Source: an uncultured Acidobacteriota bacterium (lineage in GTDB: Bacteria > Acidobacteriota > Terriglobia > Terriglobales > CAINCZ01). From it: a stretch of 64,000 bases of DNA. Under the pieces are notes generated by a model. The model made no database searches, was not told the origin of the DNA, and was given only the letters and a program-made list of their open reading frames with translations. Below, one piece after another: positions 1-64,000 of this stretch. The translations under genes and the position numbers were made by a program. The number at the start of each line of letters is the position of its first letter. Positions within the stretch are counted from its first letter, which is position 1. The stretch is taken from assembly GCA_903847195.1 (NCBI GenBank), contig CAINCZ010000037.1, positions 1 through 64,000 on the forward strand, in the 5' to 3' direction.

Positions 1-51
1 AAACTCAGCCCGCCGTGTCTTCTTCGCGTACCGCTCAAACCCGTTACCCAT
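1..51 (-). CDS. IS5-like transposase, N-terminal fragment (runs off window)
   Basis: Reading the minus strand from an ATG at 51 gives 17 residues, MGNGFERYAKKTRRAEF, open to the window edge. The FExYxKxTRRxxF pattern is how many IS5-family transposases begin. A GAGG lies about 12 nt upstream of the ATG as a weak ribosome binding site. Only 17 residues are visible, so this is pattern recognition rather than proof; the DDE catalytic domain would lie outside the window. Confidence 0.45.
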   Translation of the reverse strand, partial: MGNGFERYAKKTRRAEF

Positions 52-124
52 CGCCAGTGTCCTCTGTTGGAAATCGCGCTTCATTCAGCGACACTGTAAC
101 CGAATTGACTGTGGAAAGTTCAGA

Positions 125-141
125 GCTTAATCAGAGTCTCC
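125..141. repeat. Candidate terminal inverted repeat of the IS element
   Basis: The segment GCTTAATCAGAGTCTCC lies 74 nt upstream of the putative transposase start. Read on the minus strand it gives GGAGACTCTGATTAAGC, a form resembling IS5-group ends. The other end and the target duplication are outside the window, so this is a guess at where the element stops. Nothing else was recognised between 52 and 231. Confidence 0.3.
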
Positions 142-231
142 ATAGACTCGAAGGCGTGACCGCCGCAAAGCGCGGCGCGTGCGCGAAAATCGAAAATGGC
201 GGGGCCGGGCTGATACTATGTCGCCGAGGCC

Positions 232-1203
232 ATGCTTCTCGAATTGCGCCATCTCGGAGTCGCGTTCCCTTCGCCCGCTGGCGAACTGAGCGCCGTGCGC
301 GATCTCAGCTTGGCGATTGCTCCTGGCGAGGTTCTTGGCGTCGTGGGCGAATCAGGCTCGGGAAAGTCGGTCACTTCGCTGGCTATCATGCGCCTGCTTC
401 CCGCTTCGGCGTGCATCTCCGGCCAGGTTCTTTTCCATGGCCGCGATCTGCTCGCGGCCTCAACCGACGAGATGCGCCGCGTGCGTGGCGCACAAATCGC
501 CATGATCTTCCAGGAACCCATGACCGCGCTCAACCCGGTCATGCGGGTGGGCGACCAGGTTGCCGAGGCGGTGCGCACGCACGCGCATTATGCTCGTGGC
601 CAGGAGCGGCCGCAGGCCTCCAAGCTCGCCCTGCAGGCTTTGCACGACGTCGGCATCCCCGATCCGGAGCGCCGCATCCGCAACTACCCGCATCAACTCT
701 CGGGAGGCCAGCGGCAGCGCGTGATGATCGCCATGGCGCTCGTCAATCGCCCGCAGTTGCTGATAGCCGACGAGCCCACGACGGCGCTCGACGTCACCGT
801 GCAGGCGCAGATCCTCGAGTTGCTCGTGCAGTTGCAGCGCCAGTTCGGACTGGCCATGCTATTCATTTCGCACGATCTCGCCGTGGTTTCGCAGATCGCC
901 CAGCGCATTGCCGTACTCTACGCGGGCGTGCTGGTCGAGATCGGCTCACGGTCCGACATCTTCAACTCGCCGCTGCATCCCTACACGCGCGGCCTGCTGC
1001 GCGCCGTGCCCACGTTGACGACTCCCCGCCATGAACCGTTGCGCACCATCGAAGGCTCGGTGCCCGCCCTTCATGTCCTGCCGCCGGGATGCCCCTACGA
1101 GCCACGCTGCGAACTGCGCCGCGCCGAATGCGCTGCCACGCTGCCGCAGTTACGCGAAGTTGCCCCGGGCCACTTCGCCCGTTGTCCCTTCGCCGCGTGC
1201 TGA
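232..1203 (+). CDS. Oligopeptide/dipeptide ABC transporter ATP-binding protein (DppD/OppD type)
   Basis: This 323-residue protein is the ATPase subunit of a peptide-type ABC importer and would couple ATP hydrolysis at the inner membrane to uptake. Visible motifs are Walker A GESGSGKS (residues 39-46), Q-loop [10 protein letters not shown] (about 93-102), signature LSGGQ (156-160), Walker B LLIADE (about 176-181) and H-loop histidine 214. The C-terminal region holds the proline/cysteine-rich oligopeptide-transporter extension ([16 protein letters not shown]), typical of OppD/DppD rather than other ABC ATPases. Length is normal for the family. No permease or second ATPase gene is adjacent in the visible sequence; they may lie beyond the left edge or be displaced by the IS-like fragment. 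Substrate cannot be told. Confidence 0.9.
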
Positions 1204-1238
1204 GGCGCGCGCCCCGCACCGCGGGCGAGTTCCGCTGA

Positions 1239-1244
1239 TATAAT
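1239..1244 (+). promoter_or_regulatory. Probable -10 box (TATAAT) before the phosphoesterase gene
   Basis: A perfect TATAAT ends 9 nt before the GTG start at 1254. No convincing -35 box is seen. If used, the transcript would be almost leaderless. Confidence 0.4.
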
Positions 1245-1253
1245 CCATGCGCC

Positions 1254-2009
1254 GTGCGCCTTCTCGTCCTCAGCGACGTGCATGCCAATCTGGAAGCCGT
1301 GCAGGCTTGCCTGCAAGCTGCTCCGCCCTACGACGCTGCCATCAACCTGGGCGACCTGGTCGGTTACGGCGCCAGTCCCAACGAAGTTCTTGGCCTGCTG
1401 GAGAGCCTTTGCCGCTGGCATGTGCGCGGCAACCACGATGCGGCCGTCGCCAACATTACCAACTTTGAACACTTCAACCCCATGGCTGCCGCCGCCGCCC
1501 GGTGGACGCGCGAGGCACTATTGGCCGCGCACGCACAATGGCTGCGTGAGGTGCGCCCCGGTCCGCTTCGCCTGCCTGCCCTGAAGGGGTTGCTCTGGGT
1601 GCATGGCTCGCCCTTCGCCGAGGACGAGTACCTCGTGGACCCGCGTCGCGCCGGCGAGACCCTGCTGCACATTAAGTCGGCGACCACATTCTTCGGACAT
1701 AGCCACCTGCAGGGCGGCTTCCGCCTCAGCGGTACTGCCTGCAGTGAGTTCCAACCCGAGATCGAACCGGGCAAGGGCCCCGCCTGCTGGGAGATGCAGC
1801 TCGACCCCGCTGCGCGCTACCTCATTAACCCCGGCTCCGTCGGCCAGCCGCGCGATGGCGACTGGCGCGCCGGCTTTGCCCTCTACGACAGCGAACGCTC
1901 GGTGGTCGCTTTCCATCGCGTGCCTTATGACGTGGCCGCATGCCAGCGCCGCATTCTCGCCGCCGGACTGCCCGACCGCCTCGCTCATCGCCTCTCCTTC
2001 GGACGCTGA
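1254..2009 (+). CDS. Metallophosphoesterase (calcineurin-like, YfcE/MJ0936 type)
   Basis: This 251-residue protein carries all the metal-site blocks of the calcineurin-like phosphoesterase fold in order: SDVHAN near the N-terminus, GDLVGYG, GNHD, HGSP, GHSH and a final NPGSVGQPRDGD. These place two divalent metals for phosphodiester or phosphomonoester hydrolysis. The GTG at 1254 was chosen because it starts directly at the beta strand leading to SDVH; an ATG at 1247 is in another frame. No signal peptide is present, so it should be cytoplasmic. The substrate is not determinable from sequence. It is followed 23 nt later by the RNase HI gene, so the two are probably co-transcribed. Confidence 0.85.
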   Translation: MRLLVLSDVHANLEAVQACLQAAPPYDAAINLGDLVGYGASPNEVLGLLESLCRWHVRGNHDAAVANITNFEHFNPMAAAAARWTREALLAAHAQWLREVRPGPLRLPALKGLLWVHGSPFAEDEYLVDPRRAGETLLHIKSATTFFGHSHLQGGFRLSGTACSEFQPEIEPGKGPACWEMQLDPAARYLINPGSVGQPRDGDWRAGFALYDSERSVVAFHRVPYDVAACQRRILAAGLPDRLAHRLSFGR

Positions 2010-2032
2010 ACTTTCTGCTACGATCACCTCAT

Positions 2033-2524
2033 ATGCCATCGCAGCAGGATGATCTTTTCGCTCCCCGTAAGCCCCAGACCGCAGCCGTCAAGGCGACGCC
2101 GGCCAGCGCGTCGGTTGAAACCCTCGTCGCTCACATCGACGGCGGCGCGCGCGGCAATCCCGGCCCGGCCGGATACGGCGTTTTCGTGCAGGACCCCAAG
2201 GGCCGCACCGTCGCCGAGTTGCACCGCTATCTCGGCCACCAGACCAATAACGTCGCCGAATACTCGGCCCTGCTGGCCGCGCTCGATTACGCGATCCAGC
2301 ACGGCGCCCGCGCGCTGCGCGTGCGCAGCGACTCCGAGTTGCTGGTCAAGCAGATCAAGGGAATCTACACGGTGCGCGCCGAGGGTTTGATTCCGCTGTT
2401 TCAACGCGCGCAGAAGCTGATGCTCGAACTGGAAGACTTCCGCATCGAGCACGTGCGCCGTGAACAGAACACCGACGCCGACCGCCTCGCCAACAAGGCC
2501 ATGGACGAAGGCACGCGGCGCTGA
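2033..2524 (+). CDS. rnhA: Ribonuclease HI family protein
   Basis: This 163-residue protein would cleave the RNA strand of RNA-DNA hybrids. After a roughly 30-residue variable N-terminus comes the RNase H fold: AHIDGGARGNPGPAG with catalytic D36, NNVAEYSALLAAL with E76, RVRSDSELLVKQI with D100, and EQNTDADRLANKA with D150. This is the acidic quartet of the family. The pattern is closer to the YpdQ/archaeal-like RNase HI group than to E. coli RnhA, because the basic handle region is not obvious. The ATG at 2033 was preferred over an upstream in-frame start at 1940, which would overlap the preceding gene and add an arginine/proline-rich stretch. Confidence 0.87.
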   Translation: MPSQQDDLFAPRKPQTAAVKATPASASVETLVAHIDGGARGNPGPAGYGVFVQDPKGRTVAELHRYLGHQTNNVAEYSALLAALDYAIQHGARALRVRSDSELLVKQIKGIYTVRAEGLIPLFQRAQKLMLELEDFRIEHVRREQNTDADRLANKAMDEGTRR

Positions 2525-2555
2525 GCGGCGTTCCCTGCTCCCTCAAACAAAGGCG

Positions 2556-2586
2556 AAGCCCCGCGCTCGACGAACGCGGGGCTTTT
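2556..2586 (+). terminator. Rho-independent terminator after rnhA
   Basis: A 10-bp perfect stem, AAGCCCCGCG (2556-2565) with CGCGGGGCTT (2575-2584), has a 9-nt loop and runs into T residues. It lies between convergent rnhA and rsmD. Confidence 0.85.
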
Positions 2587-2599
2587 GACTTTGCTTTTC

Positions 2600-3166
2600 T
2601 CACCCTCGCCGATAAAAGCTCAGCCCCGAATCCCCCTGCACCAACTTCCGTCGCCGCTCCAACGCACCCACCTGCTCGCCCGGATCGAAGCGCCGGTCGT
2701 GCTCGGCAATAATCAGCGTCGCGGGCGTGACCAGCCGGGATTGCGACAGCAAGCCCAGCGTCTCGGCGTACAACTCCTGGTGGTCGTAGGGCGGGTCCAG
2801 AAAAACGTAATCGCAGGGGATCGCCGCCGAGTCCAGCAGCCGCAGCGCCTGCGCGGCCTCGCGCTCCACCACCTCGAAGCCGGTGTCGATCTTGAGCGAA
2901 CGCAGGTTCTCGCGGATCAGCGCTGCCGCCCGCCGCGACGACTCGATGAAGTACACCTGCCGGGCCCCGCGGCTCAGCGCCTCGATGCCGACCGCACCGG
3001 TTCCGGCAAAGATATCCAGCCACACGCTGCACGCGAGCGCCTCGGGGTTGCCCGCCGTGAGCACGTTGAACAAGGTCTCGCGCGTGCGGTCCGAGGTGGG
3101 ACGCGTTTCCATCCCCGGCAAGGCCCGCATGGGGCGACTGCGATATTGTCCCGCGATGATTCTCAT
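2600..3166 (-). CDS. rsmD: 16S rRNA (guanine(966)-N(2))-methyltransferase RsmD
   Basis: This 188-residue SAM-dependent methyltransferase modifies G966 (E. coli numbering) of 16S rRNA in the small subunit. It begins MRIIAGQYRSRPM and carries the family block RPTSDRTRETLFN, the SAM-binding motif LDIFAGTGAVGIEALSRGA and the catalytic FLDPPYD. Length matches the family. In many bacteria rsmD is followed by coaD; here it is alone and convergent with rnhA. Confidence 0.93.
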   Translation of the reverse strand: MRIIAGQYRSRPMRALPGMETRPTSDRTRETLFNVLTAGNPEALACSVWLDIFAGTGAVGIEALSRGARQVYFIESSRRAAALIRENLRSLKIDTGFEVVEREAAQALRLLDSAAIPCDYVFLDPPYDHQELYAETLGLLSQSRLVTPATLIIAEHDRRFDPGEQVGALERRRKLVQGDSGLSFYRRG

Positions 3167-3302
3167 GGTCCCACTTTACCTGTTGCCGCTGCGCGCCCGG
3201 CGTGCCGCCGCCCGGCTTACGTTCTTTCGCCCGGTCAGGAGCGTCTAATACTTGCGGCTGAATGTATTAGAATCCAGTTTCGGCCCAATTTTCGAGGTAC
3301 GG

Positions 3303-4394
3303 ATGCGCAACTGGTCTCTCCCCCTGGCACGGATACGCGGCGTCGAAGTTCGGTTGCATCTGACGTTCGTGCTCCTGCTGGCCTTTGTCTGGCTCACCGA
3401 GTTGGGCTCCGCCCACGGCCCCGGCTCGCTCCGGCCTCTGGCGCTGGTCGCCATTGTTCTCGGCTCCGTCCTGCTGCACGAGATCGCGCACGCCGTGGTC
3501 GGGCACGTTACCTCCCAGCCGCACGCAATTCTGCTGTTTCCCCTCGGCGGAGTCATGCTGAGCGACGACTCGGCGCCGCTGCCCGTCGATCTCGGCCCCG
3601 AGGTGCGTGCTGCCCTGGCCGGGCCTGCCATCAACCTGCTGGCCGCCGGAGTGATCGCCGCCGGCACCTCCGCGTTTGTCCCGCAGGACCTGCTGGCCGC
3701 GCCACTCGTTTCCTCCAGCGGCCTGCTGCGCAGCGCGCTCTGGATCAACCTTTTCCTCGGCGTCGTCAACCTGCTGCCCGCCTATCCGCTGGATGGCGGA
3801 CGCATCCTGCGCCTGCACTTCCTGCGGCAGGAAGATAGCATCCGCGCCATGCGCCGCGCCATCAGCTATGGCCAGATGATCTCGACCGCGCTGATCTTCG
3901 CCGGAGTATGGCACTCCTGGCTGATGATGGCCGGTGTTTTTCTCTTCCTCGCCACGCAACTGGAAGACCGCTCGGCCGTATTCCAGGCCGTGCTGCACAA
4001 CGTCAGCATGCAGGACGTCATGCTGACCGACTTCGCCATCCTCTCGCCCGCCGATACCTTGGAAGACGCGCTGCACAAGGCCGTCCACTCGCTACAGGAC
4101 GACTTCCCGGTCATCCGCGGCAGCGACCTGGTCGGCATCATCTCACGCCGCCGCATACTGGAATCCCTGCGTACCGACGGCAACAGCTACGTGCAGACCG
4201 CCATGGACCAGTCCTTCCACGTCGCCCAGCGCCAGGACTCGCTGGCCTCGGCCTTTCGCACCATCACCGGCCAGGGCGCCACGCTGATTCCGGTCACCGA
4301 CGGCGAACATCTGGTGGGCATCGTGACTCTGCAAAACCTGATGCACTCGATGTCGCTGCTGGCGGAGACGCGCAAGTTGAAGCGCGGACAGTAG
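3303..4394 (+). CDS. Site-2 protease (M50) membrane metalloprotease with CBS domain pair
   Basis: This 363-residue integral membrane zinc protease is of the S2P/SpoIVFB type. The zinc-binding HEIAH is at residues 59-63 in a hydrophobic helix, and the second zinc-ligand motif NLLPAYPLDGG is at about 157-166 (D164). About four to six membrane segments occupy residues 15-230. The C-terminal part, about 235-355, contains two CBS repeats, which in this family bind adenine nucleotides and control access to the active site. The ATG at 3303 was chosen because MRNWSLPLARIRGVEVRLH is the usual start of rhomboid-neighbour M50 proteins; an upstream TTG at 3252 adds an atypical leader. Substrate unknown. 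It faces the repeat-rich gap to its right. Confidence 0.9.
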   Translation: MRNWSLPLARIRGVEVRLHLTFVLLLAFVWLTELGSAHGPGSLRPLALVAIVLGSVLLHEIAHAVVGHVTSQPHAILLFPLGGVMLSDDSAPLPVDLGPEVRAALAGPAINLLAAGVIAAGTSAFVPQDLLAAPLVSSSGLLRSALWINLFLGVVNLLPAYPLDGGRILRLHFLRQEDSIRAMRRAISYGQMISTALIFAGVWHSWLMMAGVFLFLATQLEDRSAVFQAVLHNVSMQDVMLTDFAILSPADTLEDALHKAVHSLQDDFPVIRGSDLVGIISRRRILESLRTDGNSYVQTAMDQSFHVAQRQDSLASAFRTITGQGATLIPVTDGEHLVGIVTLQNLMHSMSLLAETRKLKRGQ

Positions 4395-4443
4395 TCTCTG
4401 CAGAGCGAAAATAACGCGCCGAGCTCGACCCGGTTCCAATACT

Positions 4444-4480
4444 GGTGCCCCACATCTGCCGCAGTTGGCAGATGTGGGTT
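4444..4480. repeat. 37-bp palindromic repeat, copy 1
   Basis: The unit is itself a hairpin: CCCACATCTGCC (4449-4460), loop GCAGTT, GGCAGATGTGGG (4467-4478). It occurs again in inverted orientation at 4586-4622 with a single mismatch over 37 bp. The two are separated by 105 bp. Confidence 0.9.
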
Positions 4481-4585
4481 CTGTCCGTTTCCCGAAACAG
4501 AGTCGCTCCTTCCCGGACGCCATTCCTCCGCTGAGCTATACTCTCTCCCCATGCCGCAGGGCCTCCGAGGAGTAGCAAGCCCAAA

Positions 4586-4622
4586 AACCCACATCTGCTA
4601 ACTGCGGCAGATGTGGGGCACC
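4586..4622. repeat. 37-bp palindromic repeat, copy 2 (inverted)
   Basis: This is the reverse complement of the copy at 4444-4480 with one change (C to T in the inner stem). It also folds on itself: CCCACATCTGC (4588-4598) with GCAGATGTGGG (4607-4617). Confidence 0.9.
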
Positions 4623-4657
4623 GTCGGGTGGAGAGACGCGGGCCAGCAGCCCTGTCA

Positions 4658-4674
4658 TTGGCAGATGTGGGGTT
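4658..4674. repeat. Half copy of the palindromic repeat
   Basis: TTGGCAGATGTGGGGTT repeats the right arm of copy 1 with one extra G, in the same orientation as copy 1. The left arm is missing. Confidence 0.7.
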
Positions 4675-4840
4675 GGCAATACTCCGACACTGAGAGTTCC
4701 CTATTTTTGCGCCAAAGACAGCCGCAAATACTGGCCACTGGTCGGGTAGTTCCCCTCGCAGCGCTCGAACCCATAGACTGTTACTCCGTTTCCGTAATAG
4801 CATCTGCTCCATTTTCACAACATGTGCACGAGGGTAGCTG

Positions 4841-5929
4841 ATGAACGGCTTTTCAGAGCCCACCATACGCCTGATCGCGAGCCTTCGCGAAGAGGCTCGA
4901 CAGGTCACGAGCGGTTTCACGCAGTATTCAATCCAGACGATAGCGTTTGCTACTACCGTATTCGGAGCATCTGCAGCTCTCCAGAAGAGCGCATATGAAT
5001 ATGCTGGGCTCGCTGCTATCCCAGTGATCATTCTAGTTCTGACAGTAGTACGAATTGGGACTCACACATATGCCACCTCCAACCGCCTTTCGGGATACAT
5101 CCTATTCCTAGAATATGCTGCGCGATTCGGGAGCAAGAACCGGCTGCGCCTCAATGGCTGGGAGGAGGCGATGCGCGCCTGGAGAGCAGTGCAATCGACA
5201 GTGTTTGACAAACTGTATGTGAATAAAGGATGGCACCGCGACAGGTTGCAGCATGATTTACAAAATGACCGGATGGATAAGCGCCGGTGGTTTTTGCCTA
5301 AAACGCTGCTGCGAAATGGTGCTATATGGTATTCGGGCAGCTATCTCGAGAATGTGCTCAGGGCGCTTCATATAATTGCGTTCCTGGGGATTGCACAATT
5401 AGGCTATTTAACCTACCAGCTAAGGGACAAATGGTCAGCAGCTAATCTCAAATCTGGCGTTACGGACAATAATTTTGCAGCTCTCGTTCCGATTGTTTTT
5501 GCGGCGTCAATTCTGTATTTCTATTTTCGGCGTCGCAAGACCAGAGACCGAAGGGAACTCCTCGAAAACGGACTCTTATCGATCAATTCCTGCGCCCTGA
5601 TGTGGCATGCTATCGCCGTCGCTCACTACCGGACCTTGGTTACACTGAGAAACGAAGATCTGGCTGGAGGCATAGAAACGCCGAAAAGAGGCTACTACGA
5701 CTACACGAATTGCCTCTCCTGGTTTGCTATTGATTTATGTAACAAGCTCGACAGGGAGGCATTTCACGACTGGCTCATAGAAGAAAAAGATGATGAGATA
5801 ATCCGCGCCGCGATTTGCGGCAGGAAAAAAGGCCCTAAGAGTGTTCCTCTCGGTACCCCCTCCCCGCCTCTTTCGCTTTGGCAGCGATTCAATCGACTTA
5901 TTGCTTCCCTACTACGACCTCAAAGCTGA
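4841..5929 (+). CDS. Unknown multi-pass membrane protein in AT-richer island
   Basis: I do not recognise a named family for this 362-residue protein. Hydrophobic segments are visible at about residues 30-50, 55-75, 175-200 and 220-240. The N-terminus has a short amphipathic helix before the first pair, a soluble charged stretch lies between the two pairs, and a long cytosolic-looking C-terminus follows FYFRRRK. The two-helix-plus-soluble arrangement resembles SLATT/2TM effector-type proteins of bacterial conflict systems, but no diagnostic motif was found. Codon use and base composition are clearly more AT-rich than the neighbours, and palindromic repeats lie just upstream, so recent transfer is likely. 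Its last 32 bp overlap the 3' end of the convergent DsbD-like gene. Confidence 0.75.
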   Translation: MNGFSEPTIRLIASLREEARQVTSGFTQYSIQTIAFATTVFGASAALQKSAYEYAGLAAIPVIILVLTVVRIGTHTYATSNRLSGYILFLEYAARFGSKNRLRLNGWEEAMRAWRAVQSTVFDKLYVNKGWHRDRLQHDLQNDRMDKRRWFLPKTLLRNGAIWYSGSYLENVLRALHIIAFLGIAQLGYLTYQLRDKWSAANLKSGVTDNNFAALVPIVFAASILYFYFRRRKTRDRRELLENGLLSINSCALMWHAIAVAHYRTLVTLRNEDLAGGIETPKRGYYDYTNCLSWFAIDLCNKLDREAFHDWLIEEKDDEIIRAAICGRKKGPKSVPLGTPSPPLSLWQRFNRLIASLLRPQS

Positions 5930-6404
5930 CCGGCATATCCTTGGGCGCGTAGCACTGGCGGTTGTCGCAGGCCTGGAAGCGCATGGTCCCCGGCACGCGG
6001 TAGGTGCCTGGTTTCAGGCCCGGCGCGGCTGCGACGGTAGCCGTCACCGCGAAGTCTCCCGTATAGACGTTCAGCTTCTCGCCTGGCAGGAACTCAAACT
6101 CCATGTCATCGCCCGGAGGGTAGGCGAGCGTCACCGCCAGCTTCGGCGGCGGTTGCAGGCGCAGCAGGGTCGCCAGCAGCAGGTCGCTGTGAGGTTTGTT
6201 GGAGTTGACGTGATAGCCGGCATCGACGCGGTAGGCCAGTTGCACGCGCGCGGACTTGCCGGGCGCGACCTTGGCCGGGGTGACCGGGGCGGCCTGCACC
6301 GAGGGTTGCTTGCGTGCGGTCTGGGCGTGTTGGCCCATGGCCATGGCGGCTATTAGAAGAACGGCGGGAAGAAGATAGTTCGTCAGTCGGGTTTTCATCG
6401 GCAT
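5898..6404 (-). CDS. DsbD N-terminal (alpha) domain-like periplasmic protein
   Basis: This 168-residue exported protein has a signal peptide (about residues 3-25, hydrophobic LLPAVLLIAAMAM). Its Ig-like domain resembles the DsbD alpha domain, which receives electrons from the DsbD membrane core and passes them to periplasmic thiol partners. The C-terminal RFQACDNRQCYAP gives the two redox cysteines (about C146 and C151) in the family CxxxxCY arrangement. It is the third gene after ccdA and the tlpA-like gene, so the three together rebuild a full DsbD in separate pieces. The ATG at 6404 was chosen; an upstream frame extension to 6530 merely reads through a dispersed repeat. Confidence 0.8.
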   Translation of the reverse strand: MPMKTRLTNYLLPAVLLIAAMAMGQHAQTARKQPSVQAAPVTPAKVAPGKSARVQLAYRVDAGYHVNSNKPHSDLLLATLLRLQPPPKLAVTLAYPPGDDMEFEFLPGEKLNVYTGDFAVTATVAAAPGLKPGTYRVPGTMRFQACDNRQCYAPKDMPVSFEVVVGKQ

Positions 6405-6480
6405 TGGTCGGCACTCGCTGTTTCCCAGGTTAGCGCCCAAAAGACGGGCGCGGAACCTGGGGCACCCGGCGCGCGCAAAA

Positions 6481-6510
6481 AGCAGATCCTTCGCTGCGCT
6501 CAGGATGACC
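6481..6510 (-). repeat. Dispersed repeat of the ILSAAKDLL type
   Basis: Read on the minus strand, this 30-bp stretch contains CCTGAGCGCAGCGAAGGATC and would translate as VILSAAKDLL. Spurious peptides of this kind recur in annotations of Acidobacteriota and some other soil bacteria, because the DNA is a multicopy intergenic repeat. Only one copy lies in this window, so copy number is from prior knowledge. Confidence 0.5.
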
Positions 6511-6568
6511 CCATCTTTAGCGGAATACACCTTCTCGGGACCGCCGTAACCAGAGAACTGCGCCCGCT

Positions 6569-7156
6569 CTAGCGCAGCGACGCCTGTTGCTGTCCCTGGC
6601 TCAGTGCCTGTTGCACGAGGCGCTCGATCTCGGCGTGGCCGCGCAGTCCCAGCACCGATTTTACGACCTTGCCGTCGCGTCCGATATAAAACGTGGTCGG
6701 CAGGTTTTCGACGTTGCCATACGCGTTGCCCACCTGCTCGTTACCCATGAGCACCGGATAGTTGACCTTCATGTCGTTGACGAATTGCAGCTTCTTCTCT
6801 TTGCTGGCGTCGTCGAGCACGAGCACGCCCAGCACCGTCAGTCCCTTGTCGCCGTACTGGTTCTGCAGGTCCACGAACCACGGGATCTCGACCTTGCAGG
6901 GCGGGCACCAGGTCGCCCAGAAGTTCAGCAGCACGGCGCGGCCTTTAAAGTCGGACAGGTGCACCGATTTGCCCGTGCGCAGGTCGGTCAGCGCGAAATC
7001 CGGCGCGGGCATGCCGTCGGCCCTGCCGAAGGTCAGCCCCGGGCCGCCCCCAGGACGCCGATGTTGCCGGTAGCTGGTCCAGAACATCCCGGCCAGCACC
7101 ACCGCTACAATGGCGATCACGATCCAGTTGCGTTTCACAGGCGAAACCTCTCCCAA
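6569..7156 (-). CDS. TlpA/ResA-like membrane-anchored thioredoxin
   Basis: This 195-residue protein is a periplasmic disulfide reductase of the TlpA/ResA group, usually reducing apocytochrome c or other thiols with electrons from CcdA. One N-terminal membrane anchor spans about residues 10-27, followed by the thioredoxin fold with active site WCPPC (W83 to C87) and the cis-proline loop LPTTFYIG. It lies between ccdA upstream (82-bp gap) and the DsbD alpha-like gene downstream. No cytochrome c synthetase genes are in the window, so the electron acceptor is unclear. Confidence 0.9.
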   Translation of the reverse strand: MGEVSPVKRNWIVIAIVAVVLAGMFWTSYRQHRRPGGGPGLTFGRADGMPAPDFALTDLRTGKSVHLSDFKGRAVLLNFWATWCPPCKVEIPWFVDLQNQYGDKGLTVLGVLVLDDASKEKKLQFVNDMKVNYPVLMGNEQVGNAYGNVENLPTTFYIGRDGKVVKSVLGLRGHAEIERLVQQALSQGQQQASLR

Positions 7157-7162
7157 GACGCA

Positions 7163-7216
7163 GGGGCTAAAGCCCCACCTAAATTCAAAGCCCTACGGCA
7201 TGGCTGTAGCCATGCC
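7163..7216. repeat. Pair of short palindromes between ccdA and tlpA-like genes
   Basis: GGGGCTAAAGCCCC (7163-7176) and GGCATGGCTGTAGCCATGCC (7197-7216) are adjacent palindromes 20 bp apart. The GGGGCTAAAGCCCC plus GGCxxGGCTxxAGCCxxGCC pairing is one I associate with intergenic repeats of Acidobacteriota. As RNA in the operon transcript they would form two hairpins between cistrons. Confidence 0.6.
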
Positions 7217-7237
7217 CAGACACGAAACAGATTCACG

Positions 7238-7966
7238 CTACAGTGCGAAGCGGTTCAAAAATCCCAGGTAGCCCGAGAGCATGGTCAGGTGCCGGGTCAG
7301 CACCAGCACGCCGATGATGATCAGCAGCACGCCGCTGACTACCTCTACGGTGTGCAGGTGGCGGCGAAAGCGTCCATAAAAACTCAGGAAGCGGTCGATG
7401 CCGAGCGAGGTCAGCAGGAACGGCACGGCCAGTCCCAGCGAGTAGACGGCCAACAGCAACGTTCCCTTGAGGACCGTATCTTCGGAGGCGGCAAAGGCCA
7501 GAATCGTCGCCAGAATTGGGCCGATGCAGGGCGTCCAGCCGAAGGCAAAGGCAAAGCCCACAGCAAAAATCCCCCAGGCCGAGCTGCCGCCTTTCACGTT
7601 GTGCAGGCGCTTGTCGGCGTACAGGGCCTTGATACGGATGATGCCCGTCAGGTGCAGCCCGAATACGACGATCAGCGCCCCGGCAAGCCGCGTCAGGATG
7701 GGATAATACTGGCGCGTCACCTGTCCGAGGCCGGTCGCCACCGCGCCCAGCAGGATGAACACCAGCGAGAAGCCGGCAATGAACATCATTGAACTGCGCA
7801 TTACCTGCCCCAGCAGCCGCTTCTCCGGCGTCTGCAAGGCATCGATGCTCGAGCCGGAGATCAGCGAAACGTAGCCGGGCACCAGCGGCAGCACGCACGG
7901 TGAGAGGAACGACAGGATTCCCGCGAGGAATGCGGCCACCGGCAGCGGAATGCTTGAAAGCTCCAT
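7238..7966 (-). CDS. ccdA: CcdA-type cytochrome c biogenesis/thiol electron transporter
   Basis: This 242-residue protein has six hydrophobic segments. Its redox cysteines sit in the two pseudo-symmetric membrane motifs SFLSPCVLPLVPGY (about residues 19-32) and FGWTPCIGP. The family carries electrons from cytoplasmic thioredoxin across the membrane to periplasmic thioredoxin-like proteins. It is first in a minus-strand group ccdA - tlpA-like - DsbD alpha-like, which supplies the partners expected for this transporter. Confidence 0.93.
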   Translation of the reverse strand: MELSSIPLPVAAFLAGILSFLSPCVLPLVPGYVSLISGSSIDALQTPEKRLLGQVMRSSMMFIAGFSLVFILLGAVATGLGQVTRQYYPILTRLAGALIVVFGLHLTGIIRIKALYADKRLHNVKGGSSAWGIFAVGFAFAFGWTPCIGPILATILAFAASEDTVLKGTLLLAVYSLGLAVPFLLTSLGIDRFLSFYGRFRRHLHTVEVVSGVLLIIIGVLVLTRHLTMLSGYLGFLNRFAL

Positions 7967-8113
7967 ATCGCGTTGAAACCTCGGAGTCGCGGGCCGCAGT
8001 TCACAGAACTGACCTAGCTTAAGGCGGCTACTTAATCAGACGGGATCGGCCGCAGCCCGTTACAAACAATTTTCCCGGCGTATCCGGGCTGCTGGCTCTG
8101 AACCGCGACGCTA

Positions 8114-8536
8114 TCATCCTACCGACCGCTCTGCGGCAGTTTGCCGACGGCGCAGCCCGCTCCAGTCCTCGGCTACCAGGATCGAATTGCCGGGATCGCG
8201 CGGGTCGTACTTGATCGAGGCTACCAGCCCCATGCGGCAGTCTTCCAGGTCAACCACGCCATTCAGGCTGGTCACGTCCTGCGAACACTCATAGCCCACG
8301 CCGCCCACGTCGTAGTTGTAGATGAGCAGGTGCAGCGGCGTGGCATCGCGGCGGGCCAGTTCGCACACTTCCAGCACCCGGCCGTCAATGATGCGCCCGC
8401 TGGCGCTCAGCCAGCACCGCCGGGCGGCCTCGCGCTGCTCCGGGGTCAGGCGACGGCTGCGCAACCAGAAGAAGATGCCCAGCCCTAGCGCCACTGCGGC
8501 GCCGGCAAATGGAAGATAGAGGCGAAGCGAAGTCAT
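8114..8536 (-). CDS. DUF3592-like small membrane protein
   Basis: This 140-residue protein has one N-terminal membrane segment (about residues 8-26) followed by a beta-rich domain. The blocks YNYDVGGVGYECSQDV and ASIKYDPRDPGNSILV resemble the DUF3592 pattern, in which a Y-x-Y-x-V strand is followed by VxYDPxNPxxS. Function is unknown. It is set apart from ccdA by 147 bp and from the next gene by 176 bp. Confidence 0.65.
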   Translation of the reverse strand: MTSLRLYLPFAGAAVALGLGIFFWLRSRRLTPEQREAARRCWLSASGRIIDGRVLEVCELARRDATPLHLLIYNYDVGGVGYECSQDVTSLNGVVDLEDCRMGLVASIKYDPRDPGNSILVAEDWSGLRRRQTAAERSVG

Positions 8537-8712
8537 GGGAATTTGCGCACTCAGCCAGCCTCCGGCATCGGGCGGCGACCTGGAACGTCCTTGCCGTTGG
8601 ATGCCTTCAGCTAACTGCCAGTTTAGCTCAGCGAGGGTTGAGGAAATTCATTTTCTGGCGACGGAAGCAGAACCGTGGGCAGATCAGAGTTCGGAAGGCG
8701 GACAGTCGCGCC

Positions 8713-9228
8713 TCAGCCGGTTCGTGGCCAACGCTGCGTCCGCGGTTGGAGCCGAGGCCCCCGCCGGGGAATATCGACTGTCCCGCGGCTTCCGGCCGCC
8801 TGCCTGAGGCTCTCGGCCAGCTTGGGAGAAATCAGCAGCGCCACCTGCGGGTCGCGTCCCAGAGCAAGTAGCACCTTGCGACGCAGATTAACGCGCCCGG
8901 ACCCGACGGTGATTTCGTTCCACGGTATCAGCAGCGCCGGATGCCGGAAGCGAAGCCACGGCATGGCTGCCAGGTAGAGTCCGATCTCATCCGCGCTCAA
9001 CCGCAGGCAGCGGCTGTAATCCAGACGAAACCTTCCGAGGTGGCCGTTCTGCATCGCCTGCTGCTGTGCGGGAAAAGTCGCCTTCAGCCGGTATTTTCGC
9101 GCCAGCGCCGACCAACCACTGAAGTAGCTGGCCAGGGAGCAAATCACCAGCCACAGCACGATGAAACACATCGGCGTTGCAAGCGCCAGATAGTGTTCTG
9201 TCCAAGCAAGCATAGATGGGCCGAGCAT
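8713..9228 (-). CDS. Hypothetical single-pass membrane protein
   Basis: This 171-residue protein has one strong hydrophobic segment (about residues 15-35, MCFIVLWLVICSLASYF). The soluble domain that follows contains SADEIGLYLAAMPWLRFRHP and LLIPWNEI. That LxLSxxGLYLxxxxxxRxxHPxLxIPWxxI pattern recurs in small uncharacterised bacterial membrane proteins. The ATG at 9228 is one of several possible starts; another is at 9213. No function can be assigned. Confidence 0.55.
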   Translation of the reverse strand: MLGPSMLAWTEHYLALATPMCFIVLWLVICSLASYFSGWSALARKYRLKATFPAQQQAMQNGHLGRFRLDYSRCLRLSADEIGLYLAAMPWLRFRHPALLIPWNEITVGSGRVNLRRKVLLALGRDPQVALLISPKLAESLRQAAGSRGTVDIPRRGPRLQPRTQRWPRTG

Positions 9229-9366
9229 AATACGGATCAAACCCTCGGTGCGAGCGGTACATCCCCGCACGGGCATCGCACGCCAAACGCCAGTCCAATA
9301 TCCCGCTGGTACGAAAGTAACCAGCCGGAGGAAACGGTGCCGCAGGTGGAGAGGACATTCTGCCGC

Positions 9367-9406
9367 AAAAAAAAAGCCGGGGCAGTTCATTACGAACCAC
9401 CCCGGC
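9367..9406 (-). terminator. Rho-independent terminator after transaldolase gene
   Basis: On the minus strand a 7-bp GC stem, GCCGGGG (9406-9400) with CCCCGGC (9382-9376), is followed by nine T residues. Confidence 0.85.
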
Positions 9407-9432
9407 CAATCAATCTTGTGGTATGCGGACGC

Positions 9433-10077
9433 TTACGCCTTCACCTTCTCCCAGTCTTTCAGGAAGGTGGCCAGCCCTTGATCCGTCAGCGGATGGTTGA
9501 ACATCATGTCCAGCACCTTCCACGGAATCGTCGCCACGTGCGCACCGGCCAGCGCCGAATCCACCACGTGCAGCGGATGGCGGATCGAGGCCGCCAGCAC
9601 CTGCGTCAGGAAGTCATAGTTCTCGTAAATCGCCACAATCTGCCGGATCACGTCCATGCCGTCGTGGCTGATGTCGTCCAGGCGCCCGACGAACGGGCTA
9701 ACGTAGGTCGCGCCCGCCTTGGCCACGATCAACGCCTGCGTGGGCGAGAAGCAAAGCGTCATGTTGACCTTGATCCCGTTGTCGGTCAAATACTTGCAGG
9801 CTTTTACGCCCTCGCGGGTGGTGGGCAGCTTGATGACCGCGTTCTTGTGCCACCCGGCGAACTCCCGCCCCTGCTCGATCATCCCCTTGGCATCAAGGGC
9901 CGTTACCTCGATGCTCACCGGGCCATCCACCGTGTTGCAGATTTCCATGATGGTAGATTTAAAAGGCTTGCCCTCTTTCGCGATCAGCGAAGGATTGGTG
10001 GTTACGCCGTCCAGAATACCCAGCGACTGCGCCTCGCGGATTTCGTTGATGTTGGCTGTATCAATGAAAAATTTCAT
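9433..10077 (-). CDS. Transaldolase, small FSA/TalC type
   Basis: This 214-residue TIM-barrel enzyme belongs to the short transaldolase/fructose-6-phosphate aldolase subfamily. It would transfer a dihydroxyacetone unit from fructose 6-phosphate in the non-oxidative pentose phosphate pathway. FIDTAN (4-9) and [13 protein letters not shown] (24-36) match the family start, K83 in NAVIKLP is the Schiff-base lysine, and [10 protein letters not shown] supplies phosphate-binding residues. The resemblance is closer to Bacillus-type transaldolase ([13 protein letters not shown]) than to E. coli FsaA. It is separated by 14 bp from the FAH-family gene upstream and ends in a strong terminator, so the pair is an operon. 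Confidence 0.9.
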
Positions 10078-10091
10078 GCGATCCCCCGCCC

Positions 10092-10895
10092 CTAAAGAGC
10101 TTCATCCGTGACTGGATTGATCAGCGCGCCGATGCCTTCTATGCGAACTTCCACCGTGTCACCCGCCTTCAACGGGCCGACGCCGGCGGGCGTGCCGGTG
10201 GCAATCAGGTCGCCCGGGAAGAGCGTCATAATGCGGGAGATATAGCGAATGATCGCATCCAGCGGATAGACCAGATCGCGGGTGGTGCCCGACTGGCGGA
10301 CCTGTCCGTTGACCCGGCACTCCACGCTGACACCCGCCCAGGGATCGATTTCGTCGTTCACCAGCGGGCCGATCGGGCAGAAGGTGTCAAACCCCTTGCC
10401 GCGCGTCCACTGGCCGTCCTTCTGCTGCAAGTCGCGCGCGGTAACGTCGTTCAGGCAGGTGTAGCCGCGGATGTAATCCTTCACATCCTCGTCGTCGCGC
10501 ACGTGGCGGCAGCGGCGGCCGATGATGACCGCCAGTTCGCCCTCGTGGTCCACCCGCTCGCTGTCGCGCGGGCGCACGATCTTCTTGCCCGGGCCGATCA
10601 CCGAGGACGGCGGCTTCAGGAACAGCAGCGGCTCCTTGGGGACATCGGTCGCCATCTCCTTGGCGTGCTCGGAGTAGTTCTTGCCCAGGCAGACGATCTT
10701 GGACGGCAGGCTGGGTGCCAGCAACTTGGCTTCGCCCAGGACCACATGCTCGATCTTGCGCGTCGGCAGTTCGTCCATGCGCTCTTCGGAGCCGGGCGGT
10801 ACCACCAGGATTCGCGTAATCAGCTCGCGTCCGCCGACGGACTCGATCAAACCGTAGTGGTGTTCGTTATTCAGTTCAAAGCGACAATATTTCAT
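10092..10895 (-). CDS. Fumarylacetoacetate hydrolase family protein
   Basis: This 267-residue enzyme of the FAH superfamily hydrolyses or decarboxylates acylpyruvate-type compounds using Mg2+ or Ca2+. The N-terminal domain is short, and the catalytic domain begins near residue 65 ([16 protein letters not shown]). Metal ligands appear as E118 and E120 in [11 protein letters not shown] and D150 in [11 protein letters not shown]. The C-terminal [19 protein letters not shown] is the family signature. Exact substrate (for example 2-keto-4-pentenoate, acylpyruvate or oxaloacetate) cannot be read from sequence. First gene of the operon with the transaldolase. Confidence 0.87.
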
Positions 10896-11008
10896 TGGCT
10901 TCCCGCATTATCCGGGCGCGCTCACCGCGCCCTGCTATCTGCATACCTGTCTCTGAGATGCGCCGCCCTCGAGGACGGGCGGAATCTTACCCAGAAAACT
11001 TTCCGACC

Positions 11009-12130
11009 CTACGGCTGCGGCACGGTTTCGCTGGCCAGAGCCGAACGGCTGCTCTCGTTATCGCGCACATCCACGGCCGTGACCGCATATGTATAGGCGC
11101 TACCCGGCAAAATCTTCTCGTCACGGAACGCCGGCACTTTCACGGGTGCTGTATTCAGCTTAAGCCACGAACCGTCGGGCTGTTGCCGATAAACGTTGTA
11201 GCCAGCCAGATCCGGCTCCGAATCCGGACGCCAGACCAGGTCCACAAACGGCTTCTGTCCCACGCCGGAGGCGACCGCCTCCAGTTCGGCGGGCACCGCC
11301 GGCGGAAACACATCGTGTGGCTTGACGGCAACCGCCTCGGAATCGTCCCCTTCGACCGTCGCCGGGGTCTTGCCGCTCACCGTAGTCACGCCCGCCACCC
11401 AGTAACGATAGGGCTTTTCCCACTCAAATCCCTGGTCGAGCAAGGCCTGCCGTTGCGGACAACTCTTATCGGCGGCCGCCTGCGGCTCACCCGGCAACTG
11501 CACTGGGGGAGCGGAACTGCCGACTTCCTGCCGGTAGACGCGCACGCCGTAGCTCAGCCCCGCCAGCTTCGGCATCGCCGCCGGACACCAGCGGATCCAG
11601 AGGCCATCGGCGGTAACCTCCGCACCGGCGGCTTTCGCCGCGGGCACAGCCGGAGCCAGCGGAACGGTCACCCGGTTCGACAGCGCAGCCGCCCGGTCGC
11701 GGGTATTGCTGACCTCCACAGCGTACTGCGCAACCCCCGTCGGATTGGCCGCAACTAGCGTTTCGGACAGCGTATCCACGTATTGCACCGGCTGATTCGC
11801 AGGACCGCGCCGCTTGCCACGTTCCGGAGGGGTCGGCACCACGCCCGCCCGCTCGCCCACGCGCTCGCATGAGCCCGTGGGCTGCGCGCCCGCGCTGCGG
11901 CAAATGAAGGTCGACCCGACAAAGCGCGCCCGCAGGGTCTGCCCGTCGGTGGTCAACGCTGGCGGAGTCCAAGTCAAGGTGACGGTGTTGCCCTTGCGCA
12001 CCGCCGAAAGGTCGGAAGGCGGCTGCGGAAGTTGCAGCGACGGCGGCAAGGGAGGTCCCACGGTGCCGCAGGCCACCAGCAGGGCGGCAGCACACAAACC
12101 TATCAGCAGCTTGATTTTGCTCGTTGGCAT
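11009..12130 (-). CDS. Lipoprotein with fibronectin type III domains
   Basis: This 373-residue secreted lipoprotein has signal peptide MPTSKIKLLIGLCAAALLVAC with the lipobox cysteine at 21, followed by GTVGPPLPPS. A fibronectin-III-like domain starts at about residue 35 (PPSDLSAVRKGNTVTLTWTPP), a middle domain covers about 150-250, and a clear Fn3 lies at the C-terminus (DLVWRPDSEPDLAGYNVYR). Such proteins occur in outer membranes of Acidobacteriota, but no partner is known. It is divergent from ispD. Confidence 0.8.
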   Translation of the reverse strand: MPTSKIKLLIGLCAAALLVACGTVGPPLPPSLQLPQPPSDLSAVRKGNTVTLTWTPPALTTDGQTLRARFVGSTFICRSAGAQPTGSCERVGERAGVVPTPPERGKRRGPANQPVQYVDTLSETLVAANPTGVAQYAVEVSNTRDRAAALSNRVTVPLAPAVPAAKAAGAEVTADGLWIRWCPAAMPKLAGLSYGVRVYRQEVGSSAPPVQLPGEPQAAADKSCPQRQALLDQGFEWEKPYRYWVAGVTTVSGKTPATVEGDDSEAVAVKPHDVFPPAVPAELEAVASGVGQKPFVDLVWRPDSEPDLAGYNVYRQQPDGSWLKLNTAPVKVPAFRDEKILPGSAYTYAVTAVDVRDNESSRSALASETVPQP

Positions 12131-12253
12131 CGCGTTTTCTTACGGCCTTTCAGGTTAGCAGAATTGGCTGCGCCCCGCGCCCAAAAACGGCGCTCCGGCC
12201 CCCGGGTTTTCCGCTTTCAGGCCCTTGCCCGACCGCACGGAAGAAAGCTCGAT

Positions 12254-12283
12254 TTGAACTTACCCCTCAAATCCCGCTATACT
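12254..12283 (+). promoter_or_regulatory. Promoter of ispD-ispF
   Basis: TTGAAC (12254-12259), an 18-bp spacer and TATACT (12278-12283) form a good sigma-70-type promoter. The start ATG is at 12294, so the transcript would have only a few leader nucleotides. Confidence 0.6.
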
Positions 12284-12293
12284 GCCCATCCCT

Positions 12294-13031
12294 ATGAAGG
12301 TCATCGTTATCATTCCGGCCGCTGGACTTGGAACGCGGATGGCTGCAGCACCGGGCGGAGTTCGCTTGAGTGCAACGGCCAAGACCGCGCCTTCCAAGCA
12401 GTTTCTTCAACTGGCAGGGGTGCCTGTCCTGATCCACACCCTGCGCCGCTTTGCGGCTTCGCCGCTGGTCGACGAGATTTATGTCGCCTTGCGTTTGTCC
12501 GAGGCTGCCGGCGTCGAGCAGCAGTTGGCGGCCGCGGGCATCACCAAGCCCGTGTACCTGGTCGAAGGCGGGCAGCACCGCCAGGAGTCCGTAGCCAATG
12601 CACTTGCCAAGGTAAAGGCGGGTGACGATGATCTGGTGCTGGTGCACGATGCGGTTCGTCCGCTCGTGACCCTGAAGATCATCGAGGATGTGATCGCCGC
12701 TGCCAACCTGCACGGTGGTGCCATCGCCGGCGTGCCTGCCGTTGACACCATCAAGCTGGTGGACCGTTCCGCCGCCGACGCGCTCATCACCTCGACCGTG
12801 CCTCGCGAGCGCGCGGTGCTGGCGCAGACCCCACAGGGCTTCCGCCTCGGACTGCTGCGCCAGGCCATGGTCGCCGCCTTGCAGGACGAGTTCACCGGCA
12901 CCGACGAAGCCTCGCTGGTCGAACGCTGCGGGCATAAAGTTGTGGTGGTGATGGGATCGCCGCGCAACCTCAAGATCACGACTCCGGCCGATCTGGAACT
13001 GGCCGAGTTCTACCTGGCGAAAGAGAGTTAG
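12294..13031 (+). CDS. ispD: 2-C-methyl-D-erythritol 4-phosphate cytidylyltransferase
   Basis: This 245-residue enzyme converts MEP and CTP to CDP-ME in the non-mevalonate isoprenoid pathway. The nucleotide-binding start IIPAAGLGTRM (about 5-15) is followed by APSKQFLQLAGVPVL with the catalytic lysine and by LVHDAVRPLV; the TPQGF block sits near residue 180. A short insertion relative to E. coli IspD (APGGVRLSATAKT) separates the GLGTRM loop from the lysine. The next gene is ispF, starting 3 nt after the stop, so the two successive-pathway genes are co-translated. Confidence 0.95.
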   Translation: MKVIVIIPAAGLGTRMAAAPGGVRLSATAKTAPSKQFLQLAGVPVLIHTLRRFAASPLVDEIYVALRLSEAAGVEQQLAAAGITKPVYLVEGGQHRQESVANALAKVKAGDDDLVLVHDAVRPLVTLKIIEDVIAAANLHGGAIAGVPAVDTIKLVDRSAADALITSTVPRERAVLAQTPQGFRLGLLRQAMVAALQDEFTGTDEASLVERCGHKVVVVMGSPRNLKITTPADLELAEFYLAKES

Positions 13032-13033
13032 GC

Positions 13034-13576
13034 GTGCGCATCGGCTATGGATGGGATTCGCACGCTTTCCAGCCCGGACTGCGGCTGATGCTCGGCGGCG
13101 TCGAGCTGCCGCATCACAGCGGACTGGCCGGACACTCGGATGCCGACGTGCTGCTGCACGCGCTCACCGATGCGCTGCTCGGCGCCGTCGCGGCGGGTGA
13201 CATCGGCGGCTTCTTTCCCCCCTCTGACCCACGCTGGAAGGGCGCCGACTCGGCGCTGTTCGTCCGCGAGGCGGTGGCGCAGGTCGAGCGCGCGGGATAC
13301 CGCGTCGTGAACGTGGACACTACCGTCATCCTGATGGCCCCCAAGATCGGCCCCCACGCGCTTCTCCTGCGCGAACGCATCGCCGAGCTGCTGGGCATCA
13401 AGGTCACCGAGGTCAGTGTGAAGGCCAAGACTCCCGAGGGCCTCGGCACCGAAAACGCGGCGATTGCCCATGCAATCGTGTTGCTGGAGCCCATAGGCGA
13501 GCGGTATTCGGGGGATAACGACGAAGACGAGGAAGAGATCGTGCACGCTCTCAGCCCAGTTCCCGAAGAGGATTGA
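13034..13576 (+). CDS. ispF: 2-C-methyl-D-erythritol 2,4-cyclodiphosphate synthase
   Basis: This 180-residue zinc enzyme forms MEcPP from CDP-ME 2-phosphate. Metal ligands D8 and H10 sit in GYGWDSH, and the third is in GLAGHSDADVLLHALTDALLGA. The family motif GDIGGFFPPSDPRWKGADS follows. It starts with GTG at 13034, 2 nt after the ispD stop. The last 20 or so residues (from GDNDEDEEEIV) are an acidic tail beyond the usual 157-residue core. IspE, which acts between the two, is not in the window. Confidence 0.95.
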   Translation: MRIGYGWDSHAFQPGLRLMLGGVELPHHSGLAGHSDADVLLHALTDALLGAVAAGDIGGFFPPSDPRWKGADSALFVREAVAQVERAGYRVVNVDTTVILMAPKIGPHALLLRERIAELLGIKVTEVSVKAKTPEGLGTENAAIAHAIVLLEPIGERYSGDNDEDEEEIVHALSPVPEED

Positions 13577-13605
13577 ACGGCGGCTGGAGGAAATTTTCGG
13601 GCAAC

Positions 13606-13631
13606 AAAAAAGCCGGGCAGTTTCTCCCAGC
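13606..13631 (-). terminator. Likely Rho-independent terminator for the small minus-strand gene
   Basis: On the minus strand, GCTGGG (13631-13626) pairs with CCCGGC (13617-13612), including one G-T pair, and six T residues follow. The nearest minus-strand gene upstream is at 13826-14053. Nothing else was recognised between 13577 and 13825. Confidence 0.5.
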
Positions 13632-13825
13632 TCTTTGCGCCTTGTTTTTGGCGGATCAGGCTCACCGTAAGGTGGCGAGCCGGAAGTTGACCTTGCTTGT
13701 CCAGCCTGCGGCCCAACTTGCCGGCCCGGTTTGATTCTTTACGCCCCTTGTTTCAACCCGGTGAATCTCCGTTAAGTTTCTGTTAATTGCTCGGCGGCAT
13801 CCGGCCGCCGCACCGGGTAGCGGCG

Positions 13826-14053
13826 TTACATCACCAGGGCGATACTATCCAGCTCGCTCTGCAACATCTCCAGCGAGCAGGACGCAAAACCGACGTTAGA
13901 GGCGGCTGCGCGGGCGGCTTCCAGCGATACGCCGTAACCGCGCCCCATCAGAAAGACCTGGAACAACTCTGCTGCCTGCCGCGCGTCGAGGCCTGCCCGC
14001 ATGACTTCGTTCCGCAGGGCGGCCATTTCAGGAAGAGTAAATTTCGATGCCAT
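13826..14053 (-). CDS. Small hypothetical protein
   Basis: This 75-residue, mostly helical protein begins MASKFTLPEMAALRNEVM and has no motif I recognise. The ATG at 14053 was selected because GAGG lies 5 nt before it; a longer reading to 14095 has no such site. It is alanine-rich with no membrane segment. The terminator at 13606-13631 fits a separate transcript. Confidence 0.5.
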   Translation of the reverse strand: MASKFTLPEMAALRNEVMRAGLDARQAAELFQVFLMGRGYGVSLEAARAAASNVGFASCSLEMLQSELDSIALVM

Positions 14054-14278
14054 CCTCGCCTCCGTGCCCCTGAAACCACGATTTGCCGCACTCATTAGAG
14101 TCGACCCGCAGGGGGTTCGTTGCCGTAATCTTCATACAAATTGTCCGATTCGGCGCACCAAAAAGCTGGACGCTTGCATCCGGTTCTTGAGAGTCGAAGC
14201 ACTTCCGAGTGAGAGACAGAGAGGTCAGGCGGGCAACCGCCGAGTGCTCCTATTGACGCGCCTTGGGCGTTGCGCCGC

Positions 14279-14449
14279 TCAGGACTGCCGCTCGGTGACG
14301 GCCTCATCGACCAGCAGGATGGGAATGCCATCCTGTATGGGATACGAGCGCCGGCACGAACCGCATTGCAATGCATCCTCTTTCGGCGTCACCACCAGCG
14401 GGCGCTTGCAGAGGGGGCAGACCAGGTCTTCGTAGCCGATGCCAGCCAT
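14279..14449 (-). CDS. Trm112-like zinc-ribbon protein (UPF0434 type)
   Basis: This 56-residue protein has the paired-cysteine zinc ribbon CPLC...CGSC and ends with the family block YPIQDGIPILLVDEA. Proteins of this family in bacteria are short partners or activators of methyltransferases, by analogy to eukaryotic Trm112. The ATG at 14449 gives MAGIGYEDLVCPLC, the normal family start. It stands alone; the sequence from 14054 to 14278 shows no gene. Confidence 0.8.
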   Translation of the reverse strand: MAGIGYEDLVCPLCKRPLVVTPKEDALQCGSCRRSYPIQDGIPILLVDEAVTERQS

Positions 14450-14659
14450 AGCAGGCGAATTGTAGCGCAGCGGGCCGCCCGCCAGCGCAGCGTCCGCAAA
14501 GAAATGCCATGCTGCCGCCGCGAAGTGGAGCTGCAGTAGCGCAGCCATCGGCGGCGGTAATCGTGAAATCGATTACTACCATCGGAATTCCCGAGTCATG
14601 CCAGTGAGGCAGCGACGGCATCCGCTGTTGTAATCTGGAGATTCCCAAGGGTGACTAGC

Positions 14660-14680
14660 CAGCGGCCTTTCCGGCCGCTG
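14660..14680 (+). promoter_or_regulatory. Hairpin in the serA leader
   Basis: CAGCGGCC (14660-14667) pairs with GGCCGCTG (14673-14680) around a 5-nt loop and is followed by TATTTTC. It lies 22 nt before the serA start, with AGAGGA in between as ribosome binding site. The shape is that of a weak terminator or attenuator; no plus-strand gene lies upstream to need one. Confidence 0.4.
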
Positions 14681-14702
14681 TATTTTCAAGAGGACTGGTT
14701 CG

Positions 14703-16337
14703 ATGAAAATTGTGGTAGCTGAGAAGATCGCCTCCGCGGCGGTAGCCCTGCTGCGCCAGGAGCGCGACTGGATCGTAGTAACTCCGGAAGAAATCGGCAA
14801 TAAGCTGATCGAGCATCTGGCCGACGCCGACGCCTTGATCGTTCGCTCGGCGGTAGACGTGAACTCCGCGCTGCTGGAACATGCGCGGCAGTTGCGGGTG
14901 ATCGGGCGCGCCGGCGTGGGCGTGGACAACGTGGACCTGCACGCCGCCACCCGCAAGGGCATCGCCGTGATGAACACGCCCGGAGCCAATGCCGTGGCCG
15001 TGGCCGAACAGACCCTCGGCATGATGCTGGCGATGGCTCGCCAGCTCACCCGCGCCGACCGCACCATGCACGCCGGCAAGTGGGAAAAGAAATCGCTGCA
15101 GGGCACCGAGCTGCGCGGCAAGACTCTCGGCGTAATCGGCCTGGGCCGCATCGGTGCCGAGGTCGCACGCCGCGCACAGGCCTTCGGCATGAACATCGTG
15201 GCGCACGATCCTTACCTCTCGGCCGAGGTGGCCGAAGAGATGGGGGCCAAGCTGGCTAGCATCGATGAACTGCTGCCGCAGGCCGACTACCTGACGCTGC
15301 ACCTCGGGCTGACGCCGCAAACCATCAACCTGGTCAACGCCGAATTCATTGCCAGGATGAAGAAGGGCGCACGCATCGTCAACTGCGCCCGCGGCGAGTT
15401 GATCGACGAAGCGGCGTTGTGCGACGCCCTCAAGAGCGGCCATTTGGCCGGCGCCGCGCTCGACGTATTCCAGGAAGAGCCGCTGAAGGACTCTCCTCTG
15501 TTCGCGCTGGAAAACGCCCTGCTGACGCCGCACATCGGCGGCTCGACCCTCGAGGCACAGGACGCCGTCGGCATCCAGATCGCGGAGCAGGTGAAGGAGT
15601 ACCTCACCAAGGGCGTCTTCCAGAACGCCGTCAACGTGCCCTCGGTCAGCTATGAAGAGTACGTCGAAATGCAGCCCTTCATCGTGCTGGCCGAGCGGCT
15701 GGGTTCGTTCGTGGCGCAAATCACCGACGACAACGTACAGGAGATCTCGCTGCGCTACGGCGGCCGGCTTGCCGGCTGGAAGACCGAACTGGTGCGCAAC
15801 GCCGCCGTGATGGGCGTGATCAACCGCGTGCTGGCCGAGCCGGCCAACGTGGTCAACGCCACCGCCACCGCCGAGGCGCGCGGGGTGCGCATCACCGAGA
15901 GCGGCAAGGCGCGCAAGGACAAGGAAACCGGCAGCGCCGACGTGCTGACCATCACCCTGCGCACGCCCCATGGGCAGCGGGAAGTGCGCGGCACCGTGCT
16001 GCGCAACACCTCGCCGCGCCAGATCGCCATCGACGATATCGACATCGAGACGCGCCTGGAGCAGAACCTGATCTACCTGCGCAACCTGGACGTGCCCGGC
16101 GTGATCGGACAGGTGGGAACCATCCTGTCGAAGCACGGCGTCAATATCGCGAACTTCTCGCTGGGAAGGCGCGAGGATGATTCCGTTCCACGTCTGGCCG
16201 TGGCAGTGGTACGCGTCGACGGTCCGACGCCGAGCATGGCCATCACCGAGCTGCGGCGCATCGAAGCCGTGCAGGCCGCGCGCGGCATCATCCTGCCGAG
16301 TGCGGGGATGGAGAAGCTGGCAGCGGGAGTCGAGTAA
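14703..16337 (+). CDS. serA: D-3-phosphoglycerate dehydrogenase
   Basis: This 544-residue enzyme oxidises 3-phosphoglycerate with NAD+, the first step of serine synthesis. It is the long form: substrate/NAD domain with IGLGRIGAEVARRAQAFGM as Rossmann motif near residue 145, catalytic arginine in VNCARGELIDE and histidine in TPHIGGSTLEA, an intervening ASB domain (about 320-455), and a C-terminal ACT domain starting LIYLRNLDVPGVIGQVG, which usually senses serine. Length and order match the Mycobacterium-type enzyme. No other serine gene is adjacent. Confidence 0.95.
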   Translation: MKIVVAEKIASAAVALLRQERDWIVVTPEEIGNKLIEHLADADALIVRSAVDVNSALLEHARQLRVIGRAGVGVDNVDLHAATRKGIAVMNTPGANAVAVAEQTLGMMLAMARQLTRADRTMHAGKWEKKSLQGTELRGKTLGVIGLGRIGAEVARRAQAFGMNIVAHDPYLSAEVAEEMGAKLASIDELLPQADYLTLHLGLTPQTINLVNAEFIARMKKGARIVNCARGELIDEAALCDALKSGHLAGAALDVFQEEPLKDSPLFALENALLTPHIGGSTLEAQDAVGIQIAEQVKEYLTKGVFQNAVNVPSVSYEEYVEMQPFIVLAERLGSFVAQITDDNVQEISLRYGGRLAGWKTELVRNAAVMGVINRVLAEPANVVNATATAEARGVRITESGKARKDKETGSADVLTITLRTPHGQREVRGTVLRNTSPRQIAIDDIDIETRLEQNLIYLRNLDVPGVIGQVGTILSKHGVNIANFSLGRREDDSVPRLAVAVVRVDGPTPSMAITELRRIEAVQAARGIILPSAGMEKLAAGVE

Positions 16338-16345
16338 CAAGACAA

Positions 16346-16374
16346 CGGGAGTACGTCTCTCCGACGTACTCCCG
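16346..16374. terminator. Strong hairpin between convergent genes
   Basis: A perfect 12-bp stem, CGGGAGTACGTC (16346-16357) with GACGTACTCCCG (16363-16374), closes a 5-nt loop between serA and the convergent gene at 16404. It lacks a clear T-run on either side, so its role as a bidirectional terminator is probable rather than certain. Confidence 0.55.
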
Positions 16375-16403
16375 CCATTCAAAGCTTCGCTGCGAGTTTT
16401 CTG

Positions 16404-17483
16404 CTACCGCCGCCCTTCCTGCACTTCCTTGTACCCCACCGGCACGGCGAAGCGAACCGGATCCACGAAGCCGGAAGCAAAGCCCGTCATCTCCGTGGTG
16501 GATTCCATCAGTACGGCCGAGGTCGCTCCCGCCTGCGGCGCATCGGCCGGAGCCGATTCTTCCGCCGGAGCGTCAGCTTTCTTACGGCGTCCCAGACCAC
16601 CCAGGCCGCCTAGTCCACCGAGCCGACCGGCGATTGCCGAGGTTGCGCTGCGTTCGGCAACATCTCCGGCCGAAGGCATTGCCGGCCCCTGCTGCGGAGG
16701 GGGCAGCGCGGCTTCCGACGCGGCCGGTAGCGGCTGGCCGTTCACCGTGGTCCCCATGCGCATCACCTGCATCACCGGCACACCCTTGAGCTTCGACATT
16801 TCCTTGACCAGCTCCGCCATCCCCTGCCCCGCGCCGGGCTGCATGGCAGCGAGGTTCGGCGGCACGGAGCCACCCAATACCGTGCCCATCTTCAGCACCA
16901 TGCGGCGGTTGAATTCGCGCACTTCTCCGTAGCCGGGGGTCTCCGGCGCCATCCACATGTCGTTGGTGATCGCGAGCGCGCCCTTTTGCCCGCTCTTCTG
17001 GTCGGTCGCCTCCATGGCCATCGTCAGGATCGCTTCCGAGGCCATCAGTCCGGCGACTTTCTTCTTCGCGCCCGTATTGCGCACGTGCACCGTGAAGTTC
17101 ATCTGCGGCGGGTCGCCCTGAGTCTTGTCCCGCTTCTGCAGGCGCCGCTGTGCCTCTTCCATGCGCTGCTTCATCTGCTGGAAGGTCGTTACCGAATACT
17201 GCTGCCGCTGATGATCGATGTGGGTGATGGTCTCTTTGTCGAGATCGATGATCTCGGTGCGATCGGAATTCGAGCGCACCATGCGATTGTCCTTCACCAT
17301 GACGGTGGAGGTAACCGGCTCGGTCGCCTGGCGGGCCTCACGGCTGATGGCGCCGGCCATTTTCATCATGCCCACGATGGTGCCGCCCGTGATGCGCGTA
17401 GTTTCGTCGTAACGAAAATCGGCCAATGCGGTGGCGGCAAGTAAGAGCGAGAGAGGAACAACAAGTAGTTTACGGAACTTCAT
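16404..17483 (-). CDS. Hypothetical secreted protein
   Basis: This 359-residue protein has a cleavable signal peptide (MKFRKLLVVPLSLLLAATALA). The mature part starts with DFRYDETTRITGGTIVGMMK and resembles exported proteins of the DUF4412 kind, which carry a repeated MVKDNRMV / IIDLDKETITHID beta pattern. I make that link only tentatively. Residues 260-330 are low complexity, with GRLGGLGGLGGLGRRKK followed by an alanine/proline-rich acidic segment. No catalytic motif is seen. It is divergent from gltX with 130 bp between them. Confidence 0.65.
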   Translation of the reverse strand: MKFRKLLVVPLSLLLAATALADFRYDETTRITGGTIVGMMKMAGAISREARQATEPVTSTVMVKDNRMVRSNSDRTEIIDLDKETITHIDHQRQQYSVTTFQQMKQRMEEAQRRLQKRDKTQGDPPQMNFTVHVRNTGAKKKVAGLMASEAILTMAMEATDQKSGQKGALAITNDMWMAPETPGYGEVREFNRRMVLKMGTVLGGSVPPNLAAMQPGAGQGMAELVKEMSKLKGVPVMQVMRMGTTVNGQPLPAASEAALPPPQQGPAMPSAGDVAERSATSAIAGRLGGLGGLGGLGRRKKADAPAEESAPADAPQAGATSAVLMESTTEMTGFASGFVDPVRFAVPVGYKEVQEGRR

Positions 17484-17599
17484 CTACCCCTCCGGGACCG
17501 CGGTCCTGCCCTCAGCAGGCGTGTTGCCAAGTCTACCTCAAGTTGCCGGAGTTATCCGCGCGGGGCCGAGTCGCCGGCCTGGGGCAGAATTCCGCTTGC

Positions 17600-17605
17600 T
17601 ATACT
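17600..17605 (+). promoter_or_regulatory. Probable -10 box (TATACT) of gltX-glnS
   Basis: TATACT ends 8 nt before the gltX ATG at 17614. No clear -35. As with ispD and hslV, the predicted transcript would be nearly leaderless. Confidence 0.4.
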
Positions 17606-17613
17606 AAACGCTT

Positions 17614-19103
17614 ATGATACGAGTGCGATTTGCGCCGTCTCCCACCGGATTTCTTCACGTGGGCAGTGCGCGTACCTTCATCTTCAACTGGCTGTTTGCA
17701 CGCCGTAACGGCGGCACCATGGTGCTGCGTGTTGATGACACAGATGCGGGGCGCAATACCGAAGTTTCAGAGAACTCCATCTTCGAGGGCCTGCGCTGGC
17801 TGGGCCTCGACTGGGACGAGCAGTACCGGCAGTCCGAACGGCTGGCGCTGCATCACGAGATGGCCGCCGCCATCTTCGCCAAGGGGTTGGCCTACCGCGA
17901 CTTCACCCCGGCGCACGCCGGCGAAAGCGAGAAGTCCGGCGCGCAGGGCACGTGGCTGTTCAATCCCGGCATGCGCGAGCTTTCCCGCGAGGAAAGCGAC
18001 CGCCGCGCCGCCTCGGGCGAGCCGTTTGCGCTCCGCTTCAGGGTGCCGCGCGACCGCGAACACATCCTGCGCTTCACCGACGCGGTCTATGGCGAGCAGG
18101 CCAAGTCCACGGCCGACGTCGAAGACTTCGCCCTGCTCCGCTCCGACGGCATGCCCACGTATCACCTGGCCTCCTGCGCCGATGACGCCGACCTGCAAAT
18201 CACGCACATCATTCGCGGCCAGGACCACCTGACCAACACCTTCAAGCACCTGCTCATCTTTGGTGCAGCCGATGCAGAGATTCCGCGCTTTGCGCACCTG
18301 CCGTTGCTGGTTGCCCCCGACGGCACCAAGCTGAGCAAGCGCCGCCACGGACCCGTCGTCAGCGTCACCACCTACCGCGACGCCGGATTTATGCCCGCGG
18401 CGTTCATCAACTTCCTCTCGCTGCTCGGCTGGAACGCGAAGAACGACCAGGAGATGTTCACGCTCGACGACCTGCGCGCCGCTTTTTCGCTCGAGGGTAT
18501 TAATCGGTCCAACGCCGTGGTGAACTTCAAAGAGCCAGCCGAGACGGTGGACGACAGCTTCGATCCCAAGGCATTGTGGCTGAACGCCGAGCACATTCGT
18601 GCGCTCGCCCCTGAGCAACTCACCGAGTTGCTGCTGCCGGTCGTGCAGTCGGCCGGAATCGACGTCACGCGCGAGCGCATGGCGCAGATCACGCCGCTGG
18701 TGCGCGAGCGCATCCGCCTGCTCGGCGACGTGCTTACCGTGGCCGATTTCATTTTGATCCGCGAGTTGTCGCCCTATGATCCGGCAGAGTTGATTCCGCA
18801 GAAGGGCGACGCCGCGCAGGCCGTGCGCGTGCTCACGGCGGCGCGCGAGCTGCTGGCCAGTACCGAGTTCACCCACGCCGCGCTGGACCCCGCTCTGCGC
18901 GAGGCGGCGAAGGCGCTGGGCATCAAGGCCGGACCGATGTTCCAGCCCATCCGTGTGGCTGTCTGCGGACGCAAGAACGCGCCGCCGCTGTTTGAAACGC
19001 TCGAGGTGCTCGGACGCGAAGTCGCGCTCGAGCGCCTTGATCAGGCTATCGTTAAGATTGCAGCAACTGCGCCGCCGACTAGCGCGGCAAAGGAACACCA
19101 TTC

Positions 19104-19107
<4 letters not shown>
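17614..19107 (+). CDS. gltX: Glutamate-tRNA ligase
   Basis: This 497-residue class I synthetase charges tRNA(Glu). The HIGH-like motif is in [13 protein letters not shown] (about 9-21), the KMSKS-like motif is KLSKRRH (about 240-246), and the anticodon-binding domain covers roughly the last 170 residues. It overlaps the following glnS by 4 nt (ATGA), implying translational coupling. Having both gltX and glnS means Gln-tRNA can be made directly. Confidence 0.95.
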
Positions 19108-20816
<1,709 letters not shown>

Positions 20817-20945
20817 TTCTATTCGAGCTGTTCCCTAAGACATTACACCCAGGCGCCCAGTAGCGGGTGGGTGCGCTGCTACTGAAGGTGCTCGAGCGGT
20901 GCGCCGTCCGTTTCTGCCCGCTGCCAGCTTCTTGCGCCCGGGAAA

Positions 20946-21347
20946 TCACCTTACCCCTGGCTGCTCTCTCTCTGCTTCCAGCAACCCGATCAGCCTGGTC
21001 GAGCTCTCATCCAGCAGCTTCACCAGCAACTTGATTTCGTTTCTTGAATGTCGCGAACTCAGCAGCTTGACAATCTCTGCGGCGTCTTCGTGGAAATGCC
21101 GATGCACTTGCCTCACCTCCTCATAGCGCGCTGCGCTCGCGAAGCGGCTCGCGTTCGCCTGCAGCCAGCGGCCAAACTCGCAAGCCGAATCCTGCAGCAC
21201 GACCGCAGGGTCAAGCAGATCCCGCTCAATGCCGGCAATCACATTATGGAAATGCGTGATCCAGCCGATGTGGGCCATGATGGCGAGGTCGGAGGCTTCG
21301 TATTTCATAAACAGAATGTGTCCCGGTACAGAGAGGTCCGCAGGCAT
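20946..21347 (-). CDS. Stand-alone CZB (chemoreceptor zinc-binding) domain protein
   Basis: This 133-residue all-helical protein carries the zinc-site pattern of CZB domains: H26 in AHIGWITHFH, C56 in ACEFGRWL, and H82 and H86 in VHRHFHEDA. CZB domains usually sit at the C-terminus of chemoreceptors or diguanylate cyclases (DgcZ) and sense zinc or hypochlorous acid through the Cys-Zn centre. Here nothing else is attached. The start could also be M14. It precedes no receptor; the hybrid histidine kinase gene lies 138 bp away on the same strand and might be its partner, which is inference. Confidence 0.75.
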   Translation of the reverse strand: MPADLSVPGHILFMKYEASDLAIMAHIGWITHFHNVIAGIERDLLDPAVVLQDSACEFGRWLQANASRFASAARYEEVRQVHRHFHEDAAEIVKLLSSRHSRNEIKLLVKLLDESSTRLIGLLEAEREQPGVR

Positions 21348-21484
21348 AAGAGCAGAGTCCTGCAGGCAGATTCAAGAGTATCTTCGCGGCCCTATACCGC
21401 CGATAGCCCAGATTGCTAACCTCGAGGTAGCTGGTAGTTGGCAATGCGCCGCGCCTGAGAGGGTTGGAACAACCGGCAATGACC

Positions 21485-23926
21485 CTACACCGCCCTCCTG
21501 TTCCGGTCCAGCGCCAGGCGGCGGTCCAGCACTTCGCGCACCAGGCGCAGCACGCGGTCGGGAGTAAACGGCTTTTGCAGGAAGTTGTTGGGCGCGGCTC
21601 CGGGGAAGGAGCCGTTGTGAACCAGCGCGTTGTCGGTGTAGCCCGACATGTAGATGACCGCCAGGCCGGGCGATTGCTGCAGGAGCTTCTCCGCGAGGTC
21701 CTGGCCGCGCATCTCCGGCATGATCACGTCGGTCAGCAGCAGGTCCAACGGGCCCGGAAACTCTTTCAACTTGCGCAGCGCGTCGGGTCCGTTTCCGGCG
21801 GAGATCACTTTATATCCCTGGTTGCTCAGCACATGCACCAGCAGTTCGCGCAGCTGTACCTCGTCTTCCACCAGCAGGAGGGTTTCGTTGCCGCATAGCG
21901 AAAGCTCCATCACGGCCGGCTTGAAGGCCTGCGCCGCCGAGCCGGTCGTCGCCGGGAAGTAGATCTTGAACGTTGTGCCCTGGCCCGGTTCACTGTAAAC
22001 CCAGATGTGCCCACCGCTCTGATTGACGATGCCGTAGACGGTCGCCAGTCCGAGGCCCGTTCCCTTGCCGGCTTCCTTGGTGGTGAAGAACGGCTCGAAG
22101 ATGCGGCTGCGCGTCGCTTCGTCCATGCCGTGGCCAGTATCGGTGACGGCCAGCAGGACGTATTCGCCTGGACGCACGCCGTGGTGCAGCGCGTCCTGAT
22201 CGGTGAAGCCCACGTTGCTCGTCTCGATGGTCAGCTTGCCGCCCCGGGGCATGGCGTCGCGCGAGTTGACGACGAGGTTCATGACGACCTGCTCGACCTG
22301 GGCCGGATCAGCCTTGATGTTGCGCAACTCGTCGCCGCCGATGAAGCGCACATCGACGTCTTCGCCCACCAGCCGCGGCAGGATCTTGGAGATGCCCGAC
22401 ATGACCCGGTTCAGGTCGATCACCTCAGGGCGCATCACCTGCTTGCGGCTGAAGGCCAGCAGTTGACGAGTCAGGGCGGTGGCGCGCTCCGAGGCTGCCA
22501 GTATCTGGTCGGCGGCGGCGCGGATCGGATCGTCGCCGTGGTTGCTGGTCTGCACCAGGTACGCATAGCCGACGATGATGCTGAGCAGGTTGTTGAAGTC
22601 GTGCGCCACCCCTCCAGCCAACCGGCCCACGGCTTCCAACTTCTGCGCGTGCAACAACTGCGACTCGAGCCGTTTGCGGTCGGCGATGTCGCGGAACATC
22701 GTCGCCAGGCCGACCACCACGCCAGTCTTGTCCAGGATGGGCGAAATCGTAAGACTCACATCGATCGCCCGCCCGTCGCGGCGCATGCGCATCGTTTCCT
22801 TGGTCTCGCTCAGGCCCTTGCGCACCGTTTCGATGTTGGCCGAAACCTCATCGTCGGCGTTGGGCGGAAGCAGCATGCGCGCATTGCGCCCAATCGCTTC
22901 CTGCGCCGCGTAACCGAACAGCCGCTCGGCCGCCGGGTTCCAGCTCGTCACCACGCCTTCGAGATCTTCCCCGACGATGGCGTCCTGCGAAGAATCGACA
23001 ATGGCCGCCATCTGGCGCAAGCGCTGCTCATAGGCATAGCGCTCGGTGACGTCGCGCAGGCGCACCGTCATGATCTTGCGGCCCCCAGCCTCGAACTTTG
23101 AGATCGAAGCCTCGGCCGGGAATTCACTGCCGTCGGCGCGGCGACCAAACAGGGTGCCGCGAGCATTCATCGGGCGCAACTGGTCGTGCGCCTGGGCGAA
23201 ATCACGCACGTGGCTGCCGTGCCCGGCGCGGTAGCGCTGCGGAATCAGCAGGTCAAGCGGGCGCCCCATCGCCTCTTCGCGGCGGAAGCCGAATATCTTC
23301 TCCGCGCCGGAGTTGAAGAGGGTGATTTTCTGGTCTTCATCGACACTGATGATGGCGTCTTCCGAGATCTGCACTACGCCGCCGAAATGCAGGTAGGCGG
23401 TCTCAAGCGATTCGTTCTTGCGGTAGAGCGCAGCCGTCAGCAGGTACAACAGCACCGCGGTCGCCGCGAGTCCGGCATACAGAATGCTCCAGAAGACGAT
23501 GCCGCTACGTCCAGGCAGGTAGAGGAACGCCATCGCGAGGTTGAGGCCCAGCGCCAGCAACCCGGGCCGAGGGCCGCCAAACCAGGTAGCTACCACCACA
23601 GCGCCCAGCAGCGGATAGTAGAGCGGGCGGCCATGCGGCAGCAGCAGAGCCAGTCCGATCGCCAGCAGGCTCACCACTACGGCAAAGCCATAACGGTACA
23701 AAGGTAGCCTCGTCGGCAGCGGTCGAAGCGGGCCGGACAACTCGAACCGAGAATCGGCTGAAGACTTTGGCATTCGCGTGGTATTGGGTAACCATGGCCG
23801 AAGACGTCCGGCCATTACTTGGATGAAGTGAATTGCAGCTCTGGTTGTTCCGGTGCACCGCTTAATCGCAAGCCAACCTGCGCCTCTCCCATTTCCTGCC
23901 GGCACTTGCGCCGTCGGCCCGCTCAT
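21485..23926 (-). CDS. Membrane hybrid histidine kinase with two PAS domains and a receiver
   Basis: This 813-residue sensor kinase has the domain order: a membrane region of about four helices (residues 78-165, DUF4118-like), PAS 1 (about 180-295), PAS 2 (about 305-415), dimerisation/phosphoacceptor helix with H441 in [11 protein letters not shown], HATPase domain with N-box [14 protein letters not shown] and [13 protein letters not shown], and a C-terminal receiver with phospho-acceptor D732 in [10 protein letters not shown]. The FNNLL-type H-box plus fused receiver is typical of hybrid kinases passing phosphate to a separate regulator. No ligand-specific residues are evident. The first about 50 residues are unlike the family, so an internal start (23815 or 23773) is possible. 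No response regulator is adjacent. Confidence 0.88.
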
Positions 23927-24269
23927 TCCACCATCATGTGATTCGCCTCACAGCGTAGGGTGACAAAATCTTTCGGCCAGGCAGGTTCCGTGTCACTGGA
24001 ATGGATCCCCGCCCGGACATCCCGGTTAGCTGTCAAGGGGCGAAAAGGCATCTGATGCCGCCAAGTTGCTGAATCGCCGCCAGTTCCAGTCGCACATTTC
24101 ATGTCTCAATCCGCCATGCGGCTCTGACATACTGGAATCAGCCATTGAGAGAGCCCCGAACTGCGCATTCCAGCGTGGTTCGGGGCTTTTTTTGCCACCG
24201 CAATCGCCGCGTTCCACGCGCTTGGCCGCCGTGCTCCGTGCACGCGATGTGGCGGCCACAGGAGAATTC
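23927..24269. other. 343-bp gap between divergent genes with an orphan terminator
   Basis: No gene is seen. The right half contains a plus-strand Rho-independent terminator (separate entry) with no plus-strand gene upstream, so a short untranslated transcript or a long lysozyme leader is possible. Confidence 0.6.
24152..24193 (+). terminator. Orphan Rho-independent terminator upstream of the lysozyme gene
   Basis: A 10-bp stem, AGCCCCGAAC (24152-24161) with GTTCGGGGCT (24178-24187), is followed by a run of seven T residues. It points toward the lysozyme gene and lies 76 bp before its start. No coding sequence lies on the plus strand between 20817 and here. Confidence 0.8.
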
Positions 24270-24788
24270 ATGCGCACCAGCAGGGCAGGACTACAACTCA
24301 TTGAAGAATACGAAGGCTTTGTTCCGGCGCTTTACGACGATGCGGCCGGGCATTGCACTATCGGCTATGGCACGCTCGTCCACCGCGGACCGCACAAAGC
24401 CGCCGACCGGCGCGAGCAGCCCTACCTGGGCGGCATCACGCACGCCGAGGCCGAGCAGCTGCTCAGGTCGCACGTTGAGCAGATCGAGGGCGCCATCGAG
24501 CGGCTTGTCAAAGTAGCGCTGAGCCAGCCGCAGTTCGACGCGCTGGTTGCGTTCATCTACAACGTCGGCCTGGGCAATTTCTGCCGTTCCACGCTGCTGC
24601 ACAAGCTCAACTCCGGCGACTATGCCGCCGTGCCGCGCGAGTTGCAGCGCTTCGTCTACGCCGGCAGCAAGCAGCTGGCGGGCCTGGTGGCCCGCCGCGC
24701 CCGCGAGGCCGAACTTTGGCGCTCGGGCGATGCCTCCCCCGCGGCATTGCCGGCGCGGGAACCCGCACAACCATCCGCTTTCGATTAG
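24270..24788 (+). CDS. Phage-type lysozyme (glycoside hydrolase family 24)
   Basis: This 172-residue muramidase would cleave the peptidoglycan MurNAc-GlcNAc bond. The T4-lysozyme catalytic triad is complete with its spacing E15-x8-D24-x5-T30 (EGFVPALYDD, then HCTIGYGT). Further family features are SQPQFDALVAFIYNVGLGNF and GLVARRAREAELW. There is no signal peptide or SAR anchor, so export would need a holin or lysis. The ATG at 24270 has a strong AGGAGA 4 nt upstream. No other phage gene is adjacent; it sits just before the housekeeping hslVU operon, so it may be a domesticated endolysin. Confidence 0.9.
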   Translation: MRTSRAGLQLIEEYEGFVPALYDDAAGHCTIGYGTLVHRGPHKAADRREQPYLGGITHAEAEQLLRSHVEQIEGAIERLVKVALSQPQFDALVAFIYNVGLGNFCRSTLLHKLNSGDYAAVPRELQRFVYAGSKQLAGLVARRAREAELWRSGDASPAALPAREPAQPSAFD

Positions 24789-24846
24789 GCTTACGACCGG
24801 CCTTCGATCTCCCCCGGCATCGGCGGGGCGCCAGCCTCCTGGCTGC

Positions 24847-24852
24847 TATAAT
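24847..24852 (+). promoter_or_regulatory. Probable -10 box (TATAAT) of hslVU
   Basis: A perfect TATAAT ends 11 nt before the hslV ATG at 24864. No clear -35. The ribosome binding site ACGAGG overlaps the predicted transcription start. Confidence 0.4.
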
Positions 24853-24863
24853 CAACGAGGCTC

Positions 24864-25406
24864 ATGAAGAAAACACCTTTAGTCCGCTCTACAACAGTCC
24901 TGTGCGTTCGCCGGGACGGCTTGGTCGTAATGGCCGGCGACGGTCAGGTCACGCTGGGCGAGGGTGTGGTCAAGCACAACGCCCGCAAGATCCGCCGGCT
25001 CTATCAGGACAAGATTTTGGCTGGCTTCGCCGGTTCCACCGCTGATGCCTTCTCGCTGCAGACGCGCTTTGAGGCAAAACTTGAGCAGTATCACGGGAAT
25101 CTGGGGCGCGCCGCCGTCGAACTGGCCAAGGACTGGCGCACCGACAAGATGCTGCGCCATCTGGAAGCCATGCTGCTGGTCGCCGACACCAGCGCCACAT
25201 ACCTGATCAGCGGCGCAGGCGACGTGATCGAGCCGGAGTCCGGAATTGCCGCCATCGGCAGCGGAGGGCCTTTCGCCATGGCCGCCGCCGAGGCGCTGCT
25301 GCTCAATACCGACCTGACGGCCCGCAAGATCGCCGAAGAGGCGATGCGGATCGCCGGCAAGATTTGCATCTACACCAACGACAAAGCAGTTTTTGAGGAG
25401 TTGTAG
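24864..25406 (+). CDS. hslV: ATP-dependent protease proteolytic subunit HslV
   Basis: This 180-residue proteasome-like threonine protease forms the HslVU complex with HslU. The mature N-terminal nucleophile is expected to be T10 in [11 protein letters not shown], because family proteins start TTIL(S)VRR after processing. The predicted propeptide of nine residues (MKKTPLVRS) is longer than the single Met of E. coli. The GDGQVTLG and [10 protein letters not shown] blocks are present. hslU follows 54 bp later. Confidence 0.95.
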
Positions 25407-25460
25407 GCGTTGCAGTGAGGCCGCGCCGTTTCGCCCCGCCCCGTGCGGGGCAATCATGTT

Positions 25461-26876
<1,416 letters not shown>

Positions 26877-26912
26877 CGGATTGTTTCTGCGGTTGTTCGC
26901 CCGCAAAGCATT

Positions 26913-26943
26913 TCGGCCCGCCAGAAGGCGGGCCGATTTTTTT
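26913..26943 (+). terminator. Rho-independent terminator after hslU
   Basis: A 10-bp stem, TCGGCCCGCC (26913-26922) with GGCGGGCCGA (26927-26936), has an AGAA loop and is followed by seven T residues. Confidence 0.9.
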
Positions 26944-27005
26944 GCCTGCGGAAAAGGCGCTGCCGTTCTCGCGAGAACCCGCAGCGCCGGAGGTGAATCG
27001 CGTGA

Positions 27006-28055
27006 CTAGCGGCGGCTGTCTTTAGACTTGTCACTGCCCTTGGAGCTGTCGGAGCGGCTGCCGGCACCGCCGCTGCGGCCAGTACCGCCGGAGCCGGCCG
27101 TCGGAGTGCTCGGCTTGGTGGCAACTGGCGGCGGTCCCGTCTTCGGCGTACTCGTCTTCGGCGTGGGTGTTGGCGTGCCAGTCCTTGGCGTAGCCGTCGG
27201 TGTACCCGTCTTCGGTGTGGCTGTTGGCGTACCCGTCTTCGGTGTGGCTGTTGGCGTACCCGTCTTTGGCGTAGCCGTTGGCGTACCCGTCTTTGGCGTA
27301 GCCGTTGGCGTACCCGTCTTTGGCGTAGCCGTCGGTGTACCCGTCTTCGGTGTGGCTGTTGGCGTACCCGTCTTTGGCGTAGCCGTCGGTGTACCCGTCT
27401 TCGGTGTGGCTGTTGGCGTACCAGTCTTTGGCGTAGCCGTTGGTGTACCCGTCTTCGGCGTACCGGTTGGCGGGGTGCCCTTCACGCCGGGCTGGTTGCC
27501 GCCCTGCGGATTGCCCTTCACGCCGGGCTGGCTGCCGCCCTGCGGATTGCCTTTCACGCCGGGCTGGTTGCCGCCCTGCGGATTACCCTTCACACCGGGT
27601 TGGTTGCCGCCCTGCGGATTGCCTTTCACGCCGGGTTGGTTGCCGCCCTGCGGATTACCCTTCACACCGGGTTGGTTGCCGGGGCCAGTCCGGGGACCCG
27701 GTCCGGCTCCCTGCGGGCCGCGCGGCCGTTGCATCTGCTCGTGGCGGCGGCGCTCGATTTCACGACGGCGCTCAAGCTCACGGCGGCGTTCGGCATCGCG
27801 CCGCGTTTCGCGTTCGCGCTCAACCTCGCAAGTGCGGCGGAGTCTGTCGACCTCGTGCCGACGAGCCCGCGCCTGATGGCTGTCCTCGCCATAGCGGTCA
27901 GCTTCGTGCCGCAGCCGTGCGTTTTCGTTGCGCAGCCGCTGCTCGCATTGGCGATAAGTGATCGCGTTAGCGGCAAGAGAGCTGCCCATAACCACGAAGC
28001 ACGCCACAGCCAGGCCGCCTAATAGAATCCTGCGAATAAAACGGGAACTCGGCAT
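27006..28055 (-). CDS. Secreted low-complexity repeat protein
   Basis: This 349-residue protein has a signal peptide (about residues 1-31, RRILLGGLAVACFVVMGSSL), then an arginine/glutamate-rich coiled region (about 35-108, RERETRRDAERRRELERRRE). Next come six copies of a 12-residue unit (GNQPGVKGNPQG), then about eleven copies of a 9-residue unit (TPTATPKTG) and a serine/glycine/lysine-rich end. The collagen-like Gly spacing and the Thr/Pro repeats suggest an extended surface or matrix protein, with threonines possible glycosylation sites. No catalytic motif. The ATG at 28055 was chosen for MPSSRFIRR. Confidence 0.75.
   Translation of the reverse strand: MPSSRFIRRILLGGLAVACFVVMGSSLAANAITYRQCEQRLRNENARLRHEADRYGEDSHQARARRHEVDRLRRTCEVERERETRRDAERRRELERRREIERRRHEQMQRPRGPQGAGPGPRTGPGNQPGVKGNPQGGNQPGVKGNPQGGNQPGVKGNPQGGNQPGVKGNPQGGSQPGVKGNPQGGNQPGVKGTPPTGTPKTGTPTATPKTGTPTATPKTGTPTATPKTGTPTATPKTGTPTATPKTGTPTATPKTGTPTATPKTGTPTATPKTGTPTATPKTGTPTATPRTGTPTPTPKTSTPKTGPPPVATKPSTPTAGSGGTGRSGGAGSRSDSSKGSDKSKDSRR
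27161..27470. repeat. About eleven tandem copies of a 27-bp unit
   Basis: The DNA alternates units such as GTACCCGTCTTTGGCGTAGC with near-identical sequence, period 27 bp, encoding TPTATPKTG on the minus strand. Copies differ mostly at synonymous third positions (CTTCGG versus CTTTGG). Confidence 0.9.
27480..27680. repeat. 5.6 tandem copies of a 36-bp unit
   Basis: Units begin at 27480, 27516, 27552, 27588, 27624 and 27660 (partial) and encode GNQPGVKGNPQG on the minus strand. Neighbouring copies are almost identical, with one N to S change. Confidence 0.9.
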
Positions 28056-28361
28056 TGCGCCATCCTCCATTGAGTAGAAACGCGGTCACGCCCGGCAAAC
28101 CGGGGATCGCCAAGGGTGACTGTTTCCATGAGTGCTTTTGCAGTTTTCGTTGGAAGCTCCCGTTTGTCAAACCCTTTAATGAGGCGGGACGGACATCTGA
28201 AGCAGCGGTGGACCAAAGCGAAACTAAAGACCAAAATTACCCAGCCGGCGAGCGGGTGTGCAGTTGCCGTATGACGGCCAGCGCAGAAACAGCAAACCCC
28301 GGATTCGCCGCTAGCGGCAAATCCGGGGCACTGCAGGAAACAAACTCAACCGGAGAGAGGC
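28056..28361. other. 306-bp gap between the repeat-protein gene and tsf
   Basis: It contains the presumed promoter region of the repeat-protein gene on the right of its start, and a strong hairpin near the tsf end (separate entry). No gene is seen. Confidence 0.6.
28297..28329 (-). terminator. Likely terminator of the rpsB-tsf operon
   Basis: A long hairpin, CCCCGGATT-C-GCCGC (28297-28311) with GCGGC-A-AATCCGGGG, has a two-base loop and one internal mismatch. On the minus strand it is followed by the T-rich sequence GTTTGCTGTTTCTG. It lies 33 bp after the tsf stop. Confidence 0.7.
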
Positions 28362-29036
28362 TTACGCCTTCGGCGCATCGCCCTCGGCGGCTTCCGGCCC
28401 CTGTTGCACCTGCGCCAGGGTGAACGCCGCCTCGCCAACCTTGAAGCGGACAAAGCGGCGGACGCTGATGTTCTCGCCCAGCTTGCCGACCTTGGTGGCG
28501 ATCAACTGGTTGATCGAGATGTTCTGGTCCTTGATGAAGGGCTGTTCGAGCAGGCAGACTTCCTCATAGAACTTGCCCATCTTGCCTTCGATCATCTTTT
28601 CGACCACTTGCGGAGGCTTGCCGCTGGCGGCAGCCTGGGCGCGGTAGATGTCCTTTTCGCGCTCGTACGCTTCCGGCGTCACGTCTTCCTTGCGGACGAA
28701 GCGGGGATCGGTGGCGGCGATGTGCATCGCGATGTCGTGGATCAGTTCCTTGAAGTCTTCCGTGCGGGCGACGAAGTCGCTCTCGCAGTTGACTTCCAAG
28801 AGAACGCCTATCTTGCCGCCGGCGTGGATGTAGCTCTCAACCGCGCCTTCCTTGGTGGCGCGGCCGGACTTCTTGCCCATTACGGCGATGCCGTGCTTGC
28901 GCAGCCAATCGGTGGCCTTTTCCAGATCGCCCTGGCATTCGACGAGGGCCCTCTTGCAGTCCATCATGGGAGCGCCGGTCTTATCGCGCAGTTCCTTGAC
29001 GACAGCGGCGGAGATGTTGCTGGGGGAAGTGCTCAT
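28362..29036 (-). CDS. tsf: Elongation factor Ts
   Basis: This 224-residue protein is the nucleotide-exchange factor for EF-Tu. The N-terminal module VKELRDKTGAPMMDCKRAL and the core GGKIGVLLEVNCESDFVAR are diagnostic. It is shorter than E. coli EF-Ts (283), with a single-core form like that of many non-proteobacteria. The ATG at 29036 was chosen because MSTSPSNISAAVVKELR is the family start. It follows rpsB with a 190-bp gap that contains a hairpin. Confidence 0.95.
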   Translation of the reverse strand: MSTSPSNISAAVVKELRDKTGAPMMDCKRALVECQGDLEKATDWLRKHGIAVMGKKSGRATKEGAVESYIHAGGKIGVLLEVNCESDFVARTEDFKELIHDIAMHIAATDPRFVRKEDVTPEAYEREKDIYRAQAAASGKPPQVVEKMIEGKMGKFYEEVCLLEQPFIKDQNISINQLIATKVGKLGENISVRRFVRFKVGEAAFTLAQVQQGPEAAEGDAPKA

Positions 29037-29133
29037 AGCCAGAAAACCTTTCTTCGATAGCGGTCGCGGAGTGCGGGCAGGCACCATCCGCGTAATTGTT
29101 TCCAGAAGTCTGCTGAATCCAGCCTACGCAAGA

Positions 29134-29164
29134 TGACCCGCGCCGCTCGGCGCCGCGCGGGTCA
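29134..29164 (-). promoter_or_regulatory. Intercistronic hairpin between rpsB and tsf
   Basis: TGACCCGCGC and GCGCGGGTCA form a perfect 10-bp stem with an 11-nt loop in the 190-bp rpsB-tsf spacer. No T-run follows, so it is more likely a processing or partial-attenuation site than a full terminator. Confidence 0.45.
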
Positions 29165-29226
29165 ATCGATCACTCTTGCACCCCCCACTCAAGCCAGCTT
29201 CAGGCCGGTGTGGGCTAAACCCGCAA

Positions 29227-30096
29227 CTAGAAGGACGCTTCAGCGGTCTCGGCATCGTCGACCGCAGCCGCCGGTGCCCGGCGCACGCCCTTGCCCAGGA
29301 CCTCTTCCAAGTTGATGTCTTCGGCAGCCACGCCCGGCTCAGCTTCGACGACGGAAGCGAGTTCGGCTGGGGCAGCGAAGGCGGCTTCAGGAATGATCTC
29401 CTGCTTATCGGTCGCAAACTGCGAGCCTTCCACAATGGAGTCGGCAATCTTGGAAGCAAACAGGCGGATGGCGCGCAGCGCGTCATCGTTGCCGGGGATC
29501 ACGTAATCGACTTCCGTGGGATCGCAGTTGGTATCGACCACGGCGACGACGGGGATGCCCAGCTTGCGCGCTTCGCGCACCGCGATCTGCTCCTTGTTGG
29601 AGTCAATGACGAAGATCGCGTCGGGCAGGCGGGTCAGATTCTTGATACCGGACAGGTTGGCTTCCAGATGCTTGCGCTCGCGCTCGAGCTTGATAACTTC
29701 TTTTTTCGGGAGCAGCTCATAACGGCCATCGACGGCCATTTCATCCAGTTCCTTGAGCCGCTTCACCGACTTCTGCACGGTGACCCAGTTGGTGAGCAAA
29801 CCGCCCAGCCAGCGCTGATTGACATAAAACTGGCTGCAGCGCCTCGCCTCTTCGGCGATGGCGTCCTGCGCCTGGCGCTTGGTGCCGACGAACATGATCG
29901 TCTTGCCTTCCGTGGCCAGATCCTGCACGAACTTCGACGCTTCCTTGAACATCTTCAGCGTCTTCTGCAGGTCGATGATGTAAATTCCGTTGCGCTCCCC
30001 GAAGATGTATTCTTTCATGCGGGGATTCCAGCGTTTCGTCTGATGCCCGAAGTGAACACCGGCTTCGAGCAGCTCCTTCATTGTGATATTCGCCAA
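29227..30096 (-). CDS. rpsB: 30S ribosomal protein S2
   Basis: This 289-residue primary small-subunit protein begins [20 protein letters not shown] and contains [27 protein letters not shown] and [14 protein letters not shown], all S2 signatures. The last about 60 residues form an alanine/glutamate-rich extension not present in E. coli S2 (241). AGGAGG directly precedes the start (complement of CCTCCT near 30104). It leads the rpsB-tsf pair. Confidence 0.96.
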
Positions 30097-30180
30097 GTAA
30101 CCTCCTAGTTGGATTGCATCCCGCCGTTGAAGACGGAATTACATTCCCATCACCCGCGCCCGCCGGGTGGCGGGGAACGG

Positions 30181-30240
30181 AAAAAATTTGGCCCAAACCA
30201 CTGCGGCCGGCACGGTCTGGGCCATTCCCACCGTGCCGAC
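30181..30240 (-). terminator. Terminator/antiterminator-like structure between rpsI and rpsB
   Basis: On the minus strand, TGGCCCAGACC (30224-30214) can pair with GGTTTGGGCCA (30199-30189), followed by AATTTTTT: a Rho-independent terminator for rplM-rpsI. An upstream segment CGGCACGGT (30238-30230) can instead pair with ACCGTGCCG (30216-30208), which shares bases with the first stem. The two folds exclude each other, the geometry of an attenuator placed before rpsB. Confidence 0.6.
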
Positions 30241-30311
30241 CAACTTGTATGGCCTCGCCGATCGAGGCTACCCAGCCCGCCAAGCCTGCGGACGTGAGAC
30301 CAACCCTAGGA

Positions 30312-30707
30312 CTAGCGCTTGGAGAACTGGAACCGTTTGCGAGCGCCCTTCTGGCCGTACTTTTTGCGCTCCTTCATGCGGCTGTCCCGCATGACGAAGC
30401 CAGCTGCCTTCAGCTTGGCGCGCAATTCAGGATTGAACTCCATCAGGGCACGGGCGCAACCCATGCGGACGGCGCCGGCCTGCGAGGCGTTGCCGCCTCC
30501 GGCTACGGTGGCGAGAATGTCGAACGTGCCATCCGTTTCCGTCAGGACCATGGCCTGACGCGCTTCAATGCGCTGCGCGTCGGTGACAAAGAATTCGTTG
30601 AACGGGCGATCGTTGACCTGGAACTTGCCGGTGCCCGGACGCAGGAAGACCCGCGCCGCGCTCGATTTACGCCGCCCGGTGCCGTAGTATTGAACCAATT
30701 CTGCCAT
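30312..30707 (-). CDS. rpsI: 30S ribosomal protein S9
   Basis: This 131-residue protein has the S9 blocks [35 protein letters not shown] and the basic C-terminus [24 protein letters not shown] read as separate parts; the terminal SKR tail reaches the P-site tRNA. It follows rplM by 62 bp, the usual rplM-rpsI order. Confidence 0.96.
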
Positions 30708-30769
30708 CTGTTAAGCCTTAAACCTTCTCAGGGCGCGCGACCCGCGAGAGCCGCCGCCGGGATTACCAG

Positions 30770-31207
30770 CTAGGAGGCCACCGTCTGCGCGGCTTCCGGT
30801 TTCTGCGCTTCGTGCGGATGCTTGTCGCCGCGGTAGACCTTTAACTTCTTCACCATGGCGCGGCCCAGCTTCGTCTTGGGCAGCATGCCCTGAACGGCGT
30901 CCTGCACGATCAACTCAGGCTTGCGGACCAAGCGCTTGGCATAATTTTCTTCGCGCAGGCCACCGGCAAACCCGGTGTAGCGGCGGTAGACCTTCTGCTC
31001 GGCCTTCAGTCCAGTGAGGCGAATCTTTTCGGCATTGATCACGATGACGTGATCGCCAGTGTCCAAGAACGGGGTATAGCGCGGACTGGTTTTACCGGAA
31101 AGCATGTCGGCAACACGGGCGGCCATGCGGCCGAGCGTCTGCCCTTTGGCGTCCACGACAAACCACTTACGCGCAATTTCCCCCTGTTTGGGGAAATAGG
31201 TTGACAT
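30770..31207 (-). CDS. rplM: 50S ribosomal protein L13
   Basis: This 145-residue protein begins [20 protein letters not shown] and contains [31 protein letters not shown] and [15 protein letters not shown], all L13 signatures. GGGAGA lies about 5 nt upstream as ribosome binding site. It opens the rplM-rpsI operon; a promoter candidate lies about 110 nt upstream. Confidence 0.96.
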
Positions 31208-31507
31208 CGGAAATCTCCCAGATTTGAAAAAAACAGTGGAGACCGCTCAGCTAACCGTGCACGCGCACTGACGCGCAGGAACTCACAGGCGGGCAACCGC
31301 TAACCAGCACAAACATTGAGGGTAGCCGAACCGCCAGTCACTTGTCAATGCATACGTCGGCACTGACCCGCTGCGGGGCCGGGGAACCCGAAAGAACTCG
31401 CTCGAACCCTATGGTGCTCCGCCAGTATAGCGCGGCGGGCCCGTCTCCCGATACCCCTGCGGGATTATCGCGGCTGCGCCGGGGCGCGAGCCGCCGCTTC
31501 GCCGTGG
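31208..31507. other. 300-bp spacer upstream of rplM
   Basis: It contains the rplM promoter candidate and an about 105-nt leader that ends in a run of seven T residues (minus strand) just before the ribosome binding site. No gene is seen in the rest; the left 150 bp between the promoter and larE shows nothing recognisable. Confidence 0.5.
31319..31348 (-). promoter_or_regulatory. Promoter of rplM-rpsI
   Basis: On the minus strand TTGACA (31348-31343), an 18-bp spacer and TACCCT (31324-31319). The -35 is perfect, the -10 matches four of six. The predicted start near 31312 gives a leader of about 105 nt. Confidence 0.5.
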
Positions 31508-32350
31508 TTACGCCGGCGGTTCACTCGATCGCGGACTTGGCTTGATGCCCAGCAGCTGATTCATCGATCCCGAGCGGAAGCCTTCCAGATCGAGCGTCAC
31601 GAAGGTGAAGCCAATTTCTTTGAAGATGCGCGTCATGGCCGCGGCCATCTCCAGCGTCATCGCCTGCGGCAGTTCCTCACGGGCAATCTCGATGCGGGCG
31701 ATCGTGCCGTGATGGCGCACGCGGAACTGACGGAATCCGAGTTGGCGCAGTGCATCCTCTCCGCGCTCGGCCTGCGCGAGGGCCTCGGTGGTGACCGTCA
31801 TGCCATAGGCAAGGCGCGAGGCCAGACAGGCGGACGCGGGCTTGTCCCACACGCGCAGCCCGGCCGTGCGCGCCAGGTCGCGGATGTTCTGCTTGGTCAA
31901 TTTTGCCTCCAGCAGGGGCGCCACGATGCCGTGCTCACGAGCCGCCTCCTGGCCGGGGCGGTAGTCGCCGAGATCATCGTGATTAATGCCATACGCAACG
32001 TGATCGAAGCTGCGCTCGGAGCGCAGCGCGTTCAGGGTGCGGAACAACTCGTCCTTGCAGAAGAAGCAGCGGGCAGCGTCGTTGCGGGCGTAGTCGGCAC
32101 GTCGGAGTTCGCCGGTGGGCACGACCTCAACCGGAATCCGGTGCTCGGCAGCAAAGGCGACAGCATCGGCCAGCTGAGTCCGCGCCAGCGACGGTGAGTC
32201 GCCGATGATGGCCAGCATCCGGTCGCCGAGAGCGCGATGCGCGGCCCAGGCAAGAAAGGCCGAGTCGATGCCGCCGGAGTAGGCCACGAGCAGCCGTCCC
32301 AAGCGCGGCAGTTGCGCCTCCAGTGCGTGTTGCTTTTCCGCCAAGTCCAT
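31508..32350 (-). CDS. larE: LarE-type ATP-dependent sulfur transferase
   Basis: This 280-residue PP-loop protein has the ATP pyrophosphatase motif AYSGGIDS (23-30). LarE adenylates and thiolates the pyridinium carboxylate precursor of the nickel-pincer cofactor used by lactate racemase and relatives. In well-studied LarE the sulfur comes from a cysteine aligned with C175 (PASACLASR). Here a CFFCKDEL pair, C95 and C98, is also present, as in the iron-sulfur-cluster LarE subgroup, where three cysteines hold a [4Fe-4S] cluster that passes a fourth sulfide. That assignment is from family knowledge. No larA, larB or larC is in the window. Confidence 0.88.
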   Translation of the reverse strand: MDLAEKQHALEAQLPRLGRLLVAYSGGIDSAFLAWAAHRALGDRMLAIIGDSPSLARTQLADAVAFAAEHRIPVEVVPTGELRRADYARNDAARCFFCKDELFRTLNALRSERSFDHVAYGINHDDLGDYRPGQEAAREHGIVAPLLEAKLTKQNIRDLARTAGLRVWDKPASACLASRLAYGMTVTTEALAQAERGEDALRQLGFRQFRVRHHGTIARIEIAREELPQAMTLEMAAAMTRIFKEIGFTFVTLDLEGFRSGSMNQLLGIKPSPRSSEPPA

Positions 32351-32458
32351 ATTTTAAGAGGATAGCAGGACGGACGCGCAGGATGACTGCCGGCCGAGAG
32401 ACAACCGGCGGGCGCGCGCCGGTTCTTCAACAGCTTTCCGTGCTCCGGCGCGCCTGGC

Positions 32459-35005
32459 CTAGTAGACGCGATCCTGACGCCGCAAGGTGCCGAACGTGCC
32501 CACGTTCGACAGCAGCAGGGCGAAGTGGAACTGGTTCTCGTTGCGGACCGCCCCCATGGCGAAGCGGCGGTATTCAAAGGTGAAACCGCAGCAATCCCAG
32601 TTGTAAGTCGTCTGCACGGCGCTGTACTGCAGCAGGCCGCTGGCAGAATCGAAGCCGAAGGCGCCCGCGCCGGTCAGGCCGCGCTTGCTGGGCCGTCCGT
32701 AGGAAACCGTCGCCCGATACTGGTTGAAGATCGAAGGCTTTGCCAAGGCGGCGGCCAGGGTGACCAGCGAGCTGCTCACCAACTCGCCGGGGGTTTGCAG
32801 GTAGAAGTGGCCGCCGCTGACCGTGATGTCCTTGGTGAGCGCCCGGACGACTTGCGCGGTGCTGGAGTTGACGCGCCCGCGCATGGTGTCGTAGTCCACT
32901 TGCCACTCGACGTCGGTGCCCGGGCCGCGCATGCGCAACCGGCTGACGACGGGCGACAGGTTGCGCGGTTCCGTCAGGAAACCGATGCCGGTCAGCTCCG
33001 CGGTGGTGGTGAAGACGTTGCGGCGCCCATTCACGATAAAGCCGCCGAATTTGCGGTCGATGAAATACTTCTGCGCCAGCTCCCAGGTCACGATCTCGCG
33101 CGCCTGGCAGTTGCCGACAACCGGCGGCGGGGGCGTGACGGGAATCGGCATCTGCTCGAAAGCGACCGCCTGTGCTCCCACCGTGAACGGATCGCCCACG
33201 GCCAGGTTGGTAATTCCGGGGGTGGGAGCAGCGATGGCAGATACGGCGGAGGCGGCGGGCGATGCGGCCGCCACAGGGTTGCAGCCCTTGCCGACGCGCT
33301 TCGAGTAGAGCCGGTTGACGAAGCCATACTGAACTTCGTTCGTCTTGCCGAGAATGTCGCGCACATCGTACAGCAGTACGTTCGCGTAGTTGTCCATGCC
33401 GGTGGTGTAGTGATAGGTGACGCGCGGCTCCAGGACATGCTTAAACTGGCGGGAAAGCCAGGGCTTTTCGAAGATGCGCGCCAACGCGGGCGGGCGCAGT
33501 TCGACGGAGGCGTCCAGCGCGCGGCGATTCAGGTCATCCCCGACGGGGCCGCCGGTGAGAACCTCCCGCCGCTCGCTGTAATAGGTATCGCGCACCACCA
33601 GTTCAGGACGCAGCGACCAGCCGCCGCGGAACAGGGGCAGCGAAACGCTCGGGGCCATATCGGCGCGGCTCACGATTTTGCCCGTGGCGGTGCTCGGCGC
33701 CGGCTCACGGCGCGTCATGCCGTCGAAAGCGGCGTCGAAGGACCAGTACAACGGCGTGCGTCCGATGCGGCGGTCCACCGAAGAGGCCTCGAAGCTGGGC
33801 GCGTGCAGGATGGTAATCACGTCACCCGGACCGAAGCTTTCGAAATTCTGGTAGCGCGAGCTCATCACGTTAAACGAAAAACCGCGCCAGTTATCGCTCA
33901 CAAAGGCAGTCGAACGCACCTCGGTATTGATGGCCTGTGCCCAGGTTTCCGCGAAGGTCGCGCGAAAGAGGAAGGAGCTCAGGAATTCGACGTCGGCTAC
34001 GGCACGGACACCAGGCCGCAGTTGCGCCACGCCCACCACGCGCGCATCTTCACCGCTGGCACCCTTGTGGGCGGGCAGGACGTAGGCAGTGCCGTTGGGA
34101 CCGGGCAGCGTCAGATCCTTCGATGTGCCATGGTCCACCACACCGTAATAATGCGCGGCAATATAAGAATTGACGCTCGGGCGGGCCCGGAAGTCGCCGC
34201 TCTGGGCCCAGCCTCGCTTGGAATACAACTCGGCGCCCAACGTAGCGTCGGCGCTGGGGCTGATCGCCCAGAAGAACGAGTCGCCCAGGATTGTGCCGCG
34301 GATGCCGGAGGTCCCGACGCGGGGCAGCAGGAATCCGGTCTTGCGGGCTTGGCGCTCCACTGGATGATCGACAAACGGGAAGTAGAAAATGGGCACCTTC
34401 CACAGGAAGAAAGCACTGTGGTAGATGCGGGCGTCCTCTCCGGCAACCACGCTGATCCTCCGCGCGTGGAAGGACCAGTGCGGTTCAGGGAGCGTGCAGG
34501 AGGTAACTACTCCGTGATGGACGACGATGCGCTCGGGCCCCAGCCGGTCCACCACGGCTCCCTTGAAAGAGAACGGGTTCGGCGAAACCAGTACGATGGT
34601 GCGGCCGCGTACGCGGACCCCGGTCGTGCCCACCGCTTCGTAGAAACGTCCGATCTCGCTATCGACGTTGTAGGTCCCACGCTCGGCCGAGATCTGCTCG
34701 CCGTGCGGCCCGCCGAGGAAGCGCAGGTGGCCAGTCGCCGTAATGTCGCCGGTGCGGTCGTTGTAACTTATTTCGTCGGCGCGCAATGTGTAAGTGCGGA
34801 ACAAGACCTCCGCATCGCCGCGCAGCCAATACACATCGCCGGCTTTTTCCTGCTTCAGGGCGCGAAAAGTGATCGGCTCGCCCTGGCGTGGGCGTCCGAA
34901 AACAGAGGACGAGGTCTGCGCGGGTAACGACGTAGTCAATAGTGCCAACGTCAAAACCCAATGACAAACAGCAACGGCGATGATAAGAATTCGTCTGCGG
35001 GCCAT
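32459..35005 (-). CDS. lptD: LPS-assembly protein LptD (outer-membrane beta-barrel)
   Basis: This 848-residue protein would insert lipopolysaccharide into the outer leaflet. A signal peptide (about 1-29) precedes an OstA/LptA-like beta-jellyroll domain (about 45-200: LRADEISYNDRTGDITATG, ISAERGTYNVDSEIGRFYEA). The barrel then follows, with the family block IYHSAFFLWKVPIFYFPFVD and the conserved GTSGIRGTILGDSFFW strand. A proline/alanine-rich insertion lies about residues 555-610. Cysteines that form the E. coli LptD disulfides are not obviously conserved. It is divergent from the RDD gene. Confidence 0.88.
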   Translation of the reverse strand: MARRRILIIAVAVCHWVLTLALLTTSLPAQTSSSVFGRPRQGEPITFRALKQEKAGDVYWLRGDAEVLFRTYTLRADEISYNDRTGDITATGHLRFLGGPHGEQISAERGTYNVDSEIGRFYEAVGTTGVRVRGRTIVLVSPNPFSFKGAVVDRLGPERIVVHHGVVTSCTLPEPHWSFHARRISVVAGEDARIYHSAFFLWKVPIFYFPFVDHPVERQARKTGFLLPRVGTSGIRGTILGDSFFWAISPSADATLGAELYSKRGWAQSGDFRARPSVNSYIAAHYYGVVDHGTSKDLTLPGPNGTAYVLPAHKGASGEDARVVGVAQLRPGVRAVADVEFLSSFLFRATFAETWAQAINTEVRSTAFVSDNWRGFSFNVMSSRYQNFESFGPGDVITILHAPSFEASSVDRRIGRTPLYWSFDAAFDGMTRREPAPSTATGKIVSRADMAPSVSLPLFRGGWSLRPELVVRDTYYSERREVLTGGPVGDDLNRRALDASVELRPPALARIFEKPWLSRQFKHVLEPRVTYHYTTGMDNYANVLLYDVRDILGKTNEVQYGFVNRLYSKRVGKGCNPVAAASPAASAVSAIAAPTPGITNLAVGDPFTVGAQAVAFEQMPIPVTPPPPVVGNCQAREIVTWELAQKYFIDRKFGGFIVNGRRNVFTTTAELTGIGFLTEPRNLSPVVSRLRMRGPGTDVEWQVDYDTMRGRVNSSTAQVVRALTKDITVSGGHFYLQTPGELVSSSLVTLAAALAKPSIFNQYRATVSYGRPSKRGLTGAGAFGFDSASGLLQYSAVQTTYNWDCCGFTFEYRRFAMGAVRNENQFHFALLLSNVGTFGTLRRQDRVY

Positions 35006-35242
35006 GTTTGGGACGTCTTTGCCGGGACAATGGGCAACTTAGCACGCCGCCCCGGGATTCACAAACGCTTCCGACAGTTGCACGCTGCTCTGGCACAAAA
35101 AATTCGTCATGCTCGGCCACCCGGCGGCTAACCCTGCCCGGTCGACCTGCGCCTCCTCGCCCCGGCGGCACCCCCGGGAGTTGATCGCGTCGCAGACGGA
35201 CATCTCCGCGCCTTCCTTTCCCCAGATTAGCCGAGACATACG

Positions 35243-36322
35243 ATGGACAATTTCAAGCCAGGTCCAGACGACAAGGCGATGCCGCCTTCCACCGGCATTG
35301 AGCGCGAATTCGCCGAGCGCGATGCATTGGAACGTCAGTCCGAGAGCTGGCGCGGAGAAATCGCCAATCGCGTCGAAGGGTATCGGGTACGGCGGTCCAA
35401 GCGGACTCTGGCGGGCGAATTCTCGATGAAGCTCGACTTCGAGCCTCGCCAACCGATGCCACGCGGCTCGGCCATGCCGGTCGCCTACTACGAGCCGGAA
35501 CCAGAACCGCAGCCCGCACCAACGCGCCGCGAGAGTCCCCGGCCACCCGTCCCCCGGACGGCCGCGCCTTCCCCGGCTCCGCGTGAACCGTTCGAAATGG
35601 AAGAAGAAGACGCGCCCCAGCAGAAAAATCCAGCGTTGTGGCCCGGTTGGGTGCAGCCCAGGCTGGCAGCTACTTCCTCAACGACCGAGCCGAAAGTGAT
35701 TGAGTTCCCGCGCTCACTGCTCTTCCCTGAGATGGATCAGCGGCCAGCCGAGGATCAGTTTGAGCTGGCCGAGCCGATCCTGCGGAGGCCCCGCATCCTC
35801 GACGTACCGGAAACGGTAACCGTAACCGCGCCTCCGCTGGCGGGACTGGCGCTCGAGCAGCCGTCGGACGAAGACGAGACGGACGCGGAGCGGCCTAGCC
35901 TTGAACTGCCCATACAGACTGCCGGCCTGCTAAGCCGCATCTTTGCGGCCCTCGTGGACGGCATTCTGATCGCGGCTTACCTCGCCGTATTTGGATTGGT
36001 GGTGCTGCGCGGGGTGCACGGATTGGTCCTGAGCAAATCCATTCTGGCGGTCGGCGTCGCCATTCCTGTTCTGTTCTGGAGCGCATACCACTATGTGTTT
36101 CTGGTCTATGGCGCTCAGACCCCTGGCATGAAGCTCGCCGGATTGAAAGTAGGCAGCCTGGACGGCAGGACGATCGGTCCGGGCCAGCGTCGCTGGCGCG
36201 CCTTGTGGATGGTGCTTTCTTTTGTCTCGCTGGGACTCGGCTTCTGGTGGGCTCTGTTCGATGACCAGAGCCTGTGCTGGCATGACCGCCTGACGCAAAC
36301 CTGCCTGACTTCGGCCCGCTGA
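35243..36322 (+). CDS. RDD-family membrane protein with long disordered N-terminus
   Basis: In this 359-residue protein residues 1-225 are polar, proline-rich and probably disordered (PEPEPQPAPTRRESPRPPVP). The RDD domain starts about 230 with LLSRIFAALVDGILIAAYLA, then a second helix, GMKLAGLKVGSLDG, a third helix and the terminal LCWHDRLTQT. The RDD name refers to the Arg-Asp-Asp pattern; some members are ion exchangers, but function here is not known. It is followed 66 bp later by pgi. Confidence 0.8.
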   Translation: MDNFKPGPDDKAMPPSTGIEREFAERDALERQSESWRGEIANRVEGYRVRRSKRTLAGEFSMKLDFEPRQPMPRGSAMPVAYYEPEPEPQPAPTRRESPRPPVPRTAAPSPAPREPFEMEEEDAPQQKNPALWPGWVQPRLAATSSTTEPKVIEFPRSLLFPEMDQRPAEDQFELAEPILRRPRILDVPETVTVTAPPLAGLALEQPSDEDETDAERPSLELPIQTAGLLSRIFAALVDGILIAAYLAVFGLVVLRGVHGLVLSKSILAVGVAIPVLFWSAYHYVFLVYGAQTPGMKLAGLKVGSLDGRTIGPGQRRWRALWMVLSFVSLGLGFWWALFDDQSLCWHDRLTQTCLTSAR

Positions 36323-36388
36323 GCGCGGGCCGCGTTCCCCCTTTATAATCGTCATCCTGTAGTGTGCTTCGCCGGCAAGGAGAGCTCG

Positions 36389-37783
36389 ATGGCGCCGCTG
36401 ATTCGCTTTGACTATCAAAACGTAATGAGGTCCGCAGTAGGAGAAGACGGGCTTACACCCGCCGCAATCGACGCCCGGGCCTGCGCTGCCGCACTGGCAG
36501 CGTTTCGGCAGAGAGTGGACTCCGGCGAGATCGGCTTCCCCAATCTGCCCGCCGACCGCAAGACGGCTACCGCTATCGTCGAGTTTGCCGATGAATTGCG
36601 CCCGCGCATCGACGACGTTTTGCTGGTTGGCATCGGCGGTTCGGCCCTCGGCGCCTACGCGCTCGATATGGCCATGCGCGGTCCGCATCCGGTGCAGAGC
36701 GTGGCCGCCCTGGATAAGAAGTCGGCCAACGGAAAGGCCAGGATCGGAGCGCGTCCCCGGTTGGTCGTGCTCGACAACGTCGATCCCGGACCGATCGCCG
36801 CAGCTCTCGAACAACTGAACCCGAAGCGCACTGCCGTCTGCGTGATCGCCAAGTCGGGCTCCACGGCCGAGACGCTCGCTACCTTCCTGATCGTGCGCGA
36901 TTGGATGATGTCGGCGCTCGGCAAGCGCGCCCGCGGACAGATCGTCGCGATTACCGACGCGCAGAAAGGCGATCTGCTCTCGATCGCCCAGGCCGAGCAG
37001 TACCCGCTTTTCTTTGTTCCCGGCAATGTGGGCGGACGCTTCAGCGTCTTCACCCCCGTGGGTCTGGTTCCGGCGGCGCTGATCGGCATCGACATCGGCA
37101 AGCTCTTGAAGGGCGCCCGCGACGCAACCGCGCAATCCTGGTCGGCAAAGCCCAACGAAAATCTCGCACTCCGCTCGGCCCAGGTTCATTGCGCGCTCGA
37201 CGCCCAAGGCAAGAAGAGCGAAGTCGTCTTCGCCTACTCTTCCTACCTCTGGGGCTCGGCCTTCTGGTACCGGCAGCTTTGGGCCGAGAGCCTCGGCAAG
37301 GCGCGGGACCGTCAAGGCAATCGGGTAGAAGCCGGACAAACCCCCATTGCCGCCCTCGGGGCCACCGATCAGCACTCGCAATTGCAACTCTACGTGGAAG
37401 GCCCGCGCGACAAGATGATCACCTTCTGGGATGTCGAGCGTCCGCGCGTGGAACTCACCATCCCCAGGGCGCTCAGTGAGTACGAATCCTGCGGCTATCT
37501 CGGCGGCAAGAAGTTGAGCCGCCTGTTGCGGGCCGAGCGCGCTGCCACCGAAGCTGCGCTGACGCGCGCTGGGCGTCCCAACTGCCGCTGGACCCTGAGC
37601 CGGGTGGATGAGGCCACTATTGGCGCCTTCTTCCAGACGCTGGAATTCCAGACCGCGTTTGCTGGAGAGCTGCTCGGCATCGACGCCTTCGACCAGCCCG
37701 GAGTGGAGTTGGGCAAGAAGCTCACTTACGGACTGATGGGCCGGCGCGGATTCTCCGAGTGGGCAAAAGGGGTGAAGATCTAG
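36389..37783 (+). CDS. pgi: Glucose-6-phosphate isomerase
   Basis: This 464-residue protein has the SIS fold: VGIGGSALGAYAL (about 78-90) and AKSGSTAETLATF (about 160-172) for phosphate binding, GGRFSVFTPVGL (about 220-231), GATDQHSQLQLYVEG with the catalytic His region, and the C-terminal lysine in YGLMGRRGF. It interconverts glucose and fructose 6-phosphates. The ATG at 36389 has AAGGAGAG a few nt upstream; a GTG at 36362 was rejected. A TATAAT at 36344-36349 may be its -10. It resembles the archaeal/Thermotoga-length PGI rather than the 550-residue E. coli form. Confidence 0.92.
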   Translation: MAPLIRFDYQNVMRSAVGEDGLTPAAIDARACAAALAAFRQRVDSGEIGFPNLPADRKTATAIVEFADELRPRIDDVLLVGIGGSALGAYALDMAMRGPHPVQSVAALDKKSANGKARIGARPRLVVLDNVDPGPIAAALEQLNPKRTAVCVIAKSGSTAETLATFLIVRDWMMSALGKRARGQIVAITDAQKGDLLSIAQAEQYPLFFVPGNVGGRFSVFTPVGLVPAALIGIDIGKLLKGARDATAQSWSAKPNENLALRSAQVHCALDAQGKKSEVVFAYSSYLWGSAFWYRQLWAESLGKARDRQGNRVEAGQTPIAALGATDQHSQLQLYVEGPRDKMITFWDVERPRVELTIPRALSEYESCGYLGGKKLSRLLRAERAATEAALTRAGRPNCRWTLSRVDEATIGAFFQTLEFQTAFAGELLGIDAFDQPGVELGKKLTYGLMGRRGFSEWAKGVKI

Positions 37784-37883
37784 GTGCTCACCCGGCGGCC
37801 ATACGCATTTTGCCGCAGCGGTGCATCGAAAGTTCCGGGGGAGATGGATTAGGGCGGGGTCGCGGGTGGCAGCCTCGGACCTA

Positions 37884-37889
37884 TATAAT
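37884..37889 (+). promoter_or_regulatory. -10 box (TATAAT) of the APC transporter gene
   Basis: A perfect TATAAT lies 140 nt before the start codon, placing transcription start near 37896 and leaving an about 130-nt leader that can fold strongly. Confidence 0.5.
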
Positions 37890-37913
37890 CTTATTGACTC
37901 CAAATGGGGAAGA

Positions 37914-38013
37914 AACTCCGGACCTGAGTAACGAATCGCTCCCGCAAAGGGCGGCACCCAGCACGTAGCCTGAACCCTTCAGGCTGTGCGGTTTTGTGCG
38001 GATCACCGGAGTT
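37914..38013 (+). ncRNA. Structured 5' leader (candidate riboswitch) of the APC transporter
   Basis: A closing stem AACTCCGG (37914-37921) with CCGGAGTT (38006-38013) encloses at least two further helices: CGCTCCC/GGGCG (about 37936-37953) and a long hairpin GCAC-GT-AGCCTGAA (37961-37974) with TTCAGGCTGTGC (37978-37989) around CCC. The unpaired strings AACGAATC and TTTTGTGCGGATCA would sit in the junction. It resembles a metabolite-binding aptamer in size and layout. I could not match it confidently to a named class, including the c-di-AMP ydaO type. Confidence 0.5.
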
Positions 38014-38026
38014 GGATTTACGTAAG

Positions 38027-40279
38027 ATGGCCACTTTTACCACGAACAACATCAAGCGCACTGCCATACCGGTTTTCGTTGCCAGCACGGTGATGCTGAC
38101 CTTCATCTCCTTCTGGCGCGTGGCGGCCATCGTGCTGTCCGACCTCGCCTCGTCCGCTTACTACGTGGGCGGCGACGCCGAGAAGGTGATCGGCAAGAGC
38201 GCCCCCTGGTTCATTCTGGCGGTAATGATCTTCAGCTACTGCGTGCGCGCAGTTTACATCGAGTCCAGCAGCATGTTTGTCCGCGGCGGCGTCTACCGCG
38301 TGGTGAAGCAGGCGATGGGCGGCACGCTGGCCAAGCTGTCGGTTTCCGCGCTGTTATTCGACTACATCCTGACCGGCCCCATCAGCGCCGTCACGGCGGG
38401 CCAGTACCTGGCGGGCTTTGTTGAAGACGTGGCGAAGCATCTCGGCCGGCCGATCCACATGAACCAGAACCAGTTCGCGGCGGGCTTCGCCGTGCTGGTT
38501 ACGGTGTACTTTTACTGGCAGAACATCCACGGCATTCATGAGTCCAGCGATAAGGCCTTGAAGATCATGAAGATCACGACGGTCATGGTCGTGATCCTGA
38601 TTTTGTGGTGCGTGTACGCGGTGTTGAAGAACGGTTCGCCGCTGCCGCCGTTGCCCTCCCTCCAGAACATCCACCTGGACCACGAGACCTGGGGATGGCT
38701 GCACGGCACATGGGCGCAGGGCACCATCATGGTGGCCCTGCTGGTGGGATTCGGACACTCCGTGCTGGCCATGAGCGGCGAAGAGACGCTGGCCCAGGTC
38801 AATCGCGAAATCGAGCACCCCAAGCTGAAGAACCTGCAGCGGGCCGGCATGGTGATCTTCCTATACAGCTTGCTGTTCACTTCGCTGGTTTCGTTTTTCG
38901 CGGTGATGATCATTCCGGACAGTGTGCGCCCGGAGTATTTTGCCAACCTGATCGGCGGACTGGTCATGTACCTGCCCGGCCCTGAACTACTAAGGGTCTG
39001 CTTCCACGGTTTTGTCGTGCTGGTGGGCGCCATGATCCTGTCGGGCGCGGTCAACACGGCCATCGTGGGTGCCAACGGCGTGCTCAACCGGCTTTGCGAA
39101 GACGGCGTGATGACCACCTGGTTCCAGCGCCCGCAGAAGAAGTACGGCACCAGCTACCGCCTGCTCAACCTGATTGTCGCCCTGCAGCTCATTACCATCG
39201 TCGCCAGCGGCGGCGACTTCTATCTGCTGGCCGGGCTCTACGCCTTCGGCGTCATCTGGAGCTTTTCGTTCAACGCGCTGGCCACGCTGGTCCTCCGTTA
39301 TACGCAAAAAGAAGGACGCGGATGGAAGGTGCCAGGCAACCTCACCATCGCCGGCCGCGAAATACCAGTCGGTCTGATCCTTATTACCGTGGCGCTGTTT
39401 CTAACGGCGGTTGCCAACTTTCTGACCAAGATCGAGGCGACGATCGCGGGAGTGCTCTTCAGCGTGGTGTTTTTCGGGGTGTTTACCTTCAGCGAGCGCC
39501 ACGCTCGCAGGGCAGCGCATGGAAAGCCTGAGCAACTGGAGCAGTTCCGGGTCATGAACAACCCGGAGATGACCGATGAGACGGTCGGCATCCGGCCCGG
39601 CAATGTGCTGGTCGCCGTGCGTGATCCGCGCAATCTCTACTACCTTCGCAACGTTTTGCACCAGGTCGACACCACCAAGCAGCATGTCGTGGTGATGACC
39701 TCGCGGCTCACTCCGCGCCAGCACAATTTCGGCGGCAACGTCATCCTGGAAGCCAAAGACGTCTTCGACCATTACGAACAGGAGCTGTTCTCGCGCGTCG
39801 TAGCGGTTGCCGAGAAAGAGGGCAAGCCGGTTTCGCTGCTGGTGGTTCCGGCAACGAACGTCTTCGACAGCATCATGGTCACCGCCCAGCGCCTGCAGTC
39901 GGCGCGCATCGTCTGCGGCCTCTCCAATAAGCTCTCCTCCGACGAGCAGGCCAAGCTGACGGGCGACGCCTGGGAGCGGCTGCCCGAACCGAAACCCCGC
40001 GTGGCGATGGATGTGGTGGCTCCCGACGGCTCGGCGAAGGAATATTTGCTCGGTCCGCACGCGCCGCGCCTGCGCGACCAGGACAATGACAAGCTGCACG
40101 ATTTATGGAAGCGGGTAACGGCCGATCCTACCTTTGCCTCGCTCCATCATTACGACATCGTCTGGCTGGCGCTGGAAGAATTGGACCGCGAGATGCAAGA
40201 CCCGGAACAGCGCGCCGCGCTGTTGCGACTCCTCCAGCAGCAGATGCGCGGCGAGGATCGCAACTCAAAGCCGAACTGA
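38027..40279 (+). CDS. APC-superfamily transporter with C-terminal cytosolic (USP-like) domain
   Basis: In this 750-residue protein about twelve membrane segments occupy residues 15-480, starting TAIPVFVASTVMLTFISFWR. The remaining about 240 residues form a soluble alpha/beta domain (NVLVAVRDPRNLYYLRNVLH, SLLVVPATNVFDSIMVTA) resembling universal-stress-protein folds. This layout is that of large APC permeases, including KimA-type potassium importers and some amino-acid carriers. Substrate is not readable. The structured leader upstream suggests metabolite or ion-dependent control. A terminator follows. Confidence 0.82.
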   Translation: MATFTTNNIKRTAIPVFVASTVMLTFISFWRVAAIVLSDLASSAYYVGGDAEKVIGKSAPWFILAVMIFSYCVRAVYIESSSMFVRGGVYRVVKQAMGGTLAKLSVSALLFDYILTGPISAVTAGQYLAGFVEDVAKHLGRPIHMNQNQFAAGFAVLVTVYFYWQNIHGIHESSDKALKIMKITTVMVVILILWCVYAVLKNGSPLPPLPSLQNIHLDHETWGWLHGTWAQGTIMVALLVGFGHSVLAMSGEETLAQVNREIEHPKLKNLQRAGMVIFLYSLLFTSLVSFFAVMIIPDSVRPEYFANLIGGLVMYLPGPELLRVCFHGFVVLVGAMILSGAVNTAIVGANGVLNRLCEDGVMTTWFQRPQKKYGTSYRLLNLIVALQLITIVASGGDFYLLAGLYAFGVIWSFSFNALATLVLRYTQKEGRGWKVPGNLTIAGREIPVGLILITVALFLTAVANFLTKIEATIAGVLFSVVFFGVFTFSERHARRAAHGKPEQLEQFRVMNNPEMTDETVGIRPGNVLVAVRDPRNLYYLRNVLHQVDTTKQHVVVMTSRLTPRQHNFGGNVILEAKDVFDHYEQELFSRVVAVAEKEGKPVSLLVVPATNVFDSIMVTAQRLQSARIVCGLSNKLSSDEQAKLTGDAWERLPEPKPRVAMDVVAPDGSAKEYLLGPHAPRLRDQDNDKLHDLWKRVTADPTFASLHHYDIVWLALEELDREMQDPEQRAALLRLLQQQMRGEDRNSKPN

Positions 40280-40295
40280 TTCGCGCCGTCACTTT

Positions 40296-40328
40296 GAAAC
40301 GGGCCTTCGCAGGCCCGTTTCGTATTTT
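40296..40328 (+). terminator. Rho-independent terminator after the APC gene
   Basis: An 11-bp stem, GAAACGGGCCT (40296-40306) with AGGCCCGTTTC (40311-40321), has a TCGC loop and is followed by GTATTTT. Confidence 0.85.
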
Positions 40329-40391
40329 CCGCTCCAATCCCCCAACCGAGTAGTCCGTCGCGCCGAGGTGCCGCATGAACTGGGGCCGCAG

Positions 40392-41096
40392 CTAACCTCT
40401 TCCCGAGACAAACAGATTTCCTGCCACCACGAAGCGTAGCGGGTGGTCGATCGCCTTGCTGATGCCGATGCGCGGCGTGACCGTGATCTCGCCCGGCACG
40501 AAGCCGTCGTCCACGATCACCAGGTCGGAGGCCGGATCAGAGAAATCTTTGTCGTTGTCGCGCGGGCGCGTAACCCCGAAGGCCTGCGCCATCCGCCCCG
40601 GTCCACTGGTAAGCAGGCGGCGCACGCGGTCGCTGGCGCTGGGGTAATCCATTCCTCGCGCCAGCGACATCCACTCCTCCCCGGCCACCGGCTCGACCGC
40701 GCGAAAAAGGACCGCCCCGGCCTCGCCTTCGGGAAGCGTCGATACGTTCAGGCACCAGTGATTGCCGTAGGAAAAATAGACATAGGCGCGCCCTGGCGGT
40801 CCGAACATGACGCCATTGCGCGCCGTGCGCCCTGCCGCAGAGTGCGCCGCCGGATCACCGTGTCCGAGATAGGCCTCGGTCTCGACGATGCGCCCGGCTA
40901 TCACCCGTTCACCGTCGCGCCGCAGGAGAATTTTTCCCAGCAGCGCCGGCGCCACCCGGCTCGGATCAGCGAAATAGAATTCGCGCGGCAAGGGCGCGAG
41001 CGCAAGCAGACGGGCAGGCGGAAAGGCGACCATGGGGCCTGTTGCGGCCACGCATTGCTTCGGTGTCCGGCGGCGCGAGTTCAGGGTCTTTGTCAT
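40392..41096 (-). CDS. 3-methyladenine DNA glycosylase (AAG/MPG family)
   Basis: This 234-residue protein (start at 41096 assumed; 41033 is also possible) removes alkylated purines in base excision repair. FYFADPSRVAPALLGKIL, then IVETEAYLGHGDPAAHSA with the catalytic glutamate, RNGVMFGPPGRAYVYFSYG with the base-flipping region, and LLTSGPGRMAQAFGV are all family blocks. It lies 61 bp downstream of the bcp gene on the same strand, so repair and peroxide defence may share a transcript. Confidence 0.9.
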   Translation of the reverse strand: MTKTLNSRRRTPKQCVAATGPMVAFPPARLLALAPLPREFYFADPSRVAPALLGKILLRRDGERVIAGRIVETEAYLGHGDPAAHSAAGRTARNGVMFGPPGRAYVYFSYGNHWCLNVSTLPEGEAGAVLFRAVEPVAGEEWMSLARGMDYPSASDRVRRLLTSGPGRMAQAFGVTRPRDNDKDFSDPASDLVIVDDGFVPGEITVTPRIGISKAIDHPLRFVVAGNLFVSGRG

Positions 41097-41157
41097 GGGA
41101 AGAAGAAAATCCGGCTGGAGCGCCGTGGCGCTCCAGCCATGAATTGCCAAGCAGGCG

Positions 41158-41628
41158 TCAGCCCGCTGCTGGAGCTTCCTTGAGCGCGGCCAGTACCTCC
41201 TCGGCGTGCCCGTCGGCTTTCACCTTGGAGAAGATGCGCGCGATCTTGCCTGCCGGGTCGATTACAAACGTGGTGCGCTCGATGCCGAGTTTCTTCACCC
41301 CGTACATGTTCTTCTCTTTCAGGACGTCGTAGGCTTTACATACTTCGCGGTCTACATCGGCCAGCAGGGTGAAAGGCAGGTCGTACTTCTCTTTGAACTT
41401 CTTCTGCTTCTCAGGAGTATCGGCCGAAACGCCCAGCACCAGGGCGCCGGCGGACTGGATACGGCGGTATGCGTCGCGGAACCCGCACGCTTCCAGCGTT
41501 CAACCGGGGGTGTCGGCCTTGGGGAAGAAATACAGGACGACGTGCTTGCCCTGGAGTGATTTAAGGCTCACGTTTTTGCCGTTCTCGTCAGGAAGATTAA
41601 AATCAGGTGCGCGGTCGTTGAGGTTCAT
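41158..41628 (-). CDS. bcp: Selenocysteine-containing peroxiredoxin, BCP/PrxQ type (in-frame TGA at catalytic residue)
   Basis: Translated from ATG at 41628 with TGA at 41502-41500 read as selenocysteine (U), the 156-residue product is a complete BCP/PrxQ. It starts MNLNDRAPDFNLPDENGKNV, the active site is FFPKADTPGUTLEACGFRD, and it ends LAALKEAPAAG. In this family the residue after TPG is the peroxidatic cysteine that attacks peroxides; here it is U43, with the resolving cysteine C48 five residues on, as in E. coli BCP (C45/C50). AAGGAGG lies 8 nt before the ATG. The frame is intact on both sides of the TGA, and a SECIS-like stem-loop follows it. A simple nonsense mutation of TGC or TGT, or a read error, is the alternative, but would have to hit exactly this codon. 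A plain gene call gives only the last 93 residues from 41439. Confidence 0.85.
41471..41502 (-). promoter_or_regulatory. SECIS-like element directly after the bcp TGA
   Basis: On the minus strand, after TGA (41502-41500), the arm GCGUGCGG (41490-41483) pairs with CCGC-G-ACGC (41479-41471, one bulged G) around the loop GUU (41482-41480). There are 17 nt between the TGA and the loop. Known bacterial SECIS elements lie right after UGA, with an apical loop about 16-37 nt away that carries G near its start; this fits. Sequence of the stem also encodes protein, as usual. Confidence 0.7.
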
Positions 41629-41668
41629 CGTGCCGGCCTCCTTTTAAGCCGCTGGAAAATTGACTGCC

Positions 41669-43195
41669 ATGAAGATTGCCCCGACTGCTCGAAATCGCTG
41701 GTTGAAACTCGCTGCCTTCGTCTGCCTCGTTGCCGTCGGCGCCCCGGCGCTGCGCGCGCAGGGTCGGCAGCTGCCGTCCACGCCCGCCGCCGCCAGCGGC
41801 CCGCGCGCCCTTGCGTTGCTGGAACTGGCTCCCGACGGACGCGCGCGGCTGGTGCCCATCGCCATCCGCATCAACAACAAATTCTACGACGCGGGACTCT
41901 ATCGTGCGAGGCCGCGTCCCATGGCCGTCGATCCGCAGACGGTGTACGAAGTGCAGCGCAGCGGCGAACCAGCCGGACTGTTCACCGTCACCCGCGCACT
42001 GACGACCAAAGATGTGTGGATCGGGCTGGGACAGTGGCGTCCCGGAAAGCCCGAAGCAGCCGCAAAAAAAATCACACCGGCCCCGCGCATCCAGGCTGGA
42101 CCGCCCGATGTGGGCGAGCGTCCCGTGCTGAAGCGGCCCGCGGGTTCGGCAAGCCAGTCTTCACCGGCTGACTCTGCCGAGCCGAAACCTGCGGCAAAGC
42201 CAACCGCAGTTGATGAGGATCGCGACCGACCCACGCTGAAGCGCCCGGGAAGCTCCAGCGCGGAGGCTGACGATTCGCGGCCGACTATGAGGCGGCCCGC
42301 GCCACCGGACTCCACGGCTGCGGCAGACGACGATGCCCGGCCCGCACTGAAACGTCCCGCCGGCCAACCCGCGCCCGCCGAAGATGCTGACCCGGATCGC
42401 CCTGCGCTCAAGCGCCCCGCGCGGGAGGAGCGGCAATCCGCTTCCCGCACCGATAGCGACTCGGAACGCCCGACGCTGCGCCGCGGCAAGCCGGCCACGC
42501 AGCTGACCACGGACGAAACCGCGCCCGCCATCACCAACCAGCCGGGGGCGTCTCCGGTGCTGGCCGTGTCCACCGCCAGCGCAGGTGCGGCCACGGGAGG
42601 CATGAAGCTTGAAGTTCTGCCCGCCATCTCCGATGCGAAAGTGCAGGAGTCGCGCTCGTTCCTCATGATGCTGAACCCCATCGAGCGGCAGCAGTTGGAG
42701 GGCAAAGTCCAGGCCGTGGCCTATGCCGCCGTGCAGAAGTGGGCGTCCACGCGCCCGGTGGCCCGCCCTGCCGCCGCCGGGCAGTTGCAGGTCAGCAACT
42801 TTCAGGTCTTCAACTACAACAACGATCCGGTGGCTGTCTTTTCGGCTGAACTGCCTGGTGCGGCTGCGGCTCCACCTATCCGCCGCACCGCAGGAGCCTC
42901 AGCCGCAACGGCGTCAGCGGCAGCCGTCGATCCCAGCTTCCGCTTCTTTGTAACCGTGGTGGTTCGCCGCGACATGTACGGCGAGCTGCGCACACTGCTC
43001 ACCCAGGTGACCGACCACCGCCACCTCGACGCCTACGCGCGCTTCGAGCTGATCGATGCCGTCGACGGCGAGGGCTCGCGCACGGCGCAACTACTCTTCC
43101 GCCGCGTCGGCGACCGCAGCTTCAGCTACGCGCTCTACCGCGTCGCCATGGACCGCTGCTGGCCGATCTTTGAGAGTGCGGGCAAGGACCTGTAA
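41669..43195 (+). CDS. Secreted protein with repeated RPxLKRP motif
   Basis: In this 508-residue protein a signal peptide (about 1-31, LKLAAFVCLVAVGAPALRA) precedes a beta-rich domain (about 45-125). A linker (about 140-280) has six spaced copies of a RPxLKRP-type motif (ERPVLKRP, DRPTLKRP, SRPTMRRP, ARPALKRP, DRPALKRP, ERPTLRRG) between acidic alanine/proline-rich spacers. The C-terminal domain (about 310-508) has FFVTVVVRRDMYGELRTLL. Spaced short basic motifs in a flexible linker often bind a partner repeatedly, but no partner is known. It is divergent from bcp with a 40-bp gap. Confidence 0.7.
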   Translation: MKIAPTARNRWLKLAAFVCLVAVGAPALRAQGRQLPSTPAAASGPRALALLELAPDGRARLVPIAIRINNKFYDAGLYRARPRPMAVDPQTVYEVQRSGEPAGLFTVTRALTTKDVWIGLGQWRPGKPEAAAKKITPAPRIQAGPPDVGERPVLKRPAGSASQSSPADSAEPKPAAKPTAVDEDRDRPTLKRPGSSSAEADDSRPTMRRPAPPDSTAAADDDARPALKRPAGQPAPAEDADPDRPALKRPAREERQSASRTDSDSERPTLRRGKPATQLTTDETAPAITNQPGASPVLAVSTASAGAATGGMKLEVLPAISDAKVQESRSFLMMLNPIERQQLEGKVQAVAYAAVQKWASTRPVARPAAAGQLQVSNFQVFNYNNDPVAVFSAELPGAAAAPPIRRTAGASAATASAAAVDPSFRFFVTVVVRRDMYGELRTLLTQVTDHRHLDAYARFELIDAVDGEGSRTAQLLFRRVGDRSFSYALYRVAMDRCWPIFESAGKDL

Positions 43196-43218
43196 GCGTC
43201 AACGTTTCGGCACATACA

Positions 43219-44064
43219 ATGAACGGAATGGGACCCGCCTACCTCGCCGCGATCTTTGGACTTGCTGCTGCCGCCGCCTTCGGCACCGCCGACTTCTGCG
43301 GCGGTATCGCCAGTCGGCGCGCCTCCGTATTCAGCGTGCTCACCGTCGCCCGTGCCTGCGGCCTGGTCGCCATGCTCGCCCTGGCGCGGCTCACGCACGA
43401 GCCCATCCCCGCTGCCCCCGCCCTGCTCTGGGGCGCGGCCGCCGGAGTAGCGGGCGGCATCGCCCTGCCTGCGCTCTATCGCGCACTGGCCGTGGGCAAG
43501 ATGGGCATTGCCGCCCCGGTCACGGCGGTGCTGTCGGCCGGACTTCCGGTGCTGTTGTCGGCGATGCTGGAAGGTCTGCCGCACCTGCTGCAGATCGCCG
43601 GACTCGCCGTCGCACTCGTCGCCCTGTGGCTGATCTCTCGCCCCGACGGCAAACTGCGCCCGCAGGGTCTGGGACTCGCGCTCATCGCCGGTGCGGGCTT
43701 CGGCTTCTTCCTGATCTTCATGCGCCAAGGCACGACGACGGCGACTTACTGGCCGCTGGTGGCCGCGCTGGTTTCTTCGCTGCTGGTGGCCGTCATCATT
43801 CTGCTCGTGCAGGGAGGATCCCTGCCGAGTCTGCGCCTGATGCCGGTCGTGGTTGGCTCCGGCGTGATCGACGCCTTCGGCAACTACTTCTTTATCCTCG
43901 CCGGGCAGCATGGACGGCTCGACATGGCCGCCGTGCTGTCGTCGCTTTACCCGGCGGCGACGGTGCTGCTCGCCCGCTTCGTGCTGAAGGAGCACATCAC
44001 GCGGATGCAGTTTGCGGGATTGGTCGCCGCGTTGATTGCGGTTCCGCTGATTGCGGCGCGGTGA
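43219..44064 (+). CDS. EamA/DMT-family transporter
   Basis: This 281-residue protein has ten predicted membrane helices as two five-helix EamA halves (about 5-135 and 145-280), typical of drug/metabolite exporters and nucleotide-sugar relatives. The C-terminal motif LSSLYPAATVLLARFVLKEH is the EamA signature. The start at 43219 is an ATG 23 nt after the previous stop, with an alternative at 43228. Substrate unknown. It may be co-transcribed with the upstream gene. Confidence 0.88.
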   Translation: MNGMGPAYLAAIFGLAAAAAFGTADFCGGIASRRASVFSVLTVARACGLVAMLALARLTHEPIPAAPALLWGAAAGVAGGIALPALYRALAVGKMGIAAPVTAVLSAGLPVLLSAMLEGLPHLLQIAGLAVALVALWLISRPDGKLRPQGLGLALIAGAGFGFFLIFMRQGTTTATYWPLVAALVSSLLVAVIILLVQGGSLPSLRLMPVVVGSGVIDAFGNYFFILAGQHGRLDMAAVLSSLYPAATVLLARFVLKEHITRMQFAGLVAALIAVPLIAAR

Positions 44065-44082
44065 AGGCTAGTTTGGGAGCCG

Positions 44083-44709
44083 CTATTTTCGCTTGGATTT
44101 TCCCACCGAGTAGCCGCTCACCGGAACATCCCGAAACATCTCGCGTGTCTCTTCATACCGCGAAATGATGGCGTGGTCCTCCGGAACCCCATCGTTCAGA
44201 TACCAGCCATATTCGATGATTCCCGAACTCCCGGCCGGTGGAAGAACGACTTCATTGAGATACCAGACTCCTTCCACCATCCCAAAGTCTTCTCCCTTGG
44301 GCAGCACCCTGCCCTTCAGCTTCATGCGCAGCGTGCTGAGCGTATCCTCGCCCAGGACGATTCCGTCGGGAGTAAGCAGGCGCTTACCGGACATGTTCAC
44401 TACGTTGTACCAAGTCACCAGCCGCGAGTCGCTGACATTGGCTGTTAATATGCAGAACTCCGAGTTCCAAGTGTGGTGATTGCCGTCAACTTTGTGGGCT
44501 TTGCCAAATCTTCCGTTCAAGTTCTCGAGCGGCTCCCCAATCTTTAGATAGGGAGTCCGTGTGATTCCCGCGCTCGCTGGGTCACCACACAACACTGGCA
44601 AAGAGACTGGCGCGTTGAGGCCAGTTCCCTTCGGTGCTCGGGCAGTAGCGCAAAGCACCGTTGCCAGAATGCACAGAGCTGTGAATAACAAGCGACGCGA
44701 TTTGTTCAT
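44083..44709 (-). CDS. Hypothetical exported protein
   Basis: This 208-residue protein has a signal peptide (about 1-24, RRLLFTALCILATVLCATA). Two cysteines, in LPVLCGDP and EFCILT, could form a disulfide. The C-terminal part has EGVWYLNEVVLPPAGSSGII. No family recognised. The ATG at 44709 has GGGAGA about 5 nt upstream. It follows the TauE-like gene by only 22 bp on the same strand. Confidence 0.55.
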   Translation of the reverse strand: MNKSRRLLFTALCILATVLCATARAPKGTGLNAPVSLPVLCGDPASAGITRTPYLKIGEPLENLNGRFGKAHKVDGNHHTWNSEFCILTANVSDSRLVTWYNVVNMSGKRLLTPDGIVLGEDTLSTLRMKLKGRVLPKGEDFGMVEGVWYLNEVVLPPAGSSGIIEYGWYLNDGVPEDHAIISRYEETREMFRDVPVSGYSVGKSKRK

Positions 44710-44731
44710 CGTTTCTCCCACGAACACGGCG

Positions 44732-45091
44732 CTACTTCGCCGTCAGCATCCGTACGGCAACGACGATGAGGAAACACGCGAAAATCCGCCGCAGCGCCAG
44801 GTTAGACAGGTGCTGCGCCCAGTTGCCTCCGAGCCAGCCGCCCAGGAATACTCCCAATGCCATGATTAAGCCCAACTGGAGATTGGCGTGGCCGTGCTTG
44901 TAATACTGCCAGAAGGCCAGCAGTCCGGTCGGCGGCAGCAGGATGGCCAGCGACGTACCCTGGGCTTCGCTCTGCGTCATGCCGAAAAAGTAGAGCAGGA
45001 TGGGGATCAGCAGCACGCCGCCGCCGATGCCCACCATCCCGGATAGAAATCCCACCACGACGCCGACCAGCAGGCCGCCCATCAGGTACAT
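44732..45091 (-). CDS. Half-length TauE/SafE-family membrane protein
   Basis: This 119-residue protein has four hydrophobic segments. The N-terminal motif GFLSGMVGIGGGVLLIPILLY is the signature of TauE/SafE (sulfite exporter-like) carriers, followed by the companion motif SEAQGTSLAILLPPTG. Normal members have about 250 residues made of two such halves; here only one half is present, with a clean stop. Half-size members may act as homodimers, or this may be a truncated gene. It sits 25 bp after dgt on the same strand. Confidence 0.8.
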   Translation of the reverse strand: MYLMGGLLVGVVVGFLSGMVGIGGGVLLIPILLYFFGMTQSEAQGTSLAILLPPTGLLAFWQYYKHGHANLQLGLIMALGVFLGGWLGGNWAQHLSNLALRRIFACFLIVVAVRMLTAK

Positions 45092-45116
45092 CGTCTTCTC
45101 CCTTCCGGCGCGCCGC

Positions 45117-46247
45117 TCAGCGCCGGGCCGTGCGCCGCCGCCCCACCGTGCGGTGCTGCTCGAGGATGAAATTGTCCGTCATGCCGGCGATGAAGTCGCA
45201 GATGACGCGCGGCAGCGGCTCGCGCTCGGCCTGCTGGCGATAGCTGGCGGGCAGGTGCTCGGGATGCTCCATCCAGTGCGCGAACAACTCGCGCACCACG
45301 CGTTCGGCGCGCTTCTTCTCCGGCAATAGCTCTTTGCTGAAGTAGAGGTTCTCGTATAGGAACTGCTTCGAGCAGGCGCGCTCGGCCTCTACTTCCGCGC
45401 TGAACGCCACCAGGCGCGCCGGGTGGCGGCGCAGGTCGTCCAGGCTGCTGACGCCCACCCCGGTCACCGTCTTCGCGGTATTGGCAATCAGGTCGCTCAC
45501 CAGCCGGTTGAAGAATCCCTTTAGCGCTTCGTTGAATTTCAGCTTCTCGGGCACCGCCGTATACTGCCGCTCGGCCTCGCGGTAGAAGCGCGCAAAGACC
45601 TCCACGCCCTGGCAGATCTGCTCGACCGAGAGAATCCGGGCTTCGTAGCCATCGTCGAGGTCGGCCGTGGTGTAGCCGATTTCGTCGGTGAGGTCGATCA
45701 GTTGCGCCTCGAGCGGCGGCCGCAGGTTGAGCAGGTACTCACTCAAGTCCGGATGCTCGGCGGCGCCGTAGTCGTGCGAGTGCTTGATAATGCCCTCGCG
45801 CACCTCGAAGGTCAGGTTCAGCCCGCGAAAGGCCGCGTAGCGCATTTCAAAGTCTTCGACGATGCGCAGCGCGTGCAGGTTGTGATCGAAGGCCAGCCCA
45901 TGCTCGCGCATGGCGGCGTCGAGCGCCTTCTCGCCGGCGTGGCCAAACGGCGGATGTCCGATGTCGTGGGCCAGCGCCAGCGCCTCGACCAGGTCGGTGT
46001 TGAGCCCCAGCTGCGCGGCGATGGTGCGGGAAATCTGCGCGACTTCAATGGTGTGCGTCAGCCGGTTGCGGAAGTGATCGGAGTGACGGCGGGTGAAGAC
46101 CTGGGTCTTCGACTCCAGCCGGCGAAAGGCGCGCGCGTGAATGATGCGGTCGCGGTCGCGCTGAAAGACGTTGCGATAGGGATGCGCCGCCTCCGGATGG
46201 CGGCGTCCGGCCGAGTCCTCGGCCCGCACGGCGTAGGGAGCGAACAT
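45117..46247 (-). CDS. dgt: Deoxyguanosinetriphosphate triphosphohydrolase (dGTPase-like HD protein)
   Basis: This 376-residue protein splits dNTPs to deoxynucleoside and triphosphate. The HD motif is present as RNRLTHTIEV and ALAHDIGHPPFGHAGE, with the upstream RDRDRIIHARAFRRLESKTQVF typical of the dGTPase-like (type 2) family. It belongs to the shorter subgroup seen outside enterobacteria. Preceded by the TPR lipoprotein gene with a terminator between. Confidence 0.92.
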   Translation of the reverse strand: MFAPYAVRAEDSAGRRHPEAAHPYRNVFQRDRDRIIHARAFRRLESKTQVFTRRHSDHFRNRLTHTIEVAQISRTIAAQLGLNTDLVEALALAHDIGHPPFGHAGEKALDAAMREHGLAFDHNLHALRIVEDFEMRYAAFRGLNLTFEVREGIIKHSHDYGAAEHPDLSEYLLNLRPPLEAQLIDLTDEIGYTTADLDDGYEARILSVEQICQGVEVFARFYREAERQYTAVPEKLKFNEALKGFFNRLVSDLIANTAKTVTGVGVSSLDDLRRHPARLVAFSAEVEAERACSKQFLYENLYFSKELLPEKKRAERVVRELFAHWMEHPEHLPASYRQQAEREPLPRVICDFIAGMTDNFILEQHRTVGRRRTARR

Positions 46248-46310
46248 GGGGTGAGGATAACAAAGCTCGACGCCGGAAGCACTAAGGCCCTGCGGGTATT
46301 GCTGCGGCGG

Positions 46311-46348
46311 GGAAAAAAGAAAACCCCACGCCGTCAGGCGTGGGGTTT
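46311..46348 (-). terminator. Rho-independent terminator after the TPR gene
   Basis: A perfect 12-bp stem, AAACCCCACGCC (46348-46337 on the minus strand) with GGCGTGGGGTTT (46332-46321), has a four-base loop and is followed by TTCTTTTTTCC. Confidence 0.9.
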
Positions 46349-46373
46349 CAACGCAGATCGTTCTCGCAGCTGC

Positions 46374-48467
46374 CTACGGCTTGCCCGAATCTTCCTTCGC
46401 TGCCGCGCTCTGCTGGCGGGCCAGCTTCATACGCGCCGACTCCAGCTTGCGCTGCACGCGCTGCACGTCGTTGGCGTCCACGTCGGCCGGCACGCTCTTG
46501 TTCCATGCCTGCAGCGCATTTTCCCAATGCGCCGCGGCCAGCTTCAGTCGGCCCGTCTTGGCGTAAAGTTCGCCCAGGTGGTCCTGCACCGTGGGATCGC
46601 TGCTGAGACGGTCGGAGGCGCGCCGCAGGTTCACCTCGGCCAGTACGTAATCGCCGATCTTGAAGTAGGCCCAGCCGAGCGAATCGAGGTAGGCGCTGTT
46701 CTGCGGATCCAGTTCGACGGCCTTCTTGACGTATCCCAGAGCCTCTTCCAGCCGCACACCGCGGTCGGCCAGCATGTAGCCGAGATAGTTGAGCACCATG
46801 GCGTTCTTTGGGTCGTTGGCCAGGGCTTTCTTGAAGAGCGCCTCGGCCTGCTCGTACTTCTTCTGCCGTTCGAGCATCGAGCCCCAGACGAAATTGATGT
46901 AGTCGAGCTGATCGGGTGAGGTCGAAAGCGCGATGGCCTTGTTGATGAACTCCTCGGCCTCATGATGGCGCCTCAGCCGGTTGTTGATCTGCGCCAGCGC
47001 GATGAAGACCTCGCGGTCTTCGCCGCTGCCGTTCAGCAGGGAGCGCGCCTGTTGCACGCCCTGCTCGGGTTGGCCGGTATCGGCCAGTTGAGCCGCCAGC
47101 GTGAGCTTCAGGCCGCGATCCTTGGGAAACTTCGTGGAGCCCTCGCGGGCCGCTTCCAGCGCACGGGTCCACTCGCGCGCCTCGCGGAAGCTGTCGACGA
47201 TCTCCTGGTAGCCGCGGGCTGCGCTCTCGTCGCCGAGTACCAGCATCTGGCGGAAGGCGCCGTTGGCCTGCTCGTACTTGCCGTTTTCGCGGTAGATGGT
47301 TCCGAGCCTCTCCAGAAAGACGCTGCGATTGTTGCGCTCGCCGGTGTTGTAGTTGCCGTTCGGCTTCTCCGTGCGCGAAACAAGGTCTTTCAGGAGGTTG
47401 ATGGCGTCGTCATACTTGCCCTGCGCCTGGTAAACCACGGCGATGTTGTAGGGCAATTCGAGCGAGTCCTGCGTGTAGGACTGCGCCTTTTTCAGCGACT
47501 CGAGCGCCTGGTCAAACTTGCCGTCGCGGCGATAAATCTCGGCGATGCGCATGTGGCTCTGCGGATCCTGCGGATCAACGGCCACGATGGTCTTGTACTG
47601 GGTCAGCGCGGCTTCGGTCTGGCCGTCGTTGAGCAGGTTCTGCGCCAGGCCGCGGCGCGAGTCCAGGTTTTCTTTGTCGAGATCGACCGCCTTGCGATAC
47701 ACCTCGACCGCCTTTTTGTAACTCTTCTGCTGCTCGTAGGTGTAGCCGAGCGCGCCGTAGAGCCGCGCCGTGCGGCCGTCGGCTGGAAGTGCATTCAGAA
47801 TCTGCGCGGCCTTGTCCGACTGATTGGTCTCGTTATAGAGGTAAGCCAGCGTAGTGACGGCCTCCTCCGAATAGGGTTGCAGCTTCAGCGCCGTCTGGAA
47901 CTGCTCTTCAGCACGCGGAATCTCGTTATTGAGCCGGTAGAGGCGTCCCAGCAGCAGACGGTCCTCCATGCTTTTCGGATCCAGCTTGATCAGCGCTTCG
48001 TATTGCTCGATGGCGCGCCGCAGCACTTCGCCCGACTGCGAGCCTGCTTGCAGGTCGCCCAGCGAGCGCAGGTAAACGCGTCCCAGCAGGTGGTGGGCCT
48101 CTACGTTATCTGGATCGCGTTTCAGAATCTCCTGTGCCTCGGCCACGGCATCGCGAATGCGGCCGGTCTTGGCATAAATCTCAGCCAGAGCCGCATCCAG
48201 AAAGCCCGACGTGGGATCGGCAGCAATGGCGGCGCGGTATTCCTGGATGGCGCGATCGGCATACTCGGAGCGCCCGTACATGGTGGCCAGCTCTTCGTAG
48301 ACGTGGCCCAGCGAGTAGTGATAATAAGCGGATGCCTTATCGATGGGCTTGCTGGCGGCGGTCGGCGCAACGGTGGCCGGGGTCTGGGAGGCCGGTGCGA
48401 CACTTTGCGCCCGGCACCCGCCGGCCAGCACGGCCGCGACGAGTAGCGCGAAAAAGCTGTTCTTCAT
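46374..48467 (-). CDS. Large TPR-repeat lipoprotein
   Basis: In this 697-residue protein MKNSFFALLVAAVLAGGC gives a lipobox with C18. The remainder is a near-continuous array of tetratricopeptide repeats from about residue 45 to 640 (for example NVEAHHLLGRVYLRSLGDL, AVEVYRKAVDLDKENLDSRR, AMVLNYLGYMLADRGVRLEE). Such solenoids act as protein-binding scaffolds at the outer membrane, as in BamD-like or exosortase-linked proteins. The C-terminal tail is Ala/Lys-rich. No enzyme domain. Confidence 0.87.
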   Translation of the reverse strand: MKNSFFALLVAAVLAGGCRAQSVAPASQTPATVAPTAASKPIDKASAYYHYSLGHVYEELATMYGRSEYADRAIQEYRAAIAADPTSGFLDAALAEIYAKTGRIRDAVAEAQEILKRDPDNVEAHHLLGRVYLRSLGDLQAGSQSGEVLRRAIEQYEALIKLDPKSMEDRLLLGRLYRLNNEIPRAEEQFQTALKLQPYSEEAVTTLAYLYNETNQSDKAAQILNALPADGRTARLYGALGYTYEQQKSYKKAVEVYRKAVDLDKENLDSRRGLAQNLLNDGQTEAALTQYKTIVAVDPQDPQSHMRIAEIYRRDGKFDQALESLKKAQSYTQDSLELPYNIAVVYQAQGKYDDAINLLKDLVSRTEKPNGNYNTGERNNRSVFLERLGTIYRENGKYEQANGAFRQMLVLGDESAARGYQEIVDSFREAREWTRALEAAREGSTKFPKDRGLKLTLAAQLADTGQPEQGVQQARSLLNGSGEDREVFIALAQINNRLRRHHEAEEFINKAIALSTSPDQLDYINFVWGSMLERQKKYEQAEALFKKALANDPKNAMVLNYLGYMLADRGVRLEEALGYVKKAVELDPQNSAYLDSLGWAYFKIGDYVLAEVNLRRASDRLSSDPTVQDHLGELYAKTGRLKLAAAHWENALQAWNKSVPADVDANDVQRVQRKLESARMKLARQQSAAAKEDSGKP

Positions 48468-48581
48468 TCGAATCCTTGCGGCTGGAACTTAGCCAACTAT
48501 GTTTTGATGCCCGCCGCCCGCGAAAAGATAAGGCAATTCTAGCGCGATTCAGGCATATGCGAGTTGCCGCCTGCCCGGCCC

Positions 48582-50165
48582 TCAGTGGCGGAAATGGCGA
48601 ACCCCGGTCAGCACCATAGCCATGTCAAGCCTGTCGGCGACGTCGATCACATCCTGATCGCGCACCGAGCCGCCCGGTTGAATCACCGCCGTCGCGCCCG
48701 CTTTCGCCACTTCTTCGAGGCCGTCCGGGAACGGAAAAAACGCGTCGGAGGCGGCCACGCATCCCGCCATCGGCAGCACTGCCTTCTGCGCGCCAATGCG
48801 TGCGGAATCCACGCGGCTCATCTGCCCGGCTCCAACCCCGATGCCCTGGCCGTCGCGCGCGTACAGAATGGCGTTCGACTTGACGTGCTTGGCAATCTTC
48901 CAGGCGAAGAGCAGATCGCGCAACTCCGTCCGCGTTGGCTCGCGCCGCGTGACCACCTTCAGGGCGGCAGCATCCAGTTTTCCGAGATCGTTATCCTGCA
49001 GCAGCAGGCCGCCGCTGACGGTCTTCATGATCCGCGGAAGTTCGACGGGATCAATCTCCAGCACGCGCAGGTCTTTCCGCTTGCTGAAGCGCTCGCGCGC
49101 CGCCTGATCAAAGGCCGGGGCAACGATGCATTCAATAAACAGCGCAACGCCGTTGTGGCGCAAACCGGCGATGGCGTCGGCCACGGCTCCGGTGACGGGC
49201 CGGTTCAAGGCAATGACGCCGCCGAACGCCGACACCGGATCGCAGGCAAAAGCCTTGTGGAACGCCTCGATCAGATCGTCGCCGATGGCGCTGCCGCAAG
49301 GATTCGTGTGCTTGATGATCGCGCAAAATGGTTCGTCGAACTCGGCGGCCAGCTCCCATGCCGCCTGCAAGTCAACGATGTTGTTGTAGGAAAGCTCCTT
49401 GCCCTGCAACTGCCGCCCATTGGCGATGCCCTGGGTCGAGCCGTCGCTGTACATGGCCGCGCGCTGGTGCGGGTTCTCGCCATAACGCAGGTCGGCGACC
49501 TTCTGATAGCGCAGGCGCAGCGTCGCCGGGAAGGAGGGCGCGGCCGGCAAAGCCACGTTCATCGCATCGGCCAGCGTCACCCGCTCCAGCGTGGACGCAA
49601 TCGCCGAGTCATAGGCCGCGGTGGTCGCAAAGGCCTGTTGCGCCAGCTTCCACCGGGTTGCCAGCGCCAGCTCGCCGTCTGCGGCCGCCAGCTCTTGCGC
49701 AAGGGCCGCGTAGTCGGCGGGCGAGGTCACGATGGCGACATCCTGAAAGTTCTTGGCCGCCGAGCGGATCATCGAAGGCCCACCGATATCGATGTTCTCG
49801 ATCAGCTCCGGCAACTGCACGCCCGGCTTGGCAGCGGTCTTTTCAAACGCGTACAGGTTGACAACCACCATGTCCACCGCCGGAATCTGGTGCTCGGCCA
49901 CGGCCGCCATATGCTCGGGATTGCTGCGCACGTGCAGGATGCCGCCATGCACCTTCGGATGCAGCGTCTTGACGCGGCCATCCATCATCTCGGGGAAGCC
50001 CGTGAGTTCGCTGATATCGCGCACGGCAATGCCGGCCTCGCGGATCAGGCGGGCGGTGCCGCCGGTCGAAACCAGCTCGATATTCAGGGAGGCGAGTTGG
50101 CGGGCGAAATCCACCAGCCCGGTCTTGTCGGTAACGCTAAGGATGGCGCGTCGAATCTTGCTCAT
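48582..50165 (-). CDS. purH: Bifunctional AICAR transformylase / IMP cyclohydrolase
   Basis: This 527-residue enzyme does the last two steps of IMP synthesis. The N-terminal MGS-like cyclohydrolase part begins KIRRAILSVTDKTGLVDFAR and contains TGGTARLI and MDGRVKTLHPKVHGGIL. The C-terminal transformylase part has KHTNPCGSAIGDD with the catalytic Lys-His and the late block AKAGATAVIQPGGSVRDQDV. Length matches E. coli PurH (529). It ends with GVRHFRH. Confidence 0.95.
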   Translation of the reverse strand: MSKIRRAILSVTDKTGLVDFARQLASLNIELVSTGGTARLIREAGIAVRDISELTGFPEMMDGRVKTLHPKVHGGILHVRSNPEHMAAVAEHQIPAVDMVVVNLYAFEKTAAKPGVQLPELIENIDIGGPSMIRSAAKNFQDVAIVTSPADYAALAQELAAADGELALATRWKLAQQAFATTAAYDSAIASTLERVTLADAMNVALPAAPSFPATLRLRYQKVADLRYGENPHQRAAMYSDGSTQGIANGRQLQGKELSYNNIVDLQAAWELAAEFDEPFCAIIKHTNPCGSAIGDDLIEAFHKAFACDPVSAFGGVIALNRPVTGAVADAIAGLRHNGVALFIECIVAPAFDQAARERFSKRKDLRVLEIDPVELPRIMKTVSGGLLLQDNDLGKLDAAALKVVTRREPTRTELRDLLFAWKIAKHVKSNAILYARDGQGIGVGAGQMSRVDSARIGAQKAVLPMAGCVAASDAFFPFPDGLEEVAKAGATAVIQPGGSVRDQDVIDVADRLDMAMVLTGVRHFRH

Positions 50166-50240
50166 AGTCCTATCCCGGCGGCCCGGTCATCACCGGCCGC
50201 AGCACCCCTTATTCTACAGTCCTGGACCGAGAGGAAAAAC

Positions 50241-51035
50241 TCAGGACCGCGCTTCGGGAAGGACGAGCTTGGGCACCGTGCGCAGGCGTACATGGCCATC
50301 GCGCACCTGGATTCGGTATTCCACGCGGCTGCACTGGAATTCGCGTTTAACCTGATGGGTCTTCATCACCATGAAGAGCTGAAAGCCCTGAAAGGTGCCC
50401 GCAAATTCCGGCTCGCCCATGCGCCGCCGCGCGGCCACCAAGGCGTCGAACAGCAGGCGGATCTTCTCCCCTTCACGCTCGGCGTCGCTGCACTCAACCG
50501 CCATGTTATCGGCTGGATCATGCTCGCCCGCGCTCTGCCGGAGCACCTTGCCTGCCTCGCGCTCCTGCTCGGTACGCAGTCCCTGAATGGCCAGCGCCGC
50601 GTCCTCCGGACGGCGATATCCCTCCTCGCGGATGCGCAGCTTCTGGCGCCAGAGGTCGGTGAACTTGGCGTACCGCTCGGCGATCGCGTTGTAGCGGTAT
50701 CGCTGGGCAAAGTTCAGCTTCTGCGAATCGCTGTACTTCTTGATTAACGACTGCACGCGCCAGTCGAGGTCGAGCGGCGGTTTGCGCGACCCTCCGCCGA
50801 AGAAAATGTCGTACTCGACCTTCAGCCGGCGTACGGTGTCTTCCAGCGCCGAAAGTTCTTCATCTACCGTCAAAGTCGCCCCTGGTGCGTTGCCGCTTCG
50901 CTGCGGATGCTTGAATCCCGTCAGGTTAGCACCACTGAGTTTTGCCCGCACCTCTCTCTCGTCGAACTGCCCAGCCGAAAGTAACCACCTGCCGGCATCC
51001 GCGAAATCCGGCATCGTGCCGCTCGGGTGACACAT
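50241..51035 (-). CDS. MXAN_5187-like C-terminal domain protein
   Basis: In this 264-residue protein the central block VEYDIFFGGGSRKPPLDLD plus FAQRYRYNAIAERYAKFTDLWRQ resembles the C-terminal domain named after Myxococcus MXAN_5187, a helical domain of unknown function with an EYxxFFxG signature. The first about 55 residues and the last part show no recognisable domain. Start uncertain; the reading at 51035 begins 43 bp from the divergent response regulator. Confidence 0.6.
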   Translation of the reverse strand: MCHPSGTMPDFADAGRWLLSAGQFDEREVRAKLSGANLTGFKHPQRSGNAPGATLTVDEELSALEDTVRRLKVEYDIFFGGGSRKPPLDLDWRVQSLIKKYSDSQKLNFAQRYRYNAIAERYAKFTDLWRQKLRIREEGYRRPEDAALAIQGLRTEQEREAGKVLRQSAGEHDPADNMAVECSDAEREGEKIRLLFDALVAARRRMGEPEFAGTFQGFQLFMVMKTHQVKREFQCSRVEYRIQVRDGHVRLRTVPKLVLPEARS

Positions 51036-51078
51036 CTAAGCGGGTACCCCGGCCGATGGGGTGTGGGAGTGGAAACTT

Positions 51079-51756
51079 ATGAACGCGCCAGAATCCGGGT
51101 TGACCGCCGTGGAACCGATTCGCATTGTGATCGCTGACGACCATTTGGTGCTGCTTGAATCGCTGGCGGCGCTGCTGGCTACCCAGTCCGACTTCCGCGT
51201 GGTCGGCCAGGCCGCTACCGGCCGCGAGGCCGTGGACCTGGTCACCGCGGAGCGCCCCGCGGTGCTGGTTCTGGATCTCTTCATGCCGGAGCCAAACGGA
51301 TTTGAAGTCTTGCGCACGCTGGAGCGCGCCGGCATCAAGGTTGCTTCCGTTATACTCACCGGCTCGGAGAGCCGCCTGGACTATGTGCAGGTTGTTAAAC
51401 TCGGCGCCCGCGGACTGGTGCTGAAAGGCGACAGCACGGAAAAGCTGTTTGCCGCCATCCGCACCGTGGCGGGAGGTGAGCTGGCTTTTTCCAGCGATAT
51501 CGCCAACCAGGTCGTCAGTGCCATGGCGGCCGAACCGCGTGAGGTTCCGGCGAATCTGTCGCGGCTCTCCGAGCGCGAACGTCAGATCGCTGGCCTGGTC
51601 TCACAGGGCATGAAGAACCGCGATATTTCTCACGAACTGCATATCAGTGAAAACACGGTCAAACGTCATCTGCAGAGCATCTTCAATAAGACGGGAGCCC
51701 GCGACCGGCTGGAGTTGGCCGTGCTGGCGCTGACGGAGGGCAACAAAGCCGCCTGA
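51079..51756 (+). CDS. NarL/FixJ-type response regulator
   Basis: This 225-residue protein has an N-terminal receiver with acidic pocket ADDH (about 19-22) and phospho-acceptor D66 in VLVLDLFMP, and conserved Thr/Ser and Lys further on (ILTGSESR, LVLKGDS). The C-terminal LuxR-type HTH starts about residue 155 with LSERERQIAGLVSQGMKNRDI and has SENTVKRHLQSIFNKTG as recognition helix. No cognate kinase is adjacent; the hybrid kinase at 21485 is a possible but unproven partner. Confidence 0.93.
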   Translation: MNAPESGLTAVEPIRIVIADDHLVLLESLAALLATQSDFRVVGQAATGREAVDLVTAERPAVLVLDLFMPEPNGFEVLRTLERAGIKVASVILTGSESRLDYVQVVKLGARGLVLKGDSTEKLFAAIRTVAGGELAFSSDIANQVVSAMAAEPREVPANLSRLSERERQIAGLVSQGMKNRDISHELHISENTVKRHLQSIFNKTGARDRLELAVLALTEGNKAA

Positions 51757-51864
51757 CGGTGGCGCGCCCGCCGCGGTGATTGCTGTCAATGCTTCGGAGT
51801 TGAGGCCCGGCGCAGAACCGGGCGGCGCAGGGGGTCCGCTTTAAAATCTACGGGTTGGCGGCGT

Positions 51865-52215
51865 CTACTTCCCGGCCGAAGCCGCCATCTTCTTGACCAT
51901 GGCCAGCACCAGCTTGCGATCGCTGTCGTTCAAGTTGGACGAGTACCGGCGAATCTGGGTCAGGAAACGGACCTCTTCGTCACTGAGTTGCGGCAGCTGA
52001 CGGGTGGCTTCGTCGGACGGACCCTCGGCGAAGAACTGTGCCAGAGGCAGGTCCATCGATCCGGCGATCTTGGCCAGGGTGTCGAGCGACGGAATGGTGT
52101 GACCATTCTCAACCCTCGACAAATAGCAGCGCAGCAGCCCGGTGCGTTTTTCAATATCGCCCTGGGACATGCCTTTCTGCAGGCGGAAATTGCGTATGGT
52201 TTCGCCGATATTCAT
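51865..52215 (-). CDS. XRE-family transcriptional regulator
   Basis: In this 116-residue protein residues 3-62 form an HTH_3 domain (IGETIRNFRLQKGMSQGDIE, then CYLSRVENGHTIPSLDTLAK). The C-terminal half is helical with a lysine-rich end (DRKLVLAMVKKMAASAGK). Such proteins usually bind operators of their own or neighbouring genes; no obvious operator was identified. The long gap to its right may be its target. Confidence 0.87.
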   Translation of the reverse strand: MNIGETIRNFRLQKGMSQGDIEKRTGLLRCYLSRVENGHTIPSLDTLAKIAGSMDLPLAQFFAEGPSDEATRQLPQLSDEEVRFLTQIRRYSSNLNDSDRKLVLAMVKKMAASAGK

Positions 52216-52817
52216 TATCAGAGATGCAAAGCTGTCAAATTTTCAAAGGTGTCAGCATAGTAACCAGAGTAGTACCTTCTGGCAAGATTTTTTTCGGCAA
52301 TCGGGTAAACCCCACCCCCATTTTGATTCTGGTCCAAGGCCCGCTCCGTGCCCTGCGGTTTTTTGTCCAGCCGAAGGCTGATGCGCCACTGCTCCCGGCT
52401 TTGGCCGACCTGCCTTGCTTTTCCGCAACTCATGCCAAACAGGAGGGTTCAAGCTGCTGAGTCCCGGCGCGCATGGTCTTTTCCCCGACTCGTCCACAGA
52501 GGCCTCCCGCCGGCGCCACCGCGACGGCCTTCCACACGGGTGCCGAGGTACAGTCCCAGGCGACGGCCGACACGAGTGGCCAATGAAACAAATCGGAAAA
52601 GGAGCGGTGAATCCTCGCCATTGCCGCGCTTCATCAAACTGGAGTAAGCGGGTCACATACTGCGCCAAAGCGACGCCACCCACACTGTGACGCCCAGACC
52701 ATTTCACCTTGGCAGTGAATGTTGCACCTATCAGCGATTTTCCCGCCAACCCGCTTGTTTGCCGGCCACGAGTTGGCCTAAACTGCGGCATCGCTTGTGC
52801 GTATCGCAAGGTGGAGC
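52216..52817. other. 602-bp gene-free region
   Basis: No credible gene on either strand; the frames present are proline/arginine-rich artefacts. A GTCACA/TGTGAC palindrome about 40 bp wide lies near 52645-52690, and a run of seven T residues at about 52289. It could hold promoters for both flanking genes. Confidence 0.55.
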
Positions 52818-53597
52818 ATGGAAAAGAAAATCGACCGCAGAAAACTGATCACCCTTCTGGGCGGCGTGGCCGGCGCCGGCGCCGTAGCCACGTTGGGCGC
52901 GCGCGCCGCCGAACAGGCAACTCCAGTTGCTTCCTCGCCGATGCAGAAAGTTCCCTGGCCTTATAAACCGCTGGATGCGGAAGCGGCGGCTCAGCGCGGC
53001 TTTGACGGTTACTACAAGGGCGAGTGCATGTATGGCTGCTTTGAAGCCATTGTCGGCCCGCTCACCGAGCAGCTCGGCGCACCCTACAAGGATTTTCCGT
53101 TCTGGATGATGCGCTACGGCGCGGGCGGCATCAAGGGCTGGGCCACCATCTGCGGCGCGCTGAACGGAGCCGCGGCCGCCGTGCAACTGGTCTCGCCGCA
53201 GCCCGACCCGGTCATCAACGCGCTGTTCGAATGGTACGAGCACACGGCTCTGCCCAATGTACAGGTCAAGAACGTGAAGTTCGCCGAGGTTCGCTCGGTC
53301 GCCAATTCGCCGCTCTGCCATGCCTCGATTCATTCCTGGACCAAGGTCGCAGGCAAAGGCCCCTACAGCCCCGAGCGCGGCGAGCGTTGCGGGCGCATCA
53401 CCGGCGCCGTCGCGCGGCAGACCATCCTGTTGCTGAATCAGCAGGCAGGCGGCAAACCGGTCGCCTTCGCGATACCGGAGCCGACCAAGGGCTGCATGTC
53501 GTGTCACGAAAAAGGCGGCGCGGTCGAGAACATACGCACCAAGATGGACTGCAACGGCTGCCACGCCCCGCAGTTAGCGAAGCATCCGAAGATCTAG
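52818..53597 (+). CDS. Tat-exported C_GCAxxG_C_C-like protein with two CxxCH motifs
   Basis: In this 259-residue protein the N-terminus IDRRKLITLLGGVAGAGA is a twin-arginine signal. The middle part is of the C_GCAxxG_C_C redox-protein type: C70 and C74 (GECMYGC), C112 in TICGALNGAA, C167 and C191. The C-terminus adds two c-type heme-binding motifs, GCMSCH (226-230) and CNGCH (245-249). The result looks like a periplasmic electron-transfer protein with up to two hemes. Start at 52818 follows AAGGTGGAG. Tat export with CxxCH is unusual, since c-hemes are attached to Sec-exported unfolded chains. The nearby ccdA operon could supply thiol reduction. Confidence 0.78.
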   Translation: MEKKIDRRKLITLLGGVAGAGAVATLGARAAEQATPVASSPMQKVPWPYKPLDAEAAAQRGFDGYYKGECMYGCFEAIVGPLTEQLGAPYKDFPFWMMRYGAGGIKGWATICGALNGAAAAVQLVSPQPDPVINALFEWYEHTALPNVQVKNVKFAEVRSVANSPLCHASIHSWTKVAGKGPYSPERGERCGRITGAVARQTILLLNQQAGGKPVAFAIPEPTKGCMSCHEKGGAVENIRTKMDCNGCHAPQLAKHPKI

Positions 53598-53631
53598 CCG
53601 TCTTGCTTTCATAGCTTGCTCTTAAAACAAC

Positions 53632-53660
53632 AGCGGGCGGCCATCAAGGCCGCCCGCTTT
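53632..53660. terminator. Bidirectional terminator
   Basis: An 11-bp stem, AGCGGGCGGCC (53632-53642) with GGCCGCCCGCT (53648-53658), closes a 5-nt loop between convergent genes, with short T-runs on both outputs. Confidence 0.8.
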
Positions 53661-53689
53661 CGTGTTGCGTTCTCGGCGATGCCGCGGGC

Positions 53690-54436
53690 TCAGCCCATCA
53701 ACATGCCGCCGTTGACCTTGATGACGTTGCCGGTGATGTAGTTGGCCTCTTCGCTGGCCAGGAACTTCACCGCGTTGGCCACGTCGATATCGAGTCCGGG
53801 GCGGCCCAGCGGAATCTGCTTGCACATGGCCTCGCGCAGCTCCGGCGTCAGCGCCTGCGTCATCGCCGTCTCGATAAATCCCGGAGCGATCGCATTGGCC
53901 GTGATGTTGCGCGAAGCCACTTCGCGCGCCGTGGCCATCGTCAGGCCGATCACGCCCGCCTTCGACGCCGAATAATTCGCCTGTCCGGCCTGACCCTGCT
54001 GCCCGTTGATGCTGGCAATGTTGATGATCCGCCCCCAGCGCTGCTTCAGCATGACCGGCACGGCTGCCTGCGTGCACAGAAATACGCCCGTCAGGTTGAT
54101 GCTGATTACCAGGTCCCAGTCCTGCCGCTTCATGCGCATCATGAGCTGGTCGCGGGTAATGCCGGCGTTGTTGACCAGGATCTCCAACTTGCCGAACTTC
54201 GCGGCTACGTCCTTGATGGCCTGCTTCACGCTGTCTTCATCGGCGACGTTCATCTTGAAGCCCGCCGCCTGCCCGCCTGCGGCAGTAATCTCTTCGACGA
54301 CGCCCGCCAGCTTGTCCTCTGCGATATCGGCCACGGCGACCACGGCGCCAGCCTTCGCCAGCGTAACGGCGATGGCGCGTCCAATACCCTGCGCGGCGCC
54401 TGTGACGAGCGCGATTCGACCTTCAACTCCCGGCAT
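53690..54436 (-). CDS. FabG-like short-chain dehydrogenase/reductase (3-oxoacyl-ACP or acetoacetyl-CoA reductase)
   Basis: This 248-residue NAD(P)H-dependent SDR has Rossmann motif TGAAQGIGRAI (about 12-22), NNAGITRD, and the catalytic SINGQQ...YSASKAG (Ser-Tyr-Lys). The C-terminal GNVIKVNGGMLMG is the FabG/PhaB end. It is either fatty-acid synthase reductase or PhaB; no other fatty acid or polyhydroxybutyrate gene is adjacent to decide. Nothing is seen from 54437 to 54712. Confidence 0.88.
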   Translation of the reverse strand: MPGVEGRIALVTGAAQGIGRAIAVTLAKAGAVVAVADIAEDKLAGVVEEITAAGGQAAGFKMNVADEDSVKQAIKDVAAKFGKLEILVNNAGITRDQLMMRMKRQDWDLVISINLTGVFLCTQAAVPVMLKQRWGRIINIASINGQQGQAGQANYSASKAGVIGLTMATAREVASRNITANAIAPGFIETAMTQALTPELREAMCKQIPLGRPGLDIDVANAVKFLASEEANYITGNVIKVNGGMLMG

Positions 54437-54712
54437 TGCTTGCCCTCCTGATGTTTACGGGAACCCGTGACTAGAATTATACGCAATCCCGAGTAGCGGG
54501 CATCGCCGAAGCGGACTGGGGCTGCAGATTTTAAGCCGGAGTAAAAACTGTTGGCACCCGGCGGTTTACGGGCAGTTCACGCCACTTTCCCCGGACAGTA
54601 TGGGCTCTCCTCAATCCCCGACTCCAGCAGTTCGGTGATGTCCCGACCCCGGTCAACTAACGGTCAACCTGGCGCGGGTGCCGCCAATCCCACCAGAGTC
54701 AAGGACGGCAGG

Positions 54713-57280
54713 CTATGACTGGCGTCGCTGAAAGGCCTTCAGCGTTTCAAACCAGGCGATGTTCGCCGCGCCAGCGCCCACACAAAGTGCGATGTCGTTG
54801 GGATGAAGCGTGCTGAAGTGGAACAGGGCTTTGAGAAACGGTACATACAAGACAAGAGAGAGAAAGAGCAATGCGCCGCCTGCTACCCACCACATGGCGG
54901 GATTTGGCGTTCGTAGAATAGCGATGATGTTTCGCGACCAGGATCGATTCGTGACAATCAGCGCAACGTTGGCAATCACGAGCGCCGTGAAGGTCAGAGC
55001 GCGAGCATCTTCTGCCCCCCGTCCCTGACGGAGAGCGACCGCAAAGATTCCCAACAAAATGACCAGTACACCAAAGCCCTGCAGGAGGCTCATGATTACC
55101 ATCTGCCTGCTGAAGATGTGCTCAGTCGCAGAGCGGGGCGGCCGCGACATTACGTCTGCTTCCTCCTTCTCGGCCTCGAAGACAATCGAACAGGCGGGGT
55201 CGATGATGAGTTCGAGGAAGGCGATATGTACGGGTTCCAGGATCAAGGGCCAACGAAATAGAACTGCACAGAGCGAAAGCCCGGCGATAGGGACGTGAAC
55301 CGCAAAGATGTACACCATCGCCTTTTTCAAATTGTCGAAAATGCGACGTCCAAGCCTGACGGCCTGAACGATGGAAGAAAAATCATCATCCAGCAGAACC
55401 AGGTCGGCGGCCTCGCGAGCCACATCCGTTCCCCGCTGACCCATTGCAATGCCGATATGCGCGGCTTTTAGCGCCGGGGCATCATTGACGCCGTCGCCGG
55501 TCATCGCGACGATCTCGCCGTTCGCCTTCAAGGCATTCACCAACAGGAGCTTCTGTTCAGGCACCGAGCGAGCAAAGACGTTTGTCTTCGCGACCCGGTC
55601 GCACAGTGTGGGACCATCCATCGCCGCTAAGTCCGGGCCGATGATCGCCCCTGTTGTGTTCTCCAGTCCGATCTGGCGGGCGACGCTCATTGCCGTACCG
55701 GGGTAATCCCCGGTAATCATGATCACGCGAATGTGTGCCTTTTGGCATTCATGCACTGCACCCGGAACAGCGGGCCGGACCGGATCGGCAAGGGCGATCA
55801 ACCCCAGAAACTGAAACGCGAAATCATGCTGTTGATCGGGAAGGGTCTCGCTTGCAAACTCTGCTTTCGCTACCCCAAGAACCCGCAGACCTTCGCCAGC
55901 CATTCGAGCGACGCTTTCATTGAGCTGCGCTGCCTCAGGTTGCGTCAAATGGCAGAGATCTGCGACCGCTTCGGACGCTCCTTTTGTGGCAATGACAAAC
56001 TGTGCGCTATCCGGCGACACCCACACCTCGGAAATCGCAAGGAGGGTCTTAGCGAGCGGATACTCGCGGACGACCTTCCAACTGGCGTGTAAGTGCTCGG
56101 TGCCTCGCAACATCTCATCGCCGAGCTTGCGTATCGCCCGGTCCATGGGATCGAATGGATCGGGTTGGCTGGCGAGCATGGCGAACTCCGCGAGCTCGTG
56201 AAACACTTCCGGGACCGTGGAGGTCGATTGTTTAGTAAGGTCGTAGTTCTGTCCCTTTGCATAAAGACAGGCCACAGACATCTGGTTCATCGTCAAGGTT
56301 CCGGTCTTATCAACGCACAGAGCCGTGGCTGCGCCGAGCATCTCAATCGCCGGCATATGTCGCGTTAGCACACGATTTCGCGACATTCGCCATGCTCCCA
56401 GGGCCAGGAACACCGTCAGGACCACGGGCAACTCCTCGGGCAGAATCGCCATTGCGAGCGTCAGGGACGCGAGAAACCCCTTCAGCCAGTCTCCCCGGGT
56501 AATGCCATAAAAGATGACAAGCAAAGAGCAAAGCGCGAGTGCCGCCAGCGAAAGTACCCGCACCATATGGCGCGTGTCGCGCTGCAGGAGGCTGGGTTCC
56601 TGTGCTACGGCCTGTAGCGATTTTCCGATTCTGCCGAGTTCAGTATGGATACCGGTGGCTTTTGCCAGCGCAAGCCCGGTGCCTCTAACAACCAATGTCC
56701 CGGAGAAGACGACTGGGAGATCATCCCCGCCTGGCCGCGTCATCTCCGCGCCATCCGATGCCGCTTGCTTCCGTACGGGAACGGATTCGCCCGTCAGCAA
56801 AGACTCGTCGGTTGCCAGATTCCCTGCGGAAAGCAGGACCCCATCCGCGGGAACGCGGTCGCCTTCCGATAGCACGAGGAGATCGCCGGGTACGACGTCG
56901 CGGCCGGCAATTCTCTTCCGTTCTCCGCCTCGAACCACCAGCGCACGGGGGCTTGATAATCCCCGAAGGGCCTCCAATGCCCGTTCTGTCTTGCGTTCCT
57001 GAAACAGCGTGATTGCAACGACAACCACCACGAAGATCAGGAGGATGACCGCCTCTTGAACATTGCCGAGCAACAGATACGTGCTGCCGCAGGCAAGTAA
57101 CAACAAGAGCATTGGCTCGCGCACCAGATTGAGCACCATCCCGATAGTGGAACGCGGCTTGGAAGACGGGAGTTCATTAAAGCCGTAGCTCGCAAGTATG
57201 GACGCCGCTTCGTCATCAGAGAGCCCCCTGCGGGGTTGTTCTGACTTGGAGTTAACGTCAACGCCGAAGGGTTCCGACAT
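54713..57280 (-). CDS. P-type cation-transporting ATPase (P2-like)
   Basis: In this 855-residue protein the actuator TGES follows DESLL (about residue 158), the phosphorylation site is DKTGTLT with D324, TGD appears in MITGDYPG, and the hinge is MTGDGVNDAPALKAA. About ten membrane segments are present. The M4 cation motif reads PEELPVV, where calcium pumps have PEGLP and magnesium pumps PEMLP, so the ion is uncertain; calcium is a reasonable guess. The N-terminus lacks a heavy-metal-binding domain. Confidence 0.9.
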   Translation of the reverse strand: MSEPFGVDVNSKSEQPRRGLSDDEAASILASYGFNELPSSKPRSTIGMVLNLVREPMLLLLLACGSTYLLLGNVQEAVILLIFVVVVVAITLFQERKTERALEALRGLSSPRALVVRGGERKRIAGRDVVPGDLLVLSEGDRVPADGVLLSAGNLATDESLLTGESVPVRKQAASDGAEMTRPGGDDLPVVFSGTLVVRGTGLALAKATGIHTELGRIGKSLQAVAQEPSLLQRDTRHMVRVLSLAALALCSLLVIFYGITRGDWLKGFLASLTLAMAILPEELPVVLTVFLALGAWRMSRNRVLTRHMPAIEMLGAATALCVDKTGTLTMNQMSVACLYAKGQNYDLTKQSTSTVPEVFHELAEFAMLASQPDPFDPMDRAIRKLGDEMLRGTEHLHASWKVVREYPLAKTLLAISEVWVSPDSAQFVIATKGASEAVADLCHLTQPEAAQLNESVARMAGEGLRVLGVAKAEFASETLPDQQHDFAFQFLGLIALADPVRPAVPGAVHECQKAHIRVIMITGDYPGTAMSVARQIGLENTTGAIIGPDLAAMDGPTLCDRVAKTNVFARSVPEQKLLLVNALKANGEIVAMTGDGVNDAPALKAAHIGIAMGQRGTDVAREAADLVLLDDDFSSIVQAVRLGRRIFDNLKKAMVYIFAVHVPIAGLSLCAVLFRWPLILEPVHIAFLELIIDPACSIVFEAEKEEADVMSRPPRSATEHIFSRQMVIMSLLQGFGVLVILLGIFAVALRQGRGAEDARALTFTALVIANVALIVTNRSWSRNIIAILRTPNPAMWWVAGGALLFLSLVLYVPFLKALFHFSTLHPNDIALCVGAGAANIAWFETLKAFQRRQS

Positions 57281-57514
57281 TCCACACCTCTCGATTGGAT
57301 CGATTGAATCCGCTCGCTACGTTCGCCGCTCGCCGCCATAGCGGCGTGTTTGCCAAGATGTCTGGTGAGCGACCGGACTGTTTTGTCACGTCGCGCGTGA
57401 TCCGCACGGTATTAGGCAAGGTCCCCGCTTCTGCAGGTTACAAGGCGCTTTTGCTCGAAGAGTGTGCAATCTTACACAGGAGATACACTGTCGGCAGGGG
57501 TACACTCGGTCCGC

Positions 57515-58630
57515 ATGGGCGAACCAGGAACATCTTCGGCTGGGAGCGCACCCGCCAATCCCGTCGTCTCCGCGCTGCTGTTGACGGTTGGCCTCGTGCT
57601 GGCGCTTATCCTGGTCTGGCTTGGCCGAGTCATCTTCTTGCTGCTCTTTGCAGGAATCCTGGCAGCGGTCTTGTTGTCGTCCATAGTCGATTGGATCAAG
57701 GCAACGCTAAAACTGAAGCGGGGGCTGGCGCTGGCCGTCGTTCTTCTCGCTGCTTCTGCGCTGGTCTTTCTTGCGCTGTGGATCACTGGCCCCAACATCG
57801 TCGAGCAGTTTGCCAAACTTCAGATCGATCTTCCCCAAGCAGTGCAACGCCTGGCCGAGCGGGTCAAGGAACACGGCTGGGGCCGCTGGCTGCTCGTCCA
57901 GTGGTCGGGCTATTCTCAGCTATCAGACAACATCAGTTATGCCCTGACGCAAATCGGCGGTATCATGCTGAACACGGCCAGCGTGCTCGCCGGACTCGTC
58001 ATTGTCGGGTTTCTCGGTCTCTATCTCGCCGCGGAGCCAGAGGTCTATTTCTCCGGAATTCGCCGCGCCACCCCGCTACGCTATCGAGCCAACTTCGATG
58101 CCTGTGCTGCAAGCGCCGTACGCAACCTGAGGTGGTGGTTGCTGGCGCAGATGTTATCCATGGCTGCCGTCGGCACCCTCGTCACCATCGGACTTTGGAT
58201 TCTGGACGTGCCCCTTGCTGGAACCCTCGGCATGATAGCGGCGCTGATGACCTTTATTCCGAACGTGGGGCCCATCCTCTCCGTCATCCCCGCAGCTTTG
58301 CTTGCTCTCGCCATCAGCCCCGGAAGAGGCCTGCTCACCATTGCCCTCTTCATCCTCGTGCATTTTCTGGAAGGCAACATTATTACTCCGTTGCTGCAGC
58401 GCCGAATCGTCCGCCTGCCTCCAGCGTTAACTCTGACCGCGCAACTCCTGCTTGCCGTCACGGCGGGGCCCTTGGGATTGGCCCTTGCGGCTCCTCTGAC
58501 AGCAGCCGCACTCGGCATCTTCCAGATCCTCTTCCCGGCAGACACCATCCCGACCATCCCGCCGCTGCCTGCGTCGCAGCCGCACTCCAATCTGAATGCT
58601 CCTGCGTTCCGCCCGCCGTCAGCAATTTGA
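57515..58630 (+). CDS. AI-2E/PerM-family membrane protein
   Basis: This 371-residue protein has about seven to eight membrane segments and the family block TFIPNVGPILSVIPAALLAL, followed by NIITPLLQRRIVRLPP. The family includes TqsA (autoinducer-2 export) and sodium/proton antiporters, so the substrate is open. The ATG at 57515 was chosen. Divergent from the P-type ATPase with a 234-bp gap that shows no gene. Confidence 0.87.
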   Translation: MGEPGTSSAGSAPANPVVSALLLTVGLVLALILVWLGRVIFLLLFAGILAAVLLSSIVDWIKATLKLKRGLALAVVLLAASALVFLALWITGPNIVEQFAKLQIDLPQAVQRLAERVKEHGWGRWLLVQWSGYSQLSDNISYALTQIGGIMLNTASVLAGLVIVGFLGLYLAAEPEVYFSGIRRATPLRYRANFDACAASAVRNLRWWLLAQMLSMAAVGTLVTIGLWILDVPLAGTLGMIAALMTFIPNVGPILSVIPAALLALAISPGRGLLTIALFILVHFLEGNIITPLLQRRIVRLPPALTLTAQLLLAVTAGPLGLALAAPLTAAALGIFQILFPADTIPTIPPLPASQPHSNLNAPAFRPPSAI

Positions 58631-58701
58631 TTAACATCGCATCACTGAAATCGAATCCGGCGACCTCTCCTTAATCCGACAGGTCTTCCGTTTTACACTG
58701 C

Positions 58702-59910
58702 TCAGTCCTGGCGGGCGCTCGCGGAGATCTCCGGTTGGGGCACTTCGGGCGACGAGGGAGTTTCGTTCTTGTAAAGCAGGCGGAGCAAGGGGGGAGCCAG
58801 CACGGTAGTCGCCGCCGCCATGACGATCACAATGGCATAGGCGCGCTGTGAGATCATGTTCGTCCGCAAACCGATCAGGGCCACGATCAACGCCACTTCG
58901 CCGCGCGGCGTCATGCCCACGCCCACGCGCAGGAAGCTGCGCCAGCCTTCTCTCATCACCGGCAGGCCACAGCCGCCAATCTTCGAGATGATTGCCAGCA
59001 CGGTAATAACCGCCGCTGCCAGGGCAATCGACGAATCCAGCACGTGGAGGTTCAGCCGCGCTCCCATGGTGAAAAAGAAGAAGGGCGCGAGAAACTCGTT
59101 GATCGCCTGCGCCCGCGGCGCCAGATTCCAGTCGGGCGCGTAATCGGCAAAGACCAGTCCGGCAAAGAAGGCGCCAATGATGGCGGCCATGCCGATCCGC
59201 GTGGCTGCCACCGAAAGTCCCAGGCAGATCGCCAGCGCCAGCACCAGCGGGGCTTCCTGCGTGGACATCCGCTCCATGCCGGGGCGCAGACGACGCACCA
59301 CGCGGGGTCCGATGAAAATCAGAAAGAGGGCGAATCCGACCGCTTCCGCCGTGACCAGGCCCAGGTGCCACCACCGAACTCCCCCTCCGGAAGCTACGCT
59401 GGCCACTACCGCCAGGGTGATCATGCCGAGAATATCGTCAATGACCGCCGCTGCCAGGATGATGCGCGCGGTGCGCGTGCCCAGCACCTGCAGGTCGCGC
59501 AGCACCCGCGCCGTAATGCCGACACTGGTGGCCACCATCGCCGCCGCCACAAAGATGGATTCGTGTAGCGGCTGGTGGGTCAGTCGCATGAACAGCAGCC
59601 CCAGCACGAAGGGGGCGATGACGCCGGCCAGGGCGACGTTAAACGCGGTCTTGCCCACGCGGATCAGATCGCGCGGGCGCGTCTCCAGTCCCACCGTAAA
59701 CAGCAGGAAGATGGCGCCGAGCTCGGCGATGGAGGAGACGGTCTCACTGGGCACCACCAGTCCGGTTGCGAAAGGCCCCAACACTACTCCGGCCAGTATC
59801 TCTCCTAGCACGGCGGGCAGCGAGAGCCGCGCAAACACTTCGCCGAACACCTTCGCTCCCACGAAGATGGCGAACAACTCCAGCAGCAGTGTGTCAGACC
59901 CATGAGGCAT
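58702..59910 (-). CDS. CPA2-type cation:proton antiporter
   Basis: This 402-residue protein has about 12 membrane segments and the Na/H exchanger fold. Conserved AVIDDILGMI (two aspartates on the unwound helix) and the GVLxGP-like LAGVVLGPFATGL near the start are CPA2 features. No C-terminal TrkA domain is attached, so regulation would differ from KefB/C. Ion could be Na+ or K+. It is convergent with the AI-2E gene. Confidence 0.9.
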   Translation of the reverse strand: MPHGSDTLLLELFAIFVGAKVFGEVFARLSLPAVLGEILAGVVLGPFATGLVVPSETVSSIAELGAIFLLFTVGLETRPRDLIRVGKTAFNVALAGVIAPFVLGLLFMRLTHQPLHESIFVAAAMVATSVGITARVLRDLQVLGTRTARIILAAAVIDDILGMITLAVVASVASGGGVRWWHLGLVTAEAVGFALFLIFIGPRVVRRLRPGMERMSTQEAPLVLALAICLGLSVAATRIGMAAIIGAFFAGLVFADYAPDWNLAPRAQAINEFLAPFFFFTMGARLNLHVLDSSIALAAAVITVLAIISKIGGCGLPVMREGWRSFLRVGVGMTPRGEVALIVALIGLRTNMISQRAYAIVIVMAAATTVLAPPLLRLLYKNETPSSPEVPQPEISASARQD

Positions 59911-60087
59911 AAGCTTCCACCGGACTGATCGATTAAAGCACGCGCTGTGCCCCGAGACGAGTCATGCCGGGTGCGGACGGCCCCGCAATCAACGCATGGT
60001 TTGCATCGGTTTTCCTGCGATTTTCCGCAACAGGCGCGCCGTCCGGATGAGGACTGCGGCCCTCGTCGCCAAGACAGGCGTAGTGGT

Positions 60088-60966
60088 TCACTTCCGGGCG
60101 GCAATCACGCGTGGGATGCCCTGCAGGTCGGCGACCGTGCGCAGCTCCGACCACGCATGCTGCTGTTCCAGTAGCCCTCTCACCCGCATCTCCTGCGTGT
60201 ATCCGATCTCCATCAGCAGCCAGCCCGTGGGTTTCAGCGCCGCCAGCGCCTGCGGCACCAGTCTTTGAATGATGTCCAGTCCGTCGGGCCCGGCAAACAC
60301 GGCCACGCGCGGCTCAAACTTCTTAACCTCGCGCTGCACCTTATCCTCTTCGCTTTCGCTAACGTAAGGAGGGTTGGAGACGACAAAGTCGAACTGCAGC
60401 TGCGCATCAACGGCCACCAGAAGATCGCTCTCGACAAAGCGCAGGCGTTCGCCCAGTTGCAGGCGCGCCGCGTTGGCGCGGGCAACTTCGAGCGCGGCGG
60501 CTGAGATGTCGCCCGCCCAGACCTCGGCAGCGGGCAACTCATGCGCCAGCGCCAGCGCAATGGCTCCCGAGCCCGTGCCCACGTCGATGATCCGCAGTTG
60601 GCCTTCCGGTGTACTCGCGGCTCCTTTGCGCCAGCGCGGGTCTACCAGTTCCAGCACCGTTTCCACCAGGTGCTCGGTCTCCGGCCGCGGGATCAGCACC
60701 GCGGGAGAAACAATCAGATCCAGCCCCCAGAACTCCTGGTGGCCAGTGATGTACTGCGTGGGCAAGCCCCGCGCGCGCTCGGCCAACACCGCGTCGTAGC
60801 TCTCCACTTCGCGTTCGATCAACGGGCGCTCCGGATGCGCGTATAGATACGCGCGGTCGCAGCCGAGGGTGAACATCATCAGCACCTCGGCGTTCATGCG
60901 CGGCGACCCGACCGCCTGGTCTTCCAGGTAGCGCACTGCGGCTTGTAAGGCGTTCTTCAGCTCCAT
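60088..60966 (-). CDS. prmC: Release factor glutamine methyltransferase PrmC
   Basis: This 292-residue SAM enzyme methylates the GGQ glutamine of release factors RF1 and RF2. The N-terminal helical domain is followed by IDVGTGSGAIALALA (SAM binding) and the catalytic NPPYVSESE. RRPETEHLVE-like RPETEHLVETVLE matches the family. The ATG at 60966 was chosen. prfA is not adjacent; the gene is divergent from the TonB-like gene. Confidence 0.93.
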   Translation of the reverse strand: MELKNALQAAVRYLEDQAVGSPRMNAEVLMMFTLGCDRAYLYAHPERPLIEREVESYDAVLAERARGLPTQYITGHQEFWGLDLIVSPAVLIPRPETEHLVETVLELVDPRWRKGAASTPEGQLRIIDVGTGSGAIALALAHELPAAEVWAGDISAAALEVARANAARLQLGERLRFVESDLLVAVDAQLQFDFVVSNPPYVSESEEDKVQREVKKFEPRVAVFAGPDGLDIIQRLVPQALAALKPTGWLLMEIGYTQEMRVRGLLEQQHAWSELRTVADLQGIPRVIAARK

Positions 60967-61069
60967 GCGGGTGGGCACATTATCGCAGATGGCGCGCCGA
61001 GGGAAGCCTTGTTATGCTGTTGCCCAAGGGTCCGCCTTTATCAGCTCACGCGGCGCCGAGGTATCAGTC

Positions 61070-61492
61070 ATGAAAAAACTTTTTCTTTATTGCCTGTTCT
61101 GCCTGGTTGCGCTCAGCGCCGTGGCCCAGCAGCACCGCCCCTCGCAGCCACCTCCGGAGTCGGAAACCGAGGCCGGGCTGGCGCCTCCGCCCATGGTCCG
61201 CTACTACGAAGGCCGGCCGATCTATCGCCTGACGGACGACGAGGTCAAACCACCCTACGTGATCAAGCAACCTGATCCGATGCCGCTGAAGGACGGCGCC
61301 TCTGGACGGGTTGTGCTCTGGTGCGTGGTGGGCAATGACGGCAAGGCCGGTATGATCTCCGTTGCCAAGCACCACACGCTCGAAGCCGACATGAAAGCCG
61401 TCGCGAACCTACGACAGTGGAAGTTCAAACCCGGCCGCAAAAAGACCGATGAGGTGGACATACTCACGGTGCAAGAGGTCGTCTGGCACTAG
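61070..61492 (+). CDS. Exported TonB C-terminal domain protein
   Basis: This 140-residue protein has a signal peptide (about 1-20, FLYCLFCLVALSAVA), a short proline-rich linker and a TonB-C-like domain (about 70-140: GRVVLWCVVGNDGKAGMI, LRQWKFKPGRKKTDEV). It lacks the long periplasmic linker of true TonB and the N-terminal sequence looks cleavable, so energy transduction is doubtful; many Acidobacteriota carry such small proteins of unknown role. A strong terminator follows. Confidence 0.75.
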   Translation: MKKLFLYCLFCLVALSAVAQQHRPSQPPPESETEAGLAPPPMVRYYEGRPIYRLTDDEVKPPYVIKQPDPMPLKDGASGRVVLWCVVGNDGKAGMISVAKHHTLEADMKAVANLRQWKFKPGRKKTDEVDILTVQEVVWH

Positions 61493-61560
61493 CTGACGAG
61501 TGCATTTTGCCGGTGCGCCGGCAATCGCTTTTCGCCGCCCGGATTCCTTCCCGCCAATGA

Positions 61561-61598
61561 CAACGGCCTGGCCACCATGGACCAGGCCGTTGTTTTTT
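61561..61598 (+). terminator. Rho-independent terminator after the TonB-domain gene
   Basis: An 11-bp stem, CAACGGCCTGG (61561-61571) with CCAGGCCGTTG (61582-61592), is followed by six T residues. It lies just before the 3' end of the convergent peptidase gene. Confidence 0.9.
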
Positions 61599-61607
61599 CT
61601 CCCGCCT

Positions 61608-63698
61608 CTACCAGACGCGGCAGGCGTTCTTGCTGACCATCGCCGACGTCGGCTTGCAGCCAAAGGCCTGCTGGAACTCCGGCATATTCACCAGCACCCC
61701 ATTCACGCGATAGCGCGGCAGCGAGTGCGGATCGACTTGCGCCTGCAGCCGCTGCACTTCATCGGTGGCATTTTCGCACCACACCTGCCCGTAGCCGAGG
61801 AACAGCCGTTGCTCGGTCGTGTAGCCGTCGATCGGCTGCTTGTGGTGGGGCGGCAGGCTCTTGAGCGAAGCCAGCAGCGCCATCTGTGCAATACGCAATC
61901 CGCCGTTGTCCGCCGTGTTTTCGCCCAGCGTGAGTTCGCCGTTCTGCTTCACGTCATCCACCGCGACGAAGCTGCCGTACTCTTTCACCAGGCACTGGCT
62001 GCGCTCTTCGAAGCTCTTCGCATCGGCCGCCGTCCACCAGTCGCGCAGGTTGCCGAAGGCGTCGAACTTGCGGCCCTCATCGTCGAAGCCGTGCGTCAGC
62101 TCGTGACCGATGACCGCGCCGATTGCGCCATAATTGATCGCGTCGTCCAGCCGATTGTCGAAAAACGGCGGCTGCAGGATGCCCGCCGGGAAGTTGATGT
62201 CGTTCAGCCGCGGATCGTAATAGGCATTCACCATCGGCGGAGACATCAGCCACTCCTGCCGGTCTACCGGCTTGCCGATTTTGGCCAGCTGGCGGTCGGA
62301 CTCAAACGCATTGGCCCGCTGCCAGTTGCCCAGGGAGTCATTGCGCACGATCTCCAGCTTGCTGTAGTCGCGCCACTTGTCCGGATAGCCGATCTTGTTG
62401 GCGATCTTGTCCAGCTTGAACAGCGCCTGCTTCTTGGTCTCCGGCGTCATCCACGCCAGCTGCTCGATGTCGTGGTGCAGCGCCTGTTCGAGCGCCTGCA
62501 CCATCTTCAGCGTGCGCTGCTTGCCCTCGGCGCCGAACGTCAGCTCGACGTATGGCTGCCCCAGCGCTTCGCCCAGCGAGGAGTCCGTATAGGCCACACA
62601 GCGCTTCCAGCGCGCGCGCAATTCCTTCTGCCCGGTCAGCGTGGGGCCATAGAAATTGAAGTTCTCCTGCACGAAGGCTTCCGAGAGCATGCGCGCCGTC
62701 GCGTGCAGCAGCTGCCAGCGCAGGTAGGTCTGCCACTTGGAGAGAGGCTCGGACTTCAGCAGCAGCTGCATCCCCTTGAAGAAGTCCGGTGCCACTACAT
62801 TGAGGCTCTTGACCGCCGGCGCATCGACCGCCTTGAAGTAGCGCGGCCAGGCAAAGTCCGGTGCGGTCTTCTGCAACTCGGCCACGGTCATCGGATGGTG
62901 CAGGTTGATGGGATCGCGGCGCTTCACGACGTCCAGCGAAACCTTCGCCATGGCCGTCTCCATCTCCATGACGGCCTTCGCGTCGGCCGCGGCCTGCGCC
63001 GGAGTCTCGCCCGAAAGCTGCAGCATCCGCTGCACGTGCTCGACATACGCCTTGCGCAACTCCACCGACTTCGCATCCTCGCGGAAGTAGTAGTCGCGCT
63101 CCGGCAACCCGAGCCCGCCCTGATCGGCCTCGGCGATCACCTGCGTCGCGTCCTTGTAATCCTGGTTGGAGCCGAAACTGAAGACAGCGTTCACGCCCTG
63201 CCGTTGCAGGCGTCCGATCTCGGCAGCCAGTTCCTCCTTATTCTTCAGCGCCGCAATGCGCTCAAGGTCGGGCTTGATCGGCATCATGCCGCGCAGGTTG
63301 ACCGTTTCTTCGTCCATGCACGAGGCGTAGAAGTCGCCGATCTTCTGCAGGACCGCGCTGCGCTTAGGATCGGGCACCGCGGCCTTTTCCAGAATCTGCC
63401 GCAGAATCTCGCGGTTGCGCTCCGCCAGTTCGTCGAAGCGTCCCCACGACGCCTGGTCGGCCGGAATCGGATTCCCGCGCAGCCACTTGCCGCAGGTAAA
63501 CGCATAGAAGTCCGTGCACGCATCGACATCCCCATCCAGCATGCTGGAGTTGAAGGGGGCCGGTTGCGCCGGTGCCGGAGCCACGGCGGGTTTCGCCGCC
63601 GATGGGGCAGGAGTTTGAGTTTGGGCAGTGGCAAGCGAGCAGGCCAGCACCAGAACTGCGCCGGCAGCCACATGTGTCATAAAGCGGGTAGCACGCAT
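61608..63698 (-). CDS. M13 (neprilysin/PepO-like) family zinc metallopeptidase
   Basis: This 696-residue exported endopeptidase has a signal peptide (about 1-25, ACSLATAQ). Zinc site HELTH (532-536) lies in GAVIGHELTHGFDDEGR and the third ligand E593 in GENTADNGG. The upstream substrate motif NAYYDPRLNDINFPAGILQ and C-terminal CRVW are family hallmarks. It should act in the periplasm or outside on short peptides. The start at 63698 gives a proper signal peptide; a frame extension to 63896 is an artefact overlapping the next gene. Confidence 0.93.
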   Translation of the reverse strand: MRATRFMTHVAAGAVLVLACSLATAQTQTPAPSAAKPAVAPAPAQPAPFNSSMLDGDVDACTDFYAFTCGKWLRGNPIPADQASWGRFDELAERNREILRQILEKAAVPDPKRSAVLQKIGDFYASCMDEETVNLRGMMPIKPDLERIAALKNKEELAAEIGRLQRQGVNAVFSFGSNQDYKDATQVIAEADQGGLGLPERDYYFREDAKSVELRKAYVEHVQRMLQLSGETPAQAAADAKAVMEMETAMAKVSLDVVKRRDPINLHHPMTVAELQKTAPDFAWPRYFKAVDAPAVKSLNVVAPDFFKGMQLLLKSEPLSKWQTYLRWQLLHATARMLSEAFVQENFNFYGPTLTGQKELRARWKRCVAYTDSSLGEALGQPYVELTFGAEGKQRTLKMVQALEQALHHDIEQLAWMTPETKKQALFKLDKIANKIGYPDKWRDYSKLEIVRNDSLGNWQRANAFESDRQLAKIGKPVDRQEWLMSPPMVNAYYDPRLNDINFPAGILQPPFFDNRLDDAINYGAIGAVIGHELTHGFDDEGRKFDAFGNLRDWWTAADAKSFEERSQCLVKEYGSFVAVDDVKQNGELTLGENTADNGGLRIAQMALLASLKSLPPHHKQPIDGYTTEQRLFLGYGQVWCENATDEVQRLQAQVDPHSLPRYRVNGVLVNMPEFQQAFGCKPTSAMVSKNACRVW

Positions 63699-63822
63699 TC
63701 CAGACCTCGCTTTCAGCAGCAGAACCGAACAGTCTACAAGTTGGTATGACGATGCGGGCGGCAGCAGAGTTGCTGGCCGCCGGGAACATTCCTCGCCGTG
63801 CGAGAGTTCGCACGGCCCGATT

Positions 63823-64000
63823 CTATTGGCCGACCAGCACTTGGTCGTGGGCCGTCTTGCCGCGCAGCAGATCCAGCGCGTGCGGCAGCAGTCCAATCAC
63901 CGACGACAGCGAATCCACCGCGCCCCGTGGACTTCCGGGCAGATTAAGAATGAGCGAGCGGCCCCGCATTCCGCACACGCCCCGGCTGAGCGCGGCAAAC
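63823..64000 (-). CDS. Molybdopterin adenylyltransferase/MoaB-like protein, C-terminal part
   Basis: About 58 residues ending at the stop 63823-63825 are visible; the rest lies beyond the window. The sequence ALSRGVCGMRGRSLILNLPG and SPRGAVDSLSSVIGLLPHAL is the MogA/MoaB C-terminal block, which binds molybdopterin. Whether it is MogA (adenylyltransferase) or MoaB cannot be told from this part. It is transcribed toward the peptidase gene, 125 bp away. Confidence 0.8.
   Translation of the reverse strand, partial: FAALSRGVCGMRGRSLILNLPGSPRGAVDSLSSVIGLLPHALDLLRGKTAHDQVLVGQ

Follow-up and report, generated by a model that had tools for sequence, protein, structure and literature searches.

A Bcp/PrxQ peroxiredoxin gene from Acidobacteriota with a predicted selenocysteine codon at its peroxidatic site, and the resolving cysteine among its relatives

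Known selenocysteine-containing peroxiredoxins and the acidobacterial locus

PrxU of Eubacterium acidaminophilum is a peroxiredoxin with selenocysteine (Sec) at its peroxidatic site, and COG1225, a group that recurs below, is one that we take to be the Bcp class of these enzymes. Surveys have placed Sec-containing peroxiredoxins on a wider footing: the Sargasso Sea survey of 2005 gives 43 such sequences, assigned to COG1225 and carrying a TxxU site (PMC1088965), the GOS survey 253 peroxiredoxins with TxxU (PMC2398784), and a 2016 survey 91 Sec-peroxiredoxins in 78 organisms (PMC5029168). A review from 2026 keeps Prx (TxxU) as one family, and a term search of it gives no BCP, PrxQ or Acidobacteri (PMC13188914). 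For Acidobacteria, four selenoproteins in three families (PMC1794560) and, in Occallatibacter riparius, three selenoprotein genes (PMC12013277) are on record. Both Sec in peroxiredoxins and selenoproteins in Acidobacteria are already known.

The gene described here lies at 41158..41628 on the minus strand of the window, the whole 64-kb stretch of DNA that was analysed, which its relatives mark as likely acidobacterial. Its frame runs from an ATG at 41628 to a TGA stop at 41160-41158 and is open apart from an inner TGA at 41502-41500, which, counted as one residue, makes a protein of 156 residues. This inner TGA (41500..41502, minus strand) is the codon of the peroxidatic cysteine, residue 43, and is predicted to encode Sec; translated with readthrough, its surroundings are PKADTPG-U-TLEACGFRD. 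The locus thus has TGA at the TPGC position of Bcp/PrxQ and a likely resolving cysteine five residues on (TPG-U-TLEAC), namely C48, whose TGC codon lies at 41485..41487 (minus strand). With C written for U, the readthrough protein scores 155.7 bits against NCBIfam NF006960, thioredoxin-dependent thiol peroxidase (cut-off 140), and 147.6 bits against PF00578, and AAGGAGG, a likely ribosome-binding site read directly from the sequence (41637..41643, minus strand), stands 8 nt ahead of the ATG. The ORF list for the locus holds only a 93-residue fragment with a GTG start (41158-41439), which lacks the active site. The initial annotation had described this frame with its single interruption, the BCP/PrxQ character of the flanking residues, the AAGGAGG and the 93-residue product of a standard gene call, and on all these points its description is borne out.

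Of 21 database homologues aligned with the protein, 20 have Cys in the TGA column and one, P0011, has Arg. The gene has an in-frame UGA at a redox-active cysteine position with Cys homologues, the pattern by which bacterial selenoproteins are recognised. The Arg of P0011, a near relative, may stem from a genuine substitution, a sequencing error or a mutation of the TGA. Because the TGA is common to 41 other homologues, the hairpin behind it covaries, sel genes co-occur with it and the sequence is under purifying selection, we are highly confident that the gene encodes a selenocysteine-containing Bcp/PrxQ peroxiredoxin, which the initial annotation had put forward as probable.

Compared with the described systems, the window protein stands close to the Cys-containing Bcp/PrxQ enzymes of NF006960, with which it shares up to 75% identity and among which the solved structures 5enu, 5iiz and 3gkk are its relatives by sequence; it differs from them in that they have a peroxidatic Cys codon where the window has a TGA followed by a hairpin. 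With the Sargasso Sea proteins it shares COG1225 and the TxxU site, although those are marine metagenome fragments, and a term search of that survey gave neither Acidobacteria nor a statement on a resolving cysteine (PMC1088965). PrxU, offered by the initial annotation as precedent, is alike in function and belongs to another subfamily: the window protein is of the Bcp type and reaches only 42.8 bits against NF040737 (cut-off 270), for which reason PrxU membership was rejected, as was the Prx-SUH thiol peroxidase family (NF045827; 37.3 bits, cut-off 298). The further suggestion that Sec at this site is little described for the lineage holds in part: no report of a Sec-containing Bcp in Acidobacteriota, or of a loss of its resolving cysteine, was found in the open-access literature, but Sec in COG1225 was listed as early as 2005 (PMC1088965).

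The TGA codon and the predicted hairpin across relatives

In a scan of a collection with one genome per species, the best 80 of 569 relatives, most of them from loci titled Acidobacteria or a group within, have TGC (65), TGT (5) or TGA (10) at this codon. The window protein has a match in 258 of 396 Acidobacteriota genomes searched, and 32 of the 396 contain a 30-base motif that has this TGA as its end, as against none for the backward pattern used as a control. These figures agree with the earlier argument that a chance stop would seldom hit this codon. An enlarged set was then formed from the collection loci, the protein and motif matches in the 396 genomes and fetched regions; after removal of rows identical over 120 nt from the codon (192 to 175) and of one peroxiredoxin of another type (L099; 175 to 174), it comprises 42 distinct TGA copies, the window and 41 others, and 132 TGC/TGT copies, with no other codon among the 174, a ratio that is no frequency because some of the TGA copies entered the set through a search for TGA itself. 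The alignment of relatives at this codon, proposed as a check on the initial reading, thereby returned both TGA and Cys forms. In the phylum of G022, a genome whose related locus (L020) is titled Nitrospirae, a version of the TGA motif relaxed at one codon was found in none of 198 genomes.

Bacterial SECIS elements present their apical loop about 16-37 nt behind the UGA, with a G at the start of the loop. The hairpin predicted in the window, GCGUGCGG-GUU-CCGC-G-ACGC (41471..41490, minus strand; nt 12-31, with the T of the TGA as 0), conforms to this rule, its GUU loop (41482-41480) lying 17 nt behind the TGA and its 5' arm containing the codon of C48. A stem of seven pairs with a GU loop, under a rule that permits two registers of the outer stem, is formed by 33 of the 42 TGA copies, the remaining nine failing it, and by none of the 132 Cys copies, four of which can pair as the stem but lack the GU loop. 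In the inner four pairs, 94.6% of the cells are paired compared with 84.6% in shuffles, none of 500 shuffles being as high; 15 cells are changed on both sides, and slid controls reach at most 61.3%. The eight-pair stem of 21 window-type copies follows a like trend (89.3% against 84.4% in shuffles). The codon choice at residue 49 agrees with the hairpin as well, the first 20 TGA copies having GGG (16) or GAG (4), whereas 93 Cys copies most often have GGC (49).

A covariance model built from 21 TGA copies, with the window left out, gives 55.4 bits (E 4e-9) to the site in the window and 15.8 bits to the second-best match. As it also gives 16-43 bits to Cys copies, and 55.7 to one of them (L010), the model in part carries a plain homology signal. 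Rfam yielded no match in the window, nor under permissive settings on 401 bases. Folding of the 53 nt from the TGA by themselves gives an ordinary z-score (-1.61; 12 of 200 shuffles do as well) and favours another structure; in a shorter stretch the hairpin stem is present in the best fold.

A well-supported branch of 19 Bcp paralogues (L146-L154, L162-L169, L177, L178) has TGA only and uses the second register of the hairpin, with an outer stem without bulge; several of these genomes also have a Cys copy elsewhere.

The genes flanking the window locus recur around its relatives. The downstream neighbour (40392..41150, minus strand; an ORF of 252 aa), named from its sequence a putative 3-methyladenine DNA glycosylase/Aag, has a homologue in the sequence fetched around 11 of 20 related loci (9 TGA, 2 Cys), and the divergent upstream neighbour (41660..43195, plus strand; an ORF of 511 aa) in 16 of the 20 (13 TGA, 3 Cys). 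These shared neighbours suggest that, in the nearest relatives of the window, either a TGA or a Cys form occupies what is apparently one chromosomal place. On the tree, nine changes of the TGA/Cys label are needed, six of them forced by well-supported branches. The Cys copy L010 (TGC; 4127-4172) is sister to the TGA copy L012 and retains GCGTGCGGGTTCCGCGAC, most of the Sec-type hairpin; this looks like a relic hairpin and probably means that one of the two forms, Sec or Cys, gave way to the other recently.

The resolving cysteine in TGA and Cys copies

For the window enzyme we infer a mechanism in which the predicted SECIS hairpin that follows the UGA would bring in SelB carrying Sec-tRNA(Sec), and the ribosome would put in selenocysteine at the peroxidatic position where it would otherwise stop. 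The enzyme would then reduce peroxides via Sec43, and the resulting selenenic acid would be resolved by C48 to a selenylsulfide, with recycling probably by thioredoxin, as in the family at large. In relatives without C48, an outside thiol would have to reduce the selenenic acid directly, in a 1-Sec mechanism.

Such relatives are numerous. While 22 of the 42 TGA copies, the window included, have kept C48, it is replaced in 20 (by Ser in 12, Arg in 3, Lys in 2, and His, Asn and Thr in one each), compared with none of the 132 Cys copies (Fisher 6e-15, kinship ignored), so that, across all 174 copies, absence of the resolving cysteine is confined to the TGA side. No cysteine at all is left in 11 TGA copies, or in 10 if L175, whose frame is short, is excluded. 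In our judgement the scales are evenly balanced on the proposal that Sec43 frees PrxQ from C48, according to which a 2-Cys to 1-Sec shift would have occurred repeatedly in Acidobacteriota, leaving some lineages without any Cys, the Cys forms would keep C48, and the window gene, with Sec and C48 together, would represent the preceding stage.

We lean against, but take seriously, the possibility that C48 was replaced for reasons unconnected with Sec chemistry, whether through drift or as a by-product of constraint on the RNA, codon 48 being part of the hairpin's 5' arm. Of the nine TGA copies that do not fit the stem rule, eight indeed belong to the 20 without C48. An RNA constraint would have little reason to remove the cysteine, however, as TGC at codon 48 suits the stem and is accompanied by CGC at codon 51 in all 22 TGA copies that retain C48, and TCC (Ser) is offset by CGG at codon 51, which restores the pair, in 7 of 12; a hairpin with which TGC fits and TCC is compensated does not expel C48. 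A kinship-aware test offers only four independent pairs on well-supported branches, too few for significance (median p 0.25); on average, residue 48 sides with the TGA in 3.1 of these pairs and opposes it in 0. Against an origin unconnected with Sec stand at least nine changes at residue 48 within the TGA rows, counted on a quick tree with residues 43 and 48 masked, set beside the unbroken retention of C48 in the Cys copies.

The database proteins add a further qualification in favour of such an origin. The 120 nearest have Cys at both 43 and 48 in 107 cases, Trp43 in nine (with C in 4, R in 3 and S in 2 at residue 48), Arg43 in one and no motif in one; the other two, P0116 and P0121, combine Cys43 with Gln or Arg at 48. 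These two are either true Cys forms without a resolving cysteine or Sec proteins written with Cys, and unless the latter applies they speak against a strict C48 rule. If Sec is confirmed, these TGA and Cys forms would amount to a natural experiment on the effect of selenium in peroxiredoxin chemistry, one that can be tested with natural enzyme pairs.

Selenium machinery, selection and other readings of the TGA

Genomes with a TGA copy have selA in 19 of 19 cases, and selB and selD in 18 of 19 each, 16 of the 18 selD genes containing a TGA of their own. A tRNA-Sec above 60 bits is present in 8 of 10 and in 26 of 31 TGA-copy genomes (9 of the 31 are also among the 19). The line was drawn in the empty score range from 61 down to 53 bits, since the family cut-off is passed by 38 of 50 genomes, many of them through weaker matches under 53 bits that we take for other tRNAs. 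In 7 of 41 TGA-copy genomes no clear tRNA-Sec was found, in G009 no full-length selB and selD, and in G391, which has the TGA motif and a tRNA-Sec, no selA; many of these genomes are MAGs, in which gaps in the sel genes are to be expected. The 40 genomes with a Cys copy as best locus have selA in 14, selB in 13, selD in 14 and tRNA-Sec in 14 cases, and a further 26 genomes of this kind have selB in 8. Across the Acidobacteriota genomes, selA is found in 31 of the 32 with the TGA motif versus 221 of the 364 others, as counted by eye from tables (Fisher 9e-6).

The Sec trait itself is far wider in the phylum than one selenoprotein, selA being present in 252 of the 396 sampled genomes.

For the host genome of the window, we infer the Sec machinery from these relatives. 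The Pgi-like protein of the window has matches in 3 of 31 genomes, the best of which, G315 (71%), carries a TGA copy (L104) together with selA, selD and tRNA-Sec; its match to selB extends over positions 1-354 of 581. Within the 64-kb window, no tRNA genes were found; tblastn with the longest frame per sel locus of the relatives (frames that may be wrong) gave nothing below E 0.03, and 58 frames of at least 180 aa from seven of their selA, selB and selD loci gave no match at E 0.01.

Decoding of the UGA as an amino acid other than Sec, either as Cys by a UGA-reading tRNA-Cys or as Trp under code 4, is a reading to which we attach hardly any credence. UGA-reading tRNA-Cys, with U73, has been described for some bacteria of other phyla (PMC7609411); Trp, for its part, stands at position 43 in the nine database proteins mentioned above, all from JGI. 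The relatives, however, have a tRNA-Sec with the anticodon TCA (12 of 12 loci scanned) and G before CCA (G73; 7 of 7 printed sequences) as opposed to the U73 of tRNA-Cys, which argues for Sec and against a UGA-reading tRNA-Cys, and they possess selA and selD. Code 4 is countered by the 21 of 55 window ORFs, picked by a composition rule, that end in TGA, and the JGI entries more likely reflect automatic translation by this code. Cys and Trp were accordingly rejected, and Sec remains our reading of the codon.

Purifying selection acts on the part of the gene that follows the TGA, with dN/dS below 0.31 in 11 of 11 pairs (dN 0.08-0.32, dS 0.48-1.88) and values of dN and dS much like those of the part before the TGA. 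A nonsense mutation, gene decay or a one-base sequencing error, to which the single base between TGA and TGC or TGT would lend itself, is therefore extremely improbable and was rejected, given this selection and the otherwise intact frame together with the TGA at the same codon in 41 other distinct copies and the hairpin absent from the Cys copies.

With Sec as the residue encoded, standard annotation either shortens the enzyme, to the 93-residue fragment, or mistranslates it, with Trp at the catalytic position. The nine JGI proteins with Trp at the Bcp catalytic position (P0017, P0023, P0029, P0039, P0066, P0072, P0089, P0100 and P0106) are probably cases of a TGA translated by code 4, and thus hidden selenoproteins in public annotation. 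The peroxiredoxin of another type set aside above (L099), which has the motif TPVC, lies at most 1.5 kb from the tRNA-Sec gene in a genome with a TGA copy.
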